DNA of 64,000 nt from Adineta ricciae. Lineage: Eukaryota; Rotifera; Eurotatoria; Adinetida; Adinetidae. Below the pieces are notes generated by a model, which ran no database searches, had not been told where the DNA came from, and saw only the letters and a list, made by a program, of their open reading frames with translations. The DNA lies in assembly GCA_905250025.1 (NCBI GenBank), contig CAJNOJ010000003.1:1157032-1221031 (forward strand), given 5' to 3'. The translations under genes were made by a program, and so were the position numbers. Positions 1 through 64,000 of the stretch are shown here, one piece after another (within the stretch, counting starts at the first letter, position 1; every line of letters starts with the position of its first letter).

Positions 1-3000
1 ATGTAGAAGGATATTTCAGTGCAAGATTAGGAGAAGAATAGACTTTACCAGTTGCGAACGCATAATCAAGGGATTCACGCATATTTTCGACTTGTTTATC
101 ATCAGGAAATGGGTTATCCTCATCGTATCGGCGAGAATTGTCTACGGAAATAATGTTAGAAATATACAAGATCATCAGTTTTCACATACCTCGTTTTCGC
201 AATTTCGTATTTTGTGATGTTGTCGTCGTGATTACAGTTTTTGCATCGTTCGTTGAATCACTGTCATCGATTGTGCAATCATGATAAGCATCAGTTTCCA
301 GCGTTGCCCACTGTTGTTCGTTCGACAGAAGTAACGATGCTGCTAAGCGTCCTTTATTGCAACCGTAGAGAAATATCGGAATATGCCACTGTTGATCGCT
401 TGATCTTTTGTTAGATTCCTGTGAAAAATCTTGTTGTGGAAATGCATGAATAACGTTCACTATCGGTGGAGGGTGAATACTGTAATGATGATTCGGCGGT
501 GAAAGGGCAGCCGACGCCGAATATCGACGAGGAGATGCTTCCACATGCAAGACATTGTTTGTATCGACAGTTAATGGTGAATACATTCGACGGCAACCAA
601 TAGTATTGGGATGAGATGATGAATGTGGTAAATGTTGAGCGACCGAATGAACAATAGGAATTGGCGATGACGTTGAATTTCTACTGTGAGCAAATGGTGC
701 ATGTAAAGTATGCGGTGTTAACAAATCTGCTGAAGTAAATGTATCACGACGTTGACGACGTCGCCCTGCATATTTAGCTAAAAAGATGCTTATAAGAAAA
801 AAGAGTTCATTTGATGTCGTTTGTTTTACAGACCCATTTGGTCTTTGTGGACTTTCTGATCTGATTGTTCAGTTGTTGGTGATACACATGTTGATTCGTG
901 ACCAACCGATGCTTCAATTTCATCGATTATAACCTTGACCATATATCGGCTATCATCATAAACTGGCAATCCATTATCAGTATTTTCCATCGTATATTGT
1001 CCAATAAGGTCGTGCATTAATGCGTTCAAATCGATATTTAGCAAGAGTAGGTCACGTTCAGTTTTTGGCAGTAATATCATGTAGACATGTTCATCTCCAT
1101 CAGTGGAAACAAGAAAGTTCCAACGTGGAAATAACATTTCGATCAAATACTGCTCCAAATTTGTTAATGGTTTGTTGGCGTTCTGTTGTTGATTGTAATT
1201 GAGTAAATAGAGTAAATATGGGCTTGATTTGAGACTTCGTAAGCCGATAGGTAAGCGTTGGAGTTTTGAATTTGTCGACCGGTGGAGTAATGTACTAGTA
1301 AATGCGTTATGGTTCTCCATGGTATCAGCAAATAGATGTCTTTTATTTTCATAATTTTTCGAACAAAGACGATCATAGAGTACGCTAAGTAACGTTGAAT
1401 TGAGGCTTTTTGTTGGTAATGAACTGTTCTTACACGTGTAATCACGTTCGATTTTGTCGTAATCTACATTGAAAGTCAAAAAAAAGGGAAAATAGCGATC
1501 GATATGAGGACGAAGCAACACTTTGTTTACCATCGATGAAAGCAGAAAAGGCAAAGTGAGTTTGATGTGAACGTCGGATGAGACTAATCGTATCTTGGTT
1601 ATAGGGTATAAGAATAGTCTCGTGATTCGAAGATGTTGAAACTGTATCCGACGAGAGTATTTTCAATGGACGTGATGTAGAACTTGAAAAGTATGATAAT
1701 TAGAAGAAAGTCAAGGTTTGTGTTCATAAGCAAATTATACCCTGTTGAAATTGCATTTCGTTCTTGTAAATATTTAACGAAATAGAATGAGACAAGTGTA
1801 TTAAAGCATTCGCGATCGACTTCGTTGATCTAAACATGCAACAGACACGATTTCTTCTTCAGTCAGATAGATATGGAGATTTCTCGACTCTTCGCAACTT
1901 TTTCTTTATACATCAAACAAACAAGACGTTATTCATATCAATCAAATGCAGCATTTATCATTCCGATACTTGATTTTTATCGTATTCAACGGTGATAAAT
2001 AGACACGTGATGTACGTTCAAATCAAATGCACTTATTTATTGACAAGACTTTTTATTTCAACAAAAACAAAACTCTTCATGTACGACATGGCATGTGGAC
2101 TCAGTTTATTCGAGATAACTGTTTCAATCAAGGTAATTGAGGCCATAAACGTATATTGTTCTTGATTTCGTGTCGAACGCTGAAGCCATTGATATGCGAG
2201 CTAAAGAAGAGCAGCTTACCTCTGCATACAAAATCATTTCAATTATCATCATTATTATCATCAATAAAACAAGAAAGAGTCGATATGAACGACTGCAAAG
2301 AAGTGGAGGAGTTGAATCTCACCAATTGCTGGTGTTCAGGGTGAGACGAACTGCTCCACTTAGTCGAGTCGAGTGCGCGCTAAGAAAGAATCAACTAATC
2401 GTAAATACAATATAATCGAGAAGAAAAAAAAACAACAAATGGGTCTATTCGCACGCGATAAGGTCTTCATCTCTCTCTCTCTTTTCGATCATTATTATGA
2501 TCAAGCTCAAACTTACGAACGAACGAACGGCTGTTGTTCTCACTCAAGAACGTGAAAAGTAATCACAAAAAAAGTGAGAAGCGAGTAAGGGAAGAGTTGT
2601 AACATACGTTACCGCCTTCATTGACGCGTTTTTTTTTCTCCCTTTTTTTTCGTTTGTCTGGATGTGCCTTTGTTTTCTCCCTGAACTTTACAGCTGTTGA
2701 TAATCTGCTCGTGTGTTCGCGTAAAACGTGCTCCGTAGCGAAATTTGACTACGTATATAATATGAAGAACGATGAGGGAATTTCGAGTGGAGCGTGCAAG
2801 AAACTCAATCTGAGCTCGATTTGCTTTTACTTTCTCTTACTTGCTCTGTCTTGTTCGAGGAATGAAGGATGGAAAGAAAAGACAAATTGTGCGTATAACA
2901 TGTATACATCGTCAATATAAAAATTAGAATTTGATTTACTACTTCTCCTCTTCCATCCTGAACAATACGATGATAAGGAAGATACCGTCTAATGATCGAT

Positions 3001-6000
3001 GCCTTGAAAAAAGCGAAGAAAAAGAAGAATAAAACGAAACGACAATCATTCTAATCGAAAAAGAGAGAGAGGGAGAGAATCTATGCAATAGTCGTGACAG
3101 AAAGGAAAAGAAACAGCAAAGTATTAAAAGCTGATTGAATTCGAATTGTATCTGAGCTCTCGGCTTAAGTAAAGGTCGTTAAATAGAATAGAAGATGAGA
3201 CTTACACTAGATATATAGATACATGAATCTATACTGATGATGACTAGCGACTTATTGATATGAGCTGGAAGAATATAGATCTGGCATCAGAAGACATCTA
3301 TGCGAAATCCATCTTCCAGCTGATATACAACTAAGCGTACACTCGAACGGATTGTTTGGTGATGATCTTGTGTATGTTGGCGAAGAGGAAAATGAATCTA
3401 TGAGAATTCGCTTGATGTAAACTGCTCATTTTATATACGAAACGAAATGAGATGATAAGAGAGAGGGAAAGAGAGAAAAGGCGAGTGAAATATGTTCTCC
3501 GGGTATACACGTATTGGTCGAAAAATTCTTCTTCACATTTTCTTTCGTTAATGCAAACACTGTTATCCGTTTTCGTGATGTTGACATACCTTTAAAGACA
3601 CAAAAGCGCATTGACGACAAATGTCTTATCCAAGAAATTAGAGATAAAGATCTAAACTCAAGTATGCTCGATGCTTACTAACAGGTAACCTTTTCATCGA
3701 AGAAAAAAAAAGCGAAGAGTATACGTTCGAGAGATAATGATGATAATAATGATGAATTTTGAAAATGCAAACGCTTGCTCACGTTCGAAACGAGTGAATT
3801 TCAATCCGTTTTGTTCCAGTAATCAACGATTGATATGAACTATCTTGAATGTTTGATGTATTAGAGCGAAATAAGAAATTTCTCACATACGTAAGAGATA
3901 AAATTTTCGATCGCCTGTTCACTTTCATTAATTAGACAAGATGAAAATATTTTTTCCTATTCATTGCATCATTTTTCACTTTAGACTTTGGATAGCAATG
4001 AATCAGATGTAATAATCAGTTTGTCTTTCAAGCACTTTGACTTCTGATATCTACCGTTTGTTAAGTAAACATAGATATACTTGTCTTTTGCATGCTATTT
4101 AAAATTACTAGACAAAGAAGGAAAGTGAAGTACGACATGATGATGATTGACATGTTCATTCTTGAGATTACACTAAGAGGTGAAATCAATTGCTTCAGAT
4201 CGAAAAGTGATCAATGAAAACATGTCTGATTAGACCGTCCTACTTGATACTAATATCCTATTCGAGAATAAAAAATAAGAAAAACTAACCTTATCGACTA
4301 TTTCTTTATAAGTACATCGATTGAGAAATTCAAGTTCAGGACAATCAGCTTCCACAACACCATCTTGAGGTTCGACCCAACATTGTGTAAGAAAATAGTA
4401 CGATGTTGGCTGATCACAGTAGATGCTTGAAGAGCGTCGCAGAGACATAGCACGAATTTCCCGTGTTGGACTTCTAATTGCAAGAGAGAAAGCATACAGT
4501 GCAGGTGACACTAATCGAATAACTTAAGATTCTTACACATCAGATGCACGACCATATTCAACAGGATAGATTCGGTATTGTACAAGACAAGTTTGTACTC
4601 GTTCATCTGGATAAAAGTTAACAGCAGGATTTAAATGAAATGTCTCTTCCGTGCATTCGTCTTTTGGTGTCTGAAAATAATCACGTTAGAGCTCGAAGAC
4701 AAGTTTTCTTCATCGACATACATTCATTTTCACTTCCAGAACGAGGTTATGTATATTATTGTGTGAAGTGGCAAAATGAAAACCTTCTTGTAGTCGTCGT
4801 CTAAGTAACGATTATGAATGGTTGATTGCAATCATTTACTTCTGTTTTTTTAGTTTACCTGATGAAAGTATCGAGAATAATATCCGGAATTCGTTTCGGA
4901 ACATTCGATAGATGTTTAAGACTATCAAATGAACGAATAAATGTACGTATATAGAAGAATTTCGATAGCGCTTGTCGTTTAGAGTCCAATTCCAAGCGAT
5001 TTTTCTGTTGCATATCATCATCATCATGCTTTGGTATACCAAGCAAATCATATGGAAATGGATCTGGTCTAGGAAATAGAATGAAACCGTTTTTAAACAT
5101 ATTCCTTCGAAAAAACCAACGACATACTTAAGTATCAATCGTTCAATATTCTTATTTAATGCAACACAACACGATGTTAACGTTGGCGTCATTGTTGATC
5201 GTGATAGAGTGAGAGCTGATGATGTAATTGAACTTGTTCGCTGACTAATCGTTGAGACTGGTATCGATGCGGATGAACTCGTTCGTTGAGTCACCGATGA
5301 CACTGGTGTTGATGTTTGCTGCTTACGATTACCCTCATTTACATTACCCAATTTCGTACGTGAGCGTGGACGAAGGCGAACAAGGTTACTTCGAAAATCT
5401 TCCATGATCTGCATAGAAAATAGAAATAATGAGTTTGCTGTTGGATCATGTTTTCCTGTCGCTTACATTATGTCGTTCGACTGTACTGGCATTCGATTGA
5501 AATGCAAATTTTAAATAGAGTAATGGTGGTTGTCCCATAATGCGGAGTAGCATAAAACTATACGGAGCATTATCATTGTTTTCGTGTGTCAAAAATTTAA
5601 TATACGATTGACCATCCAAGAGAACAAAGGAAAAGTATTCGGCCAGAAATGCTTCGAAATCAGTCTTGGCGATACGACATGAAACACTCGAATACTGTTG
5701 GGTATGTGATTGTGATAGATGATGATGCATATTGAATAAAGAGTTTGAAAGTGGATCATTGACTAGAATGATGGTTAGATTATGTGTATACATAAAACGT
5801 TGCCTATTGAAATAAGAACAGAAAAAAACGATATCGATGAAACAAATCCATTTATTCCATACCATAATGATCCATCCAGAATGACAATTGGTCGCCAGAA
5901 ATCGAAAAATTCTTGAAGACTTTCATCTCTAAAACAGTAAAAAATATCTCATATACATTTTCAGCATTTCAACAAAGTATGCTATCGATGTAATAACGGT

Positions 6001-8222
6001 ACTTTGAAAGTAAAAAGAATGTTACTACATGCATAACTTCTACTCTATTTTTGCTCTTCTGAGAATCAACCAGTACTCATCATTCTAGGTATTCACTTAC
6101 TTAACATTCAATACTGTCTGCTGAGAATTATTCACTGTGACGAAAAACATCGGTTTTCCACGTTTGATCGTTTCTGGTACTTTATAATACGATGAGTTTT
6201 GAGCGAATGTATTGATCAGTGTTAAATGTCGGTCAGTTATGGAAACACTATAAAATGAAATTTAGATTAGGTAATGAAAATCAGTTTCGTACGTTTGTAT
6301 GACATCGTTATATCGTCGGACAAGGTTATTACGAGTCATATTGATCGCTTTTGATGTTTGACTATACGTTAATTGATTAGATTCTTGAAGGAAATAAACC
6401 GGTGCTTCTTTATAAACACGAATGTCCGTTCGAATACTCTTTGTTAATGGCCAAACGGACCGAGCTGTATAATAGATTTGTATGTCATATCGCCAAGGTA
6501 ATATTAAATGCACTTCAATTTCATCTAGAACGATCGATTTGAAAGCTAACGTCATTTTTCTGAGGTGAATAAAGATTTTTTTAACCTTTTTTAATTTGAA
6601 CGTGTCGGACAGTATAACCTTCACGTAATCGTAATGAGAGTACATTTTCCAGTGATGTCTGAAGTACTGATTGATTAACTAATTTACATGATATGGGTAA
6701 ACTAATAGCATGCAATTTCCTAATGAATGAAAAGAAGAAAAATAGGATTCGATGAGTTTTTCCGTATTCATCGAATAGTCTTACAGATTTCGACTGTTTT
6801 CATCGTCGACACTGAATGATCCGCTTGACACACGTTTCGACGATGAAATCGATGACTCACTAATTGCTTTATGAAAACCTAATCACGCGAAAGGAAAGAG
6901 GAAGGTGCAAATGAACGTATTGAAATGATCTACCCCATGATAATAATTCATTTTGAAATTCGTGCAGTCGTTTGCAGGCATATGATATCTCGATTTTCTT
7001 TGAAAATAAACGCAACAATAATGTTGATCCATTACTGATATGATCAACATCAAAATGTATAAACGAACCAAACGTGGATAAGCTGATAAATTTCAATAAT
7101 TCTTCGTTTGGAACATGTCCTAAACTCGATGTTGGCGGTTTCAGTACTTTGCTATTTATGGTTTGTTGTCGCTGATTGTTTGAACCAATTTGTACAAATG
7201 AACAGCTGATAATCCGCGCACGTATTTGTCGCATCACTGTTTCAAATGCGGTGATATTGGGAACATCGAGAATACCATCTGTGATGATTACCAATGCTGC
7301 AGTTGATTCCTCTGGCGTTAGCTGTAACGCAGTAATACCATAACTTAACATATTGATAATAGCACACGAGGATTCACTATTTAAATAAACGGAATTGAGC
7401 TAAAAGAAAATATGACTGGTCATGAAAAGAATGATATCATGTAGATTTACATGAGCATTGATGTTGTCATCTGAGTCCATTGTTGATGAGATAGAATGAG
7501 TATTCAGTGGTGGGCCGTTACTCATCGCTTTCTGCAGAATATCAGTAGCCGATTTTAAATTATTTGTTATATCACGACAAACATTTTCCAGCGTTGACCA
7601 ATTCAATCGATAGCCTTTGTCGTACAAAAGAATAGAATTGATTAAAGGAATGCTCTTTGTATCTTACCGTGAATAAGTACTTGGTGGTTCGGTGTTCGAT
7701 GCAATGGAAAGTAGACATACACTGAAATATCGATTTCAGGCTGGAACTTCAGTTCACAACCGGGTAATGTAAATGTTTGAGCAAGTGAATACAAAAGTAC
7801 ACATAAACAATTTGTCAGTGATTCAAGATAGACATGTCCACCATCGATAGAAACCGATGCGCATGAATCAGTCATATCGAGAATAAAAGCAAATTTATAA
7901 CGTGTAGTAAAATAAGAAAACCGTGTTGAACTGGTGCAGAGAATCGTGGATGATGCTGGTATTGGTACATTATTATGATCAACTGCGGAAAGAAGAACAA
8001 TTTCGTCGGAAGATTGTTTCTTTAAAGTAGAAAGAAGCTAGAAATTGTTTGGAAAAAGGTATTTACAAAACGAACAATTTCTTCCGTTGTTGGTATTCGA
8101 ACTTGGTTCAACGATGAAGCAGCTATTTGTTGAAACTGCCATAGAGCACGAGTATTTCTCGAAACGCGATAATTTCGACAAAGTAGAGCAAATACTTGAT
8201 TAGCATGTATTGGAGTCTGCAT
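1..8222 (-). CDS. SZT2: SZT2-like KICSTOR subunit, N-terminal part (partial)
   Basis: Homologue of SZT2, the large KICSTOR subunit that recruits GATOR1 to lysosomes and restrains TORC1 when amino acids are low. Eighteen exons on the minus strand read from ATG 8222: 8222-8067, 8037-7668, 7614-7451, 7399-6934, 6878-6785, 6719-6586, 6545-6293, 6247-6101, 5928-5863, 5803-5467, 5408-5128, 5068-4859, 4800-4722, 4670-4537, 4473-4290, 1641-834, 777-190, 141 to the edge. Family-like stretches are NYRVSRNTR near the N terminus, GCELKFQPEI, the SFVQIGS and LGHVPNEELLKFI vWA-like region, and RLREGYTVR. About 1537 residues are present, whereas vertebrate SZT2 has about 3400, so the rest lies outside. The first fifteen exons are secure. 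The last three join in phase across a 2.6 kb intron and could be a separate gene. The start lies close to where the family normally begins. Confidence 0.8.
1642..4289 (-). other. Putative 2.6 kb intron of the SZT2-like gene
   Basis: The exon ending at 4290 has a good donor (AAG/GTTAGT, phase 0). The next usable coding stretch is open from an ATACAG acceptor at 1642, also phase 0. The interval holds scattered plus-strand ORFs of 60-99 codons (2156-2920) in GA-rich, low-complexity sequence with no recognisable domain. It may hide a short exon, or the left three exons may be another gene. It is far larger than the 45-75 bp introns typical of this window. Confidence 0.45.
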
Positions 8223-8710
8223 ATGAATCTAAAACAGATGGAAATTCCATTCAGTAATACTTTGTTCTACTCCAAAATTGGCAAAAAAGCAGAAATCTCT
8301 TTATCTATTTGACGTGCCTTTTATTCAACACCAAACCAGACAAGATTTTTCAAATCCATGTTTTATTTGTATCGAATCGAGAACGAACAGACAGTCGATA
8401 GCTGTCACTAGTTGTCAAGAGATTAAATGCTGGCTGGAACCTCGTCAAATGTATAGCAAATGCGACGAAAACTTTCTTTCTCTGTCGAAATATGAGGTGT
8501 TGTTCAGAATAAAGTCTCTTTCTCTCTCTGTCTATTTTACGTCATCTTTTGATTCTTGATCACTTGATAATTTTCTCGTTCTTATCGAAATGGGATTTTT
8601 GATACCGAACATCTGTTCTGTTGTACATAAACGCGTATATAAATCTAATCAATAATCTAGCGAAGAGAAGTTGAAACGACGATAGTTGTGAGTATATCTA
8701 CTCCACAGAG
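8223..8710. other. Divergent intergenic region, SZT2 / galactonate dehydratase
   Basis: 488 bp separate two divergent start codons. A 93-codon plus-strand ORF at 8278-8559 has no family-like features and I treat it as chance. The right end carries the TATA box of the dehydratase gene. A CTCTTTCTCTCTCTG pyrimidine run near 8515-8530 is the only other visible feature. Confidence 0.5.
8636..8643 (+). promoter_or_regulatory. TATA box of galactonate dehydratase gene
   Basis: A perfect TATATAAA lies 68 nt upstream of the ATG at 8711, the right distance for a start site about 30 nt downstream and a short leader. The mannanase gene has the same octamer at nearly the same distance. Confidence 0.5.
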
Positions 8711-10170
8711 ATGAAAATCGAAAAGATGGAGATGTTTCATGTTAAGCCACGTTGGCTTTTCCTTAAAATAACGTGTGACGACGGTACGGTTGGATGGGGT
8801 GAACCTATTGTCGAAGGACGCGCGCAAACAGTGGAAGCAGCTGTGAAAGTGAGACTAGTACCAATCGTTATTTTTGTGTAAACTATTCTTTTGTGTAGGA
8901 AATCGCCCGATATTTAATTGGACAGGTAAATAATGTTCGAGTCCGGTGCGCTTATATGATCATCCGTTAAAAACAGGATCCGGGAGATATTGAAAAACAT
9001 TGGCAAATCATCTATCGAGGAAACTTTTATCGGTATGGGAATAAATGAATTTGCCGTTGTGTTTTCTGTTCTAAGTGGAAGCTCTCTTCTTATTTAGGAA
9101 TGGACCGATTCTTACAAGTGCTTTATCCGGTGTTGAACAAGCTCTTTGGGACATCTTGGGCAAACAGTATTTTTGTCTTTTCCTATTCTATATTCGTTCG
9201 AAACACTAGCTAGCGTTCTTTAGTCTTAATATACCAGTCTGGCGTTTACTTGGTGGCAAAGTACGTGATCGTATTCGTATGTACGGATGGGTATCAATGG
9301 AGCCAACTGGTGACTATATTGATTTGTATGCTAAGAGTATCAATGAAAATGTCGAAGGATTTACTGCGTACAAAACATGTCCCATTCCGCCGATGCAGAT
9401 GATTGAACAACCAGACGTTCTACGCACTATTCGAGATAATGTTGTTCGTTTGCGAGAGAAAGTCGATAAACGAATCGACGTTGCTCTTGATTTTCATGGT
9501 CGTTGTACACCTGCTGTGGTAAAGGTTTTTTGTATCTTGTTTTTTCGATTGATTCTAAATTCTTCTCTAGTCACGTCGACTTATTCATATGATTGAAGAT
9601 ATAGATATTATGTTTATCGGTACATATTGATTTCTAGAACGTTCTGTTGCTTTATTTACATGTCTGTCGATATTTTTAGAAGAACCTGTCTTGCCGGGTG
9701 ACGTTGCTGCTTTAAAACTAGTGTCGTCGTCGACAAGTATTCCTATTGCTACAGGAGAACGTTTGTTTACACGTTGGCAATTCAATGATTTGATTGAACA
9801 ACAAGCGGTAGCCATAATCCAGCCTGACATTTCTCATTGTGGTGGCATTTTTGAGGCTCGTAAAATAGCTGCTATGGCTGAAGCACGAAATATCGCTGTT
9901 GCACCACATTGTCCACTTGGTCCCATTGCTCTCGCGTCTTGTTTACAATTTGCTTCCTGTACACCAAACTTTCTATGTCAAGAACACTTAACATTGGGCT
10001 ACGATTATCTAAAAGTCCCGTTTCAAGTCAAAGAAGGATATGTTGATGTGCCACATTTGCCTGGACTAGGCATTGAAGTTGACGAAGAAAAAGTACGAGC
10101 AGGGATCTTCGCAGGTGATTGGCATACACCACAGTTTCGTCTCAAAGATGGTAGTTTTGCTGAATGGTAG
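8711..10170 (+). CDS. dgoD: D-galactonate dehydratase, bacterial type (enolase superfamily)
   Basis: Predicted to dehydrate D-galactonate to 2-keto-3-deoxygalactonate, the first committed step of the DeLey-Doudoroff galactonate route. Seven exons (8711-8848, 8899-8925, 8977-9032, 9098-9166, 9224-9518, 9571-9619, 9680-10170) give 374 residues; the E. coli enzyme has 382. It resembles bacterial DgoD over its full length: PRWLFLKI near the start, [22 protein letters not shown] and a DGSFAEW C terminus. The catalytic set is intact: metal ligands D186, E212 and E238, and acid/base H188 and H288, each three positions on from the E. coli residues. Animals do not normally carry this enzyme, so transfer from bacteria is inferred. 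Six spliceosomal introns and local base composition show it is settled in the host genome and not contamination. A related sugar-acid dehydratase activity is possible, but the DgoD motifs fit best. Confidence 0.9.
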
Positions 10171-10496
10171 AACTGCATATCTTTTCGAAATTGATACTGA
10201 TGTAACATATAAAATAAAAACAGCTGGATGTACTCCGTTTATATAAAAGATATGTTCTGTACTAGTGGACAAGTAACACTTGGGAGAGAACGAACGATAG
10301 AGCTTGACTGTTGCATGAAACTATAGTTAATAAAACCATTTGTCATCAAACAACTTCGTCGTTCCTTTGTTCTTCGAAGGAAAACGATGACTCATCCAAC
10401 ACTGCGGTTTATTGTGTTTTGTCTATCAAATCGTCTTTATCGTCATTCATTTTGTCTCTCTGTTTTACGTTTTCAATTCAGATTTTCTAGACTATC
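10171..10496. other. Intergenic spacer
   Basis: 326 bp following the dehydratase stop codon. It contains AATAAA-type polyadenylation candidates (AAAATAAAAA near 10211 and AATAAA near 10329) and a T-rich stretch before the next gene. No ORF of note. Confidence 0.5.
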
Positions 10497-11982
10497 ATGC
10501 ATGCTAGCCAGAAGTTTCAAGGTGCTAAACCACCTCGGTATGTTTTACATTCGATATTTACAATAATTGCGTTTTCAACATCTGCTTTAATTATCAGTAT
10601 TCCAACTCGAGCAGGTCTTGTTCAACAACCAACACAAGTTGCACCAGTCAAACGATTGGCAAGTAACACACCTGTGACTAAAAATCGAGCATCGGCAATG
10701 GTCAAATCGCAATGTTTGTTTCAGTCTACGATTATACCTACCGGTTAATGATTTATCTTTCTAGCGGCATACAACATTCCAAGAGCATCAACAGTGACAG
10801 CGACAGCTCCTATTGTATCACAAATGAAAAAAGTGAGCGGTTAGTCAAGCTCCATCCTATCTATCAATCCTTCATTTTAAAGTCAATCAGTGAACAAGAC
10901 CTTGTTAATGTCGTGCCACGAACACAAAAATCACGATTTGGATTTGTGAAAAAACCTGGCGAATTATCTGGTAAATAGATTGATCTCAACTAAAAAGATC
11001 TATGTGATGTATTTTAGCTGTCCGAGAGGATCCTCAACACATTTCACCGGCAAAACCAGTGGCCTCATCACGCGTCAGCGGCGCTTGGAAAAAGGTTTGT
11101 TCGAGATGATCAAGAAACACTGACAATTGGAGAGTGTTGTTTTAGAACGGTGATGATCTTGCCGATGAACGTGATCGACGCGAACTTCTTCTCGCCCAAA
11201 ATGAACTTTTACAAATCGTCTTTACAAATCAGTTATTTAATGAGATCGTCCAGTCCAATCGACAGATGCAAACCGTAAGACGAACTGATCCAGACTCGCA
11301 TGTACATTTCTTCAGAATAAAATCGGTTTAGGCACGTTTTGGCAAACTGCATCGTACTACGTACCGAATCATCAACGACATCAACAATTTACAAGAAACT
11401 AGAAAGAAGGCTGTAGTCGATAAGATCGTCGGCAATATTATTAAAACATTGGTTAGTTATTCGAATGCATTCCAATTGTTGAATGATCATCACTTTTAGG
11501 GCGAAACACTGAGTAAGATCGTGAGATTATTTAATGATTACGATCAAAAACAACAGACACTTGATATATGTCTTTCGAGCAAACTTGATCGATTGAATAT
11601 CCAGGGTGTGCTGAACGATGTCACTGACGAGAACAAAGGTTTTTTTTCATAATTTCTTATACGAAAAAATTCGTTTTCGACCGATTATCTCTATAGAAAA
11701 CTGGACACGTCAATGTGACCGATTGATCGAATTAATCGAAGGAAATGATTTAGCACAAATGAGCACAAGCGATTTAGAAACATATTCAAAACTAATTAAC
11801 GAACTTGATTCAACGATTGTCTCCTTCAAACGTACGATTGTCAAGTAAGAACTCACTTTCTCTATACGTTAAGTCTTCTTTTATTGGTATGCAGTCAAAA
11901 CCATGTGGTTGCTGCAAGCGAAAAAGCGATGTTAGAAGTATGTGTTCGCCTCATCGATCAATATAACAATAACAAAAAATGA
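10497..11982 (+). CDS. Coiled-coil protein, tentatively HAUS8/augmin-like
   Basis: Ten exons (10497-10537, 10598-10713, 10765-10832, 10883-10970, 11018-11094, 11146-11274, 11332-11451, 11500-11638, 11697-11844, 11895-11982) join in phase to 337 residues. The first ~150 residues are basic and rich in Pro/Ser/Gln, likely disordered. From the LADERDRRELLLAQNELL stretch on, the protein is almost wholly helical with heptad-like spacing. A basic unstructured N terminus followed by a long coiled coil matches HAUS8/HICE1, the microtubule-binding augmin subunit, but there is no decisive motif, so the family call is weak. It is the first of three close plus-strand genes, followed by ZNF511-like and eS12. 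Confidence 0.75.
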
Positions 11983-12373
11983 ACTCTTCTCTCATTCACG
12001 AAATCTTAAACATTCCTTCGATTCCTTTTTCTGTCAAATAATACTTGTCATTCATTTGTGTAATAAATACATCAATAAAATTTCAAACACATTAGCGTTT
12101 TCGCTATGGAAAGCATCTGCAATGTGGTGGCGCCATCTATCCAAACCGACAAACACTATCAGTGAAAATATCGAACTTCCCTACTTGAATTTTCTATGCT
12201 TTCTCAGCTATATTTAGTTAAACATAATCGAAAGTCAACGATTTTGTATTTGTATTCTAATACAAGTCGAAAGAGGGATCTGTATTCAATGGATTTTATC
12301 CATGAATTTAACCATTTACCAGAGCGTTTACAATACTTATTTATTTATTTCTCTCTCTTTGATTTTCATAGAG
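11983..12373. other. Spacer between coiled-coil gene and ZNF511-like gene
   Basis: 391 bp of AT-rich sequence. Several short open frames (11942-12217, 12196-12390) continue through it without family resemblance. It ends in a TTCATAG acceptor-like site 3 nt before the next ATG. Confidence 0.4.
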
Positions 12374-12898
12374 ATGGAAATCGATTCTAATTTACGTTCG
12401 AAACGTCGTCGTACCGAAGATTCTCCTGTTTCTTCTCAGTCTTTTTTATCCGACGATCCTCTTACCTGTCCATTTTGTACATTTACTACAACTTCACAAG
12501 TAGACTTTGATTTTCATAATCACATTCATCATCAACATCTATGTTCGCAATGTTCTTACGTATTACCCAGTTATTTTCTTCTTGAACTTCATATGGATGA
12601 AGTACATAATACATACTCATCCATTCAAACATATCGCTGTTTGATGGAAACATGTTCACAAACTTTCGCCAATTTGGATCAACGTTTACAGCACATGAAC
12701 GTCGAACATTATACCAAAGATCATTTACTGAATAGGATCTATTCGTTCTTTTCGCATCAAGAAGCATTTGACACAAAGAAAACGAACAAAGAAGAGAAGA
12801 AATTCGGATGTGATAGTCAAAAGACCTTCCTACGAAATTCACGTTTGAAACCACGCGAAGACTTTTTTGTTCATTGGGATGGTGATGATAATGACTAG
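12374..12898 (+). CDS. ZNF511: ZNF511-like C2H2 zinc-finger protein
   Basis: Single exon, 174 residues. After a short basic segment (KRRR) come C2H2-type fingers: CPFC with H..H spacing, a CSQC finger with LHMDEVH, and a CLMETC finger ending in HMNVEH. Spacing and order match ZNF511, a small conserved eukaryotic zinc-finger protein of poorly defined nuclear role. The frame is open upstream to 12302, but the methionine at 12374 follows an acceptor-like CATAG and is the better start. The stop is only 56 bp before eS12, so the two may be co-transcribed. Confidence 0.75.
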
Positions 12899-12916
12899 TA
12901 ATAATAATAGTGTGCG

Positions 12917-12929
12917 TTATTTATTCTAG
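12917..12929 (+). promoter_or_regulatory. Acceptor-like site upstream of eS12 start
   Basis: A pyrimidine-rich TTATTTATTCTAG lies between the ZNF511-like stop and the eS12 ATG at 12955. With only a 56 bp spacer there is little room for a separate promoter, so a spliced-leader acceptor or a 5'UTR intron is inferred. Confidence 0.35.
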
Positions 12930-12954
12930 ATTTCTAAACGTCATCCATATCAAT

Positions 12955-13368
12955 ATGTCGGACACCGAGATGGACGAAGCCCCGCGCGGCTCGGATGAAG
13001 TCGACTTGAACAAGTCGTTACAAGAAGTTCTTAAATCAGCTGCACGCAACGACGGTCTTGCACGTGGTTTACGAGAATCAGTCAAAGCTTTAGATCGACG
13101 TGAAGCACATCTTTGTGTGTTAGCCTCAAATTGTGACGAAGCGAATTACGTTAAATTGATCGAAGCATTATGTGCTGAACATAACATCAATTTACTACGT
13201 GTGGATGACAACAAAAAGCTTGGTGAATGGGCTGGTTTATGCAAATTAGACAAGGACGGTAAAGCACGAAAAGTTGTTCGTTGCAGTTGCTGTGTTGTTC
13301 GCGACTTTGGTGATGAAACACAAGCTCATGATCAATTATTAGAATACATGAAGAAGAGCAAACAATAA
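12955..13368 (+). CDS. RPS12: 40S ribosomal protein eS12 (RPS12)
   Basis: Small-subunit ribosomal protein of the L7Ae/eL8 fold, on the beak of the 40S subunit. 137 residues in one exon, against 132 in human. The conserved core is obvious: [46 protein letters not shown], and the [14 protein letters not shown] motif. The N terminus is acidic and variable, as usual. The start at 12955 is the first methionine after an acceptor-like TTCTAG. The coding part has no intron, unusual for this window. A polyadenylation signal follows about 90 bp after the stop. Confidence 0.97.
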
Positions 13369-13735
13369 GCACGAAAGAACGACGTATGTCTACATAAGAT
13401 CAGATGCTTTTTGTTTTGAAGATTGGTTGTTTTTAACCAATAATTATTTTACATCAATAAAATAAAAAGAAGAAAAATAACTCAAAACGACATTCGAATA
13501 TTCTTTTTCTACTTGGCGGAAAGCACAGATATTAATTATCTGAACAGAACTTTTACTTAGGACTTGGTTTTATTCGTTGGCGTTGTTTTCTTTTCGTTTT
13601 AATCTTCACAGAAACATACCTGAAGTTTAAAGGAAACAAAAAAAAATGCAATCCACAACAAATAGCAAAAACAAAGTATAAAAAAGATGCACGAAACAAC
13701 ACTAATAACAATAACACTGTATCTACTGTTTTGTT
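13369..13735. other. Convergent 3' region, eS12 / porphobilinogen deaminase
   Basis: 367 bp between convergent stop codons. It contains overlapping AATAAA signals for eS12 and A-rich tracts. No coding potential is seen. Confidence 0.6.
13456..13466 (+). terminator. Polyadenylation signal of eS12
   Basis: Two overlapping AATAAA hexamers about 90 bp beyond the stop codon at 13368. Confidence 0.6.
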
Positions 13736-15132
13736 CTATGGCGTAGGGATAATGACAGAGCTTTGTTGAATCTCTTCTAGGATACTATCAGCACCTAATT
13801 GCATCAATTTAACAGCGAGATTTGTACCACACAATTCCGCATTTTCTAAGATTGTTTCATTTATATTAACTCCGCATACGTGAGCGTAATGACGAAGTAA
13901 AGATACTGTTTCAGTGCCTGTCGATGCTGCTGACGTTGTTGCTGTTGATGAAGTCGTTGATAGTGGTGGTGAAGGTGGTTGTTGAGCAGGTGGAGGAACA
14001 AGAACAGAATCAATATCCGATTCTGTACGTTTACGTTTCAAATTTCTTCGATCTGCTGCTTGCATTTCATCATCCGCTAAGAGAAGTTCGTCATCAGAAT
14101 GTGGCACGAAAAATGTTGGCACATGCTTCGTTGTTGTTATTGGAATAGTTAAATCCAAGTTTTCTACATGATCCTTTACAAAACGTGAACCATCAAGATT
14201 TAACAACATGCCATCCATCACCAGTTCTTTCTCGATATACGTCGTACGTACAGCATTGGGGATACTACAACCACCACCAACTAAAGAAAGCAAAAGTAGT
14301 CAGTATCTACAATAATTCAGCAGTCAACTTACTTCGTCGAAGAAATGCTCGTTCAGCAATGCAACGAATTACTGTTGGTTCATGATTCAATACTGATAAC
14401 ATTCGAATTGTGTCAATATCGTTATGTCGACATTCGATACCTAACGCGCCTTGCCCAATGGCGTAGAGCAATCGATCGGGTTCTATGATTTCACTAATTC
14501 TATCATTCCATTTCAATCGTTGTAAACCAGCTACAGCTGCAATCATTGCATCATATCCTAGTTCTCGGTTGTTTAGTTTCTCCCAACGTGTATTCATGTT
14601 TCCACGTATATTCTTATAGGTAAACTGAGGATAATTCAATTTCAATTGTGCTATACGACGTGTGGAACTCGTACCAATAACACTTCCATGTGGTAGTTCA
14701 CTTAATGATGTTTTCTTATGCCATGGAGCAATAACGACAGCGTCGCGAGGATCAGCACGTTCAAGTATAGCACCTATAACCATATTCGGTGGTAAAACAG
14801 TCGATGGAACATCTTTCAATGAATGAACAACAAAATCGATGTTGTTTCGATCAAGTTCAACTTCGAGTTCTTTAGTAAATAAACCCTTATCACCAATATT
14901 CGCAAGTGGATCTAGTAGATTTTTATCTCCGATGGTCTTGATTTTAATGACTTCATATTCAATATTTGGATAGAATTTGTGCAGTTGTTCAATAACACTA
15001 CAAGAAAACGAAATGTGAGAAAAACCTGACATCGAAAAATGTTCAATCAGCTTACCTTTCAGTTTGTACAAGTGCCAATTCACTCTGTCGAGTGCCAATC
15101 TTATACTTTGATCTCAATGGCACATACTGCAT
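13736..15132 (-). CDS. HMBS: Porphobilinogen deaminase (hydroxymethylbilane synthase)
   Basis: Polymerises four porphobilinogens into hydroxymethylbilane in haem synthesis. Three exons (15132-15056, 14997-14333, 14280-13736) give 428 residues, against 361 in the human ubiquitous form. Family signatures: IGTRQSELALVQTE, the HSLKDVP active-site Asp loop, GTSSTRRIAQL, NIRGNMNTR, and GGGCSIP, whose Cys attaches the dipyrromethane cofactor. The third domain keeps LDGSRFV and the C-terminal helix. Between them an insertion of roughly 75-80 residues (about 297-375) replaces the ~29-residue loop of vertebrate enzymes; it is acidic, then basic (LKRKR), then Pro/Ser/Thr-rich. The intron at 14281-14332 falls just before the cofactor-Cys loop. 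The enzyme call is secure; the insertion's role is unknown. Confidence 0.96.
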
Positions 15133-17335
15133 AATAACTAATCGATGTGAAAATTTATTTCTAGCAATTGAGATTCTCTATCTAAAAAAAGGTCCAATAT
15201 TCTTATTCGTACCAAATGACACTAATAAAAGCTATGCTTAACTATACTATCGTATTTATATATATATATGAAGACTATCAGAACAATAGAATAACAAAAC
15301 TATGGGGTTCAAATATATATCTCTGTCATACAGGAAAAAATGCATCGCGCATATCCAGGCATTTACACTCACATCGGGCATTTTTCGAAAGTAAAGAAAC
15401 AGTATCTTCTATCTTTCATGCAAGAGATTGACAGTACACTCTTTTTGTTTCTTTTACGATTAAATCACGTAGATATGTAATAAAAATTCTGTTTTGATGC
15501 ATTAGATGATGATAAAGAAGAACGTGAAGAAAACGAAAAGGAATTATCTGTCTCTACCCACGATTTCTATGTAAAAGAATATTGATGACATCATCACTGG
15601 AATCTTTTTGGCATGCTCCACTAAACAAAAGAAAAAGATAAAACGAAAGAAAAGAACATAGTCAAGTGAAGCGAAAAACACAAGACAGCTAATGGCAAGA
15701 TAAGCTTGTCTCTGGATATCGTAATTGAAAAATGTTAATAAACGAAATTTTCGTCATGCCGGCACGTTGTACAACTGCAGTTCGTTCTATTATCAATCGG
15801 TTTGGTTGATCTAGAAATGATGTCAGCATGGTATTCAGCCAACACATTCTTCATTCTCAAACTAATCTAGGTTACTTTTTACACCAATAAACAAATTAGT
15901 TCTAGTTTTAGTGATATAACATAGCGGCATCATATATAGAGTACTGCGAAGGATGCCGCCACATGCATAGAAATGAGAGTACTACATGATAATAAATGAA
16001 TTAGCCGCTAATTGCAGAATTTCTTTAATAATACCATATAGTGCGTAGAAATATTTGAGAGGATAACCCTGAAGTTAACGTTAGGTGTTTTCATAAAAAA
16101 TAAAGTTGGCTTCCGTTGAATCTTTTATCTTCCACTTAATCTTGTCTATTGGTAGCTGCAGGTGATTTTATCTGGATTATACCTTCGTTGAGCTTTCTGA
16201 ATTATCATGATTTTTACAAAGCTTATAACCAGTCAAGTATTTTATTGTTTCACAATGTCATCTTGACACTCTGGCGAGTCTCTTATCTGGGTATATCAAA
16301 ATCAAGCTCGTCGTACATTTAGACTTGTTCCATTTTCTAAAATTCGGGTGAACACAATTCGATACTATTGTCACGAGAAGAAAATTCGAAGACATGATTA
16401 GCATAATCATCAAGATCAAATAGTATCATGCCTATTGTGATGTTTCGCATTCATAGAGAAAAACGTATTTTGAAAAAAAAAACTTGAGATAGAAAAAATA
16501 CAATACATAAATAAGTTAACTTGTCATCGACTATTGTATGCTTTTATAACAAAATGTTAAGTTAGCTTTCAACTTACATCCGGTTTCCTAGCATGAACAT
16601 GTTCACACTCGCACGAGAGAGCAATTGAATCGTTTAAATAGACGAATCAGATTAACATTAGTTGCAGTAGAAAGTAGTGTATTCATCACACAGGAAGTCA
16701 ATAGAGAGTGAGCCTCAAGCTGTAACATGCACGACACATATACACATATATAGACATGTTTTCCTTGTATTTCCACTTCATTTGTGATAGTGCTGGTGTA
16801 TTATTGCACACACACGTTTGTCACGGAAACTAGCATAGGTTAACTTCCGAATGAAAACTTGTTGCATTTGATTTAAAAAGCCGCTCACTAGAAGAATTCA
16901 TGCACGAAAAGTAAGCAGATGTTATTCTTCTTCTCTTTCCTCACTCTTCACCATCCTAGAGGAATGGTGTTCGTCTTTCTCTCTTCTCTCTTAATGTTTC
17001 TCTTTCTTCCATCAGTGAAGAAAAAAAAACACATCGATGTATGAACATATCCAAGTAACGGATATTCGAATTACGCTTGATGTCATCACTTCCTCAATGC
17101 ATGTCGATTAGTCTCTCCATTTTCTTCTAAGTGGAATATATTCTTTTGCTTCTCATTAATCCCTATTGGGTGTTGAAAAAAACTTTCTCATTCTCATTGG
17201 CCTATTTTGAGAGAAAATAAGCAGCGAGCGAGAAAAAGAGAAGAGCTGAATATTTAGCTTGTTTTCCGGCACACGATTAGAGTTTTTTTAATTCTCAGTT
17301 TTTATGTGTTAATCAACATCGATTAATATATTCAA
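15133..17335. other. Intergenic region upstream of NK2 homeobox gene
   Basis: 2.2 kb between divergent starts. I see no supported gene: the 71-codon ORF at 15216-15431 lacks family features. The content is AT-rich, with purine and pyrimidine runs near 16930-17010. Given the developmental gene to the right, cis-regulatory sequence is a reasonable guess but not shown. Confidence 0.4.
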
Positions 17336-18403
17336 ATGAAGAATTTTTCTGTACAATATTTGCTCTCTCATACTGAAGAGAAAAAGGATGTTATACCATC
17401 CACAATAACAGCAGCGACAATAGCACCATCAGCATCGAATACAATCAATGTTAGCTCATCCGATGATATTGGTAAGATGAAACGAAGTTTGCTCTTCGAA
17501 ACCTAGACTAGACTTTCTTTGTTTGTAGAAGATGATAATCATTCACCTGTTTCTTCGTTGTTTTACGATTCATCAAATGAAGACGATGATGAACAACAAC
17601 AAGCATCAAACCAAAATCTTGTTGATAGTGGAACAACATCCGAAGATAGTCAAACATCGAAATATCTTCAACAAGAACGAAACAATATAACGCATCATCA
17701 CGAAACATCCAAACGACGTAAACGACGAGTTCTATTCACAAAACAACAAACATTTGAATTGGAACGACGTTTTCGACAACAACGGTATCTTTCCGGTACG
17801 AAAAAGAATCTCGTTTTTTTTTGTCATCACACTAAGAATGTTCTGTTCGTCTCTTAGCACCGGAACGCGAACATTTAGCAAGTGCAATCAATCTATCTGC
17901 AACCCAAGTCAAAATCTGGTTTCAAAATCGTAAGTGAATTCTTCGATGAAAGTAAAGGCCGCACAATCAATTGTTTTTCAGATCGCTATAAAATGAAACG
18001 TTCACGATTGGATAAAAGTAAGGGACCACTCTTTTCCTTTACTCTGCATAATCTATCTGGGCAAATTTTAGATTTAATTGATACGTCGATGTCTTCGCCT
18101 CGACGTGTAGCAGTTCCCGTACTTATTCGAAACGGTAGACCCTGTCATCAACAGCGTTTTCCTCTCCCATCATCATCTTCGACAGTCGTGCCAACTCAAC
18201 ACCTTCACGGTCAGCCGACAAACAGTAACAACTCATTAGTTGTAGCATCATCATCAAACCCGTCATGCAAGAATGATACTCCTCCTAATCTACTATTCAA
18301 TGACAGACAACATCTGAAATGTGACAATATTGATTTATTCCAACAGTTTCTTCTCTCGCAGTGGGCACTTTCGAAAAAACTATTTTTTCCAACGACAACT
18401 TAA
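17336..18403 (+). CDS. NK2-class homeobox transcription factor (Nkx2 family)
   Basis: Sequence-specific transcription factor of neural/endodermal patterning type. Four exons (17336-17471, 17529-17795, 17858-17929, 17982-18403) give 298 residues. An N-terminal FSVQYLLS resembles the TN repressor motif. The homeodomain spans about residues 107-166: basic [27 protein letters not shown], helix 3 KIWFQNHRYKMKR; the Tyr after HR (position 54) is the NK2-class hallmark. Downstream, [13 protein letters not shown] is the NK2-specific domain. Having all three elements places it in the Nkx2.1/2.2/2.4 group; I cannot separate vnd from scro without a tree. Two introns interrupt the homeodomain, one of them before the last helix (after QN). 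Ser/Gln-rich linkers flank it. Confidence 0.93.
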
Positions 18404-18871
18404 TGTTGATTACAAACTTGCAGAAGCAAAACAGTTTCGATCAAGATCGATGACGAAAAGATCTTGAAGAGTTTGAAATTTCTCTTTTTTCTTCTTCTTT
18501 CTTTCGTTTGTGTTTTATATGACTATTATTATTATTACTATTAATCAAAGGTAAAAATCTATTATTTCATCATTTAATAAAAGGAAAAAACCATTGCAAT
18601 GAACTTCCTTCAGCCTACGTAAGAAGTCATCGACGTTTTTCTCTTTGTAACACGTAACGTATCAAGTGAAAATGACCTGATTAGATAGTCTTCTGTTAAT
18701 TCCTGTCGTGTAGAAAAAGTAAGAGAACCATTCGACAGAAAATATTCGTGACAATGAACTGGAAATTTCTAGGATGCTTTTTATAGCGATAAAAACGGAA
18801 GAACAATGAATTCAACTACAAATATCGCTGAGAAATGCATGATGAACGTTGAACATAGACGCAACGGGTCT
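18404..18871. other. Convergent 3' region
   Basis: 468 bp between the homeobox stop and the end of the minus-strand coiled-coil gene. It includes a (TTA)n-like stretch near 18525-18545 and an AATAAA near 18576. No gene seen. Confidence 0.5.
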
Positions 18872-20080
18872 TTAGTTAGGCGATTTTTTCTTTTTACGCT
18901 GTTTCACTTTCAGTGGTCTTTCCTTTTGTGTCATTTCTTTCGTGTTAGACTTCGAAGACACGTCACCGATCGATAATACTCCTGATGCTTCATTGAGCAT
19001 TTTCGAGACTTGTTGGAAATTGTCATTTCTATTGAAATCTTTCGGTTCAATCAACTATAAAACAGTGCGATATTCAATCGAATGAGGATCTTGCACTGGA
19101 TGTTTACTTTAGACATAAATAATGCTTGTGTTTTGATTTGTATGATCGATTTATACATATCTTCCCAATTCTGATGTTGTAAAATGTCTTCGAGACACTT
19201 CAAATTCTCTATTGTATGCATTTGCTCGTTGTATTTATTTAACAAGACATTCATTTCTGACAGATATTCATTTCGATCCAATAATGAGCTTACGACGTTC
19301 TGGTAGGATTTTTCCAAAGAGTTGCTAAATGCGAAAGATTGATTCAAGTCGGCGAATTTCGATCTTCGAAAACAGTCACTAACCGTCGGTCATGAATATG
19401 TTGTAATCTATTCACTAATTCAACTGCGGGTCTATTGAACAAAGTTACTGGTTGGTTCTGAATATGGCCTTGCATAATAATCGGTTGTGATGACGATTCT
19501 GGATGATCAGATGCACTGTTATTCGAATTCAACATTGACAAATTCGAAAGTTGACACTGTTGGCATGGTTTCGTCAAATATTGTTCAAGACGTTGAATAC
19601 GGTCAAGTAAATTGTCGTATATGCAAGGGTCTAGGTTTTTCCAAAGAGAAAAGAATGAAATTTCATGAAGAATATTTCTTATTCAACTTGCTAGATGGTT
19701 GCCTATTGAAGTCATTTGTAGATATTGATGATACATACGAGCAACAATTTTCGTCAGCATCATCTTGGACAGGCGATGATCCTTGACGATATGAAGATCT
19801 TGTCAATGTATCAATCGATCGAGAAAACGAACGTACCTATCTGATTCTTTGTTGTCAATTGCAAATCAAGTTCCTTTATCATATGTTGTGCCTTCAGTGA
19901 ATCTACGGTAACAAATGCTGCTTGTTGAGGTTCATTAGAATTCTGTCGACGTAAGTTGCTGATAAACGATACGAGTTCTCTTTGTGTTCGATGATTTCGA
20001 TTCAATATTAAATCAAGATGAGATATTTGCCGTCTTAAATTGTGTATTGAATCAGATTTTATCGTTTGATACGAACACAT
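18872..20080 (-). CDS. Unknown coiled-coil protein with lysine-rich tail
   Basis: Five exons (20080-19837, 19798-19688, 19630-19384, 19324-19108, 19054-18872) join in phase to 333 residues. I do not recognise the family. Helical, heptad-like segments occur near the start (HNLRRQISHLDLIL), in the middle (LLDRIQRLEQYL) and from NSLEKSYQNVVSSLLDRN onward. Between them is a Ser/Asn/Gln-rich linker holding a CQQCQ pair. The last ~20 residues are strongly basic (KVKQRKKKKSPN), suggesting nucleic-acid or microtubule binding or nuclear import. It lies 133 bp downstream of another small minus-strand gene, with a CTATAG acceptor-like site between them. A cytoskeletal or centrosomal role would be a guess. 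Confidence 0.7.
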
Positions 20081-20213
20081 CGGTGAGTTGTATGACGTTA
20101 AAATTTCACTATAGTAATCAACACATATTGATCAGAAAGAGATACATAGAATGATAGCGCCAAAAATTCATTTTATTGAAAGAATTTAATTAGAAGAAAT
20201 GGCAAGTGTTCAG

Positions 20214-20606
20214 TTATCGAATACAAAAAAAGTGCGGCGGATATCTTGCTTCCATTCGACGGGCGGCTCGAGCAGTTAAACATAATAACGGTTGTTTAGG
20301 GTAATTTTGCTGGGGAATGAAAGCGGGAATGCGAATTGCTATTTGTTGCGATTGCTTTTTCGTATGATTTGTGTGCATAATCGCTAGCTGATCGTGTGTT
20401 TCCGCATGTTGCTGTTGGTCCTCTCCATCTTCATAGATAAAATCGGACTTCTTACAGAATGCAGGTGGTTGAAGGATCGGTAAAACTGTTGGCGCAACTC
20501 TTGGCCGTTGTCGGATGGGAAACCGAGCAACTGTGCGGTGTAGTGACAACGGTGGATGAAAATGAAATATTGGAGTACTTCGATGTACAGTACCAGTAAA
20601 AGGCAT
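20214..20606 (-). CDS. Small basic Pro/Arg-rich protein, unknown
   Basis: Single-exon frame of 130 residues from ATG 20606. Basic, rich in Pro, Arg, His and Gln, with an acidic stretch (YEDGEDQQQ) in the middle and a C-terminal RAARRMEARYPPHFF. No domain recognised and no membrane segment. Support comes from length, its position immediately upstream of the coiled-coil gene on the same strand, and a TGCTTAG acceptor-like site shortly before the ATG. It could be spurious. Confidence 0.4.
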   Translation of the reverse strand: MPFTGTVHRSTPIFHFHPPLSLHRTVARFPIRQRPRVAPTVLPILQPPAFCKKSDFIYEDGEDQQQHAETHDQLAIMHTNHTKKQSQQIAIRIPAFIPQQNYPKQPLLCLTARAARRMEARYPPHFFCIR

Positions 20607-23600
20607 TTCAATTCAAATGAAGTGATTCTAAGCAGACAGTTTGCGTTATATAGTACAACTTACCTTCCTTCGTCTCTATACGGTAGTTATATCATCATCA
20701 TATTGCCTGTAGAGAGAAAAGCTTGACAAGTTCAAAGGACATCATGCGTGACAATGTCATCAGCATATTACATAGCAAGAAAAAAGTCCAATGACATACA
20801 TTCACATCTAATTTATCCTAAAATAGATTAGGAGTAATTACAAGTATCAATCTTCCTTCCGCGAAGACTCTATCGAACAAGTTTAATAATGAGATCATTT
20901 TCTCTTGTTCAGTTATGAGACAAAAGCTTTGTGATGGATAAATTCATGTTGTGATTGACAATTATCAAAGTTTTGTGTAAACTCTTCTTGTTACTGTTAT
21001 CATAAATGTTATCGTGATTAAATCGTCACTTAAACATGCTATTCGTCCGTATCGAACTAACACGATCTCTGCTATTTGTTTATAACTCCTTGAAAAATCA
21101 ATGTACGACAATGACGTCACTCTTCTTTCTTTAGTAAGAAGAAAAAGAACCTGCACGAACATTCTTTCACGTTGATTAAATAAATCAAAACAGCCTTGAT
21201 ACGTATTTTTATCAATAAATCCGAGATATTTGCTTTCTTACATCTCTCGTATATATTGTGAAATGATCATCATTGAATATTTCATTCTTTTCCTTGATAA
21301 CAAGTGATTAAAAAGAAACGAATCGAGCGAATTCTCGAAGATATTTACTTATGATTAATGCATAAAGGGTGTCGAAGAAAAAGATGAACACGTACACGAA
21401 TAGATAACAATAATGATCGAATTGATATTACGACATTCGAATAGAGAAAATGTGCGTTAGTTTAGAAAAATTAAGTAACAATAAAAGAATAAATAGCATT
21501 TAAAGTTTGTTTATTTTACGTAATGTACTATTTAACCCTCGTTGACATTACTCGAGTAGAGAACAAAAAAAAAACGAAGACGTTTAATTAAAAATAAAAG
21601 CCTAGAACTTCTCTGTAATTAATATGCGATTTTATATGAATAACAAAAAATCTCTCGAACAAACATTCATTACTGATAGATCAAGAGCTCTTAAATTTCG
21701 AGTATGTTTATCCGACGGAGAAATCATTCGGCATATTTAGCTTGTTGTTCGCATGCGCTGATGTATACATTCGAGATGTGTGTAAATCAGGTAAAGGATT
21801 GATTAGATCTCTTGAATTATCGTTTTTTGGCACAAGTTGGAATTCATTTGGTTAAGAATGATATTAATGAGTTTCATATTGTGTCGAAATCGATAGATTC
21901 AAAACAACTTCTTGTAGGAAATCACATCGATTGATGAGAAAGTCACGTTCATTCGATTGAGATCTCGCGAATAGACGAAGAAAATGAATCGAGTGCAACT
22001 CTCACATCTTTCTTTAGAAGATTTTTCTAGCTGATGAGGAGATGTCTCAAGACATATATATGTCAAAAGGCAGTAGACCATTTTGTTTAACCAGATTAGC
22101 CATTGTCCAAGTATTATTTTCGTATAGCAAATATAGGAGCTTACATGTCTCTTATGAAAATTGAATGAGTTTGACTTTATTGAGAAGATGTAGAGGTGTA
22201 CATATGCCTGGTGGCCTATTGAGCTGCTTATACATTTCTCTATTGTTACATGTGTAAAAATTTGATCTTGTATAAATATCGTCGCTCAATCAATATAGAA
22301 TATCTCTAGTTGCGTCAGATTAAGAACCCTACGATTCAATTATTGAGAATATACAATGCAATCGCGTAGAAATAACAAGATGATAATAACGATTATGCAG
22401 ATTGGGACAACGAGAAAGGCATTTTAGAAAAAAGAAGAAGAAGAAGAAAATGAGGAGACCTATGGCGAACAATAGGATAGATGAGGTAAAAGGATAAAGT
22501 ATGCTCTAGTTAGGATTTAAACAAAATGAATTAATAGATAGGAGGAAAAAAAGCGAAGAAGAAAAAAGAGACGATGCAATTTGTTTTCAACTGATCAGTT
22601 CAACATTGGACATAAACACGGATATCTTCAAACAAGTTGAAATTCAATATCTGTAATCAAAAGAGAAACGAAACGACAGCGAGTTTTCTCTATTAATTCT
22701 TCTTTTTATCGTTGTTTTTTTCAAACAATGTGTGCAATCTATTGCCAATTATATCTTATTACAAGTAAGTTATCATCAACATTTTCTTTTGTCGCTTGTT
22801 TCAAATGCCCTTTTATGACATTGACACGTATTTAAGATATGTCATTGAAATATCGATCCGTATTTGAATTAAGATTGATCAGTATGGACCAGTCTTAGTA
22901 GGAAATTTTACCTTCTGTTGGTTTCTTTAATTAGTCGTAAGCTTCTCGATGTTGTTTTTCAACCATCGAAATTGAACAAATAATGAGAGATAATTTTTGT
23001 GTGAACAAGGTCACCTCTTTCAAGTACAGAGTTTTCGAGAAAAGTAATTCTTTCTATATATGTTTGATCGCGGCTCTCTGTCTTTATTTTTCTTGTTAAT
23101 GAATCGAATCAATACAAACTCATGTCAACCTGCACGTCAATGAGAACAAATGAAAGACAATTTAGGCATCGAGATGACTGATATACATTTCATGTCATAT
23201 GGTACACCTGTATGTCGAAGAACTACTAAGATTGAGCTCGTCAATATTGACATCATGAAGCGCAGATGACAGTGCTGAAGAAAATAAAGAAGATGAATTG
23301 AGAAATAGACATCTCGAGACTAGTGAACACGTCTTGTATCTTACATGATTGTTCGATAACAATGAGGAAGATGCAGAAAGAGCGGATGGCAAATGTCGGC
23401 TTAAGACGTTGACGCCGTGCTACTGACAAGACTATGATGCAATTGAAGATCATCGGGTGTGCGAAAACGCGAGAAAAGAAACAAACGAGCGAAATCTCGC
23501 TAGTCGTACGTAATTGTTCGGTGACGCGTCACGTACGCAATATAGGCAATGTTGAACACCTAGGAATTGTACGGAAGGTCAGTAACGAAAGACTTAAGCA

Positions 23601-24042
23601 AGAGCGAAATAAACAAACAGAAAAGAATCATAGCGAAGAAGACATTCTTCTTCATCTGTGTATGTGTCTCTCCAATTAATTTCTCTGTATTCGCTTTAAT
23701 CCTTCTTCTCTCATCGTGTCAAGAAGAATGCAGAGAAAGAGAGACAGATAGAGAAAGAGAGAAAGCTAACTAGTTGGTGGTGGTATTTGACAGTGAATTA
23801 GAAGAAGTGACTTTACCAATGGAATTTAGTCGCCTAAAGAAGTAGGCGGTAGAGATAAAGATAGAGAGAGAGAGAGCGCACGAGAAGAGAGAGAAGGTAC
23901 GCGACAGAGAAAAAAGAGATATAGAAGAGATACAAATTCGTGTAACATCCAACAATTTGTTAACTTTCGAAGTGAGCGACAGCTGGGTTCACTTTCACTC
24001 ACTTTGCTAAGCATATTCACTACACAGGTACATACTGTCTAG
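20607..24042. other. Long intergenic region upstream of the chitin-binding gene
   Basis: 3.4 kb with no gene I can support. ORFs of 60-81 codons (20965-21162, 21899-22081, 23195-24020) are in purine- or pyrimidine-rich sequence and overlap on both strands, typical of chance. Simple repeats include (GAA)n near 22435-22448 and (AG)n at 23863-23876. Confidence 0.4.
23863..23876. repeat. (AG)n microsatellite
   Basis: Short perfect AG run inside a broader purine-rich stretch of about 23830-23925. Confidence 0.6.
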
Positions 24043-27000
24043 ATGACGATGAGGCACAACTTTATTATTGGTAAGTAAATTAAAGAACACTGTTTACATC
24101 AATATTCAATACAAACACTAACTCGATATCTGTACTTTTTAATAATACAGGCTTGATAAGTGTCTTGTCGGCGATAACAATTTATTTACCTGATGAAGTA
24201 GCATCATTTACTCGATGTCCAGAGCATGGCACAACGAATGTTCCAACAATAAGCTATCATCCAGATGAAAAATTCTGTAATGTTTACCATCAATGCAACT
24301 GTACTTTAACGCAATGCCAAGTGGTTGAATCACACGTTTGCCCAATCGCCAAAGTTTATTCGAAGACGAAAGCGACTTGTTTAGGTATTGTTAACCAGCA
24401 ATGATTTTCTCAAGAAAACAAAACTTTGTTGCTGTTCATTTCTTAGATATCGAAGAGGAAGGTTGTGACTCGACCTATGTTCAATGGGTCCAAACGCATA
24501 GCAGCAACGCTGACAATGACAATCGTCAAGTTGCTATTATGGTTTCTGATTCTCTGCTTCCATCAACATCAACCAAAGATTTCGAATGTGAACAAGGTCA
24601 ACCAGGCAAATTCAGGTAAAAAGTCATTTGTATCTTGAATTCGAAAGTTAAGCCGTTCCATTTTCTTTCTAGTGATCCGAACATTTGTAATATATTTCAT
24701 GTGTGCATCACTCGAAACGAGAAGACAGTCGATCAACCATTCATGTGTCCATACCCAACGGTATTCAAAAGTGGATCATCAGGCAAAATGTTCTGTGCTC
24801 GACCAGAACCGAACGATTGCCGTGGTAAAGCTTTCTATCGCACGATGGAAGATGCATCAAACTTAGCTAGAAATATCGACACTGACAATGATGATGTAAC
24901 AAGTTATCGTTTACCCGCGAATACACTCATGATCGAACGATGTACTCAACCAGGTCTCTATCCTGACAGTCTCTATTGCAATGCATATCATCAGTGTACA
25001 AACAATGGTGAGGATCAACAATATTTGTGTGAAAACCAATTACTTTTTAATCCCGAATCGAATATTTGTGATTATCCAATCAATGTTGTTTGTGGAGGTA
25101 AGATTGAAAAACTTGAAATCATTCTCGATGATGTCATCGATGATATTTATCTATTGATTCTTTCTTTTATTCAGGTAAAGGTTTACTTCGTCGGCCAGCT
25201 GGTTTTTCAAATGGTACTCTTGTCAACTCTTCCTATATCATGGTTTATGGAAGTGAACTTCGTCCTGATTGTCCATCGGATGTTTCAAATGTCCTGGTTC
25301 CTGACATGAACTACTGTAATGTTTTCTATCATTGTCAAGCAGGTCGTGGTTCGGTCTATATGTGCCGTGAAGGGACAGTATTTGATTCGACTAACCAAGA
25401 AGGTGTTAGTTCATGTCGTCTAGAAGAATTGATTGACTGCGGCAATCGATTAATTTTAACTTCTCAAGGCAAACGTCCATCTACATACATCAAGAAAGAG
25501 AAAACATTCACCAATTTGAATTTATTCGGTCTGGATACAAATCAACCGCGAGACAAGAACATGTTCTTAAATAAAAATCTTCATCCAAGATATTCCAATT
25601 TTATTCTATTACCACCACCAATGCAAAATCAAAAGGTTGTTGTCAACGTTCCGTTCGATTGTAAGGGACGTATCGATGGTCACTGGCGTGACACACGTTA
25701 TTGTGATGTGTTCCATGCTTGTATTGCTGGTGAACAAAAACGTTCCTATGGTTGTAATCAAATCGGCGAGCGATTTTATTTCGATGATGCATCGCAGAAG
25801 TAAAAAGAAGACTCCGAATTTACCGCAGGTCTTTCTTTATGTTGTGTTGCTTATTGTAGATGTGAATTTGCTAGTAGAAATCTAAATGGATGCCAATCAA
25901 ATCAATATTATACAGCAATTGAACCTATTCCAGCTGTACCAGGAGCACAATTAGCCACAGGTATGATAAATATTATTATAATTAATCGAAAGAAATGAAA
26001 AGAAACAATATTGAAATTTTAGAAGCACCAACAGAACCATGGAAAATATTCATTCAATCTCGTGAACAATTCAGTTGTACAGGTAAATGAAGAAGATATT
26101 GAATTTAATTGAGATATCTATGACTGTTCACTGTCTCTTTCACATCGGAATAGGAAAACAAGATGGTTTTTATGCTAGTCGCTGGTGTAATGTCTTCTAT
26201 CGATGTTATACAGGTATTGCTAGTGCTTTTCTTTGTCCAAAAATGCCAAGTGGTGCTCGATTGTGGTGGGTCCAACACGGTTCACCACAAGGCGTTGCTC
26301 AAGAAACAGCTCAATGTACATGGCCATGTGAAACTGGCAGACGATGCTCAAGCTCTGGTGGAATCATTGTTGATTCAGGTTCAACAGTTAGTGAAAATCA
26401 ACAAGAAGCCGAAAGTGTTTTCTCACAATCACTTTGCACATCTTCGTCTTCCTCCTCATCGTCAGGTAGTTACAATCCAGGACAAGGTGCAGGTGTAGCA
26501 GGCACTGGAAGTAATGGACAACAATCAATCTCACCCAGCGGACCTGGAACCACAAGTGGTCAAGCAGGAAATGTTGATGGTAAGTCTACCGAAATGATCA
26601 ATAGTTGTACTTAGCAGAAACGAGTAACTTTTCTCTATTCACTTTGTAGGATCATTTTACGTGGATTCTGATGTCAGTTGTATTAGTCAAGCTGATGGCG
26701 TGTTTCTCGGTAGTCGCTATTGCAATGTATTTCATCGATGCGTTAGCGGTACACGACGAGACTTCCGTTGTCCTCGTGCTACCAATACCCCGTATGACCT
26801 TTGGTGGAATCAACAAACTCAACAATGCGATTGGCCATGTAAATTTACTGTCATTCGTTGTCAAAGCTCAGGAGTGAGATCTTCTTCTATTAATTTTAGG
26901 TCGAATTCCATGTTCGGGCACTGTTTTTGGTACGGCAACAACAGCTCAACAAGTACGCACTGAAAATGCTCTCCTATTCAGCAATGAATGTGCTGGCTAC

Positions 27001-30000
27001 CAATCCGCTGTCAATACAAATATTAATACTGGTATCTTTAATAGTCAAGCAATGGTTTACTCATCTTTACCACAGGAACCTGAACCAGCACGTAGCGCCA
27101 TGTCGAAGTTGATTGAAAATCCAGATCCAAATTTCATCTGTACACAACCAGGTAAATTCCCCACTCGACGTTATTGCAACGTTTATTATGAATGTTCGGA
27201 TGCCGGCTTACCACCAACCCAAACATTCGAATGTATCGATAGCTTCTTCGATCGTAGTCAAGGTTTATGCATGCCTAAAGATCAGGTACCATGCTTGGGT
27301 GGTATTTATCCTTACGATTCAGTTCCTATTGATCGTAACCCAGATTCATTACAATGTTCAACCAATTCAGGCTTTCAGTTGCATACGTCTAGACAATTCT
27401 GTAACATTTACTATCTCTGTGACGGTACACAAACGACACCAACAACATTCCGTTGTTTCGATCGTCAAACTCAACAAGAAGGTATTTACGATCCATTCGC
27501 TGAACGATGTGACTCACGACGCAATTCCAATTGTCAAAATTCTATCTTAAATTTGAGTCAAACACAATTATATCGCTCAATATCAATTGATCACACACGT
27601 CTACCCGATCTGTCTACGTTGCCATGTAAATATGATCAACAATATGTCATCGAACATGAACAATACTGCAATTTGTATCATGTTTGCAAACAAGGTGATT
27701 ACCATCTGTACGCTTGCATCTCAAATGGCGAAGATAATCAACCAACATCTTATTTCTATCAACCAAACGGTCAATGTGCTGCACCATTATCAACATTGTG
27801 CCCCAAAACAAAAAGTGTTTTTAGTTATGGACGATTATTAGCTACTGCCAATAGTGAAATTTTTCAACCATTTATTATGCCAGGACAACAACAACAACAA
27901 CATAATTACGGCTCGATGCCAATTCAAGAACGTGTAGAACCAATTCCAAAATGCCGTTCAAACGATAACTATATCATTTCACATGAACGTTATTGTAATT
28001 TATTCTATGGTTGTAAAGAAGGCGAACTTATCCTTTATGCCTGTGTTGATCGTTCAACAAATGTCTATGGTGGCATCTTTCAACGATCGACTGGCAATTG
28101 TGTAGCACCAGAAGGCAACTCGAAAGAATGCCCAAACAATGAATTCTACCGTCCAACAGTAGCGGCAACGACACGAATGTATCCCAACGTAGCATTTCGT
28201 TCGTATACAATGCTCGAAACATCGAACGAAACTTCAGCAAGTCTACATGAGAGAAAGTTTAATGAAACAAACGAAATCAAAACAACATTTTCTTGTGTGA
28301 ATCGTGTGGATGGTTACTACGAATCAGAATGGTGTAACATTTTCTATCGTTGTGTTGCTGGCAAGCGTATTAACGAGCGTTGTCCATCCGCTGCTAGTCA
28401 ACCGTTGGCAAACTATGATCTCTGGTGGAGACATCAAAGTCCAATTTACAATGCCAGCAATCCACAATATTTCGGCGGTTTAGATTATTTGGTACGATGT
28501 GAATGGCCATGTAAAGTCGAGTGCAAGAAAACAATTTGGATCTCATCGGACAAAACTAATGGTGTCGCTGATCAAGTTCTCAAACAAGATCAAGAACTTC
28601 GACCTGGCTGTTCATTGGTTGTGAATCGAAAAATTGAACAAACGGTTTCACCACCACAAAAAATGGTCATGTATTCTGATATACCGAATCCAACAAATTT
28701 CACTTGTCCATTGAATTTACAAGGCGTTAAGACACGTTTCGCTGATCCCAAATACTGCAATGTGTTCCACGAATGTATTAATTCCAAATTAATTTTGTCA
28801 TACCTCTGTATTGAATCACAATTTGATTCAAAAGAAAAAGATTGTGTGCCATTTCCAGCAATGAATACTTGTCCGGAAGAACGTCGATATTCATACTCAC
28901 GTTCACGTTTCGCTGCTCATACAACACCATCAGCATACTTCGAAGCTGTTGAAGTCCGAAGTGTCAATCCAAGCGGTTACGAATGCATTACAGATGGTAT
29001 CCATACTGATCCAATGTTCTGCAATCTCTTTCATGCTTGTTCGGGCCGTACACGACGAACATTCCAATGCCGCCAAACAGGTACAGATGGTATTAATGAA
29101 GGTGTCTCGACATTTGATTTGAATACGAAGAGTTGCACAAGATTTTCCACCTACTCATGTCCAACATTACTCTATAATCAAGAATTTGTTATCTTACCTG
29201 TAATGTTTATACCACCAACAGTATCACCATGCGGTAACGAAGGTTTCTTTCCTGTCTCCGATGTAACAGCACAATATTGTAACATGTTTGCATGGTGCTC
29301 TAAGGGACACGGTGAACCAAAAGTATTTGAATGCGTTCCATCAGTCCCAGGCGCACATCCAGGCGCATTCGACATATCACGACGATCGTGCACGTCACGT
29401 GTGACATGTCCACGAGCGCGACATTCATCGCCATACAATACAAGCGCACTTGCAATGACATTACGACCAAAGATCATCAGTATCGGCAAACGAAAACAAT
29501 TCTCATTGACAAGTACGATGCTTGAGAATGGCTACATTGCCTTGGGTGTTGATTTTCAAACATCATTCACATGTCCACTGGGCACAACAGGATTCTATGC
29601 TAATCCAAATTATTGCGATGTTTTCCATTACTGTTATGAAACGGGTGAATTGGCATCTTTTATTTGTGCATCAATGCCTAATCGGTATCAACTCTGGTGG
29701 AGTCATCAGAACGAACCAGGTCGACCAGACGTATGACTAGCAAATGCGATCATTAAAAACTTTTGAATACACAATATTTTCTCTTCTAGAATGTTTTCTG
29801 CGATTGGCCATGCAATTTACAAGGTGCTTACGCATGTCCTGCACATAAATCAAATCTTATGCGTGATCGACAGCCCGTTGGTAACGTTGCGCAACAAGAA
29901 GTTATTGAAGCTACGTGCTCATCAGCTCAAGTGCCAACAGTCGGAGTGATTGTCAGCGGCATAACACCAGATCCTGTCGGTATTTTGACACCAACATTCT

Positions 30001-31181
30001 TTCCTGCGCCATCACAAAATGTAAACAATATTCCGCCATCACCACAACCATCAAGTAAAAATGAAAGAGAACAAAAAGAATCGATTTTTATCTATGAATA
30101 TTTCTGTTAGTCCCTTCATCGGTTCTCGGTTATCAACCATGTGCTCCGTCCAATGAGTGGTATGTTAGCTCACCAACTATTCGATGTAGTACATCCTTTG
30201 CGGCAACGGGCTTTGCACCGGATCCAAAAGATTGCTCAAAATACTATGCATGTGATGCATATGTCGGTCCCGATGGCATGTCATCAGGTGAGATTAGTTA
30301 CAAGTCGAAACAATGAATCATTTATTTGTAATCAATTCTTGAAGGCATGTTGATGCAATGCTTGGCTGGATTATGGTGGGATCAACAAAGACGTACATGT
30401 GTACTTCCATCAGAAGTAGCTTGTAATCCATACAATATTATTAATTCTCAAGGGCAAAATTTATTTGTGGACAATAATCCAACTGGTGAGGCGTTTTTTC
30501 AAGTGAAAAAGAAAACTACATCCTTTCCTTTTATTTTCAGTTATATATCAACCACTACCACCAGTAGTACCTTTTCCATCTGTAGATACAACACCCGTTG
30601 TAGTCTATCCACCACAACAACCACCACAACCACCTGCGCAAGTTGTCCCAGGTTAATACATTTCATAGCCAATGATGATAGGAAATAACCGGTGTCATCT
30701 TTTCTGTATTTTAGCTGGCTCAACTGGACCACCATGTCGCGGTGGACCGTTATGTATTGACGTTGGTCTTAACATCCTTCAACAAATGAAAGGCATTCCC
30801 GGTCGACCAGGCTGGTTGTATGTATCATTATTTGTTCCTGATTTTTCACAGCTGTCATTGCTCTTTGTCTTTAATAGCTATAAATGCGACAGTCAATGTG
30901 CACTTGAAATGCGTTGTCCGCCAGGTCTAGTCTTTGACGATGTATATCAACGTTGTGAATGGCCGGGTGCTGGTTCTCAAAGCGTAAATCAACGTTTAGG
31001 TAGTTTACGAGATAAAAAACCCGATGACACGAAAAGTACAACTAAATCCAAAGTTAAAAAGTTACGTGTCATGTCGACAACCTCAGCATCAACAACAACA
31101 GCAACAACATCAAAACAAATGAATGTTACCGCAACAACAGTATCATCAAAAAATCAAACTGCAAAACTTGTCGAACCATAG
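24043..31181 (+). CDS. Giant secreted multi-CBM14 (peritrophin-A) chitin-binding protein
   Basis: Sixteen exons (24043-24070, 24151-24384, 24447-24615, 24673-25097, 25175-25799, 25860-25960, 26023-26082, 26154-26579, 26650-26838, 26900-29730, 29790-30054, 30111-30287, 30345-30485, 30541-30651, 30715-30817, 30878-31181) join in phase to 2062 residues. An N-terminal hydrophobic segment (LISVLSAITIYL) acts as signal peptide. There are about 17-18 chitin-binding type-2 repeats, each with the core [YFW]-C-[ND]-x-[FY]-x-x-C, from FCNVYHQC near residue 55 to a degenerate C-terminal copy. Repeats 6, 7, 12, 16, 17 and perhaps 18 form a second class with an LWW segment; most of these end in C-x-W-P-C. 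Linkers are Ser/Gly/Gln- or Pro-rich; the last ~60 residues are Thr/Ser/Lys-rich. No catalytic domain or transmembrane anchor. A chitin-crosslinking extracellular matrix protein (cuticle, trophi, gut lining or egg) is inferred. Confidence 0.9.
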
Positions 31182-31965
31182 ATAAAGAACGAACTGTCAT
31201 ACAGTTCACACATAAGATGAAGACATATTTAGATATATACATTTAAATTCTTCTTCCATTACTTCTTTATTTATTTGTAGAGAAAGAAAAAGAAAGACGA
31301 TTTTTTTTCTTCTACTTATAGCTACTTTTGTTTGTTTTCTTTTTCCGGCCTTTTTCTTCATGTATATAATTCTAGTTATACTTTCCACGACGAATTTCAT
31401 TCATTTCTGTTGCAATTGTTGCATGAAAAACTTCTTTGTTTCGTTTTCTGGATAAAAATCATTATTATTATTTATTATCCTTGCACTTTTCTTCAAGAAA
31501 TAAAAGAAATAATCTTCTCAAAAGATTAACCATAGAACGATTGACTTCAAAGCATCTTTCACGGTGACCTTTCTTCTCTAAGATAAGACACAATGATATT
31601 TACCATGGATGACAAACGTTTGTTTTTATTTATGCTTAGATTTAATCTTACGTGTAGTCTTAAAATTGCTGTGCGAGTGATGACATAAACATTGCATAAA
31701 TGATTGCCCGTTATTTGATGCATAGAACTGTTCGTGTTGGCTGAGCAGTGATCATTTTTCATAGAATTAGTTTTGATGGTAACCGTTGAAGTTTTGCGAG
31801 AAGAATCGCACGAGTGAGTTCTATACTTAAATGTTTCTGGAAAACGAAACATATATTTAGCAAGAATTTCGTCTACTTTCATCAATTAACAGTATGACTA
31901 AAAGAAATGATATATCAAATTCATTATGCGCGAATTTTCATACAAAAAAAATCATCTAAACATGA
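31182..31965. other. Convergent 3' region
   Basis: 784 bp after the chitin-binding gene. AATAAA-like signals occur near 31498-31506. A 108-codon minus-strand ORF at 31559-31885 has no recognisable feature and lies downstream of a stop codon of the next minus-strand gene; I treat it as 3'UTR/chance. Confidence 0.45.
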
Positions 31966-32943
31966 TTATGAGGTATTTGAGACCATCGATGTATCACTAT
32001 GGTCACGTCGTTGGCGCATTCTACGCTTTCTTGGCGACGAACGGCAACACAAAAAGTAACTGCTAATACTGACGATAGTAATAACGGTAATCACGACAAT
32101 TATACAAATAGGAACACTAGCCGGACTACTCCAAAAGGATTCTTCTGGTAATGGCTTTTTATTCATATAAACTTCGTTGATTGAATCTTCATTCGAACCA
32201 TTATTAACTGTTAAAGTCTTCAATTCTCTATCGAAATCGGCAACTGTCGGTGGATCTTCATAGCTCATCTATTTCATAAAGCACAAGGTTCAACCCGGAA
32301 GTCAATCGAAAGATTTTACTCGATAATAACACATATAAGTAAAGTTCTTCTTTTGAGTTGTAGTTAAACATGGATTCTTCGATGCTGGATATCGCTCACG
32401 ACAAAGGATAGGTCGATCATGAAATGCATAATACGTTGTCGTTAAATTATCATTCAAAACGTTGGGATTCGTCGCCGTTGCTTGTCCACCGTGATGTTCG
32501 AAAGATACGTATGATTTTTTGTCATCAAACTCGACATTGCTCTCACCCGATGATCCGAGACGTGTTACACGAAATTTCAGATTCTTGAATGCATTCTTAG
32601 GCTTGTGTTTTATATTCAGGTGTGTCTTCTCTTTTTTGATAACATTCTTATTACAGGCAACTGTTGTTGAATTCCACTCAAGTAGTGTGACGGACTCAAT
32701 GTGATTGTCGGGTAAAAACGACATCCGATTCGAGCATTTGAGCGATCCAAGTTTTTCGATTGTTATATCACGTATGACATGCTGTTCGTAGGGATTGCAA
32801 CGGAAAATAGTCAGCGCTTTTTGAAAGATAACATCGATCTTGTACCCGTCTAGTTTAACTGGAGTCTTTTTTCCCCAGGAGTACGTCAAATGAAATGCGA
32901 ACATAAATGCAAAAATGAGTAGAAGAATAGAATAGAAATACAT
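31966..32943 (-). CDS. Unknown type I single-pass membrane glycoprotein
   Basis: Two exons (32943-32320, 32268-31966; intron 51 bp) give 308 residues. A clear N-terminal signal peptide (ILLLIFAFMFAFHLTYS) is followed by a ~230-residue ectodomain with about six cysteines and several N-glycosylation sequons (NST, NLT, NFT, NGS). Near residues 250-280 lies one hydrophobic helix (VPICIIVVITVITIVSISSY), then CC and a short basic tail (RKRRMRQRRDHS) rich in Ser at the end. Topology is therefore outside-in with a ~30-residue cytosolic tail. I do not recognise the ectodomain family; adhesion or receptor roles are possible but unsupported. Confidence 0.8.
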
Positions 32944-34067
32944 AATTGAAAAGATTTGTCAACAAGAAATCGAGCGCTTTTCGCACGAGAAGACCTCTAT
33001 TGTGTCCGACTATTTGTAATTGATATACTACAGATTTTCAAGTACAGACATACTTTCGACTGATGAAACAACAATCATCGAAGTTCAAGTGCTCACATAA
33101 ACATTGATGTTTTTGTTTCTGTGTGTTCATATCGATGCTTAAAAAGTATTGTCTTTATTCTGAGACATACCCAGAATTGATTCGTTGACTGCGCTGTGAG
33201 AAGGTAAGAATAAGAATTGTCAAAATCGAATGCAAGTAGAGATGAGAACAGACTGAATGTGTGAGAAAGTATACTTTGACGTCATGAACATTTTGTGCTA
33301 AATTGCCAGGGATTCGGTTCGAAGTTTTCTTTCAAGAACTGATGTTTCCAAATATATTGTTTATACCGAAAACTATGAATAAATTTTTGCTTTTTTTTGG
33401 ACCCAATGACATCTTTAATTGTGGTAGAAAAGCACTGTAAATTGCTTTAATGAATAGATGATGTCACACTGATAAGAAAAGACTTCTGAGTTCAAAAGCT
33501 GTAAGCACATCGAGATCGAACCGGTCGAAATCATACTGATGAAAAAATGTCAATTAAGGCAAAAATGAACAACAGTGGTCATCACACTGACGTGAATGGG
33601 GTACTGAACGACTAAAAAGAACAAAGATAGGTTATTCTCTTCCACATATGTTCGTGACCGTGATCAATACGAGTGCGTTTCTGATAGAAAATCATTATAA
33701 GTATGATCGATTTCATGTATGGCCGAAAAGTGTGACGTACTCGTACTCTCGCCTCTTTTCAGTAAAAACAAATCATTAGTAACCTTATACACGAGTGACG
33801 CAAGTAGGTCCACCTATCATCTAGCTCTTTTTTCTTGACATTAAAAGTGAATACGCAATAGATATATTATAAAATTGTGAGTACATCGAAAAAATTCAAG
33901 GCCAATTTTGAAAACATAGCATGACTACCGACCAGTAGAACTACTGGCAAGGCTTTTTACGGCTATTTTTTGGTTGATATTCCTTGTATCTATATAAAGG
34001 GATGAGAACTGACGGAAATAGATAAAATATACTCAATTGATATCGAGCAGAATCTTTTAGTGTTGAC
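32944..34067. other. Divergent intergenic region, membrane protein / mannanase
   Basis: 1.1 kb between divergent starts. No ORF of interest. The right end carries a TATA box for the mannanase gene. Confidence 0.5.
33991..33998 (+). promoter_or_regulatory. TATA box of GH26 mannanase gene
   Basis: A perfect TATATAAA followed by GGG, 70 nt before the ATG at 34068. An acceptor-like CTTTTAG also occurs 7 nt before the ATG. Confidence 0.55.
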
Positions 34068-35911
34068 ATGAATTGGCAACTGTCGGTCAACTTCTGTTTT
34101 CTAATGCCTGTTTTAACTTTATGTCTGGCGCAACAACAACCTGTTGACAGTTCAGCTAACGCAAAAACGAGACAAGTTCTTACTTTTCTTGCTGGCTTAG
34201 CGCAACAAGGTATTTTTTTCTAAAAACGACAAAGTTTTAGAGACGTGAAACCATTTATTCGTCTCCAGGGAAAGTGCTCTCGGGCCAATTTGCCGGCTAC
34301 AGCCCCGATACGTTCAGTACAAGCATCATCGATCAAATTACTCAACAAATTGGTAAAACTCCAGGTATTCTCGGTTGTGATTGGGCATGCGGCTGGAATT
34401 ATAAAACCCCACCGGAAGATCTGATCAACTATTCATGCAATTCAGCATTGAAAACGCATTGGAATTTAGGTGGTTTGGTAACGGTCAACATGCATTTACC
34501 CAATCCTGTTTCATCCAATGGTGGTGGTTACAAGGATCGATGGAATTTAAATTTTGCTGATTTGATCAATACAACAACACAAACTGGACAACGATGGCGC
34601 TTGTTTCTCGATCGAATGGCCGACGGTTTAAACGATTTACAACAGGCCGGTGTTACAGTTCTATTCCGTCCATTCCATGAAATGAATGGTGAATGGTTCT
34701 ACTGGGGCAATCAGGTAAGTAGACAAAAATCTATCGTTGTACAGCTACTGCTATGAAATATATCCTTATGATTGAACAGGATGCACAAACATTCAGGAAT
34801 GTTTGGATCGACATGTTTAACTATTTGACAAATACAAAAAACATACACAATGTTCTCTGGGTCTACTCGCCAGATCATAGTCGAGGAAATCATTTAGCTT
34901 ACTATCCTGGTAGTGCATACGTTGATGTTGTTGCACTCGATGTTTACACAGACGATCCAGTAAGGAAGTCAATGCAAATTTGATTGCTCGAACGAAAATT
35001 GTATGCTCTTTAGAATTCAATGAATGGATACGATGAAATGATCACTTTAAATAAAGTGTTCGCTCTTGGTGAAGTCGGGCCAAGCACAGTCAATAATCAA
35101 TTTCAATACACGCGTTGGTAATAACAAAAAATCACGTACTTTTTCTCACCGATATCTTTGACATATGTTAAGGTTAACTGCCATCGAAACTAAATTTCCA
35201 AATATTACCTATTTCCTAGCTTGGAATGATGGTTGGGCACCTATTTCAAATAAATATGCTTGTGCTTTTTACAATCACCATCGCGTACTCAATCGAGAAG
35301 ACATGACTTTGAACAATACTCTCCTGACAACGACGACAATTTCTACTACAGCTCCATCGACTGTTTCGTCTACAACTGTAAGTTCAACCCAAGTTTCAAC
35401 CGTATCTTCAAGCAGTGGCACTACTAGTAGTTCAACATCTCCAATCGTTATCTACAATTTCTCTAATGGTATTGGACAATGGCAAGGATGGAACTTAAAC
35501 GGTGGTCCATGGCAATCTAATGAATTTACTTTCTCATCAACTGATAGTTTGAAAGCTGATGTACAATTGTATTCAGGCAGCAAATCTTCCATGTACACAA
35601 ATCAAGCATCAACATTTACGTTTTCCGGTTATCAACGATTAGTGGTTCGTGCTCGAGTTGCTTCATGGGGATTTTCGTCCAGTGGCACAATGGGCGCTAA
35701 ACTTTACATAAAAACAGGATCATCCTGGACGTGGTATGACTCTGGCTTGACACAATTGAACAGCAATTCGGCAACACAAATTGTTCTCAATTTAAGTACC
35801 ATTTCTGCAGCAGATCTAGCATATATTAGAGAAGTTGGCGTGGAATTTACCTCCAGCGACAATGGAAGTCAAACAGCAGTCTACATCGCATACATCACTG
35901 CCGAAAATTAA
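34068..35911 (+). CDS. Secreted GH26 endo-beta-mannanase with C-terminal CBM-like domain
   Basis: Predicted to hydrolyse beta-1,4-mannan backbones extracellularly. Five exons (34068-34209, 34269-34714, 34780-34959, 35014-35117, 35173-35911) give 536 residues. Order: signal peptide (about 1-21, ending LTLCLAQ), GH26 catalytic barrel (about 35-325), Ser/Thr linker (about 340-380), and a beta-rich carbohydrate-binding-like module (about 381-536). GH26 signatures are LSGQFAGY, the acid/base Glu E185 in FRPFHEMNGEWFYWG, and the nucleophile E276 in ALGEVGP; late WND(G)W completes the cleft. The catalytic pair is intact. GH26 with a C-terminal module is typical of bacteria and some fungi; in this animal context, horizontal acquisition is inferred, with four small introns gained since. 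The module could be CBM-type for mannan, but its family number cannot be assigned by eye. Confidence 0.93.
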
Positions 35912-36371
35912 CTTTTTCCAGAAAAAAGAAAACACTTTTTCCCACTAACAAATCTTCTATTTGCTAACAAAATAAAAAATATGAGAAAATGTTGAGTTCT
36001 ATTATAGTTACCTATTCATACACTTTCATAACGCATTGATTGTGTCAAAGCGTGTCTGTTTTCACATTGAACAACTTTTATGTGCACATGCGCACTTACA
36101 TCCATTGATCGCTTGCATGATGTCGCCACTTGTCGAAATCATCTATTCTGTGTCTCTATTTCATCCAACCATAAACCTTGACATACTTCTTTTTTCATAA
36201 GTAAACAGCTGATTGATCGACGAAGAATTTGTTCATTTCCATTAGAATAAGAAATACGAAACATTCATGTACTTACTAGTTTCAATCGTAATTATTGAAA
36301 TAACATAAACAATTTGTTTTCTTCCCGACGTGCTATACACAATTTTGTCTTTTTGTTGAATATCCTTCACA
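35912..36371. other. Spacer, mannanase / cyclin K
   Basis: 460 bp. Holds the mannanase polyadenylation signal and AT-rich sequence; no gene seen. Confidence 0.5.
35971..35976 (+). terminator. Polyadenylation signal of mannanase gene
   Basis: AATAAA 60 bp after the stop codon. Confidence 0.6.
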
Positions 36372-38015
36372 ATGCCAGTATGGTATTATGAAAAAAAAGA
36401 TCTTAAGTCAACACCATCTATTCGCGATGGAGTCGATCTCGACACTGAACAACGATATCGACGCGAAGGTTGTCGTTTTATATACGATCTCGGACTTCGA
36501 CTTGGCTTGTAAGTATTATATACAGGAAATACTTCTCGAATTTCAACTAAATTATTTTTAGACAACCGGAAACAATGGGTACAGGAGCTGTTTTTTTTCA
36601 TCGTTTTTATATGTCTCATTCATTTCGACAATATCCGAGATATGTAAATATACTAATTTTCGACAAAGCAAAATCATGAATTTTACTTATAGGCAACGGC
36701 AACGTGCTGTTTGTTTCTAGCTGGCAAAGTCGAAGAAACACCCAAGAAGATTCGTGATATAATGAAAACAGCACGGCAAATTCTCGAAGGTGCTCGTGAG
36801 CGTTATATCCCAACGTTGGGTGATGAACGAGGAGATTTGATCTTACAATACGAACGCATCTTATTGCCGACAGTTAAATTTGATTTTTATATTGTCAGTC
36901 CGTATTCGTTTTTGAAACAATACGTGAAGACAATCATCGGTGATAAAGAACAAATACGACAGATGTATCAAATGGCGTGGACATTTGTCAACGATAGGTA
37001 CGCATAAAAATCGTCATCTAGTTCGCCTTTATTAACCCGCATTCATTTCTCATTTAGTTATTGCACGACATTATGTTTGCAATGGGAACCAGAAATCATT
37101 GCAATAGCGATGTTATATCTTGCTTGTAAATTATCCAAATATGAGATTACAGATTGGACGAATAAGAAAGAAAATACTAAACAAAAATGGTGGGAACAAT
37201 TCGTCGACGGTTTGACAAAGGATATTATTGAAGGTACATATTTTCTGCATAGATTTCGGATTTGTAAACATCTTTCTTCGCTTAGATATTTGCCATCAAC
37301 ATCTTGATCTTTATTCAAAAGATAATCTCTCATCATCAGGAAACGGAACAGTCACTAATTCATCGGTGATGTTGACACCAACACAAACGAATTCTGCAGT
37401 AACATCGCCGATTGAATCGCCGTCAACGATGCGATCAATGTCGTCGAAACGAGTAAATGATTACCAATTACCTTGGAAATCTCATCGTTTGATTTTCTTT
37501 CTTCATAGCCAAGAAATGAGGATGATTCGAACTATCGCTCGTCACGTAATAATCATCATCATTCTGCAAATTTGAATTCAAGTAACACTGGTATTCCAAT
37601 CAACCCTCCTATTCCACCAATGCCTTCGACAATGTCCTATCATCATGTATACTATTTATCGACGTAAACTCCTTTTCTCTAATTCATTCATTTAGGCATC
37701 GTCACACGATGAATTGTCTCGGCGATCATTAACAGCACCACCTCCGCCTTTGCCTCCCCCGCCTTTACCGCCTCTACCGCCTCTTCCCCCGCCTCAATCA
37801 AACGTCGTGCAACCGTCACATCAAAACTTCTACATGAGGCCGCCAATGGCACCACCAAATATGCCTCCGTAAGTTGCTTCCTTTCTGTTCATGGTTTCAT
37901 AACATACGCATTCATCTTCTTTTGCAGAATGCCCCCATCCATGTTTGCACCATCTCTTCGCGGCCCAATGCCTTCTAGTAATACATGGCCACCTCATCCG
38001 TTACCGCCAATGTAG
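36372..38015 (+). CDS. CCNK: Cyclin K
   Basis: Regulatory partner of CDK12/CDK13, which phosphorylate Ser2 of the RNA polymerase II tail during elongation, especially on DNA-repair genes. Eight exons (36372-36508, 36562-36643, 36693-36997, 37058-37233, 37286-37452, 37509-37646, 37696-37868, 37928-38015) give 421 residues. It starts [13 protein letters not shown] like human cyclin K; the tandem cyclin boxes keep [47 protein letters not shown] and [11 protein letters not shown]. The C-terminal ~150 residues are Ser-, then Pro-rich, with a [19 protein letters not shown] block, as in vertebrate cyclin K though shorter. Neighbouring genes are unrelated in function. Confidence 0.96.
37739..37800 (+). 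repeat. Proline-codon minisatellite inside cyclin K
   Basis: Imperfect repeats of CCGCCT/CCTCTACCG-like units encode an uninterrupted Pro/Leu tract. Length variation between alleles is likely. Confidence 0.6.
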
Positions 38016-41000
38016 TACCAGTGCACCAGTGTGTTTTCTTTTCGTTGTTGATTGTCATATGACTACTGTTATACATGTATAATGAAGTGTGAAATTTTGT
38101 TTTTTTTTCTGTTTCTTTTCAAACTTATATTCAATCGGGATATAACATCGGTAGACATATATCTTGTCTCTTTCAGATTTGTATGAAATATGTCCTACTA
38201 TTCATTTAACAAGTTATTCTATTTGGAATCGTCATCATGTTGTTCAAATGGAAAAATGCCACCTGATCGCCGTGGTTGAGAAACCCAACATTTCGATATT
38301 GGTATGACTATCATTTGAATCCGTCAACGGTTTTCCAGACTTAATCGTTTTCTCTCTGCTTGTTCTTTCATTCTCTAGATGGTATTGATTTAATCAGCAT
38401 CTTGAGATATTCAGACGCGCACATTTCGGTTACACTTAGATATCAATAGCTGGAAAAGTACGTGCTTGTTCGATACTCTTTTCTTCTCTCATCATAGTAA
38501 TTTCTTTCAATGAAGTTCACTGTAAACGATTGGACCTAACTTTTCGATTAACCTTCGAATTCACTAATCTGATGAAACAGATTTCGAGTATCAAATAATG
38601 ATTATTCAAACGACCTTTTTCTGTCGCACGATACAATCGATCGAACTAGTTTTTATGCGAGCAACTACTAACGAAAGGAGAACTGATAAAGGTTAGATAT
38701 AAGTAATTCTTATCATTCATTCAAATGACATAAATCTGTTTGATTAAGTACATATTCGACGTTTCGATATCTTATACAATGATTGAAATTTTGTCTCTAG
38801 ATTGAATCGAACCGTGATGCTCTATTTGTGTGTGTAAATGACATTGAACATTTCGGTCAATATTGACTAGCGAAATAAGAACAACAACTCGTAGAAAGTG
38901 TATTCTACCCTTTCATCAGAGATGAGATGAACAAATGTGCTCACTCTCATGCTATCATGTTAGAGAAAAATTTATTCTATCGGGAATCTGTCGTTATCTA
39001 AGTGTATAATATATATATCTAAACGATAAAAGTCTCCGTCTCTTATGAAATCAAAGAGCGAGAGCTAAAAAGAAAAGATTACATTCGCTGATTAATAGCT
39101 GTCAACTACTCCATTTCTCCTTCTTCGTCTTCCTTTTTTGAACAAAGTTTGGCAATTGGAGAGAATGAGACTTAATCTTTTTCTCCTAACGAAATCTTCG
39201 TTTGCCGTTCTTCCCCCAACATCCGCATAAAACAACTAAGCAAAGTCCATTGTGAAAATCCGGATAAACACTTCAGAATCCGATATTTTCGAGTAACTTT
39301 ATTTCCATTGTTCGTTATTGAGAGCTGGAGGAAAGAATGGCACATTAACGAACTACTATTCTGTGCATAGCAACATGAGAACGAGCGAAAACAATCTTAG
39401 ATGCAGATGTCGACGTTATTGTTTTCCCATTCATATTCTAAGAAAAATTCAAAATAAGACCATTTTATGGTCTTGGCAGATTCATCACGAACTAATTACA
39501 TATCTTTGTCAGCTTTCATTTGACATTTGTTAAATGCATGACCAAATATCAGAACTATTTTTCTCCTCCTCAACGCAATCTATCGCATACCCCGATCTAG
39601 GAGAAATGAAAACAAAAACAAATTGTTTTTACGTGCCATTTTCATGGGTTAATTGGTCAATTTTTCATCTCGATTTTAATAATCGATAGATACACTGCGT
39701 CGAATATTGCAGTTCGAGAGAAGTTTTTCGTTGACATGCGCACTTGGAAGACTTTTAATCGATGACAATTAATATTGACAACTTTTTCGGTAAGAAAAGA
39801 CGATACAAGGTTTCATTTGTCATGTCTATCGAACAGTATTGATCGAAACACTTGAACTTCCGAATTTATTCACTTCTGTTTCAGAAAATCATTACATATA
39901 CAGTCAACTTCTGATTGATATAACATCGAAATGTTTTGCTTGGAGTTCACATTGAACTATGTTTTTCTTTGATACAATAAGAAATCAACGTCGATACGTC
40001 CTTGACATCTATTGCATATCATAGCGACCAGATGAACACTTTCATGAGTGCATAGTTGTATACTACTATTCCTTCGTCTTTTGTTCCTCTCTCCTCTCTT
40101 TTTCCTCACACATCTTCGTCTTTGAATGCATATATAGAGCATGCGTGTTCGCCTAGTTGCCTGTTTATTTGCCTTTATGTACTTCACCGTCAGACGAAAA
40201 AAAAAGAGCAAGAGAAGGAAAAAAGGTGTCTTATTCGCACTTCTAACATAACACACGCAACAAGTAAATTCGACAGACATCAAATCGGATAGATACATAT
40301 ATATTTTTTATACGAAGAAATTAACAACAAAGTCAAGATATTCACGTAAGATTGAAGTACAATTTAATCATTCATTAGTCGATATTTATCATTCAAACTG
40401 GTCATGAGATCTCGATTAAAAAGAAGAAGAAAGTTACTAGCTTATTAGTAGTCAACTCTTCATGTTATAACATCGATCATCTGTTCGAGAGAGGAAAAAA
40501 TACAGAAAGAAAGAGAGAGAGAGAAAAAGAACTGGGTACAAGCAAGAGAATGAAAAAAAGTATGATTTCTCATATGGTAATCATCTAGCCAACCTACATA
40601 GAACAGCGCGTATATGGCAAGATCAAAATGTAGGAGAGAAAGAAATGGGTAAACCACAAAATAATACTCTTACTTGTCTTTTCTACTCGACAAATGATTC
40701 GGTCGTGAGTGTTATTCGACACAATGTGCATATTTATGCATATATGTATGTACAGATACATTCTTCTTTTCAGACGCGATTGATTTCACAATTGAAAAGT
40801 GAAATATTCGACTTCATTCGTTTATCCTTCGATATTTGTGGTTTTACAATCCATTGACTTCGTTTGAAACGGTAAAAGATTTACAGCGAATCAAGTGATT
40901 CGATCATGCCGATAGACATTCTTTCGTCACCAGACTGATCATCTGTTGAATCGAAGGATTTCGTGACGATATTGTGAACTATGTGTATTGTGAATAAGAA

Positions 41001-41690
41001 AACGAAGAAAGAAAAAAAGAGAACCGAGAGGAGCGCACAGCCTCGAGCGAACTCTTTCTTTCTTTTTTGCGCGGTGCCATTCGTCCTAACATATACGATG
41101 AAAGCAGAATACATCCTGCTGTTGCTTCTGTAATAAGTAATGCTAAACAACGATATACATGTGTATGTCTACATGTATCTGTATAGATGACTAGTTTGAC
41201 CAGAAAGTTTCAACTTCTGTCTTCTGCGCACTCAATTCTTTCTTCGTTTTTTGTCTAATATTAGTAAACGTGTACATGTGTTGCCTTCATTCTCTAAACA
41301 CAGCTGGTAATTGTCAAGTCGAGTATACTTTAAACTTTTTAGTTTTGATTAGTAAGCGATTCTTTCCTTCTTTTGCTTAATACATTTCGCATTTGTTTTG
41401 TGAAGAACGAGAGAAATTCTTCTGGCCACTCGTTCTGAACAAAAGAAATCGATCCCCATGTGTATATATGCATATATGTATAGATGATTGCTTCTTAAAG
41501 ACAATGACAGTGTACAAACTTGAAGTAACATAGAAAATGACCTGGCGTTTGCAGCAGATTATCTAATCGATGGAGTTAACATACACGTATGTAAAAGTTA
41601 GTCGCGGCGTATTTTGTAGATAAATCAAAATTGATTGATTATTGCTTCAATTCGAATTAACACAATAACTTTTTTTGTATGTAGCTCTAG

Positions 41691-41717
41691 CACACACACA
41701 CGCATATATATATATAT
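41691..41717. repeat. Compound (CA)n(TA)n microsatellite
   Basis: Five CA units, then CG, then an alternating CATATATA run. Confidence 0.7.
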
Positions 41718-42050
41718 CACCATCAATAAGAATAATAACAAAAAACAAACGTTGTTATCGTTCTATCTCAAGGCTAATTTCGACCATGTGAGCAAATGAA
41801 AATAGATAGAGGAAAAATATGGTAACTTTACAGTCGTCTTATCTGGATGACGAAAACGAAGAGATAAAAATAGAGTCTCATTAATTGGAGAATACATGCG
41901 TGTAGAAAAATGGAAAGAATCGTTCAGTCAGCCGACGACAATAGTATTCGTTGTCGTCGTCATCTTTATCCGTATAGCAAAGATGGGTTAAGAGAGAAAG
42001 AGGGACATAGAAAGAAATCTGATGATGCATGTGACGGTATGTCGAACAAA

Positions 42051-42068
42051 GAAGAAGAAGAAGAAGAA
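42051..42068. repeat. (GAA)n trinucleotide repeat
   Basis: Six perfect GAA units. Confidence 0.7.
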
Positions 42069-43443
42069 TGTATTTGTTGCAACGTCTGTACGTAACAACG
42101 ACGAGAGTGTCTACTGTATACTCTCTATTCCTTTCCCTCTCTCTCTCTCTCCCTCTCTCATATGCACTCACTTTATCATCGACTAAATGTGAGGTGACAT
42201 CTTACAGTCATTTGCACACTCACATCACTTTTATTCTCTTTCTTCTTCCTTTCAACTTTGTTCATTGTATTAAAATATTAGATTTGTTTTTTCTAGCATT
42301 AATCTCATCGACAAAAGACAACAATGGGTTATTGAACATTCTCATTTGACACCACTAATCTTCGTACATACACAGGTGAGAGAATGAAAACTTCAACGGA
42401 GAAAAAAGAGGGAAAAGTGACGACTGTCGTCAACTGTTCGCAAATATTCTCATAATTGCTTTCAGTTAGGAGTTATTTACGTAGTAGCAATGTTTAATAG
42501 AAGTAAAAACAGAAAAGCAACAAGAACTGCCGAACGAGAGAAGAGAAAATTAGTCCATCAATTTCTAAATAGAAACCACACACACGTAATCATAACTGTT
42601 AAAGAGAAAAATCGAAAATACGAAGAAGAGGAAAGAAAGAATGGGAGCACACAGTCAGTCATTTTCTATTCAATACCCGATTGCTCATTTACGATGAATG
42701 ACAACTAATACTCGTGAGCATTCGATGATTTTTCTTCTTTTCTTACATCTCAGATGTTTTTTCTTGATAAGTGATGGCGAATCTTATTTGATCTGACACC
42801 ATTTCAATCAATAGAATAGATGAAAATGTCCTCCGAAGAAAAAAAATGTTGATGTTAAGCATTTGAAAGACATCGACTAGATTCGATCAAATATTACAAT
42901 CACACACTGATCATAGACATGAGATTGATTAAATCGGCTCTAATCGAATTAAGTTGTATAGTTTCACTTTGTTTGGAATGGAGTTTTTCTTTTCTTTTCG
43001 ACTTATGCAAACCACGTATTTATTTATAAATAGAGCTAAAAAATCATCCGGCCTGATGTTTTCGCGTTTTTTATTGACTAATTTGATGTGCCTGAGAAAC
43101 AGGTTTCAGTCTTTTTCATATTGAAATCGAGAAATATTATATTAAATCAAGTTCTTTGCGTTCTTTTTATAAAAGAATAAGAAAAAAAATCAAATGACAT
43201 GTTATCGAGTAGCTTTTTCTCTATTGAATATAGTGACAAAAAGAAGAAAATAAATGCTCGTGATTACTGCCGGCAAAATAACATTGAAACCAAAACAGAA
43301 GTGAAAGTTTAGAGTGTTATCGATATATCACTTATTATTGAATGATGTTCTTATCATAGACTGTTCGACTTTGTTCATCTAGATAACTCGTTGATAACGA
43401 GGAATGTTCTATTTTTTCACTCAAATTGCAATCAATCTCACGA

Positions 43444-46421
43444 ATGGTTTTCGATACTTCTTCACCACCGACTAGTTCATCTTCAACGGACCGAGTCGTT
43501 TCACTCCATCGTATGTATGATTCAGCACATTCGTCAAGCATCGAACTTCAATTGTCCGATGAACGAGATTTGTCTCAAATCGAAGCAGCCGCTAGACAAC
43601 AGCATCAACCGTCGAAATGGAAAATGATGTCCAAACGTCGACAGAGCTGTGCAAACGATATGTATGCAACAGCCAGTCGATATCATCGATTGAAACCATT
43701 ACCAACTATTAATCAATTAACACCATCCGAAGAACTTTTACCTTCATCTTCATCTTACTTTACAACTTATGATAAGTTTTCCAATAATCAATTTTCTCAT
43801 GATAATATGAAGTACTTTTCCCACCAATCCGCTCTAATAACAACACGTCGCTCAACAACTGATTGTAATGATCTGAACAATTTCAACCGACGACCATTAG
43901 AACCGAAGAACAATACACTATTAACAATTGTCGATGAAGAATCACGAGATTCACTGTGGCCATCTGCAGGTAGACACATCCGATTCACATCATTCATTGT
44001 CAAGTATACATGACGATAGATGCTTTAGATGATCATCATTTACTGTTGCCGACATCAAGATCTTCCCATACGGCTAACTCATCAGCAGCATCGTTAGCAA
44101 TGTTTTACTCCGATCCATCCATGACTCCATGTTCATCAATATCGTCTTTCAACTCACATTCGAACAGTACCGATCTTCGTACATCATCATCATCATCTTC
44201 CTCTTCACAATATTCATCCTCGCTTACATTTTATCACAATATGCCTGAGACTCCCAAAACTCTTTCGTCGTCGTCATCACTATCGTTATCATCGGGCTAC
44301 GAATCAAATGTTCCAACATCAGCTTCGTCACTCAATTCAGTATCCGATCAGCTATTTCTTTCATCACCTGATTCAATCATGATGCCTCCGCCGCCAGTTC
44401 CATCTCCTAAGCTTCCATTAAATTCAGATCACAATCTTGTTGAACAATTCATCGATTTACATCTTCAAAAACAAACATCATTCGACCAAGAGGTTGCCTA
44501 TTCTCCTCCATCTTCGTTCAGCTCATCATCAAGTTCATTCCTATCTCAAGCACCCATATCAGCACTAACTTCACCCGTTCGCTGTCGAAAATGTGATAAT
44601 CACGATGATAAAAATCAATTATCAAGTGATACTGAAGATGATTCTCAATCAACCACTATCACGCCAAACCTCGTTCCATCACAGCAGCAACAAAAACAGC
44701 ATCAAAACAAACGCCCAAGAAGTTTACCGATCGCCATCCAACAACCCAAAGGCGTGTCCGTTGATCCGACCGCTTTGACTAATGATGACGAGGATGAGGA
44801 CGATGATGATTCAGATAGTAGTTTACAAAATTCACTCTCTTGCCATTGTCCAGTGATTTCTTCACGAAAGAAACGTTTTCGCACATGTGAATTCAATCAT
44901 CAACCTATATTGAATGCAGCAACATCGGCGAATGGCCTTTTTTCCGATAATACTCTTATGTCAACAGCGACCGATAAACTACACATTGCTTTAAACGATC
45001 CTGATGAACAAAAATCCAATGATCAAACACCAATCAAACAACAGAAAAATTCTCTGGAGCATTTCATTATGAGTCCAACTGATAAAGTCAAGGTACAAAT
45101 GAAATACCCACCACTGAATAATAATAAAGAAAGTGATACAATAAGTGTAAGTAGTAATCATTTTAGAATTGATTAGACTGAATGGATTCATTGTCATTTA
45201 GAATGAATTGAAGATATCTCAGCCTGAAGATATTGATTTTAAACGATCAAAACAAAAAGCAATTCGTGTACTCTATCAGAATCGACTGAATCTAAACAGT
45301 ATTCAATCTCCGGTGCCACGTCAAGTAACCTTGAATGATTACGCTCTTTGTTATATCGAGCACATATGAATTTTCTTTGTAGAATTTGAATAAATTTCCG
45401 TCGCGAACAGCAGCAAATCATTGTGATTCTCCTTTGGCTAATAGAACTGTGAATCCACGTATAATCCGAAGGTAAAATCACTATCATATACGACGTCTTG
45501 ATCGTTCTCGTCTTTTAGTGTGTTGTCCTGTAGTGTCTTCGAAGCGGATGATGAACATGAAGTAGTATCGTCGACGCCTATTGCTAAACAAGCCGGTGTA
45601 AATGGAACACGTGAAAAGTCACATATGGAATCATTTAATCATTTGCGTAGTAATTTCACTGTAAGGTTTCCTTTGCCTATCGTCTTTCAGTCGATTCATC
45701 CTTATATTTGAAGGAATCGTTACTACATGGAAAAATTCTTCCTTGTGGTATACTCGATGGTTTTACAGTTAAATTAGGTGCAAGTGGCCTTTTTATGCCT
45801 AAACAAGTTGTTTTACCTGTGACGACATTTTGGTTCAACGTGTCCGAACACCAAGCCGCATCGCCCTATCTCGTATGAATAAGCGTCGAATTCATTTCAT
45901 TGTGAATATCAAAACTATTTGCTTTAGGGTTTTATTAATTTACAATGTTTGCCTAAGCGCGGGTATCATACGCCAACAAAGGGGACAATTACATTAGCTC
46001 TATTGAATCCGAATGGTACCGCTGTTCATTTGTTTTTAATCCTATATGATTTGAGTGATATGCCACCTGATCATCGAACGTTCATTCGTCAACGAATTGT
46101 TCTCATGCCCGAAAACACCGGCGATGATACGAAAGCGGATCAAACGTCATCTTCATCTTCGTCATCATCAAAAGGAAGTTTGCGATATTTAGCTCATATT
46201 CGGTAGGAATAATTTTCAATGCACAATCCACCAACACAAATCGAATTTCCGTTTCGTTTAGATTTGTTACATCACAGACGGGTAAACTTTATATGCATTC
46301 CGATATTCGATTGATTTTTGCACGTAATAAACTTGATTATGATGATCGAACGGCTGGTGGTAAAGCACAATTAGTGACATTGACAGATATCCCAACACCG
46401 AAATATTGGTCACGAAAATAG
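43444..46421 (+). CDS. ATOS: Atos homologue (FAM214/ATOSA-B family)
   Basis: Homologue of Drosophila atossa, a nuclear transcription regulator that raises metabolic and mitochondrial capacity in migrating macrophages. Eight exons (43444-43969, 44020-45146, 45202-45324, 45383-45471, 45519-45660, 45714-45872, 45928-46202, 46262-46421) give 866 residues. The first ~600 residues are low-complexity, Ser-rich (several poly-Ser runs) with acidic and Gln/basic patches, probably disordered. The conserved C-terminal region carries ESLLHGKILPCGILDGFTVKLGASG, SPYLGFINL, KRGYHTPTKGTITL, FLILYDLSDMPP, TFIRQRI, LRYLAHIRF, and GKLYMHSDIRLIFAR, the Atos-specific pair of domains. The start at 43444 is the first methionine of the long frame; an upstream exon cannot be excluded. 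Confidence 0.93.
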
Positions 46422-47320
46422 AGCAATAGAAACTGCAAACAGCTCTGATTGTATTTATATTTATTTATTTATTTATTTATTCTTCTGTTTTCTTTCTCCT
46501 TCACTTTTGAACTCGTTCAGTTTACTGTTTTCATTTGATTTTCGTTCTTTCTCTCCTTTCTTCCTGTTCACTTGCGTTCATGTTCATCTGTTATCTGCTT
46601 TCATAATTTGGATTTACTCTATTCGTACAGTAACATTAAGTGACACATCCGAAAACTGACTGGAAGTTTTCTGTTTGTTACAAGTCTTTAATTGATTTTT
46701 TTATCCTTGAAAGTTCATTATATTTAAATAGTCATCAGAATCATTTGTAGAAAAACAACCAAGGTATATTCGATTGTTTGTTTTTTTTCTGTTCTGTGAA
46801 TTCCATCGTGAATATTACGTAGAATAAGAATAGCACTTTAAAGAAAAGATAAACCAAGATCGTTTGAAAGGAAACTTCGTCTTATTTCTGTGCCTTTTGA
46901 ATATCAGACAGCAAAAAGTGAATATCTGAGAGGTATTCATAGTTCAATCATTCAAATCATCGAACAGATGAATAAGTGATTTATTGATGAACGGACACTC
47001 GACATCAGTTTTATGTTTTCACACCTTTAAACAAAAGAAAAGAAACAAAAATTAGTTCAAAACTCATGAAATCTATTAAAGAAGTGTTGTACATGTATGA
47101 ACTTTGAATTTGCCAACGTCGTTCAGCTCATTGTAGCCACAGAACTCCATAGGAGTAGAAGCAGTGAAGAAACATAGGAAACACAACAGGATGAATGTCA
47201 AGATCAACAATATCCATCATATGAAATAATGTGCTACAGCGTTCTGAGGAGACACACGCACACATGTAGAAAAAGAAATGAAAATAGACGCTCGGCATTT
47301 ATCTATATACAGCGAATAAA
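46422..47320. other. Convergent 3' region
   Basis: 0.9 kb between convergent stops. It starts with a (TTTA)n repeat and pyrimidine-rich sequence; no coding potential seen. Confidence 0.5.
46461..46481. repeat. (TTTA)n microsatellite
   Basis: Five perfect TTTA units just after the Atos stop codon. Confidence 0.75.
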
Positions 47321-49150
47321 TTAGTGCCAACGAGCTCTTCCACGCTGTCCATAGTTGTTCGATGATAGCCAATGATTTTGTTGATATTGTGGAGTAAAGG
47401 ATGATGGTGGTGGTGGTTGAGCTGGAAAATAGCCCGTTGGAGGCCGAATGAATGTTGGAATAGATGGTGGTGTTTGCGACGGATAGTTTGCTGTTGATCG
47501 CATCTTCTGTTGTGTTTGGTTATTCTCGTGTGTTTCCGAACTCTTTCGTTTATTTGTAGCGCTTGTTTGTGAATTGTTCAGTAGAGCTATTTGCTGTTCG
47601 AGTTTATTCTTTTCTCTCGTATGATGTTCGAGTAACGTCATATTCTTCGAAGGAATTATTTGCGTTTGATTTAAATCTTCTAAATCAATCAATAGGGTAT
47701 CCGATGGTAATTCTTTTTCATCATGATATATCTGGACAAGTTGAAGAAAATCTAATTCGTGAGTGCGAGGCACACGTGCTAACGGTTTTAATTGACTTTG
47801 TAAATACGGATAGATACTTAATACGGCATTCAATGGAATATAAGAATGATTACTTGAGCAAACAAATGGCACTGTGCGATTTGTTATATAGAGAGAACCA
47901 CCACGTAATGCAAGCACAGTTTTATATTGTCGGTTGATTCTGGATGTTGGATTATCTTTCGGTAAGATTTTAATATAAATCAGATTCTTTGTTCCAACTA
48001 AAACATGGCGAACGTTAATCAATGGCGCGTTTTCGGCGATCTCTTCATTGTTTATTTTGCAATCACGAATCATTCGATTCATAAGCGTAACATCCGCTAA
48101 CGTCGCACGAGTTAGTGTAGAACGTAATTCATCGACTTCAAGGATTTTACATGAAACAAGTACTTGATATGGAATAAGTTGTTGACGATCTTTGATTATG
48201 AACGGCAAGAAAACATTATTAATTTGTACCCAACCACTACCATCTATCTTAGCATGATACAATGAAGTTGGACAAAGTTCAGATGGTATAGAAAGACTAG
48301 ATTGATTGGATGATGCAGGTGCTGTTAGATGCGTTGTGTTTGTACCTAAATAGAAATGGCGCAGAAAAATAAGAATATTTGTATTGCTTTTGAGTTCGTA
48401 CTTGGCGGAGATATAAGATTAGGTTTCACTTGAATATTACTGGAAGAAAATCGCGTGGATGATGAATCGGACGTATTATAACCATTGACTTGTGCATTCG
48501 AGTTAGAAGATTTAGTTGACTGTGACGAAGTTGACGCAGTATTGGTTGAGACTGGCGATGGTTTCGCGAGTATAGGCTTCACCGGATTCGTTTTCTGTAT
48601 TGATGGTAGCAGGGATTTGGCTGACGGAGGTACAACGTAAGATGTATGAATACTTGGTATAGATGCTGGATTAGTTTTTTTGCTTGGTATGGGACGAACA
48701 TTACTCGAAGATTTGGGCAATGAGCCGGCAACATCTTGGAGACGACGAATAAAATCCAGTAGATCTTCATATTCGATTAATTGGTCTGTTATAGTGATAG
48801 GACGTAAATGTAACGTGTTATTGAGATGATATTCGAGTATTTTTTGCATGAGTTCGACTTCATACGAAGTTATGTTATAAGTACGAACTGGTGAAGAAAT
48901 ATTAGAAAAATAGAATGACAATTGTTTCCATCGGTCGGATTGTGCTAGGACTTGTTCAACATAACGCTTGACAACATAACGATCAAGACCATACGTACCA
49001 GGTCTAAGAGAAATACCTAATATGAATGGCAATGATAGAACAGTGGTACACATACCGAAGTAGAACAGCGAAGGATTGATTCTCCCAATGCTCCCATGCA
49101 AATTGTTTCAAACGGCTCGGCTCATCTGTTAAATCACTTGAACGATGCAT
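47321..49150 (-). CDS. Unknown 573-residue protein with a Pro/Arg-Gly-rich tail
   Basis: Three exons (49150-49056, 49003-48402, 48345-47321) join in phase to 573 residues. I do not recognise it. An N-terminal globular part (about 1-155; SFAVLLRPGTYGLDRYVVKR) is followed by a ~110-residue Ser/Thr/Asn/Pro linker, a second globular part (about 260-450; SGWVQINNVFLPF, VDELRSTLTRATLADVTLMN, INVRHVLVGTKNLIYIKI), a short coiled coil (HTREKNKLEQQIALLNN), and a Pro/Gln/Tyr-rich tail ending GQRGRARWH. The tail resembles RNA- or condensate-associated proteins. No signal peptide or membrane segment. The start is the first in-frame ATG and follows a TTTTAG acceptor-like site. It could be lineage-specific. 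Confidence 0.8.
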
Positions 49151-49938
49151 TCACCTAAAATTTTTCCAGAGAAAAAAATCACTTTCGACGAAATATACGT
49201 GGAAAACTACTCCACTCACTGTTTAGAATTAGTTGTCTCAAATGTGTAATTCCTAATGGTAGCAAAGTCACAGCACACGCTGCATAATCAATCCAATATT
49301 ATCTCGATCACTCAAGTTCTGGAAGTTTATGGTACAAAAAAGCATAAATAATGTATATCTGGAAAAAAATTTGCATTCAATTTTATTTTCTGTTCTCTGA
49401 TTTTCGAATGGTGAACATAAAGTGTGCCATCGGTTGAAATTTCAAATGGAAGAATCCGTTTTGACTTTACCGGCAACCAACCTGCGTGACCGTTCGAAAT
49501 TACAGCGGGCAACTCAACTTTCCGTCGAAAAGTTTATTTCATTGGTGTAAAATGACATTTCAAAAGTCATCTATGCATTTATTGTAGATGTCGCGCGGCG
49601 ATGAACGTTAACCGTTGCGTACAAAGCCAAAGCGTACTACTATCAATATAAGAACTATCGAATAAACCTATTCACACAAGCATCGTGTGATCATAGAGAA
49701 GTAGGTCGTGTCAGTGTGCATTTTTCTTCGAAAACGTTTTACTGAAAGTTGAAAGTGAGAGACACATCTATTGAACAGTGACATCTGATCGAATGATTGC
49801 AGAAACGTGCACGAATGGGAATCAACCAAGAGAGAGCTTGTGAATCATTTCCCAACATCTATCAAGCAAAGCAAAAGTAGACACATCGTCTGCAGATAAG
49901 AATTACTCTAAATTCTTGATTTTGTTCCTACAAACACG
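49151..49938. other. Divergent intergenic region
   Basis: 788 bp between divergent starts. A 61-codon minus-strand frame at 49327-49512 begins without ATG and shows no family resemblance. No clear core promoter element seen. Confidence 0.4.
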
Positions 49939-50929
49939 ATGTCATCTTCAAACATTCATACGACAGTAAATTCGACTTCGTCTTCAACTGTGACGAAGTC
50001 TGCTTTACCTAGTGTTTTCGAATTACTTGCACAAGAACGTTTAACCGATTTGATACGTCCTTGTCTACGACAAATTTTAAAATTTCTTCATGAAATCCGT
50101 CCGCTCTCTAAATTTCTTCGCATCCTTTATCAATATAAAGATGAATTTATTCTCTTAATCGAGAGCATTGTTCAATGGCTTTATCTACATCACTATTCAG
50201 CACTGATCGGTGAACATTTCTATGGTTTGAAGCGAACAGCAAATCACCGTCTCCGTTCATTGATATTCTCTGTGTTTCTACCATATGTACAATCAAAACT
50301 CGAATCATTACAGGAACAGTTACGTGCAAATAATACTAATAATCCTGGTGCAACATTTCGCATTCTTTCACAACTCTTACCAAAAGTTCAAGTAAGCATA
50401 CTTGCCTCTAGATTGCCTATAAAACACCCAGAGATGCTTGATTTCATTGCAGATTTTCATCGAAGGTGTTTGTTGGCTCTATCGCATAGGATACGCTTTC
50501 GGTAAAATAGAATATTATAGTCCAGCACTTCAACTAGCCGGTGTGAAATTAACTTATTTGAAAGAGCCATCTCCCGTCATTCCGCCATCAACTGCCACCG
50601 GTCGACTTTTTGCACTTATCAGTCAAATTATGTCGAGTGGTTTATTTCTAATTCAATTTGTCGATTGGTGGAATAATACGAACAATGCAAAACAGAAACC
50701 GGCAAGTACCAATGTCATTCCACCATTGCCAAACACGAACTCAACTCGTCAAACGGTTGCTAAACGTCAGTGTCCTCTTTGCCGGCAACCATGCAATGTT
50801 CCGACCGCAGTTCTTGGCTCCGGTTATGTCTACTGTTACACATGTATTAGCGATTATGTCAACCGTTATCATCGTTGTCCAACAACGCAGCAACCGGTAA
50901 CAAGTGAACAGTTAATTAAAATTTATTAA
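49939..50929 (+). CDS. PEX12: Peroxin-12, peroxisomal RING E3 ligase subunit
   Basis: Part of the PEX2-PEX10-PEX12 retrotranslocation channel that ubiquitinates and recycles the import receptor PEX5. Two exons (49939-50391, 50453-50929) give 309 residues, against 359 in human. The N-terminal Pex2/Pex12 domain shows PSVFELLAQERLTDLIRP, LIESIVQWLYLHHYSALIGEHFYGLKR and hydrophobic helices. The C terminus has CPLCRQPC ... GYVYCYTCISDYV ... HRCPTT, a reduced RING lacking some zinc ligands, as usual for PEX12. Eight residues follow in the normal SEQLIKIY-like end. TMEM129, another membrane RING ligase, starts 130 bp downstream on the same strand. Confidence 0.95.
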
Positions 50930-50987
50930 GATTAGCCTACTTTCTTTTAAACAGAAATGATTTTGTGATTCGATTGATACGTATATA

Positions 50988-51035
50988 TTTATTTTCATTT
51001 GTTTGATTGTGTTTATTTTCATTTGTTTGATTGTG
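50988..51035. repeat. 24-bp tandem duplication in the PEX12-TMEM129 spacer
   Basis: Two adjacent perfect copies of a T-rich 24-mer (TTTATTTTCATTTGTTTGAT plus four bases) occupy a third of the 130 bp spacer, directly before the TTTTGTAG acceptor-like site. Confidence 0.85.
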
Positions 51036-51047
51036 TTTGTTTTGTAG
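51031..51047 (+). promoter_or_regulatory. Acceptor-like site upstream of TMEM129 start
   Basis: TTGTGTTTGTTTTGTAG ends 12 nt before the TMEM129 ATG at 51060. It suits a spliced-leader acceptor or the end of a 5'UTR intron. Confidence 0.4.
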
Positions 51048-51059
51048 ATAAATTCTCTA

Positions 51060-52426
51060 ATGTCTGCATCATTGTTAACGATCGATACATCCGAACTATT
51101 TATTCTTACCTTTCTCTACAGTATCATTTCATTTATTATCGTCCTACCGCCCAGTGAACTGATTTCGGCTGGTTTTTCTATTCAAAATATCTTTTCATAC
51201 TTCTTTACCGAAAGCGAAGAGATCACTTTTATACGATATCATATTAAACGTGTATCTAGTAAATATTTAGTACAGAGCTTTCTTCCTCTGGGATACATCT
51301 GTCTTCTGATCTATTATTCTGATTGGTCATCTGGATTCATTCAAGCCTGTCAAAGTCTTTTTACCGAAACACCAATAATCCTTCGATGTGTTTTATATAT
51401 TTGTCTGTTAACTCCACTTCTGTCGACACTAGTTGTTATTCGCTGGCATTTAAATGATTGTTTTCATCATCCAATTGTTCGTCAACTGCGTTTATTTATT
51501 CAGACCAATTCTCAACAGCAAGAACAAACATGGCATGCAGTTGAATCTTCAATTAATACAGAATTTCGACGTTACGATAAGTTTTCATGTGGCTCAGCAT
51601 CCTCCAACGTTCGCTGCTATGTGCTTGATTCCTGGATATTGAAATGTTCGATGTATCACGTGAACATCGCTCAACAATCGAACGTACGAGTGGAATTAGA
51701 CGAAGCGCATGATATTCACTTACAAGAAACCAACGAAGAAGTCTCGTTATCAACTCAATATCTCAACATATTAATAAAAAGTTACGATCCAAGAATAAAA
51801 CCATTCTATATCAGGTATACAATTGTAATATAGTGCATGCTTATGGAGTGATTTTTTCGAAGAAAAAAAATTATATTAGTTTGACTAATCAAGCAATTTA
51901 TTTTTACATGACATGTGAACACGCAAAAGTGATATTTAAAATATTATTCGATAAATTTAGACTGAGAGCAAGCGAATATGATGATCTTCGAGGAAAACTC
52001 CAGGCGAATATCGAAAATGTGAAGAATATTGTTGTACGACAATCGTTAAGTGAACTATTTCTCGAAGATTTCCGTCAACAAGTCACCCAGAATCCGAAAT
52101 ATCGATTGCCGTTAAATCATCAAGTATAACTCGTATCTAATCGATTCTTTCATTCACATTCTAGCATGTTTTAGGATTTGGATACATGCATTGGATGTTT
52201 ACAAACAAACGCTAATGTAAAACTAGTGAAAAATTGCGATGCGCCAGATGTTGGCCAATGCCGAACGTGTTTCTGTCGTCCGATGTGGTGTCTTGAATGT
52301 TTAGGTAAATGGTTTGCTAGCCGACAAGATCAAACAAGACCAGACACATGGCTTCAATCGAACTGCCCATGTCCATCGTGTCGTTCAATTTTCTGTATAC
52401 TTGATATATCTTTGATTGAATTCTAA
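51060..52426 (+). CDS. TMEM129: TMEM129-like ER membrane RING E3 ubiquitin ligase
   Basis: ER-resident E3 ligase that works in ER-associated degradation. Three exons (51060-51814, 51880-52123, 52175-52426) give 416 residues; human TMEM129 has 362. Hydrophobic helices lie at about residues 12-30, 80-95 and 110-128, followed by a cytosolic part. The C-terminal atypical RING has TCIGCLQTNANVKLVKNC, CRTCFCRPMWCLECLGKWFASRQDQTRPDTWL and CPCPSCRSIFCILDI, matching TMEM129 almost word for word and keeping the unusual Cys-only ligand pattern. It lies 130 bp after PEX12 and probably shares its transcript (inferred). Confidence 0.95.
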
Positions 52427-53288
52427 TTAAACATAGAAATCTCGTTTATTCAATAAACAAATTGTGCGAGTATATTTTGAGTGCTAAAAGTTTCTTGTAT
52501 ATCTCCCTTCGTCTTAAGTGTTCTTGAATGAGAATGACGTTACTCGAAGACGACAAATAGGCGAATATGTCTCTTTTTGGGGCCATTTGATTGCCGATCT
52601 TCTCATCGCTGTTACTTCATATGCTTTCTGCTTTTTTTTTTTATTTATAAAATGTTTTCTTTTTCTTTTTATCGTTTATACTCTTTAATTGTTATTGATT
52701 GATGTGACAGTGACTGTAATAACAATAAAATAAATCTTTATTATAGTGGTTAAATTCACTACTAATGTAAGTTAAATGTGTTATCACTCCGATTTTGACA
52801 TCGAAGAAATGTATAGGAGAAAAAGAAAAAGGGGTTATGTGGGTTCATTGTTGAAGAGTTTTAATTAAGAGAATAAGACGAAGGAAAAGAATTGTAAACG
52901 TAAGAGAGAACAAAAGACGTTGCTATTGATAGTGCCGAGTAACATTGTCGTCGACGTTATATATGTAGGCAATATGCAAACGAGAGAGCGAAACAAACAA
53001 AAGATGCATGTTTGATTGTTAAAATAATCATTACAGTAGTTTTTTTCTGTTTGATCTTTTTTTCTTCCTCGACGACTTATTGAAAGTCTTATTTACCCTC
53101 GTAAAGGTAAGTATGTTATTCAAACGAGAATTTGCTACTGGAAAAGAGCAACAAGATTCAATTTCTCTTCCTGTTTTTCAGACGTACAAGTGAAACTATT
53201 GAGCTGTTCCACTAAAAAACAAACTTCAATTTAAAAGTGTTTTTACTCGACAACATACAGCATACTTTCCAAAATTGTAAACTGAGTT
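52427..53288. other. Intergenic region with TMEM129 poly(A) signal and a likely 5'UTR intron
   Basis: 862 bp. AATAAA at 52452-52457 ends TMEM129. A second AATAAA occurs near 52725. GTAAAG/GTAAGT near 53106 followed by a CTGTTTTTCAG acceptor near 53181 suggests a 5'UTR intron of the next gene. No coding feature seen. Confidence 0.45.
52452..52457 (+). terminator. Polyadenylation signal of TMEM129
   Basis: AATAAA 26 bp after the stop codon. Confidence 0.6.
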
Positions 53289-53861
53289 ATGGATGCTCTG
53301 GTAGCCAACCGCGCTCAATCAGCATATCCACGATCAACTTATCGTTCCGAAATTACCAATGAAGATAACCACGTAAAACAACGTCCCAAGACAAGTAAAA
53401 GTGTACAACGAGCAACATCGAATCTGTATGAGCAGAACTCAGAAAGAAGTCGCAAATCATCTACGGCTTCATCAGCAACAAATTATCAACGACGATTGAA
53501 AACAGCAAGTAGTACGGGAACCACTACCACGCGACCTGGTTCTCGTAAACTTCGTTCTGAGGAAATTGAAAATCTTCTCCGAACTCTTGATCGTGACGAT
53601 ACAATCATCATCGAGCTTGATTGCTTGGCGAATTATCGAACCCTTATCGATACAATTGATCTACGTCAAACACCAATTGACTGTCGATTATTATGTGCAT
53701 TACAACAACGTGAAAATCGCATTGTTCAAAGCAATGCGTGTCGTGATATACGTTTTCATTCCTTACTGGATTTACTTCAACCAAAATTTATAGCAGAGCC
53801 AACTGAAGAACTTGAACCTAATGAAACTAATAATGATCCTGTTGCGGAATTTGTACAATAA
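53289..53861 (+). CDS. Unknown 190-residue protein
   Basis: Single exon. The N-terminal ~95 residues are basic and rich in Ser/Thr/Arg (RRLKTASSTGTTTTRPGSRK), likely disordered. Residues ~100-165 look like a small folded helical part (EEIENLLRTLDRDDTIIIELDCLANYRTLIDTI). The end is acidic (EPTEELEPNETNN). No known domain recognised. It is the first gene of the compact plus-strand run that continues with ERAL1, 264 bp away. Confidence 0.65.
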   Translation: MDALVANRAQSAYPRSTYRSEITNEDNHVKQRPKTSKSVQRATSNLYEQNSERSRKSSTASSATNYQRRLKTASSTGTTTTRPGSRKLRSEEIENLLRTLDRDDTIIIELDCLANYRTLIDTIDLRQTPIDCRLLCALQQRENRIVQSNACRDIRFHSLLDLLQPKFIAEPTEELEPNETNNDPVAEFVQ

Positions 53862-54090
53862 ATCTTTTCTGCATAAGGAACAAACTTGTTCTACTCGCGT
53901 CTTTCATTTCATGCTTGAGAAGAGGAGAGCTAATGTCCAGCGACATCTAACACTCCGACTGCTGCAGTGCGCACTGATAAAAGCCAACCAAGAGAAACAT
54001 TGTGAATCACTGCATTAAGTACTTTGCTGCGCATGTTGAATCGTGAGAGATGTTCTATAAAAGCATCGAGTTTCTTCTTCAAACTGCCAT

Positions 54091-54103
54091 TATCTTTTCT
54101 TAG
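54091..54103 (+). promoter_or_regulatory. Acceptor-like site upstream of ERAL1 start
   Basis: Pyrimidine-rich sequence ending TTTTCTTAG, 22 nt before the ATG at 54126. Confidence 0.3.
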
Positions 54104-54125
54104 ATTACTTTATTTGTAATCTACA

Positions 54126-56067
54126 ATGATGATACGACATCGAATCTCTTCCTGCAGTCGTATGTATACACAATCAATCCTTTCAATTCGAGCTATTCAT
54201 ATTGATTCCGATCCAAATGAGAAAATCGTTCCCTTATCTAAGTTCGATTTAAGTAGACCATTGGTTGGACGCACAAATGGTATGTCTCATTGAATGCATG
54301 TCAGTGACTTCAATCTTTTGTTCGTTAGCCGAACAAACTGCAATTTCGTTGCTGCATCCAGATATGCCTAATGATTCAGAATTGCTCAAAGTAGCAATTA
54401 TTGGAGCACCAAATGCTGGGAAAAGTACATTTGTTAACCGTTTAATGGGTTGGAGAGTAAGTTAACGCAGTAGATTAGAAAATTCTTCTATTGAAACAAA
54501 ACTAAATGATTTAGATTTCGTCTGTATCGAAACGGCCACATACGACTCGTCATCGAACAACAGGAGTTTTAACTGATGCTAATAAGCAAATTGTAAGAAT
54601 GTTTCTTTAGCATTTGTTTCTGAACAAATATTCTTTCACGATCGAATACCATTAGGTTTTTCTTGACACACCTGGTTTTGTTGCACCATGGCGTAAGAAA
54701 CGGTATACAAACAGACAACTTTTCATTCTGATCGTCTATATTTTCATTCTTACTTAGGCATAATCTAGAAAAGTCAATGATTCTTGATCCTCATTCATGT
54801 TTATGGGATGCGAATTTAAGTAAATCGAAGCAACTTCCTTTGATTGTATATTTCGATATCTTCGTCTATGTTAGTTTGTGTTGTACATGATGTTTCAAAT
54901 CATTGGCTTCGTTTCAAACTAGATGAAGAAATCCTGAAATGTCTCTATGCACATCCGGAAAAAGAAGCAATTCTTATTCTAAATAAAGTCGACTCGATCA
55001 AACGTAAGCGAATGTTACTAGACGTGACAACTGTTCTAACCGATGGTTCGCTCAATGGTATCCCTTATCGCTTGGATTCGCCGTACCATCGCAATGGTGA
55101 ACTTGATATGGAACGATTGTTTCTGAAAACTGCTCATGAAATGAATATACCTTTACCGAAAACTGAGAATGATTTCGAAAAGGAACGTTTACTCGCAGAT
55201 ATGAAAGAATACGAAAAGAAACTATTGGATATTCAATTGGAAAACGTCAATCTCGATCTTGAAGAACCGCAAGTGAAAGATTTAATCACTCGTTACGAAG
55301 AGAAACGTTTGACAATCGAGCAATTATCTGATGATGTCTCACCTCATGTTCCGTACAAATCAATGAAAGACATTAGTCCATTTGAATTTAAGAAAGATCT
55401 CATAGAAACAACGAATTGGCATTTGTATTACCAAAAATTATCTCAAATTCGTCTATTTACAAAAGAACGTTCGACGTGGCCATATTTCAATCAAGTTTTT
55501 ATGATATCAGCAAAGCAAAACCGTGGTATAACAGCCGTTCGGGTAAGTTTCGATCTTTCAAGACCAATGGCTATACTTGCTCGTTTTAGAATTATCTGTT
55601 TTCACGAACTCAGTCAGCTCCGTGGATGTTTCATCGAAATTTTATCACTGACCAATATCCACAAGAAATCGCTGAAATGTGTATACGAGAGAAGATGTTA
55701 GAATATCTACCCGATGAAATTCCTTACAACTATCTTTTGGTAAGTGAATTTGTTGATAATGAAAGGCATGTTTCATTGTAAAACATTCGATTAGACTAAT
55801 GATCGATGGGAATTGGATGACAACGATGTTCTTAACATGACTTTTCTAGTCTATCCTCGTGCTAAACAGTTGAAACGTGATGTTGTACGTAGAACATCTT
55901 CTTTATACTTGATAAACTAAATCAGTTCTTCGTCATTGTAGAGTGTGCTATTGAAAAATCATGGCGAAGCAATCAAATTAATTAGTATTGAAAGTGAAAA
56001 AGATCTCTCCACAACGTTTCGTTGTGAAGTTAAATTAAAACTAATTGTTAAAACTTCTCATGAATAA
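54126..56067 (+). CDS. ERAL1: Mitochondrial GTPase Era (ERAL1)
   Basis: Era-family GTPase that chaperones small-subunit rRNA during mitochondrial ribosome assembly. Nine exons (54126-54279, 54329-54456, 54515-54592, 54656-54702, 54758-54819, 54875-55542, 55590-55739, 55795-55884, 55942-56067) give 500 residues, longer than human (437). The N terminus (MMIRHRISSCSRMYTQS) looks like a mitochondrial presequence. G motifs: G1 GAPNAGKST, G3 DTPGF, G4 NKVD, G5 SAKQNRG. Between G4 and G5 there is an extended charged, coiled-coil-like insertion of about 110 residues, also seen in animal ERAL1. The C-terminal half keeps the PDEIPYNYLL signature that leads into the KH domain. IMPA1 begins 57 bp downstream. 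Confidence 0.95.
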
Positions 56068-56109
56068 ATATCAAAATCCGATGTGTTAATATTCATCTGC
56101 TATTGTTAT

Positions 56110-56124
56110 TTTGTATGTTTTCAG
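56110..56124 (+). promoter_or_regulatory. Acceptor directly abutting the IMPA1 start codon
   Basis: TTTTGTATGTTTTCAG ends exactly at the base before ATG 56125. The ERAL1 stop is 57 bp upstream, so the acceptor probably receives a spliced leader. Confidence 0.5.
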
Positions 56125-57450
56125 ATGTTAGAACACGATATTGATGTTTATTACAAAACTGTTCTCGATCTGGTATCATTAGCTGGTAAAGTAAGTAGGA
56201 AAATTCCATTAACACGGTGTACAATCTTTAGTTTAGGTGGTCTCTCAAGGGTTTTCTGTGGCGAAACGTATAGAAACAAAGAGCAATACAGTTGATCTTG
56301 TTACGGAATATGACCAACGTATTGAAGAGATTTTAATAAAACAGTTACGAGAAAAGTTTCCAACTCACAAGTTCGTCGAATTTGAAACGAAAGAGGAAAA
56401 GAAATATTTCGTTCTATTCAATATAGATTTATTGGAGAAGAGTCGAGCGCAGCCGGACATGAAGCAACATTAACTGATGATCCTACATGGATTATTGATC
56501 CAATCGATGGTACGACAAACTTCGTGCATGGGTAATTGATAGGAAATGAAAAGTTGTTCTCGCCAGAAGGTCTTCATGTATAGGTTTCCCATGGTAGCAA
56601 TATGTGTAGCGCTTGCTATTAATAAAGATGTCATTATTGCAGTAGTGTTCAATCCAATCTTGGATCATCTGTATTCAGCCGTACGTGGTAAAGGCGCATT
56701 TAAAAATGGTCGTCCGATTCAATGTTCTAAGCAAACAGGTTAATATCACGAAGATCTATGAAAAAAGAGAATAGTTGGAGGTCAATAGAAGGTATGAGAA
56801 ATGGATTTATACGAGTGTGGTTTGCTTTTTGTTTTGTGTTTTGCTTATCGATCTTATCTAAACAATTCATTCAATATACGTATGTTCTGTAGAACTTGGT
56901 CTATCGCAAGTCATTGGTGCATATGGATACAGTCGAGATCCAGCTGTTCTCGATGCGAAAAGTAAAAATCAACGTATGATTATTGAAAAAGCTCACAGGT
57001 GAATACTAGATAAATGATGAATCTGTATGTAAATACTTAGTTTCTTTTCTAGCATTCGTATGATGGGTAGTGCAGCATTAAGCTTATGTTTAATAGCTGA
57101 AGGTTCTTGTGATGCTTACGTTGAATACGGTGCCTATATTTGGGATTATGGTAAAAGCACAAATCTTCACCTTCGATTTCTCTACATAAAAGCTTCCTTT
57201 GTCTCGATATATTAGCTGCTAGTGATTTGATTGCCCGTGAAGCTGGCGCCTACACATGTGATCCCACAGGTGACTATGAGAATATGAGCCGTTGCTAGCA
57301 GAAACGTTTTGTTTTCTAGGTGCACCATTGAATCTTAGTCACCGTCGTATGTTATGTGCAGCTACAAAAGAACTAGCTGAGCAGATTTCACCATTGCTTA
57401 CACATATTGATTACGTTTCGGATAGTAAAAAGCCAACAGTGATTCCTTAA
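56125..57450 (+). CDS. IMPA1: Inositol monophosphatase
   Basis: Mg-dependent, lithium-sensitive phosphatase that releases free myo-inositol, closing the phosphoinositide cycle. Eight exons (56125-56190, 56237-56370, 56427-56531, 56584-56738, 56893-56998, 57053-57150, 57216-57269, 57320-57450) give 282 residues, against 277 in human. Metal-site residues are intact: GEES (E71/E72), [12 protein letters not shown] (D91, D94) and the late WD motif (WDYAASD). The start ATG immediately follows a TTTTCAG acceptor, so no leader beyond a spliced one is encoded here, and the N-terminal length fits the family. The spacer to the next gene, PTTG1IP, is 61 bp. Confidence 0.96.
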
Positions 57451-57497
57451 CTGTTTTGTAGAATGTCAAAGGATATTTTCATCGCGCTGACATCTAT

Positions 57498-57508
57498 GTC
57501 TGTTTTAG
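57498..57508 (+). promoter_or_regulatory. Acceptor-like site upstream of PTTG1IP start
   Basis: A TCTGTTTTAG motif 3 nt before the ATG at 57512, in a 61 bp spacer. Confidence 0.45.
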
Positions 57509-57511
57509 ATA

Positions 57512-58223
57512 ATGAAACGTTTCTTATTTTTAACTTTGATTAGCATTTTCGTCGGTTTAGCATCGAGTGTTCCTGATGCAACATGCAGACGTTTGTCCAA
57601 TTCAGACTGTGAACAGTGCTTGAAAGAATCAGGTTGTGCTTTTTGTCAAAATAATAAACAATGTTTTGCATACGATCTTTATCCGACTCATCCACCATGT
57701 TCAACGTCTGACTTAAAGTTTAAAACATGTTTTGGTAAAGCAATCGAAAAATAAATCTTTGATTATTGTGCACTACTATTTATAGCTAATCTTCAAACAT
57801 GGCTTATTATCCTTGGTTCAGTTGGTGGTGTGATTTTAATTGCTATTATCGTTATTATTATCTGTTGTCGTAAGAAATGTATTCAACGTACACGTCGACG
57901 GTGAGTTAAGCGTAGTGAGCACGCAATTTTTATGATTTCATACGTTTTTAGAGATCAAGCTAAAGAAGATGCATACAGTCGAAAAGTCGAAGAGCGACGA
58001 GTCGAAGCTGGAGTCAGGTTTGATTTGAGAACATTCTTCGCGAAAAAAGGATTTATGTTCTTCTTACATTCATTCAGGTCGGAAGAAAGAAAACAAGCGG
58101 CAGACAATCTTCGTATGAAATATGGTGAATATAAATCTCTCGAACTCAACTGATCTAAATCTTGTACTTCTAGGTTTATTGAAAGCAAAAGAAGACGGCA
58201 CTGATTACAAACGCTTCAGTTGA
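57512..58223 (+). CDS. PTTG1IP: PTTG1IP-like PSI-domain membrane protein
   Basis: Homologue of pituitary tumor-transforming gene 1 interacting protein, a type I membrane protein that binds securin and aids its nuclear entry. Five exons (57512-57734, 57786-57900, 57952-58017, 58078-58124, 58174-58223) give 166 residues; human has 180. Signal peptide (FLFLTLISIFVGLASS), a Cys-rich PSI domain (SDCEQCLKESGCAFCQNNKQCF), one transmembrane helix (LIILGSVGGVILIAIIVIIICC), and a basic/charged coiled-coil tail (RTRRRDQAKEDAYSRKVEERR) ending YKRFS, as in the family. TIM21 starts 182 bp downstream. Confidence 0.93.
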
Positions 58224-58393
58224 ATGGTCAATCGGCCCAATCCAGATTTTTTTCCTATTCTTAATGTCTTTCATAATGAATGATACTTTTTTCTTTATTG
58301 CAATGATTTTGTTTGAGTAATTTTTCTAAGTACAATTAATCTGTGATAATTTTTGGCATAATAAATCAAAAGAATGTATATGTATTTTGATCT

Positions 58394-58403
58394 GTATTTA
58401 TAG
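58394..58403 (+). promoter_or_regulatory. Acceptor-like site upstream of TIM21 start
   Basis: GTATTTATAG ends 2 nt before the ATG at 58406. Confidence 0.4.
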
Positions 58404-58405
58404 AA

Positions 58406-59299
58406 ATGATTCTACCTTCGATCTGTTTTGTTGCTAAACAATGTCAGCATCAATGGCGTTCGCCTCTATTTCGCAGTGTTCTTGTGATTAATCAACGACG
58501 ACTAGCAACATCAACGAAACAGAAGAAAGATTCGAAAAAACACGACAATAATGTTGTTGTTCAATCGACAACAGAAAATCAAATTGAAGTCGCGACATTC
58601 AAAGAGAAAGGTACAGCTCTTTTTCTTGATTTCTACTTATTTTTCCGACATCTGATTGGTATCTACAGCTCAACAAGCAGCAAAAGACACAGGCTATTCG
58701 ATTATTGTTATCGCTGGTGTTGCAGCACTAGGCGGTTTATGTTATTTAATGTTACGTGAATTGTATTCGAGAGAAACACCAAATGGAATTTATAAAGAAG
58801 CATCAAAGATGTGTTTAGCTAATACTGAAGTAAAGTGCATGTACAATATTGATACTTCGAACGCCGAACGTCTTATTTGATAGGTACAAGATGCATTAGG
58901 GACACCTATCATGGTTCATACAACACCGCAAGTTGGTTCCATGCGTATCAATAACGTCCGGTAAGGATTTATATCCGATTGTTGTGAAAGAGTATATCTC
59001 AAAAATGTTTAGTGCCAAAGTGTTCGATGAAAAAGGTCATCGAAGCATGACACTAGCATTCTATCTAACTGGCAAGGAACGAAGTGGCGTAGTGGGTGTT
59101 AAAGTTCAAAAAGTAAGTTAATTCCTCCTCTCATTGCCCACATAACTTTATGTCTATCTTTCTTTAGAATATCTCCAATAAATTTGTTTATGATTATATT
59201 CTTGTTCAATTGGATCGACCATGGCGTGGTCGCAATATCATTCAAGTACATCAAAATCTCGATGCATCCAAGCCAGCACCACAAGCACTCGATTTATAA
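58406..59299 (+). CDS. TIMM21: Mitochondrial import subunit Tim21
   Basis: Inner-membrane component of the TIM23 complex that contacts TOM22 and links import to respiratory-chain assembly. Five exons (58406-58610, 58669-58829, 58884-58960, 59013-59112, 59168-59299) give 224 residues, against 248 in human. A basic presequence (residues 1-45) is followed by a Lys-rich stretch, a transmembrane helix (YSIIVIAGVAALGGLCYLML), and the intermembrane-space Tim21 domain (VQDALGTP, KGHRSMTLAFYLTGKERSGVVGVKV, NKFVYDYILVQLDRP). An apparent in-frame stop at 58961 is removed by a 52 bp intron (CG/GTAAGG..TTTAG/TGCC), which restores the domain. Its 3' end is 92 bp from the convergent MAM gene. Confidence 0.93.
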
Positions 59300-59391
59300 A
59301 CACACAAAAATATTCAGTTTTTGTGTACATAGCTATTTTTTAAAAAGATACATTCAAACATATTCGTAGGATTGTGTTCGTTTCGTTCTTC

Positions 59392-60640
59392 TTAGTAACA
59401 TGGTCGAATGGTTGTTACCATAGTTTTTTCAGTTCGAGCATCTTGATCAATGTGACTGTTATGATAGTTAGTCAGATGAGGATAGATGTGCTTCTTACTG
59501 GAATGATAACGACGATCGATGATTGGAAACGATGATGATGACGGCTTCTTTCGTGCTGGAAGAAGACAATATTTGCGAAAGATGAAGATCGTAAGAGCAA
59601 TGAGAAGAATGGAAAATGCCATGGCAATGAATGCGTAGAAGATATAGAGGATAAATGTAAGAAATGTGATGCGTGGCGATAAGAATTCTTCCGATGTAGC
59701 AATCTGTGATGAATCATTAAATTTCCAACGAAAACGAAAGAATGAACGTCGAAGTAATGAGGAATCATTGCTAAAGAAAGGTGAATACGTTGTCCATGGT
59801 ACTGTTGTAGTCATCGTTGGATACGTTTGAGTTGTACTAGTTGTTGTTGTTTGAACTACAAAAGACAAAGATCAATGTCTTTGGTTCAAATACTCATGTT
59901 AAACTTTACAATCAGGACAGTTTTCAATTAGAATATCATCAATAGCAAACCAAATTGTTGAAGTAGATTTATTTTCCGGTAAGTGTCGAATTTCGATTTC
60001 AATCTAGAAGAAAAATTCTTCTGAAGAAACGTCCAAAAGACAGATATATTCTTACGCGAAATTCGTCTGCTGCTTTGAACGTCAGGTTAGCCTGTCGCCA
60101 GAGAGATTCAATTTCATCGGATGCATTGATATGATCTTGAGTTAACGCTTTCCAATGACCAAGTGAGGATGTTTGGGAATGATTAGTTTTGATAAGAAAA
60201 ACTTCGATCTGGTCGTGTTCATTTTCGATATTGAATTGAAACGTCAATCGAACAGTGAATGAACACGAACCAGTTAAGTATAACCATGGCGATGTGATTA
60301 CATCAGTAAAACCCTTCTCTCTGTCGATATGACTTTCATCAACAGCGGTTAAAACTGCAAATAAACAGAAGCTTTTGTTTTCCTCATTAGACTAACGGTT
60401 TTCTACCTTTATCTTCTGTTTCTTCATCGAGATTTTTCACTTGCCATCGTCGACCAATATGCCACTCGCAAGTGCCCAAGGAAAATGTACATCGTTGATT
60501 AAATTGAACCGAAGAAATGGATAGGAACATGAAATTTATCGTGTAATAGAGAAGATCTGAGGAAAAGGGAAATACAAGGATTTCATCTTTGAATTGAAAT
60601 GTTCAATCTTACATATTCTCATTGTTGATAGTAAAATCAT
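59392..60640 (-). CDS. MAM-domain single-pass membrane protein
   Basis: Five exons (60640-60613, 60556-60407, 60354-60056, 60003-59910, 59855-59392) give 344 residues. An N-terminal hydrophobic segment (YYTINFMFLSISS) acts as signal peptide. Residues ~30-190 form a MAM-like domain: CTFSLGTCEWHIGRRW at the start, the SPWLYLTGSCSFTVRLTFQF strand pair, and IWFAIDDILIENC at the end. A Thr-rich stalk (QTTTTSTTQ) follows, then one transmembrane helix (ILYIFYAFIAMAFSILLIAL) and a ~70-residue Ser/His-rich tail. MAM domains usually mediate adhesion next to other modules; here it stands alone. Exact ligand and role unknown. Confidence 0.8.
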
Positions 60641-61014
60641 GAATTTCTTCGTTATAGGAGCTGAACGAATGAATGTACCCAATCATACGGATGATGATCA
60701 TCATCAATCGTCTTTCTATTGACAAGTGGATCATTCTGTTAGATAATCTCTTCGTTTAATCACGTCAACATCGTTGTACTACAACGGCGAAACGATCATG
60801 TCGTTATTTGACTAACACGTGTAGTCGTTTCTTTTTTGTCGAAACAGAACAAAATATGAATAAATTTTTTTCCGCTGTATTTGATTTCGCGCAGGAGGAT
60901 TTTTTTGACGTATGTCGAATAAAGCGTAATGATGTATGCTTTTTAAATATCTGTTTTGTACCTTTCGTCATATTTCGATCATCGTTATATTTACATCGGT
61001 AAAGGTATTTGAAA
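60641..61014. other. Divergent intergenic region
   Basis: 374 bp between divergent starts. A 64-codon plus-strand ORF at 60808-61002 is AT-rich and unsupported. No core promoter element recognised. Confidence 0.4.
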
Positions 61015-61981
61015 ATGTGGAGAAGCAGAAAAGCTCGTAGCTCGACTGAATTGAATGCAAAAGGTTTGACTAGAGTTCTGTTTTGTTTTGATCAATGTCT
61101 TTTCTCGCGATAGAAATCGCTGCATTAGTTGAAGCATCGAACATTAGTGCAGAAGGTAATCGTTTAACGTTAGTGTCAATTAGGATTTTGATTTGACATT
61201 TCTGTTGCAGAAATTCGACGATGGCATGATGTTTGTGTTCTAATTTCATTTTATACGAACTGTGTGTGCTCTTCCCTGTAGGATTTTCTTGAACATTATC
61301 CATCTGGCCAACTGAATAAAAAGTCCTTTTGGGAATATTATCAAAAATTGTTTCCAACGAAACAAACACAAGAGTCAATCGGGTAGAAAACAAGACATAA
61401 AATGACACATATCCATTGATTTGTCTGCAAATCTTTTAGAAATATTTTCCAAATGATCGACACGAACAACGATGGAAATATTGATTTCAATGAATTATTA
61501 GTCGTCATTGTTCTGATGAGCCATTTAAATGCATTGGAATCACGACTTGCCTTTGCATTCGATATGTTTGCTATTACAACATAAGCCTTTTCTCTTTGGA
61601 TTCTAATCAAATGTTTTTCAATCTCTAGGTTCGACTGCTCGGGAGATGGGCATATTGATCGCGAAGAATTGGCGGATGTTATTTCAGCAATAGTGAGTTT
61701 TGTTTTCAGAATATCGCTTGGAGTAATAATGGATCTACTTGCTTAGTACGATCGTGCTGGTTTAACTGACCGTAAAGGCGAAAACGATCCAAACAAACGA
61801 GCAAAAGTCATCATTGATAAACTTGATAACACTGGCGATAATAAAATCAACAAGGCAGAGTTTATCCAAGGGTAATGCTGGAAGTTGTTCGTGCATTAAG
61901 AAATAAGTTTTCCGAATGTGTTTCTTTTTCAGTTGCAAAGACGATCCAGTTATTCGTAATCTACTTGCACCAAATGTTTAA
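61015..61981 (+). CDS. Neuronal calcium sensor family EF-hand protein
   Basis: Calcium sensor of the recoverin/NCS-1/hippocalcin family. Eight exons (61015-61063, 61114-61155, 61211-61230, 61282-61382, 61440-61565, 61629-61692, 61747-61871, 61933-61981) give 191 residues, the usual family length. EF1 is degenerate (HYPSGQLNKKSF), as in all family members; EF2 DTNNDGNIDFNE and EF3 DCSGDGHIDREE are canonical; EF4 DNTGDNKINKAE is also plausible. The NCS-type WHDDFLEHYPSGQ sequence sits before EF1. Unlike most members, residue 2 is Trp (MWRSRK), not Gly, so N-myristoylation is not possible from this start. Exon 3 is only 20 nt. Membership is firm; subfamily needs a tree. Confidence 0.88.
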
Positions 61982-62315
61982 TATCTGAAAACCAGTTAAT
62001 CGTCGTTTTTTCCTTCACTGAACTGAATAAAATTACTCGACATAAAAGTTCTTGATGTGCCAAAGGGTTTTTGAGAGTTCTATTCTTTGTTATTTGAAAA
62101 GAATAACGTGTGTTTTTCCTCGTGGCGATTTTCTTTTCGTGTGAAACATTCCTGAAAGTGATTTCGAACGGAAAAAGAAAAGCTTTTAAAAGAAAACTGC
62201 GAAGTTGTTTTTATTTTTCTTCTCGCATGAGACAAACAACGAGGTCTTTTTCGCAATCAAAAAGTGAATTGTAATACCGCACACACACAATTTACTTGAT
62301 TTTCTCATTGTATCG
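61982..62315. other. Spacer between NCS gene and CFAP97-like gene
   Basis: 334 bp with an AATAAA signal for the upstream gene and a CA-rich run near 62280-62289; no coding potential. Confidence 0.5.
62026..62031 (+). terminator. Polyadenylation signal of NCS gene
   Basis: AATAAA 45 bp after the stop codon. Confidence 0.6.
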
Positions 62316-62921
62316 ATGCATCGATCTCATCCGAACCCTTCTCCTGTCAGTAGCAAGTATCTCGCGTACAAAAAATTTCTTCGAGATCAAGAGGAGCTTA
62401 AACTAAACGTACGAAAACAATTTTTTAATTAATCTTTCTAAGTTTTCGTACTTCAGCTGAAAAACATTCACAGCTTAATCGATCAATCTGCTCCTACACC
62501 TCGTCCGCATATAACGGAACGTACTCGCACACGACAAGTAAATCGTATCTTTTCCGCGAACTTATTCGATGGAGTTCCATTTGAATAGCTTCGAGACGAC
62601 GAATTGGAGAGGATTCAAAGTGAAAACGATCGTCTTCGTTCAAGAATGATTAAGAATGGTGCATTCACTGATAATCATAACAATTATCTATCACGAAGGT
62701 ACAATTAGTCTTATATGAATACATTCATCAATGTTTCCTTTAGTTTAAATGGAAGAAAACGATATCGAGATGAAACGCAACATCGATATGTAATGGATCG
62801 ACTACGAAAGCAAATTCATCATGCACAGTCTGAGTATGCCATACACAAATGCGAGCATGATTATGCGAAACAACAAAATTTCAAACGGCAAATCACGCGG
62901 TTTCCGTCGATCACTAAATGA
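62316..62921 (+). CDS. CFAP97-domain-like small protein
   Basis: Four exons (62316-62408, 62457-62537, 62589-62698, 62744-62921) give 153 residues. A short basic N terminus is followed by helical, charged sequence. The order ERIQSENDRLRSRM .. NYLSRSLNGRKRYRDE .. YVMDRLRKQI resembles the CFAP97/hemingway domain found in small ciliary proteins (E-N-x-x-L, then S-L-N-x-x-x-R, then R-x-x-x-I). That would place it at the ciliary axoneme, plausible in a ciliated animal. The call rests on motif pattern only and is moderate. Confidence 0.6.
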
Positions 62922-63130
62922 ATTGTTCTCTCCTGAGAATACACGAAAGAAGTACTAGTGACATCGACACGAATTGTTTTTGTCCTGCAAACTTTCTTTT
63001 GTAATATAATCTTTATCAAACTCTATTTGTCAACCAGATTCGTTGCTATATACAGTCTTTTTATAAACCCATTAAATCTTTATCTTTGTCTGTTGAATAC
63101 ACACATCTTGTGATAACTTCTTTTTATTTT

Positions 63131-64000
63131 ATGATCGTGTCTTGGCAATCGTTAAATATTCTCTGTAAAACCTTTTACATAAAGCACAAGAAAAGCAATA
63201 ATCCTGGCATCGAGTAGCTTATCAACATCGTCGTATTTGACGTATTTAGATGATTATGTACAGATTCTTTGCAAATGCACTGATCAGAGTTTGATTGAGA
63301 AATTAAATGAAAATTATGTTGATGAAATACAAAAACAAACGCGTTTTATTTTAATTCAATGGCATAATGAACATTTCATTGATCAATCATCATCGTTGTT
63401 CATTGAACGTGTTGGACATCTCAATCGGAAAATGGCCTTGTTGACTGAACGATGTCAATTGAACGAAAAGCAAATGCGACGGATTGAACAATTACTTTGT
63501 AATTCGGAAATGACTCAATTGATCGTCTCGATTTTAGAGTCGATTTTAGAATCAACTCACCGACATCATGATCCGTTTCTTCGTCATTTGGCCATTCTGA
63601 TTGATTCGTTTTCATTGATGCAATCTCAAAAAACAATCTTCAATGATATCAGTGAACGTGTCTTAAGATCGGATTATTACCAACAATACTTGACTGAACT
63701 TCTGACGTCCGAAGTTCAACAAATTCATCTATTTTTTGTCGGTGCAATGAGTCAACTAGCAAATCAGATTGAAAATGCGACCCTAAACGAACTCTATTCA
63801 CAGTTTTTAATTGAATTTTTTCATGGCAAACCCATTCCGAACAATCCGGATCTACATTACTGTACTTTGGGTATCTTATCTCAATTGAATTTAACATCTC
63901 TAATCAATGATTATCCATGTATATCAGCATTAGTTTCGTTTTTTCTTGGTATATCGGTGAAGTCGACTGCTGACACCATGAAAGTATTTCGTCTACCACT
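63131..64000 (+). CDS. Start of an unknown helical protein (partial)
   Basis: Exon 1 (63131-63164) starts with MIVSWQSLNIL. Exon 2 starts at 63196 after an AAAAG acceptor and stays open to the window edge (268 further codons). The visible part is rich in Leu, Ile and amphipathic helices (SLIEKLNENYVDEIQKQTRF, RRIEQLLCNSEMTQLIVSILESIL), in the manner of an alpha-solenoid. No family recognised. The open frame far exceeds chance expectation for AT-rich DNA, so it is coding; the exact start is less certain. Confidence 0.65.

Follow-up and report, generated by a model that had tools for sequence, protein, structure and literature searches.

A probable spliced-leader-resolved operon of ERAL1, IMPA1, a PTTG1IP-like gene and TIM21 with very short spacers in the bdelloid rotifer Adineta ricciae

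Operons resolved by spliced leader (SL) trans-splicing are present in several animal phyla, with a cistron spacing of roughly 100 bp in nematodes. In the SL2-type operons of Caenorhabditis, trans-splicing resolves clusters of same-strand genes, as it would in the rotifer run described here, but with an operon-specific second leader, whereas the rotifer search covered the published leader. Bdelloid SL trans-splicing was reportedly described by Pouchkina-Stantcheva and Tunnacliffe in 2005. The tunicates Ciona intestinalis and Oikopleura dioica combine one general SL with very short cistron spacing, like the rotifer run; passages of PMC7986045 give a median of 1 bp for Ciona and 57, 33 or 31 bp, depending on the filter, for Oikopleura, although the tunicate leader is unrelated to that of the rotifer and these distances lie between annotated gene ends, in contrast to the stop-to-ATG distances of 44–319 bp measured here. 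The chaetognaths Spadella cephaloptera and P. gotoi, relatives of rotifers, likewise show SL trans-splicing and short spacing (in the pertinent parts of PMC2481426 and PMC12460157), but with several leaders, whereas for the rotifer run one leader was searched for and is presumed to be used. For Rotifera themselves, a 2008 table gives operons as ND (PMC2481426), and a passage of a 2025 paper (PMC12460157) counts rotifers with the lineages in which trans-splicing and operonic transcription occur. No description of a bdelloid operon was found in searches of an open-access library, a scope outside which the 2005 SL paper falls; given that paper and the 2025 passage, bdelloid operons may already be known.

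The window, a 64,000-nucleotide stretch of A. ricciae DNA, contains a run of five same-strand genes (Table 1) that the preliminary description had read as one trans-spliced operon. Recomputed stop-to-ATG spacers of 264, 57, 61 and 182 bp are identical to those it gave, and its distances from the acceptor AGs to the last four ATGs (Table 1) were confirmed. On genomic anatomy the operon reading is well supported for four of the genes and probably does not extend to gene 1: ERAL1, IMPA1, the PTTG1IP-like gene and TIM21 would make up an SL-resolved operon whose spacers are very short (probability roughly 0.77). Support is strongest across the two shortest junctions, and part of the arrangement recurs in a homeologous block. 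The mitochondrial link suggested in the preliminary description would depend on two genes, ERAL1 and TIM21. The gene beyond TIM21 is convergent in the gene models (59392–60640, minus strand). The names ERAL1 (best PDB match mitochondrial GTPase Era, 8csp, E 9.9e-73; TIGR00436 above cut-off), IMPA1 (PF00459, E 5.1e-76) and TIM21 (PF08294, E 2.6e-21) were borne out by PDB and Pfam searches. The name PTTG1IP was not, the Pfam search of that protein returning nothing above its cut-off; gene 1 protein had no match in Pfam either.

Table 1. Features of the gene run, in window coordinates.
Feature	Position	Strand	Remarks
Probable 5′UTR cis-intron of gene 1	53107..53181	+	75 bp; donor AAGGTAAGT at the 99th, acceptor at the 75th percentile of introns
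Gene 1	53289..53861	+	190 aa, open frame; no Pfam match
AATAAA	53857..53862	+	overlaps gene 1 stop
TATAAA, possible promoter element 5′ of ERAL1	54056..54061	+	in TATAAAAG; background level
ERAL1 acceptor	54086..54103	+	22 nt upstream of ATG; 9.5 bits
ERAL1 (mitochondrial Era GTPase)	54126..56067	+	first gene of the proposed operon; ATG 54126, stop ends 56067
AATAAA	56063..56068	+	overlaps ERAL1 stop
IMPA1 acceptor	56107..56124	+	touches ATG (0 nt); 8.6 bits
IMPA1 (inositol monophosphatase)	56125..57450	+	8 exons, with exons 3–4 corrected by hand
PTTG1IP-like acceptor	57491..57508	+	3 nt upstream of ATG; 10.1 bits
PTTG1IP-like gene	57512..58223	+	label from the preliminary description
AATAAA	58360..58365	+	38 nt upstream of TIM21 acceptor end
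TIM21 acceptor	58386..58403	+	2 nt upstream of ATG; 6.8 bits
TIM21	58406..59299	+	last of the run; PF08294

Acceptors were scored with a model built on 222 introns, whose median is 7.4 bits; on this scale the ERAL1 acceptor lies at the 81st percentile. In the block within the window (C3) and its diverged homeologous block (C8) taken together, an acceptor scoring at least 5 bits (range 5.4–10.1) lies within 0–3 nt of the ATG at 5 of 7 downstream starts, the two without such contact being ERAL1 (22 nt) and C8 IMPA1 (48 nt). The chance level is 35 of 1,525 intergenic ATGs (2.3%). None of 47 other predicted gene starts shows such contact; that set, like the close gene pairs considered below, rests on the unverified models of a home-made gene finder, which mispredicted the exons of IMPA1 (the hand-corrected model was used). 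The 22-nt distance of ERAL1 is not unusual, as an acceptor scoring 5 bits or more is found within 60 nt of 401 of the 1,525 intergenic ATGs; few of those 401 would be expected to equal its 9.5 bits. At the PTTG1IP-like start, a second acceptor of 7.4 bits is present at 50 nt.

Donors within the spacers are poor. The best donor ranks at the 1st percentile in the 57-bp spacer and at the 3rd in the 61-bp spacer, the 44-bp C8 spacer has zero, the 264-bp spacer reaches the 9th percentile, and the TIM21 spacers hold weak donors at the 13th (182 bp) and 18th (319 bp, C8) percentiles. The arrangement expected of an operon, an acceptor without a matching donor, is clearest at the three shortest of these spacers, whose donor values make it very unlikely that the acceptors serve in cis-splicing, whether of 5′UTR introns or in read-through fusions that skip the upstream stop; such fusions would also join unrelated proteins. 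Cis-splicing is nevertheless how the operon-unaware gene finder fused these genes, so automatic annotation may fuse them too, and candidate donors lie further upstream, one at the 32nd percentile in the IMPA1 coding sequence, 84 nt upstream of the PTTG1IP-like acceptor, and one at the 73rd percentile in the 931-bp gap before C8 IMPA1, 553 nt upstream of its acceptor.

Spacer length bears on whether each gene instead has its own promoter, placed in the upstream gene or the spacer, with the SL added to monocistronic pre-mRNAs and the packing reflecting compaction only. The 57-, 61- and 44-bp spacers are too short for a promoter and must already accommodate a 3′ end and an acceptor; in comparison, the C3 and C8 models contain 9 divergent gene pairs, whose starts are all at least 331 bp apart. 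Together with the lack of acceptor contact at the 47 other starts, this argues against separate promoters, an arrangement that seems improbable, even though a passage of PMC1925144 states that more than half of bdelloid transcripts carry the SL, in keeping with leader addition to monocistronic messages. The gaps of 182, 264, 319 and 931 bp are not in themselves too short, and both TIM21 spacers, at 182 and 319 bp, are large enough that they could contain promoters, as is the 264-bp gap before ERAL1. Counting against the operon reading, two divergent predictions on C828 lie 103 bp apart, one of them merely 90 aa long, and the other predicted starts have no excess of acceptors within 60 nt (14 of 47, versus 401 of 1,525 intergenic ATGs), which is unfavourable in view of the reportedly widespread SL use in bdelloids. 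Seven other same-strand predicted pairs (spacers 19–233 bp; C3, C8 and C483) lack an acceptor of 4 bits or more within 3 nt, and the IMPA1 paralogue on C483 has no such acceptor within 120 nt of its start.

The homeologous copies amount to a natural test of selection. C8 keeps the order IMPA1, PTTG1IP-like, TIM21, with spacers of 44 and 319 bp, and this conservation of three genes refers to a comparison within one genome, C3 versus C8. The PTTG1IP-like proteins are 39% identical in amino acid sequence. ERAL1 was not found in the C8 block, 7 of 7 matches in the genome search (E ≤ 0.001) being the ERAL1 gene itself; the homeolog of gene 1, 33% identical in amino acid sequence, adjoins IMPA1 there across the 931-bp gap. 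On C8 the PTTG1IP-like and TIM21 ATGs abut an acceptor, as on C3, yet the homeologous spacers align at shuffle level (98 of 300 and 151 of 300 shuffled versions score at least as high). The acceptor beside the ATG has been retained, with the spacer itself replaced.

Gene 1 is probably a neighbour of the operon, not a member. No acceptor was found at its start, and the probable 5′UTR cis-intron suggests a leader of its own; with the AATAAA on its stop and the 264 bp to ERAL1, these features place it outside. Its inclusion, as proposed in the preliminary description, overlaps the four-gene reading and is doubtful, although gene 1 lies on the same strand as ERAL1, adjoins IMPA1 on C8, and is followed by a spacer whose donor reaches only the 9th percentile against the 81st for the ERAL1 acceptor; an own leader is also possible for a first cistron. 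Against inclusion, the 264-bp spacer and the 931-bp C8 gap leave room for a promoter. The TATAAA before ERAL1 was given no weight, TATAAAWR occurring in 6 of 46 gene-start regions versus 24 of 246 intergenic 250-mers.

SL RNA genes are present in the same genome. The published rotifer SL exon followed by GT occurs at 44 genomic places, compared with 0 for the reversed control, and 41 of the 44 match 22 of the 23 published SL bases (leader as given in a passage of PMC3795323). One representative SL RNA gene was folded (z −5.3), and its exon end pairs with the donor. SL-tagged retrocopies, a footprint of trans-splicing, were absent among 45 SL-like places, which comprise the 44 SL genes (G after the exon) and one degenerate copy with two mismatches. 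Under the four-gene operon reading, a single transcript would begin upstream of ERAL1, the spliceosome would join the bdelloid leader, encoded by SL RNA genes at other genomic sites, to the acceptors 0–22 nt upstream of each start, and the upstream message would be cleaved and polyadenylated within the same short stretch. What the genome shows directly is the order of the genes, their spacing, strong acceptors that lack good donors where the spacers are shortest, the SL RNA genes, and a homeolog in which the arrangement is partly maintained; that the genes are co-transcribed and receive the SL, where the promoter lies and where the 3′ ends fall are inferred.

Genome-wide, the motif AATAAA-N10-40-TTTYAGATG was counted 351 times, against 300 for AAATAA..ATG, 122 for AATAAA..GAT and 115 for AAATAA..GAT (reversed-pattern controls, in the same order, 201, 195, 94 and 97). 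No AATAAA-specific excess or interaction was seen in these counts, a weak design since the two hexamers overlap in AAATAAA. Coding thresholds on both sides were passed by 2 of 30 motif loci (L050 and L054), compared with 2.5% of 1,600 random ATGs, in a test that is insensitive, as L062, the C8 junction of this operon, failed it. Gene models were viewed for 7 of the 30 loci, mostly those with high upstream scores, and for L050; the other 21 were assessed by scores only. L041 (myosin VI, DnaJ; Pfam matches on both sides) was not counted, its ATG opening three codons, and L047, L054, L066 and L068 were viewed and not established as junctions.

The chances are slightly better than even that bdelloids have many tunicate-like SL operons, with 3′-end and trans-splice signals within a few dozen bases, kept in both copies of an anciently duplicated genome; if so, operon structure survived genome duplication and long asexuality. 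Similar junctions were found at three unrelated loci. PIP5K is followed by a dsrm protein after 119 bp (L050), and a WD40 gene by ERGIC after 25 bp (L053), both with Pfam matches on either side and a reading frame open from the acceptor onward; at L053 the upstream gene as predicted by the gene finder stops 141 nt short of the ATG, whereas its WD40 frame stays open to within 25 nt of it. In L064, Rgp1 precedes a gene without a Pfam match by 83 bp, with Pfam support on the upstream side only.

Gene 1, ERAL1, IMPA1, a PTTG1IP-like gene and TIM21 lie head-to-tail on the plus strand at the positions given in the preliminary description, with spacers of 264, 57, 61 and 182 bp. The acceptors claimed before the last four starts were likewise recovered with a model built from 222 introns of the examined regions (median 7.4 bits): they score 9.5 bits at 22 nt from the ATG (ERAL1), 8.6 bits at 0 nt (IMPA1), 10.1 bits at 3 nt (PTTG1IP-like) and 6.8 bits at 2 nt (TIM21), and the PTTG1IP-like start has an additional 7.4-bit acceptor 50 nt upstream. 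An AATAAA overlaps the ERAL1 stop, the variant AGTAAA precedes the IMPA1 stop, and another AATAAA is found 38 nt upstream of the point where the TIM21 acceptor ends. In the 60 nt before the start of gene 1, no acceptor exceeds 1.2 bits; a probable 75-bp cis-intron lies upstream of this gene. The proposed five-gene trans-spliced operon is best reduced to the four genes from ERAL1 to TIM21, gene 1 being more likely a neighbour than an operon member. On the DNA evidence, the four-gene run is well supported as a case of a known kind of system. Most likely, the operon would begin at ERAL1, every acceptor would receive the spliced leader (SL), and the preceding message would end within the same short stretch as that acceptor; we infer co-transcription, SL addition and the 3′ ends.

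ERAL1 encodes an Era-family GTPase, its nearest PDB structure being mitochondrial GTPase Era, and IMPA1, after hand correction of exons 3 and 4, matches PF00459 (inositol monophosphatase) nearly end to end. The TIM21 label was confirmed, that of PTTG1IP lacks Pfam support above the cut-off, and gene 1 matches no known Pfam family. The gene upstream of gene 1, collinear with a segment of contig C8, ends in a cysteine-rich segment that by eye is RING-like.

Locations of the features discussed
Feature	Location	Strand
Gene upstream of gene 1	window 49939–52426	
Collinear segment	C8:926584–927563	
Probable cis-intron	window 53107–53181	
Gene 1	window 53289–53861	+
ERAL1	window 54126–56067	+
IMPA1	window 56125–57450	+
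PTTG1IP-like	window 57512–58223	+
TIM21	window 58406–59299	+
Junction of predicted same-strand pair	window 12898–12970	
Region upstream of C8 IMPA1	C8:924417–925349	
PIP5K–dsrm junction	L050 1405–1527 (C6:92138)	
WD40–ERGIC junction	L053 (C6:198556–198610)	−
Rgp1 junction	L064 (C9:177832–177880)	−
Motif resembling that of L064	C23:622963–623012	
Pair beside IMPA1 paralogue	L014 2843–7467 (C483)	−
SL RNA gene pairs/clusters (L021–L039)	C6:235173–251415, C8:239423–343230	

A DNA search found a diverged copy of the block on C8, in which gene 1, IMPA1, the PTTG1IP-like gene and TIM21 keep the order of the window and ERAL1 is missing; no other ERAL1 copy was found in the genome, all seven matches at E ≤ 0.001 being the window's own gene. 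The two blocks encode proteins with similar beginnings, in support of the start codons. Of the two comparable C8 spacers, one is 44 bp long with a 7.4-bit acceptor and the other 319 bp with a 5.4-bit acceptor; each acceptor AG directly adjoins the ATG. The spacers of the two blocks align no better than shuffled sequence (score reached by 98/300 and 151/300 shuffles), yet share this acceptor–ATG contact, which has therefore been kept as the rest turned over. Where ERAL1 is absent, a 931-bp gap holding a 73rd-percentile donor precedes C8 IMPA1, whose acceptor lies 48 nt before the ATG, compared with 0 nt in the window.

Acceptors of at least 5 bits lie within 0–3 nt of five of the seven downstream starts of both blocks (the exceptions being ERAL1 and C8 IMPA1), against 0/47 other predicted starts and 35/1525 intergenic ATGs; the three window acceptors prompted the original proposal, a bias that spares the C8 starts alone, and these are homologous, not independent. 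Within 60 nt, other predicted starts show no acceptor excess (14/47 versus 401/1525 intergenic ATGs). Seven other predicted same-strand pairs, with spacers of 71, 233, 132, 190, 129, 154 and 19 bp, lack an acceptor of 4 bits or more within 3 nt, their gene models being unverified and some possibly split or duplicated genes. The two predicted genes 19 bp apart, adjoining an IMPA1 paralogue, have nearly identical start regions and are perhaps a tandem duplication. The pair 71 bp apart lies in the window and has an acceptor of 7.9 bits located 40 nt upstream of its second start; it may represent a further junction or a single gene that was split.

Donors in the 57- and 61-bp spacers all rank at or below the 3rd percentile of introns behind the splice model, and the 44-bp spacer has none; a fusion transcript is formally possible, as a 32nd-percentile donor lies inside the IMPA1 coding sequence. 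Divergent start-to-start distances are at least 331 bp (n = 9, models of contigs C3 and C8), and one of 103 bp on C828 involves a 90-aa prediction. TIM21 could have its own promoter and still receive the leader.

Among 30 loci chosen by the pattern AATAAA-N10–40-TTTYAGATG, two passed both coding thresholds, compared with 2.5% of 1600 random ATGs. Counted across the genome, this pattern and its AAATAA and GAT variants (351 for the pattern itself; 300 with AAATAA, 122 with GAT and 115 with both) show no excess specific to AATAAA. At three of the 30 loci, which are junctions between unrelated genes, an acceptor of 10.4–12.4 bits abuts the ATG: 119 bp separate a PIP5K-domain gene stop from the start of a dsRNA-binding (dsrm) protein (10.5 bits), 25 bp separate an open WD40 frame from an ERGIC-family start (12.4 bits), and 83 bp separate an Rgp1 gene from the start of a gene that has no Pfam match. 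These junctions were chosen by motif and therefore demonstrate recurrence rather than frequency; the third may be duplicated, as a nearly identical motif occurs on C23.

The SL is reported on over half of bdelloid transcripts (PMC1925144), and operons in Rotifera were given as ND in 2008 (PMC2481426). A 2025 paper (PMC12460157) counts rotifers among the lineages that have trans-splicing and operonic transcription. Among the papers listed by searches of an open-access library, none describes a bdelloid operon in its title or abstract opening, and the founding 2005 paper may already report one. The published rotifer SL exon (table in PMC3795323) followed by GT occurs at 44 places in the genome, 41 with one mismatch and three with two (reversed control, 0), and is not present within the 64-kb window. 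On the basis of this leader the genome is taken to be that of a bdelloid. The first exon position is T rather than G in all 44, the genomic exon starting TGCTT and the published one GGCTT; the published G may be a cap-derived addition made during reverse transcription, or the species may differ. One representative SL RNA folds far better than its shuffles (z −5.3), in a structure that pairs the donor with the end of the exon. The SL RNA genes often form head-to-head pairs approximately 155 bp apart, clustered on a few contigs.
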